This document shows positions 1 through 46,073 of a DNA stretch of 46,073 nucleotides, piece by piece; position 1 is the stretch's first letter; each line of letters begins with the position of its first letter. The stretch is from the NCBI GenBank assembly GCA_017626145.1, contig JAGAJK010000077.1:79004-125076 (forward strand). The letters run 5' to 3'. A program made the translations under genes and the position numbers. Under the pieces are notes generated by a model. That model saw nothing but the letters and a program-made list of their open reading frames with translations, had not been told where the DNA came from and searched no databases. The DNA comes from Clostridia bacterium. GTDB taxonomy: Bacteria; Bacillota; Clostridia; RGIG6154.

Positions 1-818
1 TTAATATTCAGAAATTTTGCGTAAATGACGGACCGGGCATACGTACAACGGTGTTTTTGAAAGGCTGTCCTTTGCGTTGCTTGTGGTGCCATAATCCCGA
101 AAGTCAGGCAAAAGAAAAAGAAATAATGTTTTATGCCGATAAGTGTTCGGGGTGCGGAAGATGTCGTAGCTTGACGGTTGACACCGATGATTTTGTGTGT
201 TTTAACGATGCAAAAGAAATTTGCGGAAAAACGGTATCGTCGGATTATGTTATTGCTGAAGTAATGAAAGATTACGAATTTTACAAAAATTCCGGCGGTG
301 GAATTACCCTTTCCGGTGGTGAACCGTTGCTTCAGTTTGAATTTGCTTTGGATATTTTGAAAAAATCAAAAGAACATGGTTTGCATACCGCTATTGAAAC
401 CTGCGGTTTTGCAGAAAAAGATAAGGTTAAGAAAGTTGCAGAATTCACAGATTTGTTTCTGTTTGATTTTAAAGAAAGCGATCCCGAATTACATAAGACC
501 TATACCGGAGTAGATAATATACTGATACAGAAAAACTTATCTTTACTAAATGAGTTGAAAAAAGATATTATTCTCCGTTGTCCTGTAATTCCAGGATACA
601 ATGACAGAAAAGACAACTATGACAAAATATGTGAGCTTGCAAATTCACTTGTATCAATTATCGGTATTGAAATAGAGCCTTTTCACTCTTTCGGCGAAAC
701 CAAATATAACGCATTAGGAAGACAAAATGCCGAAATTCTAATGCAAACAGATGAACAAATCAATGAAATAATTGATTATATCGCCTCGAAAACAAACATA
801 TCGGTAAAAAAAGCATGA
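1..818 (+). CDS. glycyl radical enzyme activase (radical SAM), 5' end cut by window edge
   Basis: This enzyme uses S-adenosylmethionine and a [4Fe-4S] cluster to place a glycyl radical on a partner enzyme in the cytoplasm. The frame is open from base 3 ([18 protein letters not shown]), so only about five N-terminal residues should be missing; the GTG at 51 is internal. The CxxxCxxC radical-SAM motif is seen as [15 protein letters not shown], and [15 protein letters not shown] is the SAM-binding GGE region. The auxiliary ferredoxin-like insert is reduced: it has CSGCGRC and then two isolated cysteines ([11 protein letters not shown]) in place of the usual eight. The activase at 8392 has the same reduced insert; the one at 4113 does not. 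The partner GRE gene should lie just left of the window. The stop overlaps, as ATGA, the start of the spoIVB-like ORF at 815. Confidence 0.93.
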
Positions 819-979
819 AACATTGTTGTCCCCTATTGACAACAGTCGTGTCTGGGTCACCTGTGCTACAAAATGGTAAAATTGTGGGAGCTGTAACGCA
901 TGTATTTGTAAATGATCCCACAAGAGGTTATGGAATTTTTATAGAAAATATGCTGGCTGAGGCTGAAAGAATAAAGTGA
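815..979 (+). pseudogene. spoIVB 3'-end relic 1 (54-codon ORF)
   Basis: The translation from ATG 815 contains [18 protein letters not shown] and then [18 protein letters not shown], ending AEAERIK. This is the conserved C-terminus of SpoIVB, the SA/S55-family peptidase that signals pro-sigma-K processing during sporulation, and it includes the SGSP motif with the catalytic serine. The PDZ domain and the catalytic His region are absent, so it cannot be a working SpoIVB. The ATG overlaps the activase stop (ATGA), leaving a clean 54-codon ORF that might be translated by coupling. About 20-25 bases just before SGSP (from about 824) are also shared with relics 2 and 3 and do not look like SpoIVB. 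A terminator follows at once. Confidence 0.85.
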
Positions 980-983
980 CAGA

Positions 984-1015
984 AAAAGCATCCTGCTATT
1001 TACGGGATGCTTTTG
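984..1015. terminator. bidirectional terminator between spoIVB relic 1 and araC-1
   Basis: AAAAGCATCC pairs with GGATGCTTTT around a loop of about 11 bases, with A and T runs on both sides. It starts five bases after the relic's stop codon. The stop codon of the convergent AraC gene lies in its loop. Confidence 0.75.
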
Positions 1016-1754
1016 CATATTCTTTTGGTGATTTTTTAAAAGACTTTTTAAATTCACGGGAAAAATAGCTTTCGTCATTATATCCGGATAAGAAGCAAGC
1101 ATCACCAACAGTATACATTCCTGACTCAATTAACTCTTTTGCACGAGTTAGCTTAAGAAGATTTATATATTTAACAGGCGATAGGGCGAAATTTTTAATA
1201 AAGCAGTTTCTTAAATGCACAACGCTGATATCGCAGAGTGATGCCAGATGCACAACACTTATGTTCTCTTTATAATAATTCGAGTGTATATAATCAATAG
1301 CTGGCTTAATTACAGATGAATTACCGTACGGAATAAGATATTCTGACTGCATATTGTAAATTATGCTGTAAAGCTCAGATTTAACTTTCGAAAAATACCC
1401 CGTAGATTTTTTATCCCATATTTTCTGACTGTTTTTGAAGTTTTCTAAATATGTGTTAAGATTTTTTATTTTAAATGCAAACGGCTCAAAAAATACGTTA
1501 TCAGGCATTTGAAAGTTAATTGCATAGCAATCAGAAGCTTCTCTTTCTTTAATCACGTAGTTTGAGCCTTTTGGAAAATACACGATTGTGTTTTTGGTAA
1601 CCTTAAACTTTTTCTCATCAAAGCAGAAAGTTCTTTCGCCACCTAAAAACAGAGCCAATCCATTGCTTGCTCTGTTTTTGTGAATCATTGAACCTTTTCC
1701 GGCTTTTACTATACATGCAAGCTCAATTTTATCAATAATAAAATCATGTTTCAT
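996..1754 (-). CDS. AraC family transcriptional regulator (GRE module regulator 1)
   Basis: This protein has about 252 residues, with an N-terminal cupin-like sensing half and a C-terminal pair of helix-turn-helix motifs. The HTH region runs from about residue 155 (IDYIHSNYYKENISVVHLAS) through the second motif GDACFLSGYNDESYFSREFK, which is typical of AraC/XylS proteins. The start at 1754 (MKHDFIIDKIE) is preferred over 1766 because the paralogues at 5355 and 9290 begin MKQNFIIT and MNDFIIT. It diverges from the GRE gene at 1879 and probably activates it. The inducer is unknown. The three AraC proteins of the array are clearly related but divergent. Confidence 0.9.
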   Translation of the reverse strand: MKHDFIIDKIELACIVKAGKGSMIHKNRASNGLALFLGGERTFCFDEKKFKVTKNTIVYFPKGSNYVIKEREASDCYAINFQMPDNVFFEPFAFKIKNLNTYLENFKNSQKIWDKKSTGYFSKVKSELYSIIYNMQSEYLIPYGNSSVIKPAIDYIHSNYYKENISVVHLASLCDISVVHLRNCFIKNFALSPVKYINLLKLTRAKELIESGMYTVGDACFLSGYNDESYFSREFKKSFKKSPKEYAKASRK

Positions 1755-1827
1755 AAAATTAATCATATAATCACCGTATTTATTATATAATTTTGTTTCT
1801 AAAAAGTCAAATGTTTCTTTTAATTCA

Positions 1828-1856
1828 TTGTATTCAATTTCTTTTTATGCTAAAAT
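1828..1856 (+). promoter_or_regulatory. promoter of GRE operon 2
   Basis: A TTGTAT -35 (1828-1833), a 17-base spacer and a TAAAAT -10 (1851-1856) place transcription start just before the AAAGGTGG ribosome site at 1864-1871, giving a very short leader. It lies in the divergent gap with the AraC gene. Confidence 0.5.
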
Positions 1857-1878
1857 GCGTTTGAAAGGTGGAGATTAT

Positions 1879-4116
1879 ATGATTAATTCTGCAGACAGAT
1901 ATTTTATTGAACGAAAATATCACGATCCGGAAAAAGAATTTGATGCATTTAGCCGTATGGCATATCACGGAACAGGATATATAAAAGAAAGCGGTCTTTG
2001 TGATAAAGAATTATTGAAAGGGCTTGAACAGCTTTCAAGGGAGAATGAAGGCTTACCTCACCCGATTGCAAGAGCAAAAGCCATTAAATATGTTCTTGAA
2101 AATCAACGTTTGTATATAAATGAGCACGATTATTTTGTAGGTCTTTATTCGCTGAATCGTTTAGCTAACGAAAGCACCTTCAAAAAATGGGAAAAAGAAT
2201 CACACACCTTAAGAAATCCCGAGACTATGGAGTGCTCCAATGATTTTAACAATTCAGGTGCAGTAACAATACGTACAGACTATGATCATGTTGTTCCTGA
2301 CTGGAAATCTTTAATGGAATTAGGGTTTGTTGGTATTCGTGAAAGAGCAAGAGAATACCGTAAAATGCACAGTGAGAACAAAACTATGACTAAAGAAACA
2401 GAGGCATTTTTCGATGGCATTGAAATTCAATACACAGCAATTATTGATTTAATTGACAGGATGTATCGTACTGCTTGCGAATTAACCTTTGAAAAGGCAC
2501 CTCAAATAGCTGAGTGTTTAAAAAATCTTCGTGATGGACATCCAACTTGTTTTTATGAGGCATTACAGTTTATTTATATATTTTTTATAATATCTGAATC
2601 AATAGACAGTTATCAGGTTCGTTCTCTAGGCAACGGTCTTGATAATACGTTGTACGGATTTTATAAAAATGATCTGGAGTCGGGGAAATGCACAAAAGAG
2701 GATATAAGAAATTATTTATCTTACTTTTTTATGCAGTGGTCTGCCATAGGCAACTATTGGGGGCAACCGTTTTATATGGGTGGCACCGATTTAAACAGCA
2801 ACACGAAGTACAACGAACTTTCATACGAAATTCTTGATGTATATGATGAGCTTGAAATCTATAACCCTAAAATACAGTTGAAGATAAATAAAAATACACC
2901 TGATAAAATCTTAAATAAAGCTTTTGATATGGTTCGCCGAAAAAATGCCAGCATTGTATTTTGTTGTGAGCCTGCTATGATAAAAGCTATAATGGGTTAT
3001 GGAGCTACTTATGAAGAAGCGATTAACTATGATATCAGAGGATGTTATGAAACAGGAGTCAGGGCAAATGAGGTTTGTTCATCTTCGGGATATGTAAATG
3101 TTGCAAAAGCCGTGGAGTTTGTGTTTACTAATGGGTATGATTATGGGATTAAAAAACAGGTTGGTGTAAAAACAGGTGAGATTTTAGAAATCAAAACATT
3201 TGAAGATTTCTATTTTGCCTTTTTAAAACAATGGGAATATCTCATTGAGCAAAGTATGAAAATCACAAATGATGCAGAACGTTTTCTTGCATTTGTAAAT
3301 CCGTCATCTATGTATTCTGCTACAATTGAAACAAGTCTTAAAAACGGCAAAGATGGTTATGCTGGCGGTGTGAAATTCAATAATAACGCTATGCTTAACT
3401 GCGGTTTTGCCAGCGCAGTTGACAGTCTTATGGCGGTAAAAGAATTTGTTTTTGATAAAAAAGAAATAACGCTGTCTGAGCTTGCAAAGGTTTTGGAAGT
3501 TAACTGGAAGGGTTACGAAAAATTACAGATTAAAATAAAAAAATCGCCACTTAAATATGGTAACAACGATGCTGTGGCAGATACTTACGCATCGGCTATG
3601 TCAAGCTATTTTGCCAATAAGGTCAACAATGTACCTAATGGCAGAGGCGGTGTGTATAAAGCGATATTCCACTCTGCCCGTGCTTTTATAAACCAGGGAG
3701 AAAAAACCGGAGCTTTGCCGGATGGAAGATTAAAAGGAGAAGAACTGTCTAAAAACGCTTCACCCGTTGTCAGTATGGATAAAAAAGGTGTTACGGCTTT
3801 GGTTGAGTCTGCGACTAAGCTCATTCCGTCTGATTATCACGAATCGTTTTGTGTTGATGTTATGCTTCACCCGAGTGCAGTTGAAGGCGAGGATGGATTA
3901 AATGTGCTAAAAGGTGTTCTTATGACCTATCTTAACAAAGGCGGTCAGTCAATTCAGTTCAATATTTTTAATACAGACACTCTGCGTGATGCACAAAAAA
4001 ATCCGGAAAAATATCAAAATCTGCAGGTTAGAGTTTGTGGTTGGAATACTCTTTGGAATAATATGAGCAAAAAAGAGCAGGATGCATATATTTTAAGAGC
4101 GGAGAATGTTGAATGA
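1879..4116 (+). CDS. glycyl radical enzyme (eliminase type), substrate unknown
   Basis: This is a 745-residue catalytic GRE. The thiyl-radical loop is IRGCYETG, with Cys389 and Glu391 forming the GCxE signature found in GRE dehydratases, decarboxylases and C-N or C-S lyases. The glycyl loop is RVCGWNTLW with Gly721, 24 residues from the C-terminus. Pyruvate formate-lyase has two adjacent active-site cysteines; this protein has one, so it is not PFL. The start is set by AAAGGTGG seven bases before ATG 1879; the frame extends upstream to 1828 only through the promoter. It overlaps its activase by ATGA at 4113. No microcompartment genes, transporters or downstream dehydrogenases lie in the module, so the substrate cannot be inferred. 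Confidence 0.93.
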   Translation: MINSADRYFIERKYHDPEKEFDAFSRMAYHGTGYIKESGLCDKELLKGLEQLSRENEGLPHPIARAKAIKYVLENQRLYINEHDYFVGLYSLNRLANESTFKKWEKESHTLRNPETMECSNDFNNSGAVTIRTDYDHVVPDWKSLMELGFVGIRERAREYRKMHSENKTMTKETEAFFDGIEIQYTAIIDLIDRMYRTACELTFEKAPQIAECLKNLRDGHPTCFYEALQFIYIFFIISESIDSYQVRSLGNGLDNTLYGFYKNDLESGKCTKEDIRNYLSYFFMQWSAIGNYWGQPFYMGGTDLNSNTKYNELSYEILDVYDELEIYNPKIQLKINKNTPDKILNKAFDMVRRKNASIVFCCEPAMIKAIMGYGATYEEAINYDIRGCYETGVRANEVCSSSGYVNVAKAVEFVFTNGYDYGIKKQVGVKTGEILEIKTFEDFYFAFLKQWEYLIEQSMKITNDAERFLAFVNPSSMYSATIETSLKNGKDGYAGGVKFNNNAMLNCGFASAVDSLMAVKEFVFDKKEITLSELAKVLEVNWKGYEKLQIKIKKSPLKYGNNDAVADTYASAMSSYFANKVNNVPNGRGGVYKAIFHSARAFINQGEKTGALPDGRLKGEELSKNASPVVSMDKKGVTALVESATKLIPSDYHESFCVDVMLHPSAVEGEDGLNVLKGVLMTYLNKGGQSIQFNIFNTDTLRDAQKNPEKYQNLQVRVCGWNTLWNNMSKKEQDAYILRAENVE

Positions 4117-4982
4117 AAGCATTAATTTCTGATATAAAACGTTTTGCGGTACACGATGGTGACGGAATAAGAACAACGGTATTTTTCAAAGGCTGTCCGC
4201 TAAAATGTGTGTGGTGTCACAACCCCGAAAGCATTGATTTTAAGCCGCAGGTGGCATACTATGAAAATAAGTGTATTGATTGCGGTGAATGCGTTTCTGT
4301 ATGCCCATCAGGTGCACACAAATTCACACAAGAAGGTCATATTTTTGAAAGAGATTTATGTGTTGCCTGCGGAAAATGTGAAAAGGCTTGTCTTGGCGAA
4401 GCGCTGAAATTTTACGGCAAGGAAATGACAGTTGACGAACTTTTGCCGTTATTGCTTGAAGATAAGGACTTTTATAAAACAAGCGGCGGTGGAGTAACAC
4501 TTTCGGGCGGAGAATGTCTTATGCAGGCAGATTTTTGTGCAGAGCTTTTACAGATGTTAAAAAAAGAAGGTATAAATACAGCAGTTGATACCTGTGGATA
4601 TGTACCAAAAGAAAGTATTGATAAAGTTTTGCCATATACTGACACATTTTTATATGATATCAAGGCAATTGATGAGAATGTGCACATTAAATGCACAGGT
4701 AAAAGCAACCGGTTGATTTTAGAAAATATAAAATATATCGATTCGCTTGATAAATCAATAGAGGTAAGAATACCCTATGTGCCAAACTATAATGATAATC
4801 AAATTAAACAGATAGCCGATTTTTTAAAAGGACTTAAAAATTCCATTAAGGTTCGTGTATTACCATACCACAATTATGCAGGTTCAAAATATGAGGCACT
4901 GGATATGGAAAATAGTTTGCCTGTAAGATTACCTGACGGAGAGGAAATAAAAAATGCAGAAAAACTGTTTACATTGATATGA
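4113..4982 (+). CDS. glycyl radical enzyme activase with two auxiliary [4Fe-4S] motifs
   Basis: This is a 289-residue radical-SAM activase for the GRE encoded immediately upstream (ATGA overlap). The motif KGCPLRCVWCHNPES-like stretch (KGCPLKCVWCHNPES) gives CxxxCxxC. Two complete ferredoxin-type motifs follow: CIDCGECVSVCPSGA and CVACGKCEKACLGEA. SGGGVTLSGGE is the SAM-binding strand. It differs from the activases at 1 and 8392, which have a shortened cysteine insert, so the array mixes two activase subtypes. The downstream region holds a short ORF and the second spoIVB relic. Confidence 0.95.
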   Translation: MKALISDIKRFAVHDGDGIRTTVFFKGCPLKCVWCHNPESIDFKPQVAYYENKCIDCGECVSVCPSGAHKFTQEGHIFERDLCVACGKCEKACLGEALKFYGKEMTVDELLPLLLEDKDFYKTSGGGVTLSGGECLMQADFCAELLQMLKKEGINTAVDTCGYVPKESIDKVLPYTDTFLYDIKAIDENVHIKCTGKSNRLILENIKYIDSLDKSIEVRIPYVPNYNDNQIKQIADFLKGLKNSIKVRVLPYHNYAGSKYEALDMENSLPVRLPDGEEIKNAEKLFTLI

Positions 4983-5137
4983 AATTCAAAGCTGATTTTA
5001 ATATAAATGTCAACAGACAACTTGTGAGGCACCTCTATTATTCGGTATGGCTTTTCGATAATCAAAAACTAAAATTCGTTTTCAAATTCACACATTTCAT
5101 TGACAATATAGGTAATTTCGTCAACAAAACAGATTGA
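4979..5137 (+). other. possible 52-codon ORF after activase 2, unrecognised
   Basis: ATG 4979 overlaps the activase stop (ATGA) and opens a frame to TGA 5137. The product would begin MKFKADFNINVNRQLVRHLY and is lysine- and phenylalanine-rich. No family is recognised and it has no ribosome site of its own. It may be chance or decayed coding sequence at the cassette border. It fills most of the space between the activase and relic 2. Confidence 0.2.
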
Positions 5138-5159
5138 ATTTGAAATTTTTAAGTAAAAT

Positions 5160-5316
5160 TTGTTATCCCATATTGACATCACTCGTGTGTGGTTCACCCA
5201 TCCTTCAAAATGGTAAACTTGTGTGAGCTGTGACACATGTTTTTGTCAACGACCCTACAAGGGGGTATGGCATATTTATCGAGAATATGTTATCAGAGAC
5301 TGAGAAAATTAAGTAA
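5160..5316 (+). pseudogene. spoIVB 3'-end relic 2, with in-frame stop
   Basis: The reading frame gives CGSPILQNGKLV, then TGA at 5224-5226, then [20 protein letters not shown] and MLSETEKIK before TAA 5314-5316. It is the same SpoIVB C-terminus as relic 1. The two copies agree at about three quarters of bases by eye, and most differences after SGSP are at third codon positions. The TGA is one base away from the GGA (Gly) of relic 1. The catalytic SGSP reads CGSP here. It has the same non-SpoIVB leader (TATTGACATCACT) and the same following terminator arrangement as relic 1. Confidence 0.85.
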
Positions 5317-5319
5317 AAT

Positions 5320-5357
5320 GAATGCACACCTGTAAAATAAGGGTGTGCATTCTTTTA
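5320..5357. terminator. bidirectional terminator between spoIVB relic 2 and araC-2
   Basis: GAATGCACACC pairs perfectly with GGTGTGCATTC over 11 bp around an 11-base loop, followed by TTTTATTTT. It starts four bases after the relic's TAA and ends at the stop codon of the convergent AraC gene. Confidence 0.8.
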
Positions 5358-6137
5358 TTTTGAAGATATATACTTTTGAGCAAAAACAGATGGAGCGATT
5401 CCAACATATTCTTTAAACTGGCGGCTGAAATAATAGACATTGTCATATCCGCACAACTCTGCAACTTGTGTTATTGAATATTGTTTTGAACGAAGAAGAT
5501 CACAGGCGTGGTTTACTTTTAATTGAATAATATATTTGATGGGAGACAGACCGAATTTTTTGATAAACAGTTTCTTTAAGTATGCTTCACTTATTCCGCA
5601 TTTGTCAGCTAAAAAAGGAACTGAAATTTTGTCATTTAGGAAATTCTTCAGTATATATTCAATTGCCGGCTTAATTGTATTATATTGATTTTGTGGGATA
5701 TAATTTTGCTTTTGCAATTCGGCAAAGATTTTGTAAAGCAGAGATATGCACTCAAAATAGTATCCGTCATTTTTAGAAACCCATATGGAAAAGATTTTTT
5801 TAAACAGATTTGAAATAGTTGTGCTTTGTGTAATTTTTATAACAAAAGCTTCATCTGACAAAGGAATATCAGTATCAAAAAATATATCAATACATTCACA
5901 GGGGGTCTGTTTATCTACAATGTATTCTTTAACTTCACCTTTAGGTAAAAAACGTATTGTGTTTTCTTCAGTTTCAAGAACCTTACCATTAAAATAAACC
6001 GTTGACTTACCATTAAAATGATAGATAAGCTCGTTGCTTAGGGCGGGATGCTTAAAAACTATTCTGTTTTGAGGATATTCGTTTTTGCCGACTAATATTA
6101 CACGGTTAATTCTTGTTATAATAAAATTCTGTTTCAT
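5355..6137 (-). CDS. AraC family transcriptional regulator (GRE module regulator 2)
   Basis: This 260-residue protein has the same architecture as the product of 996-1754. The N-terminal sensing half contains NTIRFLPKGEVKEYIVDK, and two HTH motifs lie near the C-terminus, the second being QVAELCGYDNVYYFSRQFKE. ATG 6137 (MKQNFIITRINRVILV) matches the paralogues' starts. It diverges from the GRE gene at 6272 across a gap of about 130 bp and is the likely activator of that operon. The ligand is unknown. Confidence 0.92.
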   Translation of the reverse strand: MKQNFIITRINRVILVGKNEYPQNRIVFKHPALSNELIYHFNGKSTVYFNGKVLETEENTIRFLPKGEVKEYIVDKQTPCECIDIFFDTDIPLSDEAFVIKITQSTTISNLFKKIFSIWVSKNDGYYFECISLLYKIFAELQKQNYIPQNQYNTIKPAIEYILKNFLNDKISVPFLADKCGISEAYLKKLFIKKFGLSPIKYIIQLKVNHACDLLRSKQYSITQVAELCGYDNVYYFSRQFKEYVGIAPSVFAQKYISSK

Positions 6138-6245
6138 ATTATCACCAAATTAATAATAACAGATAAAAAAGCTTATGTCAACATGGAATTGTACCGAAAA
6201 GTATAAATATGATGCTTGGTGTATTTACTTAGATGCATATATCGG

Positions 6246-6271
6246 TATACTTATAGTGAAAGGTGGTATTT
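6246..6271 (+). promoter_or_regulatory. -10 box and ribosome site upstream of GRE operon 3
   Basis: TATACT (6246-6251) is the best -10 in the divergent gap, but no good -35 stands 16-18 bases upstream. That would suit an activator-dependent promoter under the adjacent AraC protein. The ribosome site AAAGGTGG follows. The rest of the gap (6138-6245) shows nothing clear. Confidence 0.3.
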
Positions 6272-8395
6272 ATGATGAATGCAAGAATAAATGAACTTAC
6301 AAAGCTGACATTAAAGGGTGAGATGTACGCACATCCCACACCCACAGAATATGACAGAGAAGATTTGTTTTTATCAAGACAGCAGATGGAATCAAAAAGA
6401 CTTTGCGAATTCATATTAAATCAGGAGCCGGTTTTAACCGAATATTCCAGAATGACCGGTTTTTTTAACTGTGATTCAACTGTTGTTGGCGATGCCTTCA
6501 GGCGAATGGGACATAAAGCTTTTGAGCAAATGTACAATATTTTTTATGTAAAAGCTGTCGACAACCTTTCCACCTTTGAATGGCAACACGCAACTGCTGA
6601 TTACAAAAAAGTATTAGAAAAAGGAATAAGCGGAATTATTGATGAAATTGATGAGTCTCTTAAAATACATACTAAGCCAGAGGAAACAGAGTTTTTAAAT
6701 GCCATTAAATCTGTAGCACTTACGCTGATTAAGTGGGCACATAAATGCTCAAAAAAGGCATTGGAGCTTTCTAAAACTGTTTCAAATGAAGAGTATAAGG
6801 AAAATTTGTTGAAACTGTCTGAAGTGCTTTTAAATGTTCCTGAAAACAAGCCTTCTTCATTTTATGAGGCGGTGCTTACGATTTACATTTGTTTTTCTGC
6901 AGACCCCGACAGCGTCGGAACTCTTGATAGATATCTGACACCATTTTATGAAAATGACATAAAAAACGGAATTATTACCAAAGACGAAGCAAAAGAATAC
7001 CTGCAGGAGCTTTTCCTTATGCTTCAGGCAGCAACACGTGTAAGCAGTCCGCATTTTACAAGAGGCGCTGAGTCGCATTTTTGCATCGGTGGCTATCTTC
7101 CGGATGGAAGCGATGGTTATAACGAACTTTCACAGCTGATACTTGAAAGCTTACTGGAACTGCCAACCTGGATTCCGCAGGTAACCTTGCGTTGGACCAA
7201 AAAGACACCTAAAGAAGTATTTCGTTTTGCTCTCGATTGCGAAAGAAAAGACCCTCATAAGAGAATTGCTTTCCAAAACGATGAAAAACGAATGAAATGC
7301 TATACTGAAATATGCGGTTTCCCATTTGAAAAAGCAGTTGGATATACAACCGTCGGATGTAATGAGCCTGCCTTTTTAGGAGCAATTACAGGAAGTACTT
7401 CCAAAATAAATTTTGCCCGCTGTATCGAAACACTCTTTCATAAAAAGACTGAAAAAATTATAAATACCAAGGATTTTGACGAATTTTATTCAGTGTTCCT
7501 GGAAGAAATGTTTTCCGACCTTGAAATCGCCTGCGAATATGATAATAAATACAATCGTGAGCGTGCAAAGGATATAAATTATCTTTCAAGTATATTCTTT
7601 CAGGGGTGTATAGAAAAAGCCAGAAGTCTTACTCAGGGTGCAGGAGATGTTGTGATTGCTTCACCAATGTATATCGGAATTGCAAATGTAATTGATTCGC
7701 TTATTATAGTAAAGCAGTTTGTGTTTGACGAAAAAATTATTACAATGGCAGAGCTTGTTTCAGCACTCAGGGCTGACTGGCAGGGATATGAAGAGCTACG
7801 TGCTTTAATTCTTAAAAAGGGAGATTTCTTTGGTAATGATACAGAACGCTCAAATTACGTAGCACAAAAATTATATCAGAGTCTGTATGAATTCCTGAAA
7901 GATAAAACCAATCTTTTTGGCTATCACTGGCTTATCGGCAATCTTATAGGATATAATCCACACCATAAATGGTTTGGAGAAAAAATGGAAGCTACCCCGG
8001 ACGGCAGACATAAAGGAGATTCTCTCAAATTTGGTTTGGGACAAAGTGAAGGAAAGGACAGGAATGGTCTTACTGCACTTTTAAATTCAATTGCCAAGGT
8101 TGACCCCAATGCAATCGGATGTGGTTCTACCATTACCAATCTGATGATAGATGAACAACTTGTGAAAAATGACGAGAATTTTGAAAAAACAGTTGATATG
8201 CTTGAAACATATTTCAAAAACGGCGGAGTTCATTTTCAGCTTACCTATGTTTCTAAAGAAGACCTGATAAATGCTAAAGTAACGCCTGACGATTATAAAA
8301 ATTTACGTGTTCGTGTATCGGGATTTTCTGATTACTTTGTAAAGCTTAACGAGGCAATACAGGATGATATTATTGAGAGGACCACTCAAAAATGA
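6272..8395 (+). CDS. glycyl radical enzyme (eliminase type), substrate unknown, short form
   Basis: This is a 707-residue GRE counted from ATG 6272; ATG 6275 is equally possible, and the AAAGGTGG site sits 5 or 8 bases upstream. The cysteine loop VGCNEPAFLG contains Cys363 and Glu365 (GCxE). The glycyl loop is RVSGFSDYF with Gly684. It is short for a GRE (commonly about 780-850 residues) and only distantly similar to the enzyme at 1879, so the two likely have different substrates. A single active-site cysteine rules out pyruvate formate-lyase. It overlaps the activase start by ATGA at 8392. No accessory pathway gene in the module identifies the substrate. Confidence 0.93.
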   Translation: MMNARINELTKLTLKGEMYAHPTPTEYDREDLFLSRQQMESKRLCEFILNQEPVLTEYSRMTGFFNCDSTVVGDAFRRMGHKAFEQMYNIFYVKAVDNLSTFEWQHATADYKKVLEKGISGIIDEIDESLKIHTKPEETEFLNAIKSVALTLIKWAHKCSKKALELSKTVSNEEYKENLLKLSEVLLNVPENKPSSFYEAVLTIYICFSADPDSVGTLDRYLTPFYENDIKNGIITKDEAKEYLQELFLMLQAATRVSSPHFTRGAESHFCIGGYLPDGSDGYNELSQLILESLLELPTWIPQVTLRWTKKTPKEVFRFALDCERKDPHKRIAFQNDEKRMKCYTEICGFPFEKAVGYTTVGCNEPAFLGAITGSTSKINFARCIETLFHKKTEKIINTKDFDEFYSVFLEEMFSDLEIACEYDNKYNRERAKDINYLSSIFFQGCIEKARSLTQGAGDVVIASPMYIGIANVIDSLIIVKQFVFDEKIITMAELVSALRADWQGYEELRALILKKGDFFGNDTERSNYVAQKLYQSLYEFLKDKTNLFGYHWLIGNLIGYNPHHKWFGEKMEATPDGRHKGDSLKFGLGQSEGKDRNGLTALLNSIAKVDPNAIGCGSTITNLMIDEQLVKNDENFEKTVDMLETYFKNGGVHFQLTYVSKEDLINAKVTPDDYKNLRVRVSGFSDYFVKLNEAIQDDIIERTTQK

Positions 8396-9222
8396 AATTA
8401 CGGAATGAAACTATGAAAACTATAATTTTCGATATAGAAAGAAATTCTTTTGTAGATGGTCCCGGAATACGCACCACAGTATTTTTTAAAGGATGCAATT
8501 TAAGGTGCAAATGGTGTCACAACCCCGAAAGTCAGAATCCGAAAAAGGAAATACTTTTTTACAATAGCAAGTGTACAGGTTGCGGAAGATGCAGGGATTT
8601 AACCGTGGAGGATGAAAATTTCTTTTGCTTTAACGATGCAAAGGAAGTCTGCGGAAAAGAATATATAGTTGATGAGGTTTTTGCTGAAGTAATAAAAGAC
8701 AAAGCTTTTTACGAAACCTCAGGCGGCGGAGTTACCTTTTCGGGCGGTGAATGTATGCTGCAGACAGATTTCCTTTTGGAAATCCTGAAAAAATGCAAAG
8801 AAAACGGCATACATACAGCAGTTGATACCGCAGGGCATATACCATGGGAAAGCTTTGATAAAATTCTGCCTTTTACCGATTTGTTTTTGTATGACATCAA
8901 AGCTATGAATGAAGAAATCCACAAGGAATATACAGGTGTCACCAACACACTTATTCTTGAAAATCTGGCAAAGCTGTTAAAAACAAATGTTGATGTTTGG
9001 GTAAGGATTCCTGTTATTCCCGGTATAAATGATACAGAAGATGAAATGCAAAAAATCAAATCATTTTTTGATATAAACAGTTATCCTGAAAAAGTAGAGC
9101 TACTCCCTTATCATGCTATGGGAGAGCACAAGTACGCATCCCTTGGCAAAAGTATTGAAAAATTTGATGTTCCCGACAAAGGAAAAATTGAAAAATTAAA
9201 GAATATTATTGTCTCCTATTGA
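8392..9222 (+). CDS. glycyl radical enzyme activase, reduced auxiliary cluster
   Basis: This radical-SAM activase has 276 residues from ATG 8392, which overlaps the GRE stop; an internal ATG at 8413 (MKTIIFDIERNSF) is also plausible. KGCNLRCKWCHNPES carries the CxxxCxxC motif and SGGGVTFSGGE the SAM-binding region. Its insert has CTGCGRC followed by two single cysteines (FCFNDAKEVCG), nearly the same as the activase at the left edge and unlike the one at 4113. The last five codons (IIVSY) and the stop lie within the repeat shared with the spoIVB relics. The cassette border therefore contributes the enzyme's C-terminus. Confidence 0.93.
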   Translation: MKLRNETMKTIIFDIERNSFVDGPGIRTTVFFKGCNLRCKWCHNPESQNPKKEILFYNSKCTGCGRCRDLTVEDENFFCFNDAKEVCGKEYIVDEVFAEVIKDKAFYETSGGGVTFSGGECMLQTDFLLEILKKCKENGIHTAVDTAGHIPWESFDKILPFTDLFLYDIKAMNEEIHKEYTGVTNTLILENLAKLLKTNVDVWVRIPVIPGINDTEDEMQKIKSFFDINSYPEKVELLPYHAMGEHKYASLGKSIEKFDVPDKGKIEKLKNIIVSY

Positions 9223-9283
9223 CATCACTTGTGTCGGGTTCACCTGTGCTGCAAAATGGTAAAATTGTGGGAGTTGTGCCACT
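9205..9283 (+). pseudogene. spoIVB 3'-end relic 3, truncated
   Basis: In frame it reads [19 protein letters not shown], then VVPLLY and a stop, so SpoIVB similarity ends soon after the catalytic SGSP segment. Bases 9205-9275 align with relic 1 with about eight mismatches in the central 63 bases. The shared leader CTATTGACATCACT is present and supplies the activase stop codon. Unlike relics 1 and 2, it lacks the rest of the SpoIVB C-terminus and the terminator, and the AraC stop codon follows almost at once. The right border has therefore been deleted. Confidence 0.75.
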
Positions 9284-9289
9284 TCTGTA

Positions 9290-10023
9290 TTAAATATCAG
9301 AAGGAGAATATCCGTAAAATCTTTTGTAAGCACGGCTAAACTGATATATATCCGAATACCCGACATGTAAAGCGATTTCGCCAACGGGGATTTTTTCTGC
9401 AGCTAAGTATTTTGCCTGTTCCATACGTATTTTAGTAAGATACTTAAAGGGGGTAGTATTATATTTTTTTAAAAACAGCTTCCTTAAGTATATTTCGCTT
9501 ATAAATAAATAATCTGATATATCTGAAACAAGCAGGGAAGAATCTGCATAACTTTCATACATAAACTCAATTGCTTGTGACAAAAGCTTGTCTCCACTTG
9601 AATTTTTGGTATTGTTTTCAAACAATTGTGCCGTAACATTGTAAAGCTCACTTAATATGAACATATTACCTGCGGTTGAATTTTTTGAGTACAAACATTG
9701 ATTTTTTCATATATTTCCTCAGCTGTTTTGGAATATAACAGACCTAATTGCATTGGTTTTTCATATTGATTTTGTGTGTGAAAATTAAAAACGTAGCTTT
9801 CGGCACTTTCAATACATCTGTTGGTGTAGCTTAGTCCTTTCGGAAGAAAAACTGCGTGCTTGGCATCTGATATAACATATCCTCCGCCATACGAAAAACA
9901 AATCTTACCTTTTACGGTTACGATGAAGCTGGCGCACCGTCTGTTTTCAAAATTAATTTTTTTACCTTTGGCATCTTCAATGTAAAGTGCATTTTCAAAC
10001 GCTGTTATAATAAAATCATTCAT
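9290..10023 (-). pseudogene. AraC family regulator 3, frameshifted
   Basis: The sensing half (10023 to about 9683, MNDFIITAFENALYIED) and the HTH half (ending 9290, with ISEIYLRKLFLKKY and EIALHVGYSDIYQFSRAYKR) are in different frames. They join at a run of six A in the gene (CAAAAAATT, near 9683-9690). One extra A, or a -1 slip there, restores TQKNSTAGNMF and a full protein of about 245 residues colinear with the paralogues at 996 and 5355. It could be a true mutation, a sequencing error, or slippage. It diverges from the SDR gene at 10182, and no GRE follows it. Confidence 0.8.
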
Positions 10024-10131
10024 ACCATCACCTTATACAAGTATAAGTTTAAGTATAGAAAAAGTCAATAAATTTCTTGCAATTTGGTTTATATAGTATA
10101 AAAACAGCTAAAATATATATAATTTTAATCA

Positions 10132-10160
10132 TTGTTGAAATTTAAGAGAGAATGTATAAT
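10132..10160 (+). promoter_or_regulatory. promoter of SDR gene
   Basis: TTGTTG (10132-10137), a 17-base spacer and TATAAT (10155-10160) lead to an AAGGAG ribosome site at about 10168 before ATG 10182. Confidence 0.55.
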
Positions 10161-10181
10161 CAGTATAAGGAGTTGATTTAA

Positions 10182-10919
10182 ATGGATTTTAAAAACAGAA
10201 CAGCTTTTGTAACAGGGGCATCGGTTGGCATAGGACGTGCAACTGCATTGAAATTTGCAGGGCTCGGTGCAAATCTGGTTCTTATGGACTTGAACCGTGA
10301 AAACGCAGAAAGTCTTCTTGACGAATTGAAAAATTACGATATAGACGTGATGTTCGCACAAGGTGATATCAGTGACGAAGAATGCATAAATAAAATAGTA
10401 AAAGAAGCTTTGGAAAGGTTTGGCAGGATTGATATACTTGTGAATAATGCCGCACTCTGGAGATCCTTTGGTGATTTTCTTGAAATTTCTGTAGAAACAT
10501 GGAAAAGAATAATTGATGTTAATATTATGGGAACAGTTTATCCCATAAGAGCAATTCTTCCTTCTATGCTCGAAAATAACTATGGTAGAATTATAAACGT
10601 TACCTCTGTTGCAGGTGTGTACGGAAATGCAAAAATGGTTCATTATTCTACAACCAAAGGAGCAATAAATACATTAACAAAAGCGTTGGCAAAGGAAGTA
10701 TCCGACAAAAATATTCTTGTAAACAGCATTTGTCCGGGAAGTGTAAGCCCGTCTGATAATTTTGATGTTAATTATACACAGCCGTCAGAATTGTCATTTA
10801 TGGGAAGAACGGGCTCGGATATGGAAAATGCAAACCTTATTGCATTTCTCGCAAGCGACGAAGCAAGCTACATAGCAGGTCAGAACATTCAAATTGATGG
10901 ATGCAGAAAAAAACAGTAA
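10182..10919 (+). CDS. short-chain dehydrogenase/reductase (classical SDR)
   Basis: This 245-residue cytoplasmic NAD(P)-dependent oxidoreductase resembles FabG and glucose dehydrogenases. It has the cofactor motif TGASVGIG at residues 10-17, the NNAA motif, the catalytic serine in NVTSVAG, and the YSTTK pair. ICPGSV follows the active site and QNIQIDGC is the typical end. Asp at LVLMDLN after strand 2 suggests NAD preference, by analogy. It stands alone between the frameshifted AraC gene and a bidirectional terminator. The substrate may be a sugar, a polyol or a GRE product; nothing in the sequence decides. Confidence 0.93.
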   Translation: MDFKNRTAFVTGASVGIGRATALKFAGLGANLVLMDLNRENAESLLDELKNYDIDVMFAQGDISDEECINKIVKEALERFGRIDILVNNAALWRSFGDFLEISVETWKRIIDVNIMGTVYPIRAILPSMLENNYGRIINVTSVAGVYGNAKMVHYSTTKGAINTLTKALAKEVSDKNILVNSICPGSVSPSDNFDVNYTQPSELSFMGRTGSDMENANLIAFLASDEASYIAGQNIQIDGCRKKQ

Positions 10920-10920
10920 A

Positions 10921-10947
10921 AACTCGGCTATTTCAGCCGAGTTTTTT
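10921..10947. terminator. bidirectional terminator, SDR and rpiR-like genes
   Basis: AACTCGGCT pairs with AGCCGAGTT around a 5-base loop, followed by six T. A matching A run lies on the other side, so it can serve both convergent genes. Confidence 0.9.
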
Positions 10948-11788
10948 ATTTCAGGTCATTGGTTATCTCGTACGTCTTTTCGACGTTACCTATGCATTTG
11001 TCATAATTTACAGTAAGGTATGCCATAAACAGAGAGTCCATCATTGCAAACTGACTTACACGTGAAGTAATGGCAATTTTGTGTAAGGGACTTTCTCTTG
11101 TTTGGGTAAGGAGAATGTAATCTGCGAATTTGCAAATGTTGCTGTTACTGAAGGTTGTTACTGCAACTGTTGTAATTCCCGCTTTTTGTGCTGTTTTTAA
11201 TATTGACTCAACGGTTTCGTTATTTCCTGAATGGGAAACACCAAATACCACATCACCTTTTTTCATATTTAACAAGGTAAGTGCTGCCGATGTTGATTCA
11301 CAGGCACATTCAGTACTTATTCCTATTCGTTTGAATTTAACAGATGCATCCTGACAAACTATAAATGATGTTCCAACACCAAAGAAAGCGATTTTATCTG
11401 CTTTTTGTATTTTCTGAACAATATCGGATAATGTATTGTAGTCTATATTCTGACTGGTAAGGTTTAAGCACTCTGCACAGGAAGAAAGCATTCTTGATAT
11501 CTGTGCCTCGGGGGAGTTATCATTTTTGTGAAAGTCTAAAATAAAATCCTCGTGTTCGCTTCCAAGCTGTGCAAGATACAATCTGAAATCCTTGTAACCT
11601 TCAAACCCTAAATGCTGCGCAAAACGAACAATAGTTGCAACACTTATATTAAGCTCTGCGGCCAATGCCTGCACGCTTATTGAAAGCACATGTTCAAAGT
11701 TGTTAATTATATAATCAGCTAATGTTTTTTCACTGTTTGTCATAGCTGTATATTTTTCGGTCATAAACTGAACGATATCTTTTTTCAT
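10946..11788 (-). CDS. RpiR/MurR family transcriptional regulator
   Basis: This 280-residue regulator has an N-terminal HTH_6 domain (about residues 1-77, with LNISVATIVRFAQHLGFEGY) and a C-terminal SIS sugar-phosphate-binding domain (about 105-270, with FGVGTSFIVC and VFGVSHSGNNETVES). MurR proteins sense MurNAc-6-P or GlcNAc-6-P. Divergence from the kinase/NanE-MurQ operon makes an amino-sugar phosphate the likely effector. Both its own promoter and the operon's promoter have GTAAC/GTTAC inverted repeats at the start site. It therefore probably represses both. Confidence 0.92.
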   Translation of the reverse strand: MKKDIVQFMTEKYTAMTNSEKTLADYIINNFEHVLSISVQALAAELNISVATIVRFAQHLGFEGYKDFRLYLAQLGSEHEDFILDFHKNDNSPEAQISRMLSSCAECLNLTSQNIDYNTLSDIVQKIQKADKIAFFGVGTSFIVCQDASVKFKRIGISTECACESTSAALTLLNMKKGDVVFGVSHSGNNETVESILKTAQKAGITTVAVTTFSNSNICKFADYILLTQTRESPLHKIAITSRVSQFAMMDSLFMAYLTVNYDKCIGNVEKTYEITNDLK

Positions 11789-11827
11789 AATAGCATATTA
11801 CCTTTCTTAGTAGAAAAAATATTCCTT

Positions 11828-11873
11828 GTAACTTTGTTACTTTAATTTTACAATGTTTCATATAATTTTGCAA
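11828..11873 (-). promoter_or_regulatory. rpiR-like promoter with inverted repeat at the start site
   Basis: On the minus strand, TTGCAA (11873-11868), a 17-base spacer and TAAAAT (11850-11845) form a promoter. The inverted repeat GTAAC-TTT-GTTAC (11828-11840) covers the expected start point, a good position for autoregulation. Confidence 0.55.
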
Positions 11874-11892
11874 GACTTTTTTCTGAAAAGTA

Positions 11893-11949
11893 TTGACTTT
11901 TACATATCACGAATGTATAATTGTTACATAAACAACAAATGATGTAACA
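11893..11949 (+). promoter_or_regulatory. amino-sugar operon promoter with operator-like inverted repeat
   Basis: TTGACT (11893-11898), 17 bases, then TATAAT (11916-11921) is near consensus. Directly downstream, TGTTACAT (11922-11929) and ATGTAACA (11942-11949) form a perfect 8-bp inverted repeat separated by 12 bases. Its GTTAC/GTAAC core is shared with the repeat at the divergent promoter, so it is a likely RpiR operator. Confidence 0.65.
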
Positions 11950-11971
11950 TCTGTTGACGGGAGGAAACAAT

Positions 11972-13870
11972 ATGTCAATTTTGATTATAAGTGATGCTGT
12001 AAGTGATTTAAGTAATGTTTTAATGAATTCTGCAAAGTGTGATATGATTTCGTTTAAGGAGGCAGAACAAAAGGATTTAACCGGTTATACAGCTTTAGCT
12101 CTGCTTTGCGGTACGGAAAACATAAGACCTCGTGTGCTTTCGGCGGCACTGCGTATAAAAGTTGAAGAATTTGCTGAAATAGGTAAACCTATATTTTATG
12201 AATGGTGTGCAAGCCTTGGTCATACCGTTACAGACGGGGACGATTATAATGACGGCAGAGATTCTATGAGCGATACTATGAACAGATATATCTATATTGG
12301 AAATGATAACGAAAGAATTAAATACGGCGATTTGGTTGACAGTCAGGCTAACCGCGGATGCAATTATATCTTTATTCCTGAAAATGCATACCCTGTTTTA
12401 TATAATGGCGGTCATATAATAAGTCATGACCACGTAGATAAGAGTGAAATAAATACCGACGATATTGTTTCAAAAGACTGGCGGCTTTGGTATTATGATA
12501 AAAACAGACTTGTATGTTCATTTCGTATTTCAAATTTCGTAAAGGCGAGATTTGCACCATTTGAATCCTGGTGCGGAATTATTGAAATTATTTTAAAGCA
12601 TCTCGGTATTGAAAAAATTCAGATGCCGGAGCCTTACTATAAGCTTGGCAGTAACTGCGATGCTGTTGGTACATTTGACAAAGGATTAAAATGGTTTGAT
12701 GGTTGTAATATTCTTATAGATAACGGGAAAGCAGGAGCAAGAGAGGGAATGGCGCATCCGATTTATCCCGACGGTATTCAGGCTGTAAGACAAAATGTTC
12801 GTGTTGACTGTATTGGCGAAATTGCAGGAGCTTACCTTTTTGACTACATTTTAAACAATAACAAGAATTCACTTTCCGTTTATAAAAATCTTTCAGACTT
12901 CATTTTTGATAAAATGCAGATTAAATCAGGAAAATTTGCCGGGATGCTTCGCTGGACAGAGGGTGCATGGTGTACAGTTTACGGTGACGATACGGGAAGA
13001 GCTGTAATAAGCACTCTTCTTTATATGATGTATACAGAGGATTTAAGTCATTTGCCGCAGGTTGAAGCAGCTCTTGAGTTTCTTATAAGCATAACCGGTA
13101 CCGACGGACTGATGGAACATGGTGTTCACACAAGCTATCTTACAGATGAAAAAATAAAGGAAATGACATCAAAGCCTTCAAACCAGTACTGTGCACACCG
13201 TAACGCATACTATAGTGCAGCACTTCTTCTTGCATATCGCTTAAATAATAAACAGATATACTATGATACAGCAGTAAAAGGTTTGTCGACAATTATGGGT
13301 GTATACCCCGAAACAATGCGTGCAATCAGTGAAACAGAGGAATTATGCCGACTTGTTTTTCCGCTTTCCTGTCTTTATCAGGTAACGGGAAATGAAGAAC
13401 ATAAAAACTGGCTTTACGATGTTTGCGAAAGACTTGAAAATTATCATCACGAAAGCGGTGGTTATACTGAGGTTGACCCGGGTTATAAAGCATACAGAAG
13501 CAGAACAGCGGGAACGGAATCATCAATGCTTGCAGATAACGGAAACGAAATAGCAGAACTTTTGTATTCACTCAACTGGTTGCCTTTAGGGTTTTCATAT
13601 GCTTATTATGTAACTAAAGATAATTATTTTCTTGAAAAATGGGAAAGTATTGCAAAATTTATGTCGGATACACAAATTGTAAGCAAGGATAGAAAAATTG
13701 ACGGTGCATGGTCAAGGTGTATTGACCTTAAGCGTATGGAAGTTTATGGCATGCCTCACGATGTAGGCTGGGGACCACATGCCATTGAAAGCGGTTGGAC
13801 AGTTGCGGAAATTCTTATGGGGCTCGGTTTGGGTATTGCTCTTAAAAATGATAAATTTCCCGAACTGTAA
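11972..13870 (+). CDS. unrecognised 632-residue protein, possible alpha/alpha-toroid glycosidase
   Basis: First gene of the amino-sugar operon. The start at 11972 (MSILIISDAVSD) follows GGGAGG; the frame extends back to 11954 without a better start. There is no signal peptide, so it should be cytoplasmic. The first 220 residues or so look like an alpha/beta domain of class I amidotransferase or glycosidase-accessory type (ALALLCGTENIRPRVLSAAL, then GKPIFYEWCASLGH). The rest is rich in helices with repeated Trp, Tyr and Gly motifs (LRWTEGAWCTVYGDDTGRAV, YGMPHDVGWGPHAIESGW), as in six-hairpin glycosidases; this is inference. The neighbours suggest it releases or prepares an N-acetylated sugar. 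I do not recognise the family. Confidence 0.7.
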   Translation: MSILIISDAVSDLSNVLMNSAKCDMISFKEAEQKDLTGYTALALLCGTENIRPRVLSAALRIKVEEFAEIGKPIFYEWCASLGHTVTDGDDYNDGRDSMSDTMNRYIYIGNDNERIKYGDLVDSQANRGCNYIFIPENAYPVLYNGGHIISHDHVDKSEINTDDIVSKDWRLWYYDKNRLVCSFRISNFVKARFAPFESWCGIIEIILKHLGIEKIQMPEPYYKLGSNCDAVGTFDKGLKWFDGCNILIDNGKAGAREGMAHPIYPDGIQAVRQNVRVDCIGEIAGAYLFDYILNNNKNSLSVYKNLSDFIFDKMQIKSGKFAGMLRWTEGAWCTVYGDDTGRAVISTLLYMMYTEDLSHLPQVEAALEFLISITGTDGLMEHGVHTSYLTDEKIKEMTSKPSNQYCAHRNAYYSAALLLAYRLNNKQIYYDTAVKGLSTIMGVYPETMRAISETEELCRLVFPLSCLYQVTGNEEHKNWLYDVCERLENYHHESGGYTEVDPGYKAYRSRTAGTESSMLADNGNEIAELLYSLNWLPLGFSYAYYVTKDNYFLEKWESIAKFMSDTQIVSKDRKIDGAWSRCIDLKRMEVYGMPHDVGWGPHAIESGWTVAEILMGLGLGIALKNDKFPEL

Positions 13871-13882
13871 GAAAGGAAGAAT

Positions 13883-14815
13883 ATGAAAAATTTACTTATT
13901 GCTGATATTGGAGGGACTAACACACGCCTTTATATTACAGATATAAATAACAATGTACTTTATGAATCGGTAGGCTACGGAGTTGCAACTGCCACAGACG
14001 AAGATTTGCCTATTTTGTCACTTGAAGAGCAGATAGCTGAGTTGCCTGAAAAACAAAATGTGGGAGCTATTGCAATTAATCTGGGCGGAAAAAATACAAA
14101 CCAGGTTAAGAAGTGCTTTAAAAAGGTCTTTTGCGATACACCACTTGAAATTTTCCGTGAATCGGAAGGAACGGCTGCATATGCACTTGGAGAAGAATAT
14201 AATGCTCCCGTTGTACTTATGGCAGGAACAGGTGCAATAGCCGTAGGCAAATCTAATAATGGCTTTGTAATTACAGGCGGATGGGGAATTAATATAGGTG
14301 ACGACGGAAGTGGCTACGATATAGGCTTGCAGGCAATAAGAATGAGCCTGAAAGCACTTGACAATACGGAAACTTTATCGCCCCTTACAAAGTTTTTGTG
14401 CAACTGCGATCAGCCGATTTCTGCAACAGAAAATCCTGTGCTTTACAGAGATAAAAGAGACATTGTCCGCAGCAAGCTTTATCCCTTTGACAGACCTAAC
14501 ATTTCATCGCTTTCGAAAACTGTTTTTGAATTTGCAAAAAAGGGTGATAAATCAGCTCTCGATATATTAAAGTACTCAGGTGAAAAGCTTGCTGAACTTG
14601 TTATTTGTACTGCAAACAAGCTTTCGGGAGAAATTCCCAATGTTGTAGTAACAGGCGGACTTATTCATTCACGTGAATTTTGGAAAGAATATTTTGAAAA
14701 GGCTGTACTTGACGCAATTCCAAACGTGAAAATATATTACGTTCCTGACGGACTTCTTAAAGGAACATTTAAAATTGCAAAAGATTTATATGAAAGAGGT
14801 AAAATAAATGATTGA
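13883..14815 (+). CDS. N-acetylhexosamine kinase, BadF/BadG/BcrA ATPase family
   Basis: This 310-residue ASKHA-fold kinase has phosphate-1 motif ADIGGTNTRLYITD, a second ATP motif LMAGTGAIAVGKSNNG with GGWGINIGDDGSGYDIG, and an adenosine motif VVVTGG. The GGWG..GD.GSG pattern is typical of GlcNAc kinases and of the MurK-type kinase that phosphorylates MurNAc and GlcNAc. In this operon its likely role is to make the 6-phosphates used by the downstream NanE-MurQ fusion. It starts 12 bases after the upstream stop, with ribosome site GAAAGGA, and its end overlaps the next gene by 8 bases, implying coupled translation. Confidence 0.88.
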   Translation: MKNLLIADIGGTNTRLYITDINNNVLYESVGYGVATATDEDLPILSLEEQIAELPEKQNVGAIAINLGGKNTNQVKKCFKKVFCDTPLEIFRESEGTAAYALGEEYNAPVVLMAGTGAIAVGKSNNGFVITGGWGINIGDDGSGYDIGLQAIRMSLKALDNTETLSPLTKFLCNCDQPISATENPVLYRDKRDIVRSKLYPFDRPNISSLSKTVFEFAKKGDKSALDILKYSGEKLAELVICTANKLSGEIPNVVVTGGLIHSREFWKEYFEKAVLDAIPNVKIYYVPDGLLKGTFKIAKDLYERGKIND

Positions 14816-16307
14816 TTTTCCAACAGGTTTAATTGTGTCTGCCCAGGCACTTGATGGAAATCCGTTCCGTAATTCAGAGGCGCTTGCGCTTATGGCAGAA
14901 TCTGCCGCTATCGGAGGTGCGTCTGCAATCCGTGCAAACGGAGCCGGCGATATTGCTGCTATGAGAAAACGTGTATCAATTCCCATAATAGGTATTGACA
15001 AACGTAAAGACTCTTCGGGAAGAACAGTAATAACACCCGATTTCGAAGGTGCAAAAAGAATATATGAAGCAGGAGCAAACATTATCGCGCTTGATGCAAC
15101 CTTTTATCCGAGTGATATCACAGAGGACCGCAAGGAATTAATTAAACGTATTCACGAAGAACTGGGGATACCTGTTATGGCGGATATTTCTACATTTGAA
15201 GAAGCTGTAAATGCCGTAGAAATGGGTGTTGATGCAGTATCTACCACATTGGCAGGTTATGTTCCCGGGGCACTCCACAGTGATGACGAATTATATGTTC
15301 CTGATTTTACTTTGTTATCGCAGATTGTAAAAGCAAAGCTTCCTTGCAAGGTTGTAGCCGAAGGCAGAATATGGGGAAGTGAGGATATAAGAGAAGCATT
15401 CTGTATAGGTGCCGATGCTGTTGTTATAGGAAAAGCTATAACAAACCCTATAGCAATTACCCGTTATTATAACAGCTTTATACCCAAAAAGGGTGAAAAT
15501 AATTATGTTCCAACTGAAACAAGAAATGTTCGTTCTGATAAAATTGTAGACGGCTCAACCGAGACGATTTTACGCATAATTCAAAGAGAAGATGCAACCG
15601 TTCCTGTAGTTGTAAAAAGTTGTATACCACAGGTTGCTAAATTAGTTGATGCGGCAGTAGAGAGTCTTAAAAACGGTGGAAGAATTATATACTGCGGTGC
15701 AGGCACAAGCGGACGTCTGGCAGTTGCAGATGCGGCAGAATGTCCGCCGACATACGGAATTCCAAGAGAAAAGGTAACCGCAGTAATTGCAGGCGGAGCA
15801 GGCACTATTGTAAATGCATCCGAGGGTTGCGAGGACAGCCGAGAAAACGGTATTTCAGCTTTCGAAAACCTAAACTGCACTAAAAATGATTTAATTATAG
15901 GTATATCCGCCGCAGGCCGTGCACCGTTTGTTGTTGCTTTTATGGAAAAGGCAAAGGAAATGGGATGCACAGTTGGTGCTCTTGTTAATAATCTTGATAC
16001 GGATATGGCTAAGCTTGCGGATATTTCTGTTGAAGCGCTAACCGGTGCCGAGGTTATAAAAGGCTCCACACGAATGAAAGCAGGAAGTGCCCAGAAGATG
16101 ATACTCAATATGTTTTCAACAGCCGTTTTTGTTAAAATGGGCTGTACATGGCAGAATTATATGACTCATATGAATCCGTCAAACATTAAGCTTAAAAAAA
16201 GAGCAATAGCAATGGTGTGTGAAATATTAAATATAAAAGAAGATGAAGCAGAAAAGCTTTTAGTTTCAAACAATTGGGACATACACAATACTTTAAAAAA
16301 ATATTAA
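14808..16307 (+). CDS. fused ManNAc-6-P 2-epimerase (NanE) and MurNAc-6-P etherase (MurQ)
   Basis: This single 499-residue frame carries two complete enzymes. Residues 1 to about 228 are a NanE TIM barrel: FPTGLIVSAQALDGNPFRNS, the catalytic-lysine region IIGIDKRKDSS, and VVAEGRIWG with the catalytic Glu. Residues from about 232 are MurQ, an SIS-fold etherase: ETRN start, CGAGTSGRLAVADAAECPP, EGCEDS with the second key Glu, IGISAAGRAPFV, and a C-terminal helical UBA-like tail. NanE turns ManNAc-6-P into GlcNAc-6-P. MurQ turns MurNAc-6-P into GlcNAc-6-P and D-lactate. Both halves keep their catalytic residues and roughly normal length. Sialic-acid and cell-wall sugar salvage would meet at GlcNAc-6-P. 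No nagA or nagB is in the window. Confidence 0.93.
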   Translation: MIDFPTGLIVSAQALDGNPFRNSEALALMAESAAIGGASAIRANGAGDIAAMRKRVSIPIIGIDKRKDSSGRTVITPDFEGAKRIYEAGANIIALDATFYPSDITEDRKELIKRIHEELGIPVMADISTFEEAVNAVEMGVDAVSTTLAGYVPGALHSDDELYVPDFTLLSQIVKAKLPCKVVAEGRIWGSEDIREAFCIGADAVVIGKAITNPIAITRYYNSFIPKKGENNYVPTETRNVRSDKIVDGSTETILRIIQREDATVPVVVKSCIPQVAKLVDAAVESLKNGGRIIYCGAGTSGRLAVADAAECPPTYGIPREKVTAVIAGGAGTIVNASEGCEDSRENGISAFENLNCTKNDLIIGISAAGRAPFVVAFMEKAKEMGCTVGALVNNLDTDMAKLADISVEALTGAEVIKGSTRMKAGSAQKMILNMFSTAVFVKMGCTWQNYMTHMNPSNIKLKKRAIAMVCEILNIKEDEAEKLLVSNNWDIHNTLKKY

Positions 16308-16315
16308 TAAAACTG

Positions 16316-16351
16316 AAGACGTACATCACGATTGGTGTACGTCTTTTTTTT
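16316..16351. terminator. bidirectional terminator after nanE-murQ
   Basis: AAGACGTACA pairs with TGTACGTCTT around a 10-base loop, followed by a run of T to 16351. The stop codon of the convergent AraC gene is in the loop. Confidence 0.9.
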
Positions 16352-17206
16352 CAATCAGTTGTTTTTTGAATTGCATAGGAGTTATCTTCATATGCTTTTT
16401 GTAAAGCCTGAAAAAGTTTGAGTAATTTTTAAAACCTGCTTTGCGGCTTGTTTCTTCAACAGAAACGTTTTCCTTAAGAAGCATATTAAAATAACATATT
16501 CTTTTATATATTACGTAGTTCCAAAGTGACATTCCGCTGCAATCTTTAAATAAATGTGACAGATATGATTTATCAATATTAAATTCCGTTGCTATATCAG
16601 AAATTTCTATATCTTTGGTATAATTTTGATTTATATATGTAATCACCTTTTTAATTAATGAGTTGTTGTAGGAATAATCATCTTCATCAATTTTCACTTT
16701 GTCAAAAACTTTTGATACGCATACCAGTAATTCTGTTGTTTTGCAAATTGCAAGTATACTGCTTGTTTCATTTCTTTCTTTAACCGTATTTAAAAGTTCT
16801 CTGAATTTTATATCAAGTCCGAAAGCTTTTACTGTTTTTGCAGGAATGTAATTTATATTACCGTCTTTGTATTTGTAAAAGGGTAGAAATATACTTTTAC
16901 TGTTTATGGGAAAATTTTTTAAAATACTTTCGTTTACGTGCAAAACTATTCGTTCGTGATATACATTTTCGTCTATAATACAGCACCCTGCCTGGGAGGG
17001 AAACAGCATAATTATATCACCCTCACCGATTTTGAAATTATTACTTTCAATATTGGCTACTGCGCTTCTCTGATAAAATAATAAAACAAAAACTCCGAGG
17101 GGTGGTGAAGGTATCTTATTGTTGAATCCTCTGCCGATATTCCTTTTGTGTGGTGTAGTGAATATCCCCAAATGGTATCGTAACGGTTCTTTATGTAGCT
17201 ACTCAT
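16326..17206 (-). pseudogene. AraC family regulator, frameshifted in the cupin domain
   Basis: The C-terminal 245 residues or so form an intact AraC regulator with two HTH motifs (ISDIATEFNIDKSYLSHLFK and ETSRKAGFKNYSNFFRLYKK). The proper start is ATG 17206, seven bases after GGAGGTG, reading MSSYIKNRYDTIWGYSLHHT and on to HHPSEFLFYYFIRE. That frame then stops. Near 17064-17070, one missing base (AGA-G-AAGC for AGA-GGA-AGC) would give YFIRGSAVANIES, a canonical AraC cupin segment that continues into the long frame. The TTG-started form at 17171 would have a nonsense N-terminus. Either a real single-base deletion or a sequence error. It diverges from the M20 amidohydrolase. Confidence 0.78.
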
Positions 17207-17239
17207 TATATTTCACCTCCGAAATAGCTTTATAGCAGT

Positions 17240-17296
17240 ATTGTACATAAAATACACTAAATTGTCAATTGTATATTTAATTATGTGTGATATAAT
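17240..17296. promoter_or_regulatory. back-to-back promoters, AraC gene and M20 gene
   Basis: Minus strand: TTGACA (17268-17263), 17 bases, TACAAT (17245-17240). Plus strand: TTGTAT (17269-17274), 16 bases, TATAAT (17291-17296). The two -35 boxes abut, so occupancy of one likely limits the other. Confidence 0.6.
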
Positions 17297-17318
17297 GTAG
17301 TTAAAGGAGAGTGTATAA

Positions 17319-18509
17319 ATGTTTAATATTGATAACGATTATATAGTAAAAATCCGCCGTGAAATACATATGTACCCTGAAACGGATTTCGATTTACCTA
17401 AAACTGTTGCTCTTGTAAAAAGAGAGCTTGATTCATTCGGAATAGAGCATACCGAAAAATACGGAAAAGGCAGCGTGGTTGGTTATATTAACCCTAAAAA
17501 AGAAGGGTTTACCATCGGATTAAGAGCTGATATGGATGCTCTTAACATAGTTGAAAAAAATAATGTTGAATATCGCTCGAAGATTGACGGGAAGATGCAC
17601 GCCTGCGGTCACGATGCCCATACTGCCGTGTTACTTGCAACAGCTAAAGCATTAAAGGAAATGGAAAACGAACTTAAATGCCGTGTTAAATTATTATTCC
17701 AGCCAAGTGAAGAGGGAATGAAAAGCGGTGCCGTAATGATGATTGAAAACGGTGTTTTGGATGATGTGGATATAATTTTAGGTCTCCACGTTACAAATGG
17801 GCTTGAATCGGGCATTTTAGGAATCTGTGTGGGAGAAGCTTTGGCTTCGAGCAGACATTTTACAATTGAAATTAAAGGAAAAAGTGCACATGCCGCATCA
17901 GCATATACAGGAATTGATGCTCTTGCAGTTGCGGTTCGTATGTATCAGGCAATTCAGCTTGTGTTAACACGTGAGATTTCACCCTTTGAGAGATATTTAT
18001 GCTCAATTGGAAAATTAGAAGCGGGAACAGCACAGAATATAGTTGCCGATCACGCAGTAATGAAAGGGACAATCCGGGCATTTAACGTGGCTGTAAGTAC
18101 CCATATATTCGAAAGAATTCAGAAAATCGCAAAAGCTCTGTCCGAAGAAACAGGTGCTGAAATATCAGTGGAGGGACCGCTAAAATCGGTATGTGTATAT
18201 AACAACCCTTATTTATCACAATTACTCAAAGAATCTATGATAAAACTAATAGGTAAGGAGAATTACCGTGATACCAAGCCCGGTATGGGTTCGGAAGATT
18301 TTTCACGCCTTTCCGATAAAGTCCCTGGAGTGTTTTTCAGACTTGGCACCAAAAATGAAGCAAAAGGCTGCAGCAGTGCCGCTCACCACGATGATTTTTC
18401 CATAGATGAAGAATATTTGCATCGTGGAGCAGAAACTTTCGTTCAGTTTATTATCGACAATCAGAATGGTGTTGATATACAAAAAGCAAAAGCATCGGAT
18501 GACAGATAA
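17319..18509 (+). CDS. M20 family metallo-amidohydrolase
   Basis: This 396-residue cytoplasmic di-metal hydrolase is of the N-acyl-amino-acid amidohydrolase, hippurate or IAA-amino-acid hydrolase group (M20D). Metal and active-site motifs are RADMDAL, MHACGHDAHTAVLL with the conserved Cys and His ligands, QPSEEGMKSGA, and GLHVTNG. A dimerisation domain occupies about residues 180-290 (GKSAHAASAYTGIDALAV), and MGSEDFS lies near the end. AAAGGAG stands ten bases before ATG 17319. The substrate is unknown; N-acetyl amino acids or conjugates are usual. A strong terminator follows. Confidence 0.93.
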   Translation: MFNIDNDYIVKIRREIHMYPETDFDLPKTVALVKRELDSFGIEHTEKYGKGSVVGYINPKKEGFTIGLRADMDALNIVEKNNVEYRSKIDGKMHACGHDAHTAVLLATAKALKEMENELKCRVKLLFQPSEEGMKSGAVMMIENGVLDDVDIILGLHVTNGLESGILGICVGEALASSRHFTIEIKGKSAHAASAYTGIDALAVAVRMYQAIQLVLTREISPFERYLCSIGKLEAGTAQNIVADHAVMKGTIRAFNVAVSTHIFERIQKIAKALSEETGAEISVEGPLKSVCVYNNPYLSQLLKESMIKLIGKENYRDTKPGMGSEDFSRLSDKVPGVFFRLGTKNEAKGCSSAAHHDDFSIDEEYLHRGAETFVQFIIDNQNGVDIQKAKASDDR

Positions 18510-18522
18510 ATTTCAAACAAAT

Positions 18523-18563
18523 AAAGTTTTACCCCGAAAGTTTAGCTTTCGGGGTAAAACTTT
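18523..18563. terminator. strong bidirectional terminator (18-bp perfect stem)
   Basis: The stem 18523-18540 pairs perfectly with 18546-18563 around TTTAG (core ACCCCGAAAG/CTTTCGGGGT). It separates the convergent M20 and AraC genes, and the AraC stop codon is inside it. Confidence 0.92.
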
Positions 18564-19342
18564 AGGCTTTTGTAATTCTTTAGTGACATGCCCGTGTGAT
18601 ATTTAAAATACTTACGAAGAAGTTCCGGAGATTCAAAGCCTGTTTTAACAGCAATTTCTTTGGTTTTGTATTTGGTATACCTGATTAATTGTTTAATTTT
18701 TGAAATTCTTGCTTCACTTATAAGTTCACTAAGACACTTATTGCTGTGTTTTTTAACAATTCTGTTTAAATGTGCAGGAGTATAATTAAGAGCATTTGCT
18801 ACATCTTGAGCTGTTATATAACTGTGTGCATTTTTCTCTATCCATTCCCTGCAAATTCTGAAAATGTCCAGCTCAGCTTTATGTACATCACATAAAGAGT
18901 TAAGAATATTTAGTAAATTAATAAGCATACCTTCTTTAACACCCGGAAGTGAATTTTTAAAAAATTTAGCTGTATATATTTTTTCCATATAATTTTTAGC
19001 TTCAATCGGTGATTCAAGAACTTTCAAAGGTTCGTTGAAAAGAGGAATATTATCCGAATATTCAAAGGAAATTTCCGTAACTGAAGCTTTGCTTATACAC
19101 TTTAAAGAATAGCTTGAAAATTTGGATATATAAATAATATATCCTTCAGGTATTTCTTCATTATTTATGCTCAGAATACCGGAATTTATTAGTATTAATA
19201 TATGGTTTTCGCAAAAGGCGGAATTATGTGTATAATCACTTTCAAGTTCATAGGTTTTGCAATTCTTTACGTTTACGGAAATTTGTTTTACTCTTCTTTC
19301 TCCATTTTCGTATTTTGTGTTTTCGTTAAAGGTATAAATCAT
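18542..19342 (-). CDS. AraC family transcriptional regulator
   Basis: This protein has about 266 residues from ATG 19342 (MIYTFNENTKYENGERR), chosen because AGAGGA sits just upstream; the frame extends to 19384 without a ribosome site. The N-terminal half is a sensing domain (EIPEGYIIYISKFSSYSLKC). The C-terminal half has HTH motifs TAQDVANALNYTPAHLNRIV and KEIAVKTGFESPELLRKYFK. It diverges from the GH32 gene at 19446 and probably controls fructan use. Its last codons and stop form part of the terminator stem. Confidence 0.9.
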   Translation of the reverse strand: MIYTFNENTKYENGERRVKQISVNVKNCKTYELESDYTHNSAFCENHILILINSGILSINNEEIPEGYIIYISKFSSYSLKCISKASVTEISFEYSDNIPLFNEPLKVLESPIEAKNYMEKIYTAKFFKNSLPGVKEGMLINLLNILNSLCDVHKAELDIFRICREWIEKNAHSYITAQDVANALNYTPAHLNRIVKKHSNKCLSELISEARISKIKQLIRYTKYKTKEIAVKTGFESPELLRKYFKYHTGMSLKNYKSLKFYPES

Positions 19343-19445
19343 ATTTTTTCCTCTTTTTTGATTTCTTTTCCCTTGTGTATTCAACTACTTCATTGTATAA
19401 TTATATTGTAAAATAAAGAAATTTTCAATAGATTGGAGAAAAATA

Positions 19446-21002
19446 ATGAAAATTACTATTGAAAGCAATTATTTAATTTTTCCTGTTGGAACTGTATCTG
19501 CCCCTAAAGAACTGATTTTTTCAGACGGAACAGATGTAGTTTATAACATTGTTGTAAAGCTTGATAATTATGCTCCTGATTTTTATGCATATATTGATGT
19601 TAAAAGGTTTAAAGGACAAACCCTTGAGTTATCTGTCGAGCCTGAAATGGAACTTATTTTTAGAGAATGTGATACAATTGATGTTGAAAATCTTTACCAT
19701 GAACCAACCCGTCCGCAAATTCACTTTACTGCGAAAAACGGATGGCTTAACGACCCCAACGGTCTTATATATATCGACGGAACATATCATATGTTCTTTC
19801 AGCATAATCCAGGGGATGTACACTGGAGAAAATCAAAGCATTGGGGACACGCAATAAGTAAGGATTTAATACATTGGGAGGAAACCGACATTGCTCTTTT
19901 TCCTGACAAAAGGGGAGCAATGTTTTCAGGAAGTGCTATTTTAGACCATAATAATGTTCTTGGCAAGAATGAAGGAGAAAATAAGGCTGCTGTGCTATTT
20001 TATACAACAACTTCGCCTTACTGCCAGAATATGTCTTATTCAACCGATAATTTCAAAACCATAAACCATTACGAGGGAAACCCGATAATTCCGTTTATTG
20101 ATGACCGTAACCGTGACCCGAAGGTGGTTTTCTGTGACGAACTTAATTGCTATGTAATGATACTTTATATTACTGATAATTTATATTATCTATTCACATC
20201 GGATAACTTAACGGACTGGACACATATTCAATCAATAAATATGAATGCTGAAAGAGAATGCCCGGATATTTTCCATATAAATGATAACGAGGGAAACAGA
20301 AAATGGGTTATTATGGGAGCACGTGACAAATATCTTGTGGGAAAGTTTGAAGGCGGTAAATTTATTCCCGAGCAGGATATCATGTCACTTCACTACGGTG
20401 CCTGTGCCTATGCAGGTCAAAGCTTTAGTAATCTTCCAAATAACAGAGTTGTTAGAATGGTATGGAACAGATGGTATGTAAAGCCTAACAGCTTCAGCGG
20501 TCAGATGGGGATACCTATGGAGCTTTCTCTTATTAAGCTTAATGACATATATTATCTTCAGGCAAATCCTGTTGAAGAAATCAAAACTCTTTACAATGGC
20601 ATAAGGAAATTTGAAAATATTACAGTATTACCTGAAAATGAATTTAAAACTAACCTTACGGATTCACCGTATATGTTTAAAATCAAAGGCGATCACAGAA
20701 ATTCGGGAAATCTGAACATTTGTGCTTTCGGAAGAAATATAGAAGTTGATTTTACTAAAAATGAATTAAAGCTTGCCGATTGCATAGCACCCATTTCAAT
20801 AACAAAAAAGAATTTTGAAATTACCGTAATAATGGACAGATGCGGTATGGAGATATTTACCGATGGTGGTAAAGCATATATGTCATGTCTTATAGATTAT
20901 GCGGCAATGGACAGAAATCTTCCGTACTTTACTTTAAAATCAGATGAAACACTTGAAATTAACGAACTTGAAATGATTACGTTAAATTCGATATGGAGTT
21001 GA
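19446..21002 (+). CDS. GH32 fructan/sucrose hydrolase
   Basis: This is a 518-residue glycoside hydrolase. About 90 residues of beta-rich N-terminal extension precede the five-bladed catalytic domain. The three GH32 carboxylate motifs are present: WLNDPNG (nucleophile Asp), NRDPKV (transition-state Asp) and RECPDIF (acid/base Glu), along with FQHNPGDVHW and WGHAISKDLIHW. There is no signal peptide, so it acts in the cytoplasm on imported sucrose, sucrose-6-P or fructo-oligosaccharides, and sequence alone does not choose among them. A fructokinase gene, now broken, starts four bases downstream in the same operon. Confidence 0.94.
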   Translation: MKITIESNYLIFPVGTVSAPKELIFSDGTDVVYNIVVKLDNYAPDFYAYIDVKRFKGQTLELSVEPEMELIFRECDTIDVENLYHEPTRPQIHFTAKNGWLNDPNGLIYIDGTYHMFFQHNPGDVHWRKSKHWGHAISKDLIHWEETDIALFPDKRGAMFSGSAILDHNNVLGKNEGENKAAVLFYTTTSPYCQNMSYSTDNFKTINHYEGNPIIPFIDDRNRDPKVVFCDELNCYVMILYITDNLYYLFTSDNLTDWTHIQSINMNAERECPDIFHINDNEGNRKWVIMGARDKYLVGKFEGGKFIPEQDIMSLHYGACAYAGQSFSNLPNNRVVRMVWNRWYVKPNSFSGQMGIPMELSLIKLNDIYYLQANPVEEIKTLYNGIRKFENITVLPENEFKTNLTDSPYMFKIKGDHRNSGNLNICAFGRNIEVDFTKNELKLADCIAPISITKKNFEITVIMDRCGMEIFTDGGKAYMSCLIDYAAMDRNLPYFTLKSDETLEINELEMITLNSIWS

Positions 21003-21006
21003 TAAA

Positions 21007-21640
21007 ATGAATGTTTTGGCTTTTGGTGAAATTTTATGGGATGTATAGCCGTCGCAAAATTATCCGAACCCGCCTTAAACCGCTTAAATTTGTTTTTTTC
21101 TTTGTTGTCGGGTTCAAAATACGGAAGTATTCCCTCACCCTTCCGCCTCGAAAAATTCCAAATTTAAACGGTTTAAGGTTCACAGAATTTTTTTCTAACT
21201 GCTTTTTGTCAATATGAGGCAAAAATGCAGCTAATACTGTCGTATTTGCGAGGCTTTTGCCGAAATAGTGGCGGAAAACAGGACGAAAAAAACGAGTTCG
21301 GATAATCTTGCGACGGCTACCCGGATAATAAATTTTTAGGCGGTGCACCATTGAATTATCTCAGTTATACACCAATCTTAAATGTATAATAATAACCCTC
21401 GGCGAAGACGGGGCATATGCATTTGATTGTAAAATGGGTAAAGAGTATTCCTGCTCTGCTCAAAAGGTTGAAGTTAAATCAACTGTTGGTGCCGGCGACA
21501 GCTTTTCGGCAGCATTTCTTAGTAAATACATAAATAATTGTGATATAAACAAAAGTCTTAATCACGCTTCTAAAGTTGCTGCTTTTGTTGTTTCGGAATA
21601 TGATGCAGTTCCCGATTACCAACTCGAAGAGTTTAAATAA
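21007..21640 (+). pseudogene. PfkB family fructokinase pseudogene, MITE-split and internally deleted
   Basis: The N-terminus MNVLAFGEILWDV (21007-21045) is interrupted by a 270-bp insertion. It resumes as YPDNKFLGGAPLNYLS at about 21319, which is a perfect continuation of a PfkB fructokinase. About 190 residues are then missing: the frame shifts near 21366-21390 into NLKCIIITLGEDGAYAF, with KSTVGAGDSFSAAFLSKY (the catalytic GAGD anion hole) and a normal C-terminus ending DYQLEEFK at 21640. No functional kinase can be made. Its position just after the GH32 gene shows it once phosphorylated the released fructose. Confidence 0.9.
21048..21317. mobile_element. 270-bp MITE, Tc1/mariner-IS630-like, TA target duplication
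   Basis: The ends are near-perfect inverted repeats: GCCGTCGCAAAATTATCCGA at the left and the complement of GATAATCTTGCGACGGC at the right, about 22 bp with one mismatch. It is flanked by TA on both sides (21046-21047 and 21318-21319). Removing the element and one TA restores WDVYPDN in the kinase. An inner inverted repeat (CCTTAAACCGCTTAAATTTG against its near complement around 21160-21178) gives a folded structure. It has no convincing coding sequence, so it must be mobilised in trans. The TA duplication points to an IS630/Tc1-mariner transposase. Confidence 0.9.
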
Positions 21641-21657
21641 ATAAGTTTTAAATTTTC

Positions 21658-21686
21658 TTGCTTTACTTAACGATTACTGATATAAT
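21658..21686 (+). promoter_or_regulatory. promoter of P-loop kinase gene
   Basis: TTGCTT (21658-21663), a 17-base spacer and TATAAT (21681-21686), followed by TTGGAGA before ATG 21717. Confidence 0.5.
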
Positions 21687-21716
21687 TGCTTTAGCGAATA
21701 ATATTGGAGAATACAT

Positions 21717-22250
21717 ATGAAACGTATACTTATAATCGGTAATGCAGGGAGCGGAAAAACAACTTTTGCAAAAAAGCTTTCTGAAAAAACAGGTATTAAT
21801 CTTGTTCATCTTGATAAAATGTTCTGGACGGGAAACTGGGAATGTGTTGAACGAAATAAGTTCGATGAAGCTTTGCAAAACGAACTTGAAAAACCTGAAT
21901 GGATAATTGACGGCAACTTTAACAGAACGCTTACCCACAGATTAAAGTATTGTGATACCGTGTTTTATTTCGATATTCCCACCATTATCTGCCTTTGGGG
22001 AGTAACGAAAAGAGTTATAAAAAGCTACGGAAAAACAAGAGATGATATGGGTGGTAACTGCCCCGAATACTTTGATAAACAAAAGATTGAACTGTATCGC
22101 AGTGTTATGTCATTTAAAAAACAACACAGTAAAAAATATCGTGAAATTCTATCACAGTCAGATAATGTTGATGTCGTTATCTTCAAATCAAGACGAAAAG
22201 CAAAAAAGTTTTTGAGAAAATTGAACAAATCTGAAAATACGTGCTTATAG
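21717..22250 (+). CDS. P-loop NTPase, adenylate-kinase-like (FlaR/topology-modulation group)
   Basis: This 177-residue protein begins MKRILIIGNAGSGKTTFAKK with a Walker A motif GNAGSGKTT at residues 8-16. It continues with VHLDKMFWTGNW, WIIDGNF and VFYFDIP, the pattern of small AAA_17 kinases often named DNA topology modulation protein FlaR. It is cytoplasmic. The real substrate is unknown; a nucleotide or small-molecule kinase role is likely from the fold. It stands alone with its own promoter. A 98-bp gap with a TATAAT box separates it from the next gene. Confidence 0.85.
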   Translation: MKRILIIGNAGSGKTTFAKKLSEKTGINLVHLDKMFWTGNWECVERNKFDEALQNELEKPEWIIDGNFNRTLTHRLKYCDTVFYFDIPTIICLWGVTKRVIKSYGKTRDDMGGNCPEYFDKQKIELYRSVMSFKKQHSKKYREILSQSDNVDVVIFKSRRKAKKFLRKLNKSENTCL

Positions 22251-22348
22251 AGATATAAGTGCGTATTTACTTTATAGTGCAAAAAATGTTATGACTAATT
22301 TATTGTTTTGTGTTATAATTAAACAGATAAAATAAAAGGGGTGAAAAA

Positions 22349-23179
22349 GTGTATAACGGAATTGCTAAGATAGAAGAGGTAATTGATTATATAGAGTTAA
22401 ATCTTACCAATGAGCTTGACTATAACATGCTTGCGGCGAAAATGAATTTATCTGTGTATGAATTCCGACGCATATTTTCATTTGTGGTAGGATGCCCTTT
22501 ATCCGAGTACATAAGGAAACGAAAGCTTTCTCTTGCAGCAACCGAGCTTATGACATGTGATAAAGTTGATATATCACAAATAAGCGAAAAGTACGGTTAT
22601 TCAAATCAGTCGTCATTTACAAGAGCTTTTTGTGAACAACACGGCATATCACCAAGTGAATGTAATCACAGTAAATCGGAAATTAATCTTTTCACACGTC
22701 CTAAATTTTCTGTTGCTATTTCGGGCAGGGAAAATGTACCATTTAAGATTATAAAAGAAGATATATTTTTTATTAAGGGCTTTTCTGGGATTTCTTTAAA
22801 AACAGACACCTGTTGCTGTGAAAATGTGTGGAATTCATTTTATGAAAGCGGTGCAGATAAAAATATTTCCTCGGAAAAGTTGTACGTTGCATATTTTAAT
22901 CACGATAGTGACGTGCTTTGCTGTATAGGCGAAAAAAGTGACGAAGGATGCCAAATTTCCCGGTCATTCTGGGCGTGCTTTAAAATGGACACGGTTGACG
23001 ACGATGTTGTTAATGAAACATATAATAAAATTTTACTTGAACTGCTTCCGTCAGCAAATCTAAAGAAAAACAATGAAGTACCCACAGTTGAAGTGTATCC
23101 TTTCGATATGTCGGAAGATGGTTTTGAGTGGGAAATAAGAATACCAATAGAACAGGGGAATGATTTATGTCAAGAATAG
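22349..23179 (+). CDS. AraC family regulator with GyrI-like effector domain
   Basis: This 276-residue protein has reversed order: the AraC HTH pair is N-terminal (residues 1-105, with LAAKMNLSVYEFRRIFSF and ISEKYGYSNQSSFTRAFCEQ), followed by a C-terminal GyrI/SOUL-type small-molecule-binding domain (about 115-275). Members of the group (Rob, SoxS-like with GyrI) answer to drugs or stress compounds. The start has AAGGGGTG upstream. It overlaps the SDR gene at 23167 by 13 bases and heads an operon with that gene and a FAD oxidoreductase, so it likely controls a detoxification or substrate-specific redox step. Confidence 0.88.
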   Translation: MYNGIAKIEEVIDYIELNLTNELDYNMLAAKMNLSVYEFRRIFSFVVGCPLSEYIRKRKLSLAATELMTCDKVDISQISEKYGYSNQSSFTRAFCEQHGISPSECNHSKSEINLFTRPKFSVAISGRENVPFKIIKEDIFFIKGFSGISLKTDTCCCENVWNSFYESGADKNISSEKLYVAYFNHDSDVLCCIGEKSDEGCQISRSFWACFKMDTVDDDVVNETYNKILLELLPSANLKKNNEVPTVEVYPFDMSEDGFEWEIRIPIEQGNDLCQE

Positions 23180-23871
23180 TTTTAATTACAGGAGCATCAA
23201 GCGGTTACGGTAAAGCAACAGCGAAGGCATTTAAAGATAATGGTGACGTTGTTGTAATGACTGCGAGGAATATTGAAAAATTAGAAAAAGCAAGAAAGGA
23301 AGTTGGTGGCGACTTTGCTTTTTCGATGGATGTTACAAATTCAAAGGACTGGGATAATGCTGTAAACATAATAAAAGAAAAGTATGGCAGAATTGATATC
23401 CTTGTAAATAATGCAGGCGGCGGTGTAACAATTAAAGAAGTAAGTGAGTTCAGTAGCGATGAAATAGACGAAACGATAAAACTAAATCTTAATTCGGTCA
23501 TTTACGGTTGTCGTGCTTTCTCGGATATGATGAAACAGCAAAAAGAGGGAACAATGATCAATATTTCTTCTGTTTGTGCCCGTCAGTGCTGGCCGACATG
23601 GAGCGTTTATGCTGCGGCAAAGGCAGGAGTTCTTAATTTTTCAAAAGGAATGTATCTTGAAATGCAGCCCCATAACGTGAGAGTTACTTGTGTAGTACCG
23701 TCATCCGCAAGCACCGGTTTTCAGAGTGCCTGCGGAATAGGCGAAACCACAGACAAGCTTTTAGCGGAGGACATAGCAGAAACTGTATTGTATGTAGCAA
23801 ATCTTCCCCAAAGAGCTGTTGTTGAAGATGTTACCGTGTGGGGAATAGATAAGCAAGTTAATCCGTTGTAA
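23167..23871 (+). CDS. short-chain dehydrogenase/reductase (SDR)
   Basis: This 234-residue classical SDR has the cofactor motif TGASSGYG at residues 8-15, NNAG, the catalytic serine in NISSVCAR, and YAAAK. VMTARN after strand 2, with Arg, suggests NADP use by analogy. It is slightly short at the C-terminus. The start ATG 23167 overlaps the AraC-GyrI gene, with AGGGGAA before it. The FAD oxidoreductase gene begins two bases after its stop, so all three genes are likely co-transcribed. The substrate is unknown. Confidence 0.92.
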   Translation: MSRIVLITGASSGYGKATAKAFKDNGDVVVMTARNIEKLEKARKEVGGDFAFSMDVTNSKDWDNAVNIIKEKYGRIDILVNNAGGGVTIKEVSEFSSDEIDETIKLNLNSVIYGCRAFSDMMKQQKEGTMINISSVCARQCWPTWSVYAAAKAGVLNFSKGMYLEMQPHNVRVTCVVPSSASTGFQSACGIGETTDKLLAEDIAETVLYVANLPQRAVVEDVTVWGIDKQVNPL

Positions 23872-23873
23872 AG

Positions 23874-25235
23874 ATGAAAAATATGAAAATAAAAACTGAA
23901 GCTTGTATATTGGGAGCAGGTGCGGGCGGTATCGGTTGCGTGTACAGACTTATAAAAAACGGAATAAAAACCGTTGTGGTTGATAAAAATCCTGATTTTG
24001 GCGGAACAGCAGTTTTTTGCGGTGTTGACGGTTGGGAACCGGGAGTAAGTCTTGACGGTATTCATTTGCTGTTAAAAGACGAGCTTATGAAAATGAACAA
24101 TGCCTGCCACGTAGTTGAAGGTGTACCTAATGCAAATCTTTTTGATCCCACAACAGGCAATAACTGGGAAAAACATTCCTTTAAAGAGCGTCCATGGGGA
24201 CTTTCTATACCTACCGGTCGTAGTTATGAAGATACGTTAAAGCGTTGTCTTGCTTTAAGAGGTAACGACGGACCTATGATAAGATTTCAGTTTGAACCTG
24301 AATGCATGAAAAACGCTGTAAATAATATTCTTGAACCTTATAAGAATAATCTGACAACATTGTTTAATTCGGAATATAAATATTGCAAAACAAAAGATGG
24401 TAAAATCGAAAGCATTATTGTGTCAGGCGAAAATGAAGATATAGAAATAGTTGCCGATTATTTTGTGGATGCATCCGGTGACATTGTCCTTGCAAGGAAC
24501 GCAGGATGTGAATACTATTTCGGTTGTGAGGGAAAAGAAGAATTTGGTGAACCGTCAGCGAATGAAAAAAATGAAAACATAAATGCTGTTACATATGTAT
24601 TCAGAATATCAAAAACGAAAGATTCGGTTCATATTGATGAAATTCCCGACGAATATAAAGATATAGATGTTTCAGACTGGATGAATAACTGTATGAGGAA
24701 AATTAATTCATGTTTTGTATTCTATCCAAATGGTGATATAAATGTAAATATGCTTCCTACAATGCAGGGGAAAGAATATTTTGAATACGGCGATAATGCA
24801 GACAAAGTCGGAAAAGCGAGAGTGTATAAATACTGGAATTATCTTCAGACCGAGAAGAATATGCAAGGCTATACATTAAAGACTATTTATAACGCAGGAA
24901 TAAGAGAAAGCTATAGGCTTAAAGGTAAATATGTATTAAAAGAGCAGGACTTGAGAAATGGCATGTTAAGTCAGCCTAAAATTGGAAAAACAATAGCTAT
25001 TGCAGACCACGCTATGGATATTCACGGAGAAAACGGATGCTGTAAGGAACTGAATTTACCCTATGAAATACCTCTCGAGTGTTCTATGACAAACGAATTC
25101 GATAATCTGTTTGTTTCTTGCAGAGGAGCATCATTTTCGCATATTGCAGCATCGTCTGTCCGTTTAACAAGAACAATGCTTTCTATGGGTGAAGGTGTAG
25201 GAGAGTATATTTCTGAGTTGATTCTAAAAATGTAG
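23874..25235 (+). CDS. FAD-dependent oxidoreductase (FAD_oxidored, xanthan-lyase-associated type)
   Basis: This 453-residue flavoprotein has an N-terminal Rossmann FAD-binding motif, CILGAGAGGIGCVYRLIKNG, followed by VVDKN with the ribose-binding Asp. VDASGDIVLARNAGCEYYFG is the second FAD segment typical of PF12831-type proteins, and FVSCRGASFSHIAASSVRL resembles their C-terminal motif. Such proteins sit in carbohydrate loci of gut and soil bacteria, with roles mostly unproven. There is no signal peptide. ATG 23883 is an alternative start. The gene closes the AraC-SDR-FAD operon, just upstream of the beta-xylosidase gene, which has its own promoter. Confidence 0.85.
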   Translation: MKNMKIKTEACILGAGAGGIGCVYRLIKNGIKTVVVDKNPDFGGTAVFCGVDGWEPGVSLDGIHLLLKDELMKMNNACHVVEGVPNANLFDPTTGNNWEKHSFKERPWGLSIPTGRSYEDTLKRCLALRGNDGPMIRFQFEPECMKNAVNNILEPYKNNLTTLFNSEYKYCKTKDGKIESIIVSGENEDIEIVADYFVDASGDIVLARNAGCEYYFGCEGKEEFGEPSANEKNENINAVTYVFRISKTKDSVHIDEIPDEYKDIDVSDWMNNCMRKINSCFVFYPNGDINVNMLPTMQGKEYFEYGDNADKVGKARVYKYWNYLQTEKNMQGYTLKTIYNAGIRESYRLKGKYVLKEQDLRNGMLSQPKIGKTIAIADHAMDIHGENGCCKELNLPYEIPLECSMTNEFDNLFVSCRGASFSHIAASSVRLTRTMLSMGEGVGEYISELILKM

Positions 25236-25264
25236 TTGCATAGTTTTGCAGAATTTGCTATAAT
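25236..25264 (+). promoter_or_regulatory. promoter of GH120 gene
   Basis: TTGCAT (25236-25241), a 17-base spacer and TATAAT (25259-25264). AAGGAGAA stands before ATG 25332. Confidence 0.6.
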
Positions 25265-25331
25265 TGTGTGAGTCATATTTGTTATATATTAAAATGATAA
25301 TTTGATTATGAGTATGTAAAAGGAGAATGTT

Positions 25332-27275
25332 ATGATTTACTATGTTTCTGTAAACGGAAATGATTGCTTTGACGGATCAAAGGATGCACCGTTTCGTACA
25401 ATTAATAAAGCAGCAAGCATTGCTGTTCCGGGGGATGTTGTGAGAGTTTTTAGCGGCACGTACCGTGAATGGGTAGACCCTAAAAATGGTGGCACAAGCG
25501 ATCGTAATCGTATTATTTACGAAGCGGTTGATGGTGAAAAACCGATAATTAAAGGGTCAGAAATAATAACCGGCTGGGAAAAAGTAAAAGATACTGTATG
25601 GAAAAAAGAACTTTCAAATGAAATGTTCGGAGAATGGAATCCTTTTGCAATTGAAGTCAATGGGGATTGGCTTGTAGAACCTTTTAATGATTACCGTGTA
25701 CACCTTGGTGATGTATATATAAACGGTGTGTCAACTTTTGAAGCAAAATCTATGGAAGATTTGTATGATTCCGAACCGAGAATAACCTGCTGTCAGAACT
25801 CATGGCGAGTTGAAGATGAGTATATTCTTCACCCGGAGCTTACTGTTTATAAATGGTATGCCGCGGTAAATAACGAAACTACAACTATTTACTGCAATTT
25901 CGGAGAATATAACCCAAATGTTGAAACAATTGAAATTAATGTTCGTTCATGTTGTTTCTACCCTAAAGCTACGGGAATTAATTACATAACTCTTCGTGGT
26001 TTTGAAATTGCACAGGCAGGTTGTCCGTGGACTCCGCCAACATCATATCAAATAGGTATGGTAGGGCCCAACTGGAGCAAAGGATGGATAATAGAAGATA
26101 ATGATATTCATGATGCGAAATGTAGTGGCATAAGCATCGGAAAAGAGGAAAGAACCGGCGACAACCTTTTCACAAAATATGCAAGAAAGACGGGGCATCG
26201 TCATCAGCTTGAGGCGGTCTTTGCAGCACTTCGGATGGGATGGAGTAAAGATACTATAGGTTCACATATAATACGAAACAATTCAATTCATGATTGCGGA
26301 CAAAATGCGATAGTCGGTCATCTTGGGTGTATATTCTCCGAGATTACACATAACCACATCTATAACATAGGTGTAAAACATGAATTCTGGGGTCATGAAA
26401 TGGCAGGAATTAAATTACATGCCGCAATTGATACATTAATAATTGAAAATAATATTCATAATTGCACATTAGGTACATGGCTTGATTGGGAAGCACAGGG
26501 TGTAAGAGTAACAAAAAATATATATCACGCAAACAACCGGGACTTTATGCTTGAAGTCAGCCATGGTCCGGCACTTATTGACCATAACATTTTTATGTCC
26601 CGGTATTCTTTTGATTACTGGTCTCAGGGTTCTGCATTCGTTCATAATCTTATATGCGGTGAAATATTTTATAAACCGGTTATGGAACGACAGACACCTT
26701 ATCATCTTCCTCATTCCACAGAGGTTGCAGGTTACTGTCAAATTTATGGTGGTGATGACCGTTATTATAATAACATTTTTGCCGGTAAGTTTGAAGATTA
26801 TGTAGGAAGTCTTGAGCTTGAACAATTTACAAAGCACTGTGACATATTTTTAACTCCTGAAGAATATGATGAACAGGTGTCTGAAGTGTTTAAAAATAAA
26901 AAGAAAGACCTTGGTGCAATAACTCAGCCTGTGTGGCTTAAAGATAATGCATATTCAGGTTTTTCAAAGGTGTCAGACAATGAAAAAAACGCCTTTGTTG
27001 CACAAGGATTTTCTGCCGAAATAGAAGAAAAGAACGGAGAATATTTCTTAAATATAAGTGTGCCTGAAGAATTTGCTGTTGCCGATTGTGAAGCTGTTTC
27101 TTCCGTAAGGCTTGGCGAACCGAGAATTTCAGCAATGTCCTTTGAGGCATCAGATGGCTCTGATTATGACTTTTCCTTTGATCTTATAGGTGATAAGCAT
27201 GATGAAAAAATTGTTCCCGGTCCGTTGGCACATTTAAAAGAAGGTAAGCAAAGAGTTTGTATTTGGAAAGAATAA
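25332..27275 (+). CDS. GH120-type beta-xylosidase (right-handed beta-helix)
   Basis: This 647-residue protein is colinear with GH120 beta-xylosidase XylC of Thermoanaerobacterium as I remember it: MIYYVSVNGNDCFDGSKDAP, GPNWSKGWIIEDNDIHDAK, ECPD-free beta-helix repeats, and HLPHSTEVAG with YGGDDRYYNNIF. The catalytic pair is expected at Asp385 (LDWEAQG) and Glu408 (LEVSHGP). Their 23-residue spacing matches the known D382/E405 pair. It has no signal peptide, so it trims imported xylo-oligosaccharides in the cytoplasm. It is preceded by its own promoter and followed by a terminator, hence monocistronic. No xylose isomerase, xylulokinase or transporter lies nearby. Confidence 0.9.
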   Translation: MIYYVSVNGNDCFDGSKDAPFRTINKAASIAVPGDVVRVFSGTYREWVDPKNGGTSDRNRIIYEAVDGEKPIIKGSEIITGWEKVKDTVWKKELSNEMFGEWNPFAIEVNGDWLVEPFNDYRVHLGDVYINGVSTFEAKSMEDLYDSEPRITCCQNSWRVEDEYILHPELTVYKWYAAVNNETTTIYCNFGEYNPNVETIEINVRSCCFYPKATGINYITLRGFEIAQAGCPWTPPTSYQIGMVGPNWSKGWIIEDNDIHDAKCSGISIGKEERTGDNLFTKYARKTGHRHQLEAVFAALRMGWSKDTIGSHIIRNNSIHDCGQNAIVGHLGCIFSEITHNHIYNIGVKHEFWGHEMAGIKLHAAIDTLIIENNIHNCTLGTWLDWEAQGVRVTKNIYHANNRDFMLEVSHGPALIDHNIFMSRYSFDYWSQGSAFVHNLICGEIFYKPVMERQTPYHLPHSTEVAGYCQIYGGDDRYYNNIFAGKFEDYVGSLELEQFTKHCDIFLTPEEYDEQVSEVFKNKKKDLGAITQPVWLKDNAYSGFSKVSDNEKNAFVAQGFSAEIEEKNGEYFLNISVPEEFAVADCEAVSSVRLGEPRISAMSFEASDGSDYDFSFDLIGDKHDEKIVPGPLAHLKEGKQRVCIWKE

Positions 27276-27287
27276 TTCTTTTTTGCA

Positions 27288-27321
27288 AAATTAACCGCTT
27301 ATTTTGAGCGGTTTAATTTTA
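27288..27321 (+). terminator. terminator after GH120 gene
   Basis: AACCGCT (27293-27299) pairs with AGCGGTT (27307-27313) around a 7-base loop, extended by AT pairs and followed by TAATTTTATT. Confidence 0.75.
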
Positions 27322-27333
27322 TTATACTTAATC

Positions 27334-27362
27334 TTGACTATTGCTTTTATTTTTCATATAAT
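27334..27362 (+). promoter_or_regulatory. promoter of aldo/keto reductase gene
   Basis: TTGACT (27334-27339), a 17-base spacer and TATAAT (27357-27362). AGAGAGG precedes ATG 27394. Confidence 0.65.
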
Positions 27363-27393
27363 ATAATCTATAAAGATAATAGAGAGGTTAATT

Positions 27394-28497
27394 ATGATTT
27401 TTGATAAAATTAAAAAGAACTTTGGATTTGGCGTTATGCGTCTTAAGATGAATGAAAATGAAGTTGATTATGATGAATTTAACAAAATGATTGATATCTT
27501 TATGGATGCAGGCTATAATTACTTTGATACTGCTCACGGGTATATTGACGGGAAAAGCGAGGTTGCTATTCACGATTGTCTGGTTTCACGTTATGACAGG
27601 GAGGATTATTTCCTTGCAAATAAGCTGTCTCCCTGGTTTTTTGAAAAGGAAGAGGATATTCTTCCTATGTTTGAAAGCCAGCTTAAAATTTGCGGAGTAG
27701 ATTATTTTGATGCATACTTTTTCCATACGGTGCACAGAAATAACTATCCCAAATATAAGGATGCCAATGCTTTTGAAATTATAGGGAAATTAAAAGAGCA
27801 AGGGAAAATAAAACACATTTTTATGTCTTTTCACGATACTGCCGATTTTCTTGACGAGGTTTTAAATGAGCAGGGGGATTTAATAGAAGCTGTTCAGCTT
27901 ATGTTTAACTATCTTGATTATGATGATCCTAACACTCAAAGCAGAGCGTGCTACGATGTTGCAGTAAAGCATGGCAAAAAGGTTATCGTTATGGAACCGG
28001 TAAGGGGAGGCGCATTGGCAAATCTTTCACCTAAAGCTCTTGACACCTTAAAAGAAGCAGGAGATGTTACACCTGCGTCATTTGCACTTCGTTTTGGTGC
28101 AAGTCATAGTGAAGTTATTATGGTACTTTCCGGAATGGGAACTGTTGATATGGTAAAAGAAAATATAAAAACCATGTCGGATTTTGTTCCGTTTACGCAA
28201 AAAGAATACGACATAGCAAAAAAAATCCGAGGAATTATCCGTGACGAAAAGCAGGTGCCTTGTACAAATTGCAGATACTGCACTGATGTTTGTCCTGAAA
28301 ATATACCGATACCCGGAATTTTTAAAGCATATAACGGATATTTATCAGCAAGTGTTTCGAAAAACGAGGCAAAAACTAATCTGCCTGATGATAAAAAAGC
28401 ATCGGATTGTATAAAATGCGGAAAATGTGAGGAAGTATGTCCGCAAAAAATAAAAATCAGAGAACACCTTGAAAAAGTTTCAGAAACGTTTAAGTGA
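27394..28497 (+). CDS. aldo/keto reductase with C-terminal [4Fe-4S] ferredoxin domain
   Basis: This 367-residue protein has an AKR TIM barrel at about residues 1-285 (FGFGVMRLK, then YNYFDTAHGYIDGKSE with the catalytic Asp and Tyr, VDYFDAYFFHTVH, MEPVRGGALANL) and a ferredoxin-like tail with two cluster motifs, CTNCRYCTDVCPENIP and CIKCGKCEEVCPQKI. This AKR-ferredoxin architecture is common in anaerobes. It probably reduces aldehydes or ketones with electrons from NAD(P)H or reduced ferredoxin; the substrate is unknown. Monocistronic, between its own promoter and a terminator. Confidence 0.93.
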   Translation: MIFDKIKKNFGFGVMRLKMNENEVDYDEFNKMIDIFMDAGYNYFDTAHGYIDGKSEVAIHDCLVSRYDREDYFLANKLSPWFFEKEEDILPMFESQLKICGVDYFDAYFFHTVHRNNYPKYKDANAFEIIGKLKEQGKIKHIFMSFHDTADFLDEVLNEQGDLIEAVQLMFNYLDYDDPNTQSRACYDVAVKHGKKVIVMEPVRGGALANLSPKALDTLKEAGDVTPASFALRFGASHSEVIMVLSGMGTVDMVKENIKTMSDFVPFTQKEYDIAKKIRGIIRDEKQVPCTNCRYCTDVCPENIPIPGIFKAYNGYLSASVSKNEAKTNLPDDKKASDCIKCGKCEEVCPQKIKIREHLEKVSETFK

Positions 28498-28554
28498 TAT
28501 AAACGGTAACGCATTTAAATTTAAAATAGATTATGCATACAGATACACATTATA

Positions 28555-28588
28555 AGAATGCTAAAATATAAGTTTTAGCATTCTTTTT
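28555..28588 (+). terminator. terminator after aldo/keto reductase gene
   Basis: AGAATGCTAAAA pairs perfectly with TTTTAGCATTCT around a 6-base loop, followed by T residues. Confidence 0.85.
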
Positions 28589-28590
28589 AA

Positions 28591-28619
28591 TTGACTTTGT
28601 GTTTAATATATGGTACAAT
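28591..28619 (+). promoter_or_regulatory. promoter of housekeeping operon (rluB-like onward)
   Basis: TTGACT (28591-28596), a 17-base spacer and TACAAT (28614-28619), 29 bases before ATG 28648. Confidence 0.65.
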
Positions 28620-28647
28620 AAATTATTAATAGTTTTTTGAGGTAGTT

Positions 28648-29376
28648 ATGGAAAAGATAAGACTGCAAAAGTATCTGGCGTCCTGTGGAGTAGCATCCAG
28701 GCGTAAATGTGAAGAACTTATTACTAATGGTGATATAACCGTTAATGGCAGTGTTGCTCAGCTGGGAATGAGTATTGACCCTGATTATGATAAGGTTGTA
28801 TACCGTGGAAGGGTAATTAAAGAAAAAAACAAAAAAATATATATAATGATGTACAAGCCATTAGACTGTCTTACGACAGCAGAGGACGACCACGGAAGAC
28901 AGACTGTTATAGATATTATAAGTCGTGATATAAGTGACAGAGTTTTTCCGGTAGGAAGACTTGACAAAAATACAGAAGGCTTACTTCTTCTTACAAATGA
29001 TGGGGAGTTTTCTAACAGAATTATTCATCCGAAATATAAAATACCAAAGACATATCTTGCTCTTGTTGGTGGAGGAGTACCGTCACCGAAGGATATTTCG
29101 GCATTACGCAGAGGGGTTTTACTTGAGGATGGCTTAACTCAGCCGGCTAAAATAGATATTGAAAAAATCAATCCCAACGGCAGCAGTGTCGTTAAAATAA
29201 CAATTACTGAAGGTAAAAAACGTCAGGTAAGACGTATGTTTGAATTTATTAATCATCCTGTTATCGAACTTAAAAGAATAAGTGTAGGTAAAGTAAATCT
29301 TGGTAATCTGCCATATGGCAAATGGCGTCATTTACGTCCTGAAGAAATTAAAAGTTTATTAAATAATCAGAGGTAA
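28648..29376 (+). CDS. rluB: 23S rRNA pseudouridine synthase, RsuA/RluB family
   Basis: This 242-residue enzyme has an N-terminal S4 RNA-binding domain (residues 1-60, RLQKYLASCGVASRRKCEEL) and a pseudouridine synthase domain with the catalytic Asp in PVGRLDKNTEGLLLLTNDG. EGKKRQVRRMF is the conserved C-terminal motif. In Bacillus the RluB homologue modifies 23S rRNA position 2605 (E. coli numbering); RsuA and RluF cannot be fully excluded on sequence alone. It is the first gene of a tight plus-strand operon; the next gene starts two bases after the stop. Confidence 0.9.
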   Translation: MEKIRLQKYLASCGVASRRKCEELITNGDITVNGSVAQLGMSIDPDYDKVVYRGRVIKEKNKKIYIMMYKPLDCLTTAEDDHGRQTVIDIISRDISDRVFPVGRLDKNTEGLLLLTNDGEFSNRIIHPKYKIPKTYLALVGGGVPSPKDISALRRGVLLEDGLTQPAKIDIEKINPNGSSVVKITITEGKKRQVRRMFEFINHPVIELKRISVGKVNLGNLPYGKWRHLRPEEIKSLLNNQR

Positions 29377-29378
29377 TT

Positions 29379-30248
29379 ATGGAAAACAATGTGTTGGAAC
29401 AAATTGAAGCAAGATTGCCTTCACTCAGTAAGAGCCAGAAAAAAATTGGTGAATTTATCATTACTCATTATGATAAGGCGGTATTTATGACTGCATTAAA
29501 ACTTGGTCATCAAGTTGGCGTCAGTGAATCCACGGTGGTGCGTTTTGCTAACGTTATGGGATACGAAGGATTTCCTGAATTACAGGAGGCACTTGGTGAT
29601 GTGGTTAAAACCCGACTTACATCAGTGCAAAGACATGAAATTGCTGTTGATAAGATGGAAAATAAGGATATCCTGGCAAAGGTAATAAGTGCAGATATTT
29701 CAAAGCTGAAAAATACTCTTGAACAGATTGACCGTGTTGACTTTGATAATGCAGTAGAAGCGATTCTTAAGGCAAAAAACATTTATGTTATGGGTGTAAG
29801 AAGTGCATCGGCACTTGCATCGTTTCTTGGTTTCTATCTTAACTTGATTTTTGATAATGTAAAGTTGGTTCATACAAACAGTATGAGTGAAATGTTCGAG
29901 CAGATTTTAAGAGTTAATGAGAAAGACGTGGTAATTGGAATAACATTCCCAAGATACTCAAGAAGAACTGTCCAGTCTATGCAGTATGCCAAGAAACGGG
30001 GAGCAAATGTTATAGGAATTACAGATACCCCGAAATCTCCTGTTGTAGAAAGCTGTACTACAGCCCTTTTTGCCAAAAGTGATATGGTATCATTCGTTGA
30101 TTCACTCGTTGCTCCGATGAGTGTAATAAATGCTTTAATTGTTGCTTTGGGTTTGAGAAAGCAGGATGAAGTAAAGGATACATTAGGGCAGCTTGAGGAT
30201 ATATGGGAAGAGTATAATGTATACAACAAGGTGAAACCGCATGAGTAA
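29379..30248 (+). CDS. RpiR/MurR family transcriptional regulator
   Basis: This 289-residue protein has an N-terminal HTH_6 domain (LGHQVGVSESTVVRFANVMGYEGF) and a C-terminal SIS domain (about 125-260, IYVMGVRSASALASFLGFYL, VVIGITFPRYSRRTVQSM). It is encoded inside the housekeeping operon between rluB and a flavoprotein gene, overlapping the latter by 8 bases. That conserved clostridial placement suggests a general role rather than control of one sugar locus. No ligand or target is apparent. Confidence 0.9.
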   Translation: MENNVLEQIEARLPSLSKSQKKIGEFIITHYDKAVFMTALKLGHQVGVSESTVVRFANVMGYEGFPELQEALGDVVKTRLTSVQRHEIAVDKMENKDILAKVISADISKLKNTLEQIDRVDFDNAVEAILKAKNIYVMGVRSASALASFLGFYLNLIFDNVKLVHTNSMSEMFEQILRVNEKDVVIGITFPRYSRRTVQSMQYAKKRGANVIGITDTPKSPVVESCTTALFAKSDMVSFVDSLVAPMSVINALIVALGLRKQDEVKDTLGQLEDIWEEYNVYNKVKPHE

Positions 30249-31467
30249 TATCGATATAATAGTAATTGGCGGTGGACCGGCGGGAATGATGGCTGCGATT
30301 ACAGCCGGAGAACAAGGAAAAAAAGTTCTGCTTATTGAAAAAAACAAATTTATGGGCAGAAAATTAAGAATCACCGGTAAAGGCAGATGTAACGTAACCA
30401 ATGCTTGTGAAGCAGAGGATTTCTTCAGGAATATAGTAAGAAACCCGAAATTTATGTATAGTGCATTTTACACTTTTGATAACAATAGTGTCATATCATT
30501 TTTTGAAGAGAGTGGCACACCTCTTAAAACAGAACGCGGAAATCGTGTTTTCCCTGTTTCGGATAAAGCCGGTGATATAGTTGATTGTCTGAATAAAAGA
30601 TTACGTCGTGCCAATGTTGAAATTATTCGTGACTGCGTTAAGGATATAATTATAAATGATGGCAAGGTTGTTGGTGTAAAACTTACAAATGAGGAAAAGT
30701 ATGCTTCGAAAGTAATTGTGGCAACAGGTGGCATTTCTTATCCGGTTACCGGTTCTACAGGAGATGGCTATAAATTTGCCCTAAGAAGCGGTCATAGAAT
30801 TGTTGAACCGAGAGGTTCTTTAGTGCCTGTTGAATGTGAAGGAAAGCTTTGCAGAGAACTGCAAGGTCTTTCACTCAGAAATGTTTCTTTATCCCTGAAA
30901 AAAGGAGAAAAGGAGATTTATTCCGATTTTGGAGAAATGCTCTTTTCTCATTTTGGAATAACGGGACCGGTTGTTTTAAGTGCAAGTGCTCATATTAAAG
31001 ATAACGAAAAATATACGGTTGTGCTTGATTTAAAGCCTGCACTTTCTGAAAACGAACTTGATAAACGAATATTAAAGGATTTTGACAAGAATATAAATAA
31101 GGATTTTGTAAATTCGCTTTCAGAGCTTCTTCCGGTTAAGCTTATTAATCCTGTTATAGAATTATCAGGTATTGACCCAAGAAAAAAAGTTAATTCTGTA
31201 ACTAAAGAAGAAAGAATGAATCTTACAAAGATTATTAAAAATCTGACCTTTAAGGTTAAAGGACTTCGTCCGGTAGATGAAGCTGTTGTAACATCGGGAG
31301 GCGTTTCGGTAAAAGATATTAATCCTTCTGATATGCAGTCAAAAATCGTCGAAGGTTTATATTTTTGCGGCGAAGTTATAGATGTTGATGCTTATACAGG
31401 TGGTTTTAATTTACAGATAGCTTTTTCGACAGGTTATCTTGCAGGCTTATCTGCTGCGGAAAATTAA
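30241..31467 (+). CDS. HI0933-family NAD(P)/FAD-dependent flavoprotein (BaiN/RdsA-like)
   Basis: This 408-residue flavoprotein starts with an FAD-binding Rossmann motif IIVIGGGPAGMMAAITAGEQ. It continues with MGRKLRITGKGRCNVTNA, the family signature, FSHFGITGPVVLSAS, and the C-terminal FCGEVIDVDAYTGGFNLQ. Relatives include BaiN of gut clostridia, proposed in bile-acid 7-dehydroxylation, but most members are housekeeping genes of unproven function. Located between rpiR-like and cmk, an arrangement common in Clostridia. It overlaps the upstream gene by 8 bases. Confidence 0.93.
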   Translation: MSNIDIIVIGGGPAGMMAAITAGEQGKKVLLIEKNKFMGRKLRITGKGRCNVTNACEAEDFFRNIVRNPKFMYSAFYTFDNNSVISFFEESGTPLKTERGNRVFPVSDKAGDIVDCLNKRLRRANVEIIRDCVKDIIINDGKVVGVKLTNEEKYASKVIVATGGISYPVTGSTGDGYKFALRSGHRIVEPRGSLVPVECEGKLCRELQGLSLRNVSLSLKKGEKEIYSDFGEMLFSHFGITGPVVLSASAHIKDNEKYTVVLDLKPALSENELDKRILKDFDKNINKDFVNSLSELLPVKLINPVIELSGIDPRKKVNSVTKEERMNLTKIIKNLTFKVKGLRPVDEAVVTSGGVSVKDINPSDMQSKIVEGLYFCGEVIDVDAYTGGFNLQIAFSTGYLAGLSAAEN

Positions 31468-31481
31468 AGTTGAGGTGTATT

Positions 31482-32156
31482 ATGAAAATAGCAATAGACG
31501 GACCTTCGGGTGCCGGTAAAAGTACAATTGCAAAAATGGCTGCTAAAGAATTGGGGTTTGTATATATCGATACAGGTGCGATGTACAGAACCATAGGCTT
31601 ATATTGTGTTGAAAACAATATTTCAACCGATGAATATGAAAGTGTGTCTGCTGCACTAAAAAACATCTCAATTGATATTAAATATACTGCAGAAGGTCAG
31701 AGTATGTTCTTGAATGGTGAAGATGTAACTGATAAAATACGTACTCCTCAGATTTCTTCAGCAGCATCTGATGTTGCTAAGATTAAAGATGTGCGTTGTT
31801 TCCTTGTTGAAATGCAAAAGAAAATGGCAGAAAAAAATAATGTTATAATGGATGGAAGAGACATAGGCACAAGTGTTCTTCCGGATGCAGAGTTGAAAAT
31901 ATTTTTAACTGCTTCTGCTGAAGACAGAGCAGAACGCAGATATAAAGAGTTAATTGAAAAGGGTATTAAGACCGATTATGAAACGGTGCTTGCTGATATG
32001 ATACAAAGAGACAAAAATGATTCCGAAAGAGAAATTTCTCCCTTGTCAGTTGCAGAGGATGCTGTAGTTGTTGATACCGGAGGTTACAGTCTCGAAAAAT
32101 CATACGAAGTAATTATGAACCTAATCAAAGAAAATGGCGGTGTAAAATATGTTTAA
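31482..32156 (+). CDS. cmk: cytidylate kinase
   Basis: This 224-residue enzyme phosphorylates CMP and dCMP with ATP for nucleotide recycling. MKIAIDGPSGAGKSTIAK contains the P-loop at residues 7-14. YIDTGAMYRTIG, VIMDGRDIGTSVLPDAELKI and the late lid region are typical of Cmk. ATG 31482, with GAGGTG six bases before, is chosen over the upstream TTG at 31470. Its end overlaps the acyltransferase gene by 8 bases; cmk-plsC-ispH/rpsA is a well-known clostridial gene order. Confidence 0.96.
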   Translation: MKIAIDGPSGAGKSTIAKMAAKELGFVYIDTGAMYRTIGLYCVENNISTDEYESVSAALKNISIDIKYTAEGQSMFLNGEDVTDKIRTPQISSAASDVAKIKDVRCFLVEMQKKMAEKNNVIMDGRDIGTSVLPDAELKIFLTASAEDRAERRYKELIEKGIKTDYETVLADMIQRDKNDSEREISPLSVAEDAVVVDTGGYSLEKSYEVIMNLIKENGGVKYV

Positions 32157-32727
32157 AGCTATAGTGTTGCTGATAACTGACGTGCTGTATGTTTTTTATA
32201 AAACAGAGGTTCGTGGAAAAGAGAATCTTCCTGACGGTCCTTTTGTTTTAGCTTCGAATCATATAAGTAACTGGGATCCGGTATTTCTTTACAAAAAGCT
32301 TAAAAATAAGAATATAAGATTTATGGCAAAAAAAGAACTTTTTGAAAATAAATTCTTAGCCTGGGCTATAAGAAAATTTGGGGGATTTCCTGTAGACAGA
32401 AATTCGAATGATATAAAAGCGGTGAAAACCGGTCTTTCTGTTTTAAAGAACGGGGAAGTGTTGGGCATATTTCCACAGGGAACACGTTGCGACCTGATAG
32501 ATCCTGAAAATGTTAAACCGGGTTATATTGTTTTTGCCGACAGATGTAATGTCCCTATTGTTCCGGTTTCCATAACAAAAAGTAAAAAAATCAGAACACA
32601 TTTTACATATACTATCGGTAAACCTGTTAGTATTGACAAGGAAGAAAAAAATCTCACTCCTGAAGAAATGGAAAAGCTTTCTTTAAATATAATGACCAGT
32701 ATTAAGAAAATGGCGGAAAATGTATGA
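32149..32727 (+). CDS. 1-acyl-sn-glycerol-3-phosphate acyltransferase (PlsC-like)
   Basis: This 192-residue membrane-associated acyltransferase makes phosphatidic acid from lysophosphatidic acid for phospholipid synthesis. The catalytic HxxxxD motif is NHISNWDPVF, and the substrate-binding motif FPQGTRCD follows. The first residues (FKAIVLLITDVLYVFY) form a hydrophobic anchor. It overlaps cmk by 8 bases and ispH-rpsA by 4 bases. It is short, as is usual for clostridial PlsC. Confidence 0.93.
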   Translation: MFKAIVLLITDVLYVFYKTEVRGKENLPDGPFVLASNHISNWDPVFLYKKLKNKNIRFMAKKELFENKFLAWAIRKFGGFPVDRNSNDIKAVKTGLSVLKNGEVLGIFPQGTRCDLIDPENVKPGYIVFADRCNVPIVPVSITKSKKIRTHFTYTIGKPVSIDKEEKNLTPEEMEKLSLNIMTSIKKMAENV

Positions 32728-34733
32728 AAGTAATTTTGGCTGAGACTGCAGGTTTTTGTTTTGGTGTAAATCGTGCGGTTGAAATTCTGGACAGGACTGT
32801 GGCTGAAAATAATAAAGTATATACACTGGGTGAAATTATCCACAATTCGTATGTTGTCGAAAAGTACAGAAGTAAGGGTGCAATCGTAACTGAAAACCTT
32901 GAAGAAATTGAAAATTCAAGTATTGTGGTTATACGTTCTCATGGTGTAGGGAAAGAAATTTTCGATATTTTAGAGCAAAAAAACTGTAAAATAGTAGATG
33001 CAACATGTCCTTTTGTAAAAAAAATTCATAATGTAGTTGAAAAATATCAAAAAAAGAGTTATAATATAATAGTTGTCGGCAATAAAAGCCACCCTGAGGT
33101 GTCAGGTATTCTCGGCTGGTGCGAAAATTCGGCAACTGTAGTGTCAGATGAAAAAGATATTGAAAATGTAAAAGGAATGGAAAATGTTTGCGTGGTCTGC
33201 CAGACAACGTTTAACAAATCCATATATAATAAATTAATCGATTTAATCAGAGAAAATACACATAATTGTGTCGTTGTTGACACTATATGTGATGCAACCT
33301 CAAATCGTCAGGCGGAAGTGGCAGAAATGTCAAAACGGTGTGATGCAATTGTGGTTGTTGGCGGCAAATCAAGCTCAAATACTAAGAAACTCTCTGAAGT
33401 TGCCGCTCTTAACTGTAAAAATGTTTATCTTATTGAATCAAAGGATGAGCTTAATTTAGAAGGTAATCATTTTTCTTGTGTTGGTGTTTCTGCCGGTGCT
33501 TCAACCCCGGCAAACATAATAAAGGAGGTCGTAGACATGTTAGAAAAAAATGAAATGAATTTTGAGGAGGCTCTTGAAAACACCTTAAAACCTTTAAATA
33601 ATGGGGATGTAGTCAAAGGTACTGTTATTAAAATAACACCTACCGAAGTGTATGTTAACCTTGACGCTAAGGCTGACGGTATTATACCTGTTGATCAGGT
33701 TACTATTAAGCCAAACGTAAATGTTGAAGATGTTTTAAGTGTTGGTCAGGAAATCGAAGCATTTGTTGTAAGAGTAAACGATGTTGATGGTTATGTAACG
33801 CTTTCAATGAGTAAGCTTGAAGCAATCGAAGCAAGAAAACAGATTGATGAAGCTTATGAAAACAAAGCAACAATCGAAGGTGTTGTAACTGACGTCGTAA
33901 AGGGCGGTATCATTGTACAGGCTCTCGGTTCAAGAATTTTCGTTCCTGCTTCTCAGGCATCTGATAAGAGAAATGTTGAACTTGAATCTTTACTTAAAAA
34001 GACAGTTTCTTTAAGACTTATCGATCTTGATAAGAGAAGAAATAAGATTGTAGGTTCAATCAGAGTTCTTTTAACAGAAGAAAAGAAACAGAAATCAGAA
34101 GCTCTTTGGGCATCTATTGAAGTTGGTCAGGAAATTAAGGGTGTAGTTAAGTCTGTTACAGACTTTGGTGCATTTGTTGATATCGGTGGCGTTGACGGTC
34201 TTGTTCACGTTTCTGAACTTACATGGGATCGCTTTAAGCGTCCTTCAGAACTTGTTAAGCCTGGAGATATTTTAGATGTTAAAGTACTTAGCTTCGATAA
34301 AGAAGCAAGAAAAATTTCACTCGGACATAAGAAAGCTGAAGATGATCCTTGGAAGAAGCTTAAGGAAACAGTAAATGTTGACGATGTTGTTGAATGTAAG
34401 GTAGTTCGTCTCTTCCCATTTGGTGCATTTGCTGAAATCATCCCCGGTGTTGATGGTCTTATCCATATTTCACAGATTTGCAAGAAGAGAATTGCAACAC
34501 CTGCAGATGTACTTGCAGTAGGCGATGTTGTACAGGCAAAGGTTGTTGAAATTTCCGATGAAAATCAGAGAGTTGGTCTTTCAATCAGAGCTTTGACAGA
34601 AGAAACAGAAGAAGCTGTTGAAGAAACTGTTGAAGAAACTGTTGAAGAAGCGACAGAAACAGTTGCAGAAGAAGCTACTCAGGAAGTTGTTGAACCCGTT
34701 GTTGAAGAGACAGCAGAAACAACAGAAGAATAA
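32724..34733 (+). CDS. ispH-rpsA: fused HMBPP reductase (IspH) and ribosomal protein S1
   Basis: This 669-residue fusion is typical of Clostridia. Residues 1-280 are IspH, the [4Fe-4S] enzyme that ends the MEP isoprenoid pathway, with cluster cysteines Cys12, Cys95 and Cys189, TLGEIIHNS, and SAGASTP. Residues from about 300 carry four S1 RNA-binding repeats (for example GVVKSVTDFGAFVDIGGVDG). The last 45 or so residues are an acidic low-complexity tail of Glu, Thr, Val and Ala. An internal AAGGAGG and ATG at about 33537, at the domain junction, could allow separate translation of the S1 half. It overlaps plsC by 4 bases. Confidence 0.96.
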   Translation: MKVILAETAGFCFGVNRAVEILDRTVAENNKVYTLGEIIHNSYVVEKYRSKGAIVTENLEEIENSSIVVIRSHGVGKEIFDILEQKNCKIVDATCPFVKKIHNVVEKYQKKSYNIIVVGNKSHPEVSGILGWCENSATVVSDEKDIENVKGMENVCVVCQTTFNKSIYNKLIDLIRENTHNCVVVDTICDATSNRQAEVAEMSKRCDAIVVVGGKSSSNTKKLSEVAALNCKNVYLIESKDELNLEGNHFSCVGVSAGASTPANIIKEVVDMLEKNEMNFEEALENTLKPLNNGDVVKGTVIKITPTEVYVNLDAKADGIIPVDQVTIKPNVNVEDVLSVGQEIEAFVVRVNDVDGYVTLSMSKLEAIEARKQIDEAYENKATIEGVVTDVVKGGIIVQALGSRIFVPASQASDKRNVELESLLKKTVSLRLIDLDKRRNKIVGSIRVLLTEEKKQKSEALWASIEVGQEIKGVVKSVTDFGAFVDIGGVDGLVHVSELTWDRFKRPSELVKPGDILDVKVLSFDKEARKISLGHKKAEDDPWKKLKETVNVDDVVECKVVRLFPFGAFAEIIPGVDGLIHISQICKKRIATPADVLAVGDVVQAKVVEISDENQRVGLSIRALTEETEEAVEETVEETVEEATETVAEEATQEVVEPVVEETAETTEE

Positions 34734-34743
34734 AAATATTTAA

Positions 34744-34797
34744 CGGGGTGGGGCTTGCTCCACCCTGTTTAAACGGGTACTGAAGTATCAGTTTAAA
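34744..34797 (+). terminator. two hairpins between rpsA and lon
   Basis: A GC-rich stem at 34744-34767 (CGGGGTGGGG against CTCCACCCTG, 10 pairs with two G-T) is followed by a second hairpin with TTTAAAC/GTTTAAA arms at 34768-34797. The T run after the first is short, so it may be a weak terminator or mRNA-processing element. No CtsR or CIRCE box is seen before lon. Confidence 0.45.
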
Positions 34798-34813
34798 TGG
34801 TAATGGAGTTATT

Positions 34814-37180
34814 ATGGCAAATTATGAAAAAATACCGCTTCTGGCATTACGAGGTCTTGTAGTATTCCCTGGAATGCAGATTCACTTTGATGTAGCCAGG
34901 ACAAAATCTATAAAAGCTATCGATGCGGCAATGGACGATGATCAATATCTGTTCCTTGCTGCACAGAAGGATTCTATGATTGATGATCCTGAAAAAGGCG
35001 ATATTTATGAAATCGGCACTGTTATAAAAATATCACAGGTACTTAAGTTGCCGAACAAAATGTATAGAATTGTAGCAAAAGGAATAGAAAAGGCGAAAAT
35101 TATGGGCTTTAATTTTACAGAGCCCTGGTTTGAATGCTCAATTTTACCTTTAGCTGAAACCAATGAAATATTTGATGCAAACGAAACAGAAGCGTATTCA
35201 AGAACTGTTAAAGAAATGTGCTTACAGTATCTTGATATGACAAAAAACAATAAACCTGATGTAACAAGCAATATAATAAGCGTTGAAGATCCTTCAATTT
35301 TAGCGAATCTTGTTTGCTCAGAATTAAATATAGGTGTAAGCAAGCTTCAAAAGCTTCTTGAACTGAGTGATGTGCATCAGATTATGAAAAATCTTGTTGA
35401 TATTCTTGAAAACGAATTACAAATTCTTGAACTCGAACAGGATATAAGTGATAGAGCTCGTCAGAATATAGAAGATCAGCAGAAAGAATATTTTCTCCGT
35501 GAAAAATACAGAGCTATCCGTGATGAGCTTGGTTATACAGAAGATGAAGATGATGATCTTGAACAGTACAAGCAGGATATCCTTTCCTTAGGTCTGCTTC
35601 CTGAGTACGAAGAAAAGCTTTTAAAAGAGGTTTCGCGTTTGTCTTATCATAGTCCTCAGTCTGCCGAATATTCGGTTCTCAGAAATTATCTCGATATCGT
35701 TTTAGAACTTCCGTGGAACGAAGTGACACAAGAAGAAATTGATATTGAAAAAGCAGAAAAGATTTTAGACAGAGACCATTTCGGATTAATAAAAGTTAAA
35801 GAAAGAATTCTTGAAATGTTTGCTGTAAGAAAATTGTGCGGCAAAAATGATAAAACCATTTTATGTCTTGCCGGTCCACCGGGAATAGGTAAAACATCTA
35901 TAGCGAAGTCTGTTGCTGAAGCTTTGAATAGAAACTTCGTAAGAATTTCTCTTGGTGGCGTCAAGGATGAAAGCGAAATAAGAGGACACAGACGCACATA
36001 TATCGGTTCAATGCCCGGCAAAATTATTAATGCACTTAATCAGGCAAAATCTAAGAATCCTTTGATTCTTTTTGATGAAATTGATAAGCTCGGAAGTGAT
36101 TATAAAGGAGATCCGTCATCTGCTATGCTTGAAGTTCTTGACGGAGAGCAGAATTTTGAATTTAAAGATAATTATATAGGTATTCCTTTTGATTTATCTG
36201 ATGTGTTGTTTATAACAACGGCTAATGATATTTCGTCAATTCCGTCACCCTTGCGTGACAGAATGGAAATTATTGAACTTCCAAGCTATACATCTGAAGA
36301 AAAATTTAATATAGCAAAAAAGCACTTGTTACCAAAACAACTTGAAAAGCATAATCTCACTAAAGTTAAAGTATCGGACAGTGCAATAAATAAATTAATT
36401 GAATCATATACACGTGAAGCAGGTGTAAGAGAATTAGAAAGAGTTATTTCGAAAATCTGTCGTGTATGTGCAAAGAAAACAGTCAGTGATGGTGCTGAAA
36501 AAATCTCTGTTACCGGAAGTAATCTTGTTGATTATATCGGTAAAGAAAAATTCAGAAATAATCCTGACACCAATAAAGATAAATTGGGCGTTGTTACAGG
36601 TCTTGCGTGGACTCAGTCCGGCGGTGAGGTTTTATATGTGGAAGCTTCTGTAATGCCAGGAACAGGCAGACTTGAAATAACAGGTAATTTAGGTGATGTT
36701 ATGCAGGAATCAGCTAAGGCTGCCTATTCGTATGTTCGTGCTAATTCCGATGCATTTGGATTACCTTACGATTTTTATAAGAAAATCGATGTGCATATTC
36801 ACGCTCCTGAAGGTGCTGTTCCAAAGGATGGACCGTCTGCAGGTGTTACAATATCGACAGCTCTTGTTTCTGTTCTTACCGGAAGAAGTGTTAAAGGTGA
36901 TGTTGCAATGACCGGTGAAATTTCATTAACCGGAAGAGTTATGGCTATTGGCGGTCTTAAGGAAAAAACATTGGCAGCATATAAGCAGGGCATTAAAACA
37001 GTTGTAATTCCATATGAAAATAAAAATGATTATGATGAACTTGCAGACTGCGTAAAAGAAAATATTACCTTTGTATATGCTAAAAAAATTGATGATGTTT
37101 TAAAGGTAGCTTTAAATATGGAAGGTAAAATTAACAGATATGTTATGATGGAGGTTAAAAATGAATCTGCACAACGTTGA
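34814..37180 (+). CDS. lon: ATP-dependent protease Lon
   Basis: This 788-residue cytoplasmic LonA protease degrades damaged and regulatory proteins. Domain order: N-terminal substrate-binding domain (about 1-200), coiled region (to about 300), AAA+ module with Walker A GPPGIGKTS near residue 355 and Walker B LILFDEID, and C-terminal peptidase with the Ser-Lys dyad Ser675 (PKDGPSAGVTI) and Lys718 (GGLKEKTLAA). The 43-residue spacing equals that of E. coli S679/K722. GGAG lies before ATG 34814. Its end overlaps engB by 20 bases, a gene pair conserved in Firmicutes. Confidence 0.97.
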   Translation: MANYEKIPLLALRGLVVFPGMQIHFDVARTKSIKAIDAAMDDDQYLFLAAQKDSMIDDPEKGDIYEIGTVIKISQVLKLPNKMYRIVAKGIEKAKIMGFNFTEPWFECSILPLAETNEIFDANETEAYSRTVKEMCLQYLDMTKNNKPDVTSNIISVEDPSILANLVCSELNIGVSKLQKLLELSDVHQIMKNLVDILENELQILELEQDISDRARQNIEDQQKEYFLREKYRAIRDELGYTEDEDDDLEQYKQDILSLGLLPEYEEKLLKEVSRLSYHSPQSAEYSVLRNYLDIVLELPWNEVTQEEIDIEKAEKILDRDHFGLIKVKERILEMFAVRKLCGKNDKTILCLAGPPGIGKTSIAKSVAEALNRNFVRISLGGVKDESEIRGHRRTYIGSMPGKIINALNQAKSKNPLILFDEIDKLGSDYKGDPSSAMLEVLDGEQNFEFKDNYIGIPFDLSDVLFITTANDISSIPSPLRDRMEIIELPSYTSEEKFNIAKKHLLPKQLEKHNLTKVKVSDSAINKLIESYTREAGVRELERVISKICRVCAKKTVSDGAEKISVTGSNLVDYIGKEKFRNNPDTNKDKLGVVTGLAWTQSGGEVLYVEASVMPGTGRLEITGNLGDVMQESAKAAYSYVRANSDAFGLPYDFYKKIDVHIHAPEGAVPKDGPSAGVTISTALVSVLTGRSVKGDVAMTGEISLTGRVMAIGGLKEKTLAAYKQGIKTVVIPYENKNDYDELADCVKENITFVYAKKIDDVLKVALNMEGKINRYVMMEVKNESAQR

Positions 37181-37751
37181 ATTTTTAGTTTCCGCAGTTG
37201 AAAGAAAACAGTATCCTAAAAATAAGCTTCCCGAAATTGCAATGGTTGGACGTTCAAATGTTGGTAAATCTTCAATGATTAACTGTGTGCTTAACAGAAA
37301 AAATTTTGCAAGAGTAAGTTCAAAACCCGGTAAAACTGTAACAATCAACTTTTATAATATTGATAATAAAATTAATATTGCTGATCTTCCCGGTTATGGA
37401 TATGCTAAAGTATCAAAGCAGGAAAAAGACAAATGGGGCGATATGATAAATGAATATCTGGAAAACGAGAACCATGCATCTGTAATTTTTTTGTTAGTTG
37501 ATTCAAGACACGCACCGTCCGAAGATGACCTTATGATGCTTGAGTGGATAAGATATTCAGGTAGACCGTTCTATGTTGTTGCCACAAAAGTTGATAAAAT
37601 CAAACCATCTGTGAAAGAGGAAACAATAAGTAATTGTTTTAATCCTTTAGGAATTGAAAAGGATCAATTTATTGAATTTTCTTCTGAAAAGGGAACCGGC
37701 AAGGAAGAAATTATAAAAATTATGGAAGATTTATCTGCTGGTTATTGTTAA
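37161..37751 (+). CDS. engB: ribosome biogenesis GTP-binding protein EngB/YsxC
   Basis: This 196-residue GTPase assists late 50S ribosome assembly. G-motifs: G1 GRSNVGKSS, G3 DLPGYGYAK, G4 ATKVDKIK, and G5 SSEKGTG. The start ATG 37161 lies inside lon, 20 bases before its stop, with ATGGAGG upstream; the homologues' N-terminus (VEFLVSAVERKQYP) supports it. Its 3' end contains the -35 region of the aspS promoter. Confidence 0.97.
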   Translation: MNLHNVEFLVSAVERKQYPKNKLPEIAMVGRSNVGKSSMINCVLNRKNFARVSSKPGKTVTINFYNIDNKINIADLPGYGYAKVSKQEKDKWGDMINEYLENENHASVIFLLVDSRHAPSEDDLMMLEWIRYSGRPFYVVATKVDKIKPSVKEETISNCFNPLGIEKDQFIEFSSEKGTGKEEIIKIMEDLSAGYC

Positions 37752-37773
37752 AATATAAAAACAGTGGTATAAT
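37745..37773 (+). promoter_or_regulatory. promoter of aspS-tyrS
   Basis: TTGTTA (37745-37750), overlapping the end of engB, a 17-base spacer and TATAAT (37768-37773). AGGAGGAA precedes ATG 37807. No T-box leader fits in the 55-bp gap. Confidence 0.6.
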
Positions 37774-37806
37774 AAAGTATTAAGAATTGTTTAGGAGGAA
37801 GTAAAG

Positions 37807-39609
37807 ATGACTGAAAAACTTTTCCGTTTAAAAAGAACTGATATGTGCGGTGAGATTAAGGAAGCACAGGTGGGTTCATCAATTACCGTAAACGGTTGGG
37901 TTCAGGATAGCAGAAATCTGGGTGGTCTTATTTTTGTTCGTCTTCGTGACAGATCGGGATTTATCCAGATAGTATTTGATGAAACTGTTAATAAAGAACT
38001 TTTTAATATTGCAGAAGGGTTCCGTTCTGAAGATGTTATCGCAGTCAGCGGTACACTTCGTATGAGAACAGAAGGAAACTTCAACCCTGATATGAAGACC
38101 GGAACTGTAGAAATTGTTGCTGAGGATGTTCAGGTGCTTTCAAAATCCGAAACACCTCCATTTGAAATTATTGATGATAAAGAAGTAAGCGATGCAATAA
38201 AGCTGAAATACAGATACCTTGATTTAAGAAAACCATCTGTACAGAAAAGCTTTATTATACGACACAAGGCAGCTCAGATTGCGCGTAATTATTTCAGTGA
38301 CAACGGCTTTTTGGAAATTGAAACCCCAATGCTTACAAAAAGCACACCTGAGGGTGCAAGAGACTACCTTGTGCCAAGCCGTGTTCATGGTGGTAAATTT
38401 TACGCACTTCCTCAGTCACCTCAGCTTTATAAGCAGATTTTAATGGTTGCGGGTATGGATAAGTATTTCCAGATTGCACGTTGCTTCCGTGATGAGGATT
38501 TAAGAGCTGACAGACAGCCTGAATTCACTCAAATTGACCTTGAAATGTCTTTTGTTCAGGAAGAGGATGTTATGACCATAAATGAAGGCTTTTTAAGAAA
38601 AGCTTTCAAGGAAATTCTTAATTACGATGTTCCTGAAAAATTTGACAGAATTCCATATTGTGAAGCAATGGAAAGGTGGGGAAGCGATAAGCCGGACAGA
38701 AGATTCAAGATGGAACTTTGTGACCTTTCTGATATTGTTAAAGATTGCGAATTTAAAGTGTTTACCGATGCAGTTGCAAATGGCGGTTCAGTTCGTGCCA
38801 TAAATGTTGAAGATGGTGCATCTAAGTTATCAAGAAAAGAAATTGATAAGCTTGTTGATTTCGTTAAGACATATAAAGCAAAAGGTATGGCATGGATTAC
38901 TGTTGAAGAAGAAGGTGTTAAATCTTCAATTGCTAAATTCCTTACCGAAGAACAGCTTGCTGCTATTATCACGAAAACACAGGCAAAACCCGGTGATATC
39001 ATTATGATTGTTGCTGATAAGAATAAAATTGTATTTGATTCTTTAGGTGCACTTCGTTGTCACCTTGCTAAGAAGCTTGATTTAATTGATGAGAATGAAT
39101 ATAATTTCCTTTGGGTAACAGAATTCCCATTATTTGAATATGACGAAGAGGAAGAACGATATGTTGCAGTTCACCATCCGTTCACTTCGCCGATGGACGA
39201 AGATATTCATCTTCTTGAGACAGAACCGGGTAAAGTACGAGCAAAGGCTTATGATATCGTATTAAACGGTTACGAACTTGGTGGCGGTAGTATCAGAATC
39301 CATAATTCAGATTTGCAGTCAAGAATGTTCAAAGCTCTCGGGTTTTCAGAAGAAAGAGCATGGAATCAGTTTGGATTCCTTCTTGAAGCATTTAAATACG
39401 GAACACCACCTCATGGTGGTATGGCTTACGGTCTCGACAGACTTGTTATGCTTCTCTGTAAGAAGGACTCAATCAGAGATGTAATTGCCTTTCCGAAGGT
39501 GCAGAATGCATCTGAACTTATGACAAATGCTCCATCAGAAGTTGACTCAAAGCAGCTTAAAGAGCTTTCGATAGATATTTGTATCGAAGAAACTAAAGAA
39601 GAGGAATGA
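37807..39609 (+). CDS. aspS: aspartyl-tRNA synthetase
   Basis: This 600-residue bacterial class IIb synthetase charges tRNA-Asp. It has an N-terminal OB anticodon-binding domain (about 15-105, VNGWVQDSRNLGGLIFVRLR), class II motif 2 (FRDEDLRADRQPEFTQID), a GAD insertion (about 300-410) and motif 3 (GMAYGLDRLVML). Bacterial-type AspRS may be discriminating or non-discriminating, which cannot be told by eye. It starts with AGGAGG and is followed by tyrS after 13 bases. Confidence 0.97.
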   Translation: MTEKLFRLKRTDMCGEIKEAQVGSSITVNGWVQDSRNLGGLIFVRLRDRSGFIQIVFDETVNKELFNIAEGFRSEDVIAVSGTLRMRTEGNFNPDMKTGTVEIVAEDVQVLSKSETPPFEIIDDKEVSDAIKLKYRYLDLRKPSVQKSFIIRHKAAQIARNYFSDNGFLEIETPMLTKSTPEGARDYLVPSRVHGGKFYALPQSPQLYKQILMVAGMDKYFQIARCFRDEDLRADRQPEFTQIDLEMSFVQEEDVMTINEGFLRKAFKEILNYDVPEKFDRIPYCEAMERWGSDKPDRRFKMELCDLSDIVKDCEFKVFTDAVANGGSVRAINVEDGASKLSRKEIDKLVDFVKTYKAKGMAWITVEEEGVKSSIAKFLTEEQLAAIITKTQAKPGDIIMIVADKNKIVFDSLGALRCHLAKKLDLIDENEYNFLWVTEFPLFEYDEEEERYVAVHHPFTSPMDEDIHLLETEPGKVRAKAYDIVLNGYELGGGSIRIHNSDLQSRMFKALGFSEERAWNQFGFLLEAFKYGTPPHGGMAYGLDRLVMLLCKKDSIRDVIAFPKVQNASELMTNAPSEVDSKQLKELSIDICIEETKEEE

Positions 39610-39622
39610 GAGGTATAAACCT

Positions 39623-40831
39623 ATGAGTAAATATGAAGAATTAGTAGCAAGAGGTATGATAGCCCAGACTACAAATGAAGCTCAGGTAAAGGAGCTTATC
39701 GATAACGGCAAGGCAATATTCTATGTTGGTTTTGACCCGACAGCCGACAGTCTTCACGTTGGTCACCTTCTTGTTATGATTGCGATGAAGCACCTTCAGG
39801 AAGCAGGAAATAAAGCAATCGCATTAATCGGTGGCGGTACTGTTATGATCGGTGATCCTACAGGTAAAACAGATATGCGTCGTATGATGGGCAGACCTGA
39901 AATTGAAGCAAACTGCGCGGTATTTCGTCAGCAGCTTTCTAAATTTATTGATTTTTCTGATGATAAGGCTATTATGGTAGATAATGGCGACTGGCTTTTA
40001 AACCTTAATTATATTGAATTTTTACGTGAGGTAGGCGTTCATTTTACAGTAAACAGAATGCTTACGTTTGAATGCTATAAGTCACGTCTCGAAAGAGGTC
40101 TTTCATTTATCGAATTTAACTATATGCTTATGCAGAGTTATGATTTTTATAAGCTTTATAAAAATTACGGTTGTAACCTTCAGGTTGGTGGTGACGACCA
40201 GTGGGCAAATATTTTAGGTGGTACAGAGCTCGTAAGAAGAATTGACGGTGATGATGTTAACGGTCTTACAATGAAGCTTCTGACAACATCAGAAGGCAAG
40301 AAAATGGGTAAAACTGAAAAGGGTGCTCTATGGCTTGATCCTGAAAAATGTTCACCTTATGAATTCTATCAGTATTGGAGAAACGTAAGCGATGCTGACG
40401 TTATCCGTCTTATGAAGATATTTACATTCCTTCCTTTGGAAGAAATCGCTAAATATGAAAATCTGGAAGGTGCACAACTTAATGTGGCTAAAGAAGTTTT
40501 AGCTTACGAAATCACAAAGCTTGTTCATTCAGAAGAGGATGCTAAAAAGGCTCAGGATGCCGCAAGAGCAATGTTCGGCGGCGGCAACGCTCAGGAAGTT
40601 CCGACTCTTGAGGTTGCTAAAACAGATGCATCTGCAAAATCACTTCTTGATATTTTAGCTGAAAATAAACTTGTTCCGTCAAAATCAGAGGGAAGAAGAC
40701 TTATTCAGCAGAAGGGTATTCACTTTGATGATACTCCTGTAGAAGAAATTGATTTTGTAATGGGTGATGATTGTGACGGTAAAGTTGTACGTATTGGTAA
40801 GAAAAAACGTTACAGAATTACACTTGTATAA
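39623..40831 (+). CDS. tyrS: tyrosyl-tRNA synthetase
   Basis: This 402-residue class Ic synthetase charges tRNA-Tyr. HIGH-like motif: HVGH in SLHVGHLLVMIAM. KMSKS-like motif: GKKMGKTEKGALWL. YMLMQSYDF and QVGGDDQWANI are tyrosine-site motifs, and an S4 domain ends the protein (about 340-402, LVPSKSEGRRLIQQKGI). It resembles the TyrZ-type enzymes with KMGKT. It is co-transcribed with aspS, and a strong terminator follows. Confidence 0.97.
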   Translation: MSKYEELVARGMIAQTTNEAQVKELIDNGKAIFYVGFDPTADSLHVGHLLVMIAMKHLQEAGNKAIALIGGGTVMIGDPTGKTDMRRMMGRPEIEANCAVFRQQLSKFIDFSDDKAIMVDNGDWLLNLNYIEFLREVGVHFTVNRMLTFECYKSRLERGLSFIEFNYMLMQSYDFYKLYKNYGCNLQVGGDDQWANILGGTELVRRIDGDDVNGLTMKLLTTSEGKKMGKTEKGALWLDPEKCSPYEFYQYWRNVSDADVIRLMKIFTFLPLEEIAKYENLEGAQLNVAKEVLAYEITKLVHSEEDAKKAQDAARAMFGGGNAQEVPTLEVAKTDASAKSLLDILAENKLVPSKSEGRRLIQQKGIHFDDTPVEEIDFVMGDDCDGKVVRIGKKKRYRITLV

Positions 40832-40837
40832 TTTATT

Positions 40838-40868
40838 ACACACTCAACCAATGGTTGAGTGTGTTTTT
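40838..40868 (+). terminator. terminator after tyrS
   Basis: ACACACTCAACC pairs perfectly with GGTTGAGTGTGT around a 3-base loop, followed by six T. Confidence 0.95.
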
Positions 40869-40949
40869 TGGCAAAATTTATTTAAACTCTTTATAGTTGG
40901 GAGATTTTAGTGTATAATAACTATAGTGGCTTTTAATGGAGAGTAGAAA

Positions 40950-42380
40950 ATGAGTAAAAATATTGCTGATAAAATCAAAAAATTACGTCTTAAAAATAAT
41001 ATGTCCCAAAAAGATTTTGGAGCCTTAATAGGTATAAGTGACCGTGCCGTTTCAAAATGGGAAAACGGACTGTCAAATCCGTCTGCGCAAAACCTTATAG
41101 CCATATCAAAAATTTTCAATGTTCCAGTTGACTATTTTTCTGAATCTGTAAGTGTTAAAAATGATATTGTAAAAGCAGTAGGAATGGAATCTTTAACTGA
41201 ACTGTACAAAACAGGCAGAGGGCCTTCAAGCTCACATACAATAGGTCCTGAAAAAGCTTGTATTGCATTTAAAAACAGAAATCAAAATGCTGAATATTTC
41301 AAAGTTGTGTTATTTGGTTCACTTGCTAAAACCGGTAAAGGACACGGAACAGACGTAGTAATTGAAAAAACCTTTGCACCAATTAATTGTAACGTAGAGT
41401 TCAATTATACAGAAACAGATATAAAACATCCGAATACTATGGATTTATATGCATATGAAAAAGAAAGATTGGTCGACAGGCTTCGGGTTTACAGCGTAGG
41501 AGGGGGCAGTATAGCTTTCGACGACGTAGAAATAGAAAAGCCTGAAAGAATTTATTCGTTTGATAAATTTTCTGATATAGCAAAATATTGTAAAGAAAAT
41601 GATTTAAGACTCTATGAATATGTTGAACAAACAGAAAATAATTGTTTTTATGAGTATATGCTGAATGTATGGCAAGCTATGAAGAGGTCCATATTTAACG
41701 GATTGAATGACGAAGGTATTCTTCCGGGCGGTCTTGAGGTTCAAAAGAAAGCAAAATCTTTGTTTGACAGTCAGCACATCGATGAAAGTGCAGAAACAAG
41801 AGAAAACAGAATGGTTTGCTCTTATGCCTTTGCAGTAAGTGAACAAAATGCATCGGGAGAAACTATAGTAACTGCACCAACCTGCGGTGCGGCAGGTGTG
41901 CTTCCTGCTGTGCTTTACTACCAGCAGCAAAAACATAAATTCAGTGATGATAAAATTATTAAAGCACTTGAAACAGCTGGTTTAATCGGTAATTTAATTA
42001 AAACCAATGCATCAATTTCGGGTGCAGAATGTGGTTGTCAGGCAGAAATAGGAAGTGCCTGTGCAATGGCTTCTGCAGCCCTTGCAGAATTATTTGGCTT
42101 AAGCATTGATAAAATCGAGTATGCTGCTGAAATTGCCATAGAACACCATTTAGGTTTAACCTGTGACCCTATTTGCGGTCTTGTTCAGATTCCATGCATT
42201 GAAAGAAATGCAGTCGCTGCAATGCGTGCAATTAACGCTGTAAATCTTGCAAGCTTCTTGTGGAACACAAGAAAAATCTCTTTTGACAGAGTGGTGCAGA
42301 CAATGAAAGAAACAGGACACGACTTGTCTTCTTCGTATAAAGAAACATCAGAAGCAGGTCTTGCAAGAATAAAACTTTAA
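40950..42380 (+). CDS. L-serine ammonia-lyase fused to an N-terminal Xre-type HTH domain
   Basis: This is a 476-residue, single-chain, iron-sulfur-dependent serine dehydratase that turns L-serine into pyruvate and ammonia. Residues 1-65 are a complete Xre/Cro HTH (MSQKDFGALIGISDRAVSKW, then ENGLSNPSAQNL). The beta-type domain (GRGPSSSHTIGPEKA, about 85-240) and alpha-type domain (TAPTCGAAGVLPAVL, AECGCQAEIGSACAM, CDPICGLVQIPC) follow. The cluster cysteines are present. A linked DNA-binding domain suggests autoregulation or serine-dependent control. ATG 40950 follows GGAGAG. A possible TATAAT box is at about 40913, with no clear -35. Confidence 0.93.
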   Translation: MSKNIADKIKKLRLKNNMSQKDFGALIGISDRAVSKWENGLSNPSAQNLIAISKIFNVPVDYFSESVSVKNDIVKAVGMESLTELYKTGRGPSSSHTIGPEKACIAFKNRNQNAEYFKVVLFGSLAKTGKGHGTDVVIEKTFAPINCNVEFNYTETDIKHPNTMDLYAYEKERLVDRLRVYSVGGGSIAFDDVEIEKPERIYSFDKFSDIAKYCKENDLRLYEYVEQTENNCFYEYMLNVWQAMKRSIFNGLNDEGILPGGLEVQKKAKSLFDSQHIDESAETRENRMVCSYAFAVSEQNASGETIVTAPTCGAAGVLPAVLYYQQQKHKFSDDKIIKALETAGLIGNLIKTNASISGAECGCQAEIGSACAMASAALAELFGLSIDKIEYAAEIAIEHHLGLTCDPICGLVQIPCIERNAVAAMRAINAVNLASFLWNTRKISFDRVVQTMKETGHDLSSSYKETSEAGLARIKL

Positions 42381-42396
42381 AAATTCAATATTTAAA

Positions 42397-42434
42397 AGCA
42401 TCTGCCTAAATCACTATCGGGCAGATGCTTTTTT
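42397..42434. terminator. terminator between serine dehydratase and MFS gene
   Basis: AGCATCTGCC pairs perfectly with GGCAGATGCT around a 13-base loop, with T6 on the right and A4 on the left, so it can serve both convergent genes. Confidence 0.9.
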
Positions 42435-42450
42435 AATTTGATATAAAATT

Positions 42451-43584
42451 TTAATTTTTAATAAGAAAAGGTGTAAATAAAGTAAGCACTGTTAATATCA
42501 ATGCAACTACTAAAAACAACGGTTGCATACCAAAGCTTTCAGCAAAAAGTCCGCTTAAGAATGAACCGGTAAATGTACCTGCACCTGATGCAACAACCGT
42601 CCATACACCCTGTGCAAAAACGTTACCTTTTTCAGGAACGTTTTCTTTTATATAAAGTGCTACTGATGGCCCAAGTAAACCAAACCAAATGGTATTGAAT
42701 ATAAGTGACAATGCGGCAAACTGATGTGATGGTGCAATAAAGATTACAAAGCTTCTCAATATTCCCGATGCTGCAATCATCATAAATGTGTATTTCCATT
42801 TGATTTTATTTACAACCTTTGAGTACAGCATTACAACAAGCCATTCTGCAAATGCAGCAATACTTATGAGTAAAGTAAAGGTTCCCACGCTTCCGCCTAA
42901 AGCCTCAGACTTATAATATACCGGGAAAAATGCAAGGATAGAGGAGGAGGATATGTACAAAATAAACGTGTATATTAAAAACTTTATAAACACTCTGTTA
43001 AATACGTTTTTATCCTTGTTTTCCGAAGCTTTTTCAACAACACGGCAATCTACAGTTTTTGAAATAAAACACGATATTGCGGCAAGAATTGCTGTGTACA
43101 GAAAGAAAACCGACGGATTGCTGTTAGGCAGGATTGTAAATACCATTCCCATTACGGCGTAGCCAAGTGAAGCAAAAGACCTGAAAAAACCAAATGTGAA
43201 TTTTGTTTTAGTATAATTTTCAGATGCAATGGAATCAACTAATGGCTGATGTACCATATAGCAGGCATAAAAAAGAATAACGAAAATGAAAAGCTGTGTC
43301 TGTGTTATATCTTTTTTAAGGAAAAGAAATGAAAATACAGCCATTAAAAACAATGATAATGCGAGGACGTTACTTTTGTTTTTAGATTTCCCTGCAAAAT
43401 ATGCCCACACAATTTGCGATATAGCAGTAATTACTGCACCAAGTCCGGTAACAAAGCCTATGGTTTTTTCCGTAGCAAAGCTAAGTGAATCTACGTAAAT
43501 TGGGATAAGATTATTCACAAGACACTGTATCCCCCAGGGCAGGAGATACAGCATAACAAGTGAAAATGTAATTTTTCGTTTCAT
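42451..43584 (-). CDS. MFS transporter, oligosaccharide/H+ symporter-like
   Basis: This 377-residue integral membrane protein has about 12 hydrophobic segments. It resembles the MFS_1_like and nucleoside/oligosaccharide symporter groups (LacY-related) that import sugars by proton symport. The start ATG is directly after the TAA of the upstream glycosidase-like gene (43585-45264), so translation is probably coupled. A role in uptake of the sugar that enzyme processes is inferred from this linkage. The gene ends at a bidirectional terminator. The substrate is unknown. Confidence 0.87.
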   Translation of the reverse strand: MKRKITFSLVMLYLLPWGIQCLVNNLIPIYVDSLSFATEKTIGFVTGLGAVITAISQIVWAYFAGKSKNKSNVLALSLFLMAVFSFLFLKKDITQTQLFIFVILFYACYMVHQPLVDSIASENYTKTKFTFGFFRSFASLGYAVMGMVFTILPNSNPSVFFLYTAILAAISCFISKTVDCRVVEKASENKDKNVFNRVFIKFLIYTFILYISSSSILAFFPVYYKSEALGGSVGTFTLLISIAAFAEWLVVMLYSKVVNKIKWKYTFMMIAASGILRSFVIFIAPSHQFAALSLIFNTIWFGLLGPSVALYIKENVPEKGNVFAQGVWTVVASGAGTFTGSFLSGLFAESFGMQPLFLVVALILTVLTLFTPFLIKN

Positions 43585-45264
43585 TTATTTTGTTACCTCG
43601 TATGTGAGAGTATTGTAGTTTACAGTAACAGCTGTGCCGTTTGAATAAGTAGTTCTGTAGATCCCTTCTTCAAGTTTTTCGTGCTTTACCATAAGTTCAT
43701 ACTGAAGATGACACATTTCTTTATATTCATCGTAAACCTTCTTTAATTTATCAATAGCATCACTAAGTTGTTCATCGGTTGCGCAAAGTAAATCCTCTTC
43801 ACCCATCCAGTTACCGCACCCGCCTTCGTCAACATACTTTGAATTAAAGTAGCCAAGCGGTCTTCCTCCATATTCCAAGAACTTAAGATGTGCTCTTTCA
43901 TCCTTTGCACAGTAATTGACAGTTTCTGTTGAAGGATTGTAAAGTATTGAACCGTGGAATACAAGCTGCCAGAACGGAATTGTTTCGTCAACTAATTCTC
44001 TTTCTACAGAGTAAAGGTTATAGCAGGTGTAGAGAGCATAGTCAAGAACATCAGATGAAAAATCAAAACCGCCTTCACTTGCGTATCCGCCAAACATATC
44101 TCTTGTCATCTGACCGATTTTGTTATAAATCTCGGCAGACTGTTTTGTAGTAAGAGGATGCTTATCGCTGTAGCATGCTCTTGGGTAGAAGTTTGTTATA
44201 ACGTCAATATAATGAAGTCCTTTAAAGCCCATTTCCTGAATTGCTTTTAAATTTCTTTCGGTAAATTTTACAGTTTGCTGTGGGCAAATGTGGAATGGCT
44301 GCCCTCCGCCCCAGAGAATTTCGTCCTTTGAATATTCCCCGTCACGAAGTACCATAAGCTCATCCTCATCCCAGTCCTCGGAAATCTGATAAATATCGGT
44401 GCTATTTGTGTGAGCTACCATCTGGAAACCAAGCTTCTGACCGTATGCACAAATCTCTTCAAGCTGTGACTGACCGCCGATTGTTTCTTCAATTGGGAAA
44501 AGCTGAGGCCATCTGCCGTCGTGACCCTTTGTTTCAATCCCAACAAGACAAACCTCACATTTTTCAACGCCTTTAGCTTTAAGTCCGTCTAAAATGTCTT
44601 TAACTCTTGAAAGTGTGCAACCTACAATAACAGGTGGTTCATTTTCTTCAGTCTGACATTTAACAGGCGAGGGAACAGGTTTCCATGCAAGTCTTATACG
44701 AAGCTCGGGTGCTTCCAATGCATACTGTATATACTCACTGTTTTTTACCTTTTCACGAAGTGGCGTAGGCTTCTTGAAATCTCTGTATAAAGCAGCCATA
44801 TCGTTGTAATCACTACCCTTTGGAAGATTGTGAAATTCTACGCATATATTTTCGTATCTTGTTTTTGCATCAACGAAGAATCTTGGGTAAATGTAATATT
44901 CATTATCCTTAACGCCTAATACAATTTTGTATTCATATGTCATACCTGTAACAATTGCAAAAATGCTTTTTTCTTCTGTTTTGAAGCCGTATACAGGCAT
45001 ATAGTTACTGTCGGAAATATATTCTGCATCATTTCTTTTTCTGAATCTGCAAAGAATTGTCCCACCTTCTTTTGTTCCTCTTGGTGCAATCATGTAACCG
45101 TCACAAATGCCGCTTGTAAGCATATCGTAGCAAAAATCAATGTGATCACAATCATCTGTAATTAATTCTTTTTTGATTGTAACTTTTGTAATATTACCTT
45201 TAGTTACAACTTCAGGTTCAAGATAATCTGCATTATTGTTTTTGTAAATTATTCTGCACTTCAT
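43585..45264 (-). CDS. glycoside hydrolase-like TIM-barrel protein (DUF5696/GH101-like)
   Basis: This cytoplasmic protein has about 559 residues from ATG 45264 (MKCRIIYKNNNAD), preceded by AGAAAGGAT; the frame reaches 45384 but that part overlaps the promoter region. The N-terminal 200 residues are beta-rich. The central part looks like a catalytic barrel (VEKCEVCLVGIETKGHDGRW, LHYIDVITNFYPRACYSDKH, YASEGGFDFSSDVLDYAL), resembling distant GH101-like proteins of the DUF5696 type; Asp in YIDVIT and Glu in SEGGFD are candidate catalytic residues. The assignment is tentative. It is co-transcribed with the MFS transporter and divergent from an AraC gene, so it is probably part of a sugar-use locus. 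Confidence 0.65.
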   Translation of the reverse strand: MKCRIIYKNNNADYLEPEVVTKGNITKVTIKKELITDDCDHIDFCYDMLTSGICDGYMIAPRGTKEGGTILCRFRKRNDAEYISDSNYMPVYGFKTEEKSIFAIVTGMTYEYKIVLGVKDNEYYIYPRFFVDAKTRYENICVEFHNLPKGSDYNDMAALYRDFKKPTPLREKVKNSEYIQYALEAPELRIRLAWKPVPSPVKCQTEENEPPVIVGCTLSRVKDILDGLKAKGVEKCEVCLVGIETKGHDGRWPQLFPIEETIGGQSQLEEICAYGQKLGFQMVAHTNSTDIYQISEDWDEDELMVLRDGEYSKDEILWGGGQPFHICPQQTVKFTERNLKAIQEMGFKGLHYIDVITNFYPRACYSDKHPLTTKQSAEIYNKIGQMTRDMFGGYASEGGFDFSSDVLDYALYTCYNLYSVERELVDETIPFWQLVFHGSILYNPSTETVNYCAKDERAHLKFLEYGGRPLGYFNSKYVDEGGCGNWMGEEDLLCATDEQLSDAIDKLKKVYDEYKEMCHLQYELMVKHEKLEEGIYRTTYSNGTAVTVNYNTLTYEVTK

Positions 45265-45291
45265 AGTTTTAATATCCTTTCTGTTTAAGTA

Positions 45292-45341
45292 TTGCAAATT
45301 AATTATAATTGTGATATAATTTGTAATCAATGAACACAATT
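45292..45341. promoter_or_regulatory. overlapping divergent promoters with AATTGTG/CACAATT inverted repeat
   Basis: Plus strand: TTGCAA (45292-45297), 17 bases, TATAAT (45315-45320). Minus strand: TTGATT (45330-45325), 17 bases, TATAAT (45307-45302). The two promoters share the same DNA. AATTGTG (45307-45313) and CACAATT (45335-45341) flank the region and may bind the adjacent AraC protein. Confidence 0.6.
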
Positions 45342-45384
45342 GACTAAAATTTGACTTTTTATTCCTTTTGTTTTGGAGGCACAT

Positions 45385-46073
45385 ATGCTTAAATCATACG
45401 GTAATTTGAATAAAGAAACAAATGAATTTGAATTTATAAGTCTGAGAAAGGAAGAAATGCAATTCTGGTTTAATAATTTCAGACTCGAATTAAAGGACCA
45501 CAATAAAGCACAAATTAATCCGGGTTTTATAAGTTATACATTGGTAGATAAAGATTTTCAGCATACTATAAATTCATTACATTTTCTGATAAAAGGGAGT
45601 GCAATTTTAAACTTTGATGGTAAAAAGTATCATTTAAATGAGGGGGATGTGTTTTTAATAGGTAACCACGTTAAATGCTCATGGGAATACACTAAACCAT
45701 CGGAGGAACTTACACTTTTGTTTAATGTGTATATGGGTAACCTTAACGACTTGTTTTCTGAATTAAAACAACCGCTAATATTGAGTGGAAATAACACAGA
45801 TACAGAAAGGGTAAATAAATTATTTTATGAAGAAAGTAACCTTTCGGTATTTATCTTACGTAATATATGTTTAAAATACCTTGAAAGGTTTCTTCCAATG
45901 ACAGGAACGGACTATACACAGCATATAAAGATAGTACGAAAATATGAGAAAGTTTTTGAGTACATAACAGAAAATTTATCTGTCAATATTAAAATTGAAG
46001 AGTTGTGCAAAGCTACAAATTACTCAGTAGGCTTTTTTACCAAGAACTTCGCAAAGGACAATGGTGTAACAAT
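45385..46073 (+). CDS. AraC family regulator, 3' end cut by window edge
   Basis: ATG 45385, seven bases after GGAGG, opens a frame that runs off the window (about 229 codons visible). It begins MLKSYGNLNKETNEFEFISL. A cupin sensing domain is visible (INSLHFLIKGSAILNFDGKK, then YHLNEGDVFLIGNH), and the first HTH starts near the edge (NIKIEELCKATNYSVGFFTK). It diverges from the glycosidase-like/MFS operon and should regulate it. The second HTH is expected just beyond the right edge. Confidence 0.88.
   Translation, partial: MLKSYGNLNKETNEFEFISLRKEEMQFWFNNFRLELKDHNKAQINPGFISYTLVDKDFQHTINSLHFLIKGSAILNFDGKKYHLNEGDVFLIGNHVKCSWEYTKPSEELTLLFNVYMGNLNDLFSELKQPLILSGNNTDTERVNKLFYEESNLSVFILRNICLKYLERFLPMTGTDYTQHIKIVRKYEKVFEYITENLSVNIKIEELCKATNYSVGFFTKNFAKDNGVT

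Follow-up and report, generated by a model that had tools for sequence, protein, structure and literature searches.

A NanE-MurQ fusion gene in a Clostridia genome points to salvage of cell-wall sugars rather than sialic acid use

Why should a ManNAc-6-P 2-epimerase (NanE) and a MurNAc-6-P etherase (MurQ) be encoded by one gene, and which sugar would such a protein serve? The question is raised by a reading frame in the stretch of Clostridia DNA analyzed here (46,073 nucleotides, hereafter the window), which an earlier note had described as joining sialic-acid and cell-wall sugar salvage. Our results show that the fusion is genuine, with a bifunctional protein predicted from its kept domains, and that it points to bacterial cell-wall sugar salvage and not to sialic acid use.

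The frame lies at 14808–16307 on the forward strand and encodes 499 amino acids without interruption, with zero internal stops and its coordinates unchanged. It consists of a NanE-family barrel (14808–15479, +; residues 1–224), the fusion junction with a linker (15480–15527, +; residues 225–240) and the SIS domain of MurQ (15528–16307, +; residues 241–499 and the stop codon). Residues 5–225 match the NanE profiles PRK01130 (214.8 bits, cut-off 189) and PF04131 (160.4 bits, cut-off 27), and residues 234–494 match the MurQ profiles PRK05441 (320.3 bits, cut-off 168) and PRK12570 (290.2 bits, cut-off 255). The stricter MurQ equivalog TIGR00274 is narrowly missed (279.6 vs 302 bits), and the MurQ half ends early, covering PRK05441 to position 266 of 300 only. 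A separate MurQ of 283 amino acids in a genome of the same family (L003) also falls narrowly short of TIGR00274, with 300.6 bits. In the AlphaFold model the barrel (1–224) and the SIS domain (241–499) are connected by a linker at residues 227–240 with pLDDT below 50, and the relative placing of the two domains is of low confidence (pTM 0.49). Foldseek matched the NanE part to CpNanE (4utu) and SaNanE (1y0e/6vva), and the MurQ part to 4s12 and 4lzj. The genome itself contains a single copy of each domain.

The MurQ half possesses glutamates E311 and E342, 31 residues apart, which are invariant in all 110 other MurQ proteins (110/110) and which we take to be the catalytic pair, Glu83 and Glu114 of E. 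coli MurQ, with the same spacing. For NanE, the active site comprises Gln11, Arg40, Lys63, Asp124, Glu180 and Arg208 in SaNanE numbering (PMC8482478). The first five are kept as Q13, R42, K65, D126 and E185 in the alignment. However, at codons 209–213 (15432–15446, +) the alignment of 84 NanE proteins places Lys209 and Asn213 where SaNanE has Gly204 and Arg208. Thus, the claim that both enzymes are complete in one frame with their catalytic motifs retained holds for the domains and the main catalytic residues of both, but not for Arg208.

The draft state of the genome (98 contigs) and the two genes present at the junction point in relatives might suggest an error of assembly or sequencing, or a chance union of decaying genes. 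When 84,980 species genomes were scanned for close relatives, one other fused gene came up, in a separately assembled MAG from water-buffalo colon (L022), whose protein is 86% identical and whose fusion frame is equally uninterrupted. Between the window and L022, dN is 0.048 and dS 1.14 for NanE (dN/dS about 0.04), and dN is 0.106 and dS 1.28 for MurQ (dN/dS about 0.08); both halves have been under purifying selection since the fusion. An artefact is ruled out by this independent copy, which is 86% identical with a dS over 1 and a low dN/dS for NanE and MurQ alike, and a reverse-order fusion in a complete isolate genome (see below) also argues against it, so that its probability is practically nil. 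The stop or sequencing error that the earlier note had considered near base 15495 is absent, the frame being continuous both here and in L022.

The NanE tree groups the window with L022 (support 100/99), which fits a single fusion event. We compared the junction DNA in L022 to L027. In L023, L025, L026 and L027 nanE and murQ are separate, the stop of the one overlapping the start of the other by four bases (ATGA) at the junction point; L024 contains nanE without murQ. The unfused close relatives possess a kinase-nanE-murQ-GH42 operon of separate genes, with the GH42-like hydrolase gene 3' of murQ. The ATGA overlap therefore indicates that the fusion was the joining of an existing operon pair, in which a short in-frame linker took the place of the overlap.

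No further fusion was detected in 391 genomes of the class and 398 of the phylum, where the three top candidates of each genome were scored, among viral contigs or among phage records, and the plasmid records gave one, WP_015231443.1 on plasmid pDEIPE01 of Deinococcus peraridilitoris. These searches lend no support to a widespread fusion family. The Deinococcus protein is a single CDS of 523 amino acids in a complete record, annotated only as MurQ etherase, with the order MurQ-NanE, the reverse of that in the window. Because of this reversed order and an identity of only 36% (MurQ) and 49% (NanE) to the window halves, we consider it an independent fusion. On its upstream side are genes for a MurR/RpiR regulator, for a sugar-binding protein and for two ABC permeases; on its downstream side are those for a BadF kinase and for a hydrolase of the beta-lactamase family. 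Elsewhere in Deinococcus, murQ adjoins the same kind of hydrolase, with ABC transporter genes near in the two loci read, and the setting looks like peptidoglycan salvage. Both fusions have an adjoining BadF-family, MurK-like kinase and a nearby MurR/RpiR-type regulator in common. As for the suggestion that the architecture is undescribed, it was found neither in the literature searched, which lay largely outside subscription titles, nor in curated families, and it is a recurrent union, seemingly undescribed, of two known enzyme families.

In the window, three co-directed genes, encoding an (alpha/alpha)6-barrel protein, a BadF kinase and the fusion, are located between a promoter-like and a terminator-like site, both from consensus scans. 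The former, TTGACT-17-TATAAT (11893–11921, +), agrees at 11 of 12 positions, which by itself is no evidence of function; the latter is an intrinsic-terminator-like hairpin (16315–16346, +) of 14 pairs followed by a T run, just 3' of the fusion. A divergent MurR/RpiR-family regulator (10946–11788, −) contains HTH_6 and SIS domains, with PRK11337 and AlsR as best matches below cut-off. No transporter gene is found among the operon genes.

The first operon gene (11954–13870, +; likely true start ATG 11972 after GGAGGA) encodes an N-terminal alpha/beta domain and an (alpha/alpha)6 barrel. Its model (pLDDT 84.9) is closest by Foldseek to cellobiose 2-epimerase/AGE and GH76 proteins at about 10% identity; neither Pfam nor NCBIfam assigned the protein to a family over cut-off, and PDB gave no sequence match. 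A family name was dropped, the resemblance being at the level of the fold only. The protein has an invariant D338-D339, recalling the paired Asp of GH76, and a paralogue with 44% identity is encoded elsewhere in the genome (G000:C70:36271-38145, L148). Taken together with the GH42-like hydrolase of the relatives, this gene indicates that in both layouts kinase, NanE and MurQ have a putative sugar hydrolase or isomerase beside them.

The second gene (13883–14815, +; PF01869, 78.9 bits) encodes a BadF/BcrA-type, MurK-like sugar kinase and overlaps the fusion start by 8 bases. Its best solved relative is the MurNAc/GlcNAc kinase 8zo3. At the position aligned to the catalytic Asp (Tf_MurK D95) the window kinase has Glu; L025 has Asp and L027 Cys. 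The motif RE(S/A)(E/D/C)G occurs in the window, L022, L024, L025, L027 and L189 where MurK-type kinases carry the catalytic Asp, which is kept in all other BadF kinases of the set, so that the change is confined to the window clade. A MurK-like kinase does therefore stand upstream, as proposed earlier, but that it supplies both substrates can only be suggested for an enzyme so unusual at the catalytic Asp. A BadF kinase also directly adjoins murQ in other Clostridia (L030, L032, L191 and L192), followed in L030 by a protein of 708 amino acids with weak GH42M and GLMA-like matches only; L032 and L192 have a protein of similar size.

Elsewhere in the window two glycyl-radical enzymes are encoded (1828–4982 and 6263–9222). 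An activase-like gene follows and overlaps each of them, and a third frame of this kind lies at the edge of the window (3–818). A GH32 family gene (19446–21002) lies upstream of a gene for a beta-helix protein with a GH120 insertion domain (25332–27275).

We further focused on the residue that the NanE half lacks. In SaNanE, Arg208 contacts O3/O4 of ManNAc-6-P, and the R208A variant retains 3.7% of kcat with a KM of 31 mM, tenfold higher (PMC8482478). The position is Asn in the whole window clade as well as in the D. peraridilitoris fusion, and the Gly204 position is Lys in the window clade. The 84 NanE proteins, drawn from the class and phylum genomes and from the window clade, divide into 60 with Arg at this position and 24 with N, A, D, M or S. 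Neighboring kinases were identified in BLAST searches that used references from the window clade, and a window-type BadF kinase is close by in 20 of the 22 scorable Arg-less NanEs vs none of the 60 Arg-bearing ones. The trait switches five times on the best tree, three times on a quick tree including the Deinococcus row, and once or twice where forced by well-supported branches; a test on independent pairs shows no significance for the correlation and, with so few forced switches, could not do so. Arg-less NanEs also occur where murQ is not adjacent (L024, L189, L172 and L179), and the loss therefore follows the kinase; a direct tie to MurQ adjacency finds no support. MurQ is present in 19 of 20 genomes whose NanE lacks the Arg and in 35 of the 53 whose NanE has it (p 0.015 by Fisher's test, which takes no account of phylogeny). 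From the association with the kinase we infer a kinase-linked NanE subfamily whose substrate is probably different or broader. L185, another Bacillota genome, has MurQ (5874–6974), a kinase (6967–8235) and NanE (8210–8998) followed by ABC transporter genes, and in this NanE Asp stands in for Arg208 and Arg for Gly204.

The gene content of the genome, which is 95% complete, bears on whether the locus serves sialic acid. It has no match to the sialidase family BNR_2 (PF13088) and no NanA lyase over the nanA cut-off; two DHDPS-family proteins reach 124 and 98 vs 382 bits, one being DapA (over the DapA cut-off and adjoining an aspartokinase gene) and the other another aldolase. The kinase beside the fusion is BadF-type, not a ROK-type NanK. 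Moreover, NanEs adjoining DHDPS/NanA-like genes retain Arg208, with L187 as the one exception. Sialic-acid catabolism, in which NanE would act on Neu5Ac-derived ManNAc-6-P with MurQ attached for the common end product, could draw on the NanE domain and on the RpiR-type regulator, since in S. pneumoniae the breakdown of sialic acid is sensed by NanR, itself of the RpiR type (PMC12713135). However, the missing sialidase and NanA, the kinase type and the loss of Arg208 make it very improbable, and a sialic-acid locus, the half of the earlier proposal that did not survive, is rejected on gene content.

NagA and NagB are encoded elsewhere in the genome, so GlcNAc-6-P, which both textbook reactions yield as the earlier note had said, is usable. 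NamZ, which as an exo-muramidase would release MurNAc, is without a match in the genome, and a WecG/TagA-superfamily glycosyltransferase is present at 198 vs 350 bits, below the TarA equivalog cut-off. Our preferred reading, with a probability of about 0.55, is a bifunctional enzyme in a three-gene operon that runs parallel routes from cell-wall amino-sugar phosphates to GlcNAc-6-P, the NanE half perhaps using an altered substrate; its substrates, uptake and step order are what we infer. An amino-sugar fragment of bacterial cell walls would be taken up and then split, and the BadF kinase would phosphorylate the released sugars at C6. The MurQ half would remove D-lactate from MurNAc-6-P and the NanE half would epimerize a manno-configured amino-sugar-6-P at C2, the two sites working in parallel toward a shared product that would pass to NagA and NagB. 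The fusion would most likely fix co-expression and stoichiometry. Wall teichoic acid linkage units have ManNAc next to the MurNAc of peptidoglycan, and thus one wall polymer could yield both substrates. As a guess, ManNAc might come from this ManNAc-GlcNAc linkage unit or from another ManNAc-containing wall polymer; the WecG/TagA protein cannot be assigned to TarA.

The parallel-route reading is favored by the fusion frame in two genomes with selection on both halves, the separate-gene operon of close relatives, the Deinococcus fusion with its kinase, transporter, regulator and hydrolase, the MurQ-kinase-NanE cluster of L185, the described MurNAc route through a BadF-type MurK and MurQ operon (PMC5790795), nagA and nagB in a genome with no sialidase match or NanA over cut-off, and the WecG/TagA-superfamily glycosyltransferase. 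Against it stand Asn in place of a residue needed for good ManNAc-6-P binding in SaNanE (PMC8482478), Glu at the catalytic Asp position of the kinase, the lack of an operon transporter gene and of a NamZ match, and, for the guessed teichoic-acid source, the score of the WecG/TagA protein below the TarA cut-off. The same Arg208 replacement, its close association with BadF kinases, its occurrence without adjacent murQ and the Lys at the Gly204 position could instead mean that NanE in BadF-kinase operons has changed its substrate, to an amino-sugar-6-P altered at O3/O4 or of another C4 configuration rather than plain ManNAc-6-P, with MurQ as a mere pathway neighbor. We regard this as possible but doubtful: all other catalytic residues are retained, and the switch may have had few origins, with no significance by independent pairs.

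The two halves might also act in sequence, a manno-configured muramic acid 6-phosphate being epimerized at C2 by NanE before its lactyl ether is lost in MurQ. That two fusions came about independently, with the domains in opposite orders, hints at a close functional tie, a site without the O3-contacting Arg would have room for a 3-O-lactyl group, and MurQ is more frequent in genomes with the Arg-less form (the comparison above ignoring phylogeny). But no such salvage substrate was found in the literature searched, and the Arg208 loss tracks the kinase and not MurQ adjacency, so we think consecutive action quite improbable. In a bolder form, and a rather unlikely one, NanE, MurQ and the BadF kinase would constitute a salvage pathway, so far undescribed, for a wall amino sugar of manno configuration that is 3-O-substituted (muramic-acid-like) or modified in some other way; in this pathway the Arg208-less NanE would have a new specificity and the repeated fusion in both orders would reflect consecutive steps on one substrate.

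A fusion that has arisen on two occasions, with opposite domain orders and in phyla far apart, is a strong hint that the two enzymes work together, and it ties NanE, commonly taken as a marker of sialic acid use, to peptidoglycan salvage. In gut genomes, NanE genes adjoining BadF kinases may be miscounted as sialic-acid use, and Arg208 offers a simple, single-residue test for them. If the substrate is new, a hitherto unrecognized cell-wall sugar would be revealed.

NanE-NanK fusions are known. The classical NanEs of S. aureus and C. perfringens, from sialic-acid operons, share with the window the fold, the HMM family and the active-site Q, R, K, D and E, whereas the window protein has Asn for Arg208 and Lys for Gly204, is fused to MurQ and has no NanA or sialidase beside it in the genome. 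HPS-PHI (3-hexulose-6-P synthase/6-phospho-3-hexuloisomerase, PDB 9lj9) likewise combines a phosphosugar barrel and, C-terminal to it, a SIS domain in a single chain, and its Foldseek match extends across both domains; however, its chemistry and families are different, its steps are consecutive and the identity is 18%. WP_015231443.1 unites the same two enzymes and has a BadF kinase, a MurR/RpiR regulator and Asn at the Arg208 position as the window does, but its domain order is reversed, its operon includes a sugar ABC transporter and it is annotated only as MurQ. In the MurT-MurK-MurQ operon of Tannerella forsythia and with Ca_MurK of Clostridium acetobutylicum, a BadF-family kinase and MurQ lead to GlcNAc-6-P as proposed here (PMC5790795, PMC10465942). 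Unlike the window, these systems consist of separate polypeptides, have a dedicated transporter in the operon and have no NanE described, and the window kinase is a distant relative of Tf and Ca MurK that differs at the catalytic Asp position. The hallmark of the MurK-MurQ systems, a BadF-family kinase in an operon with MurQ, is nevertheless present in the window.
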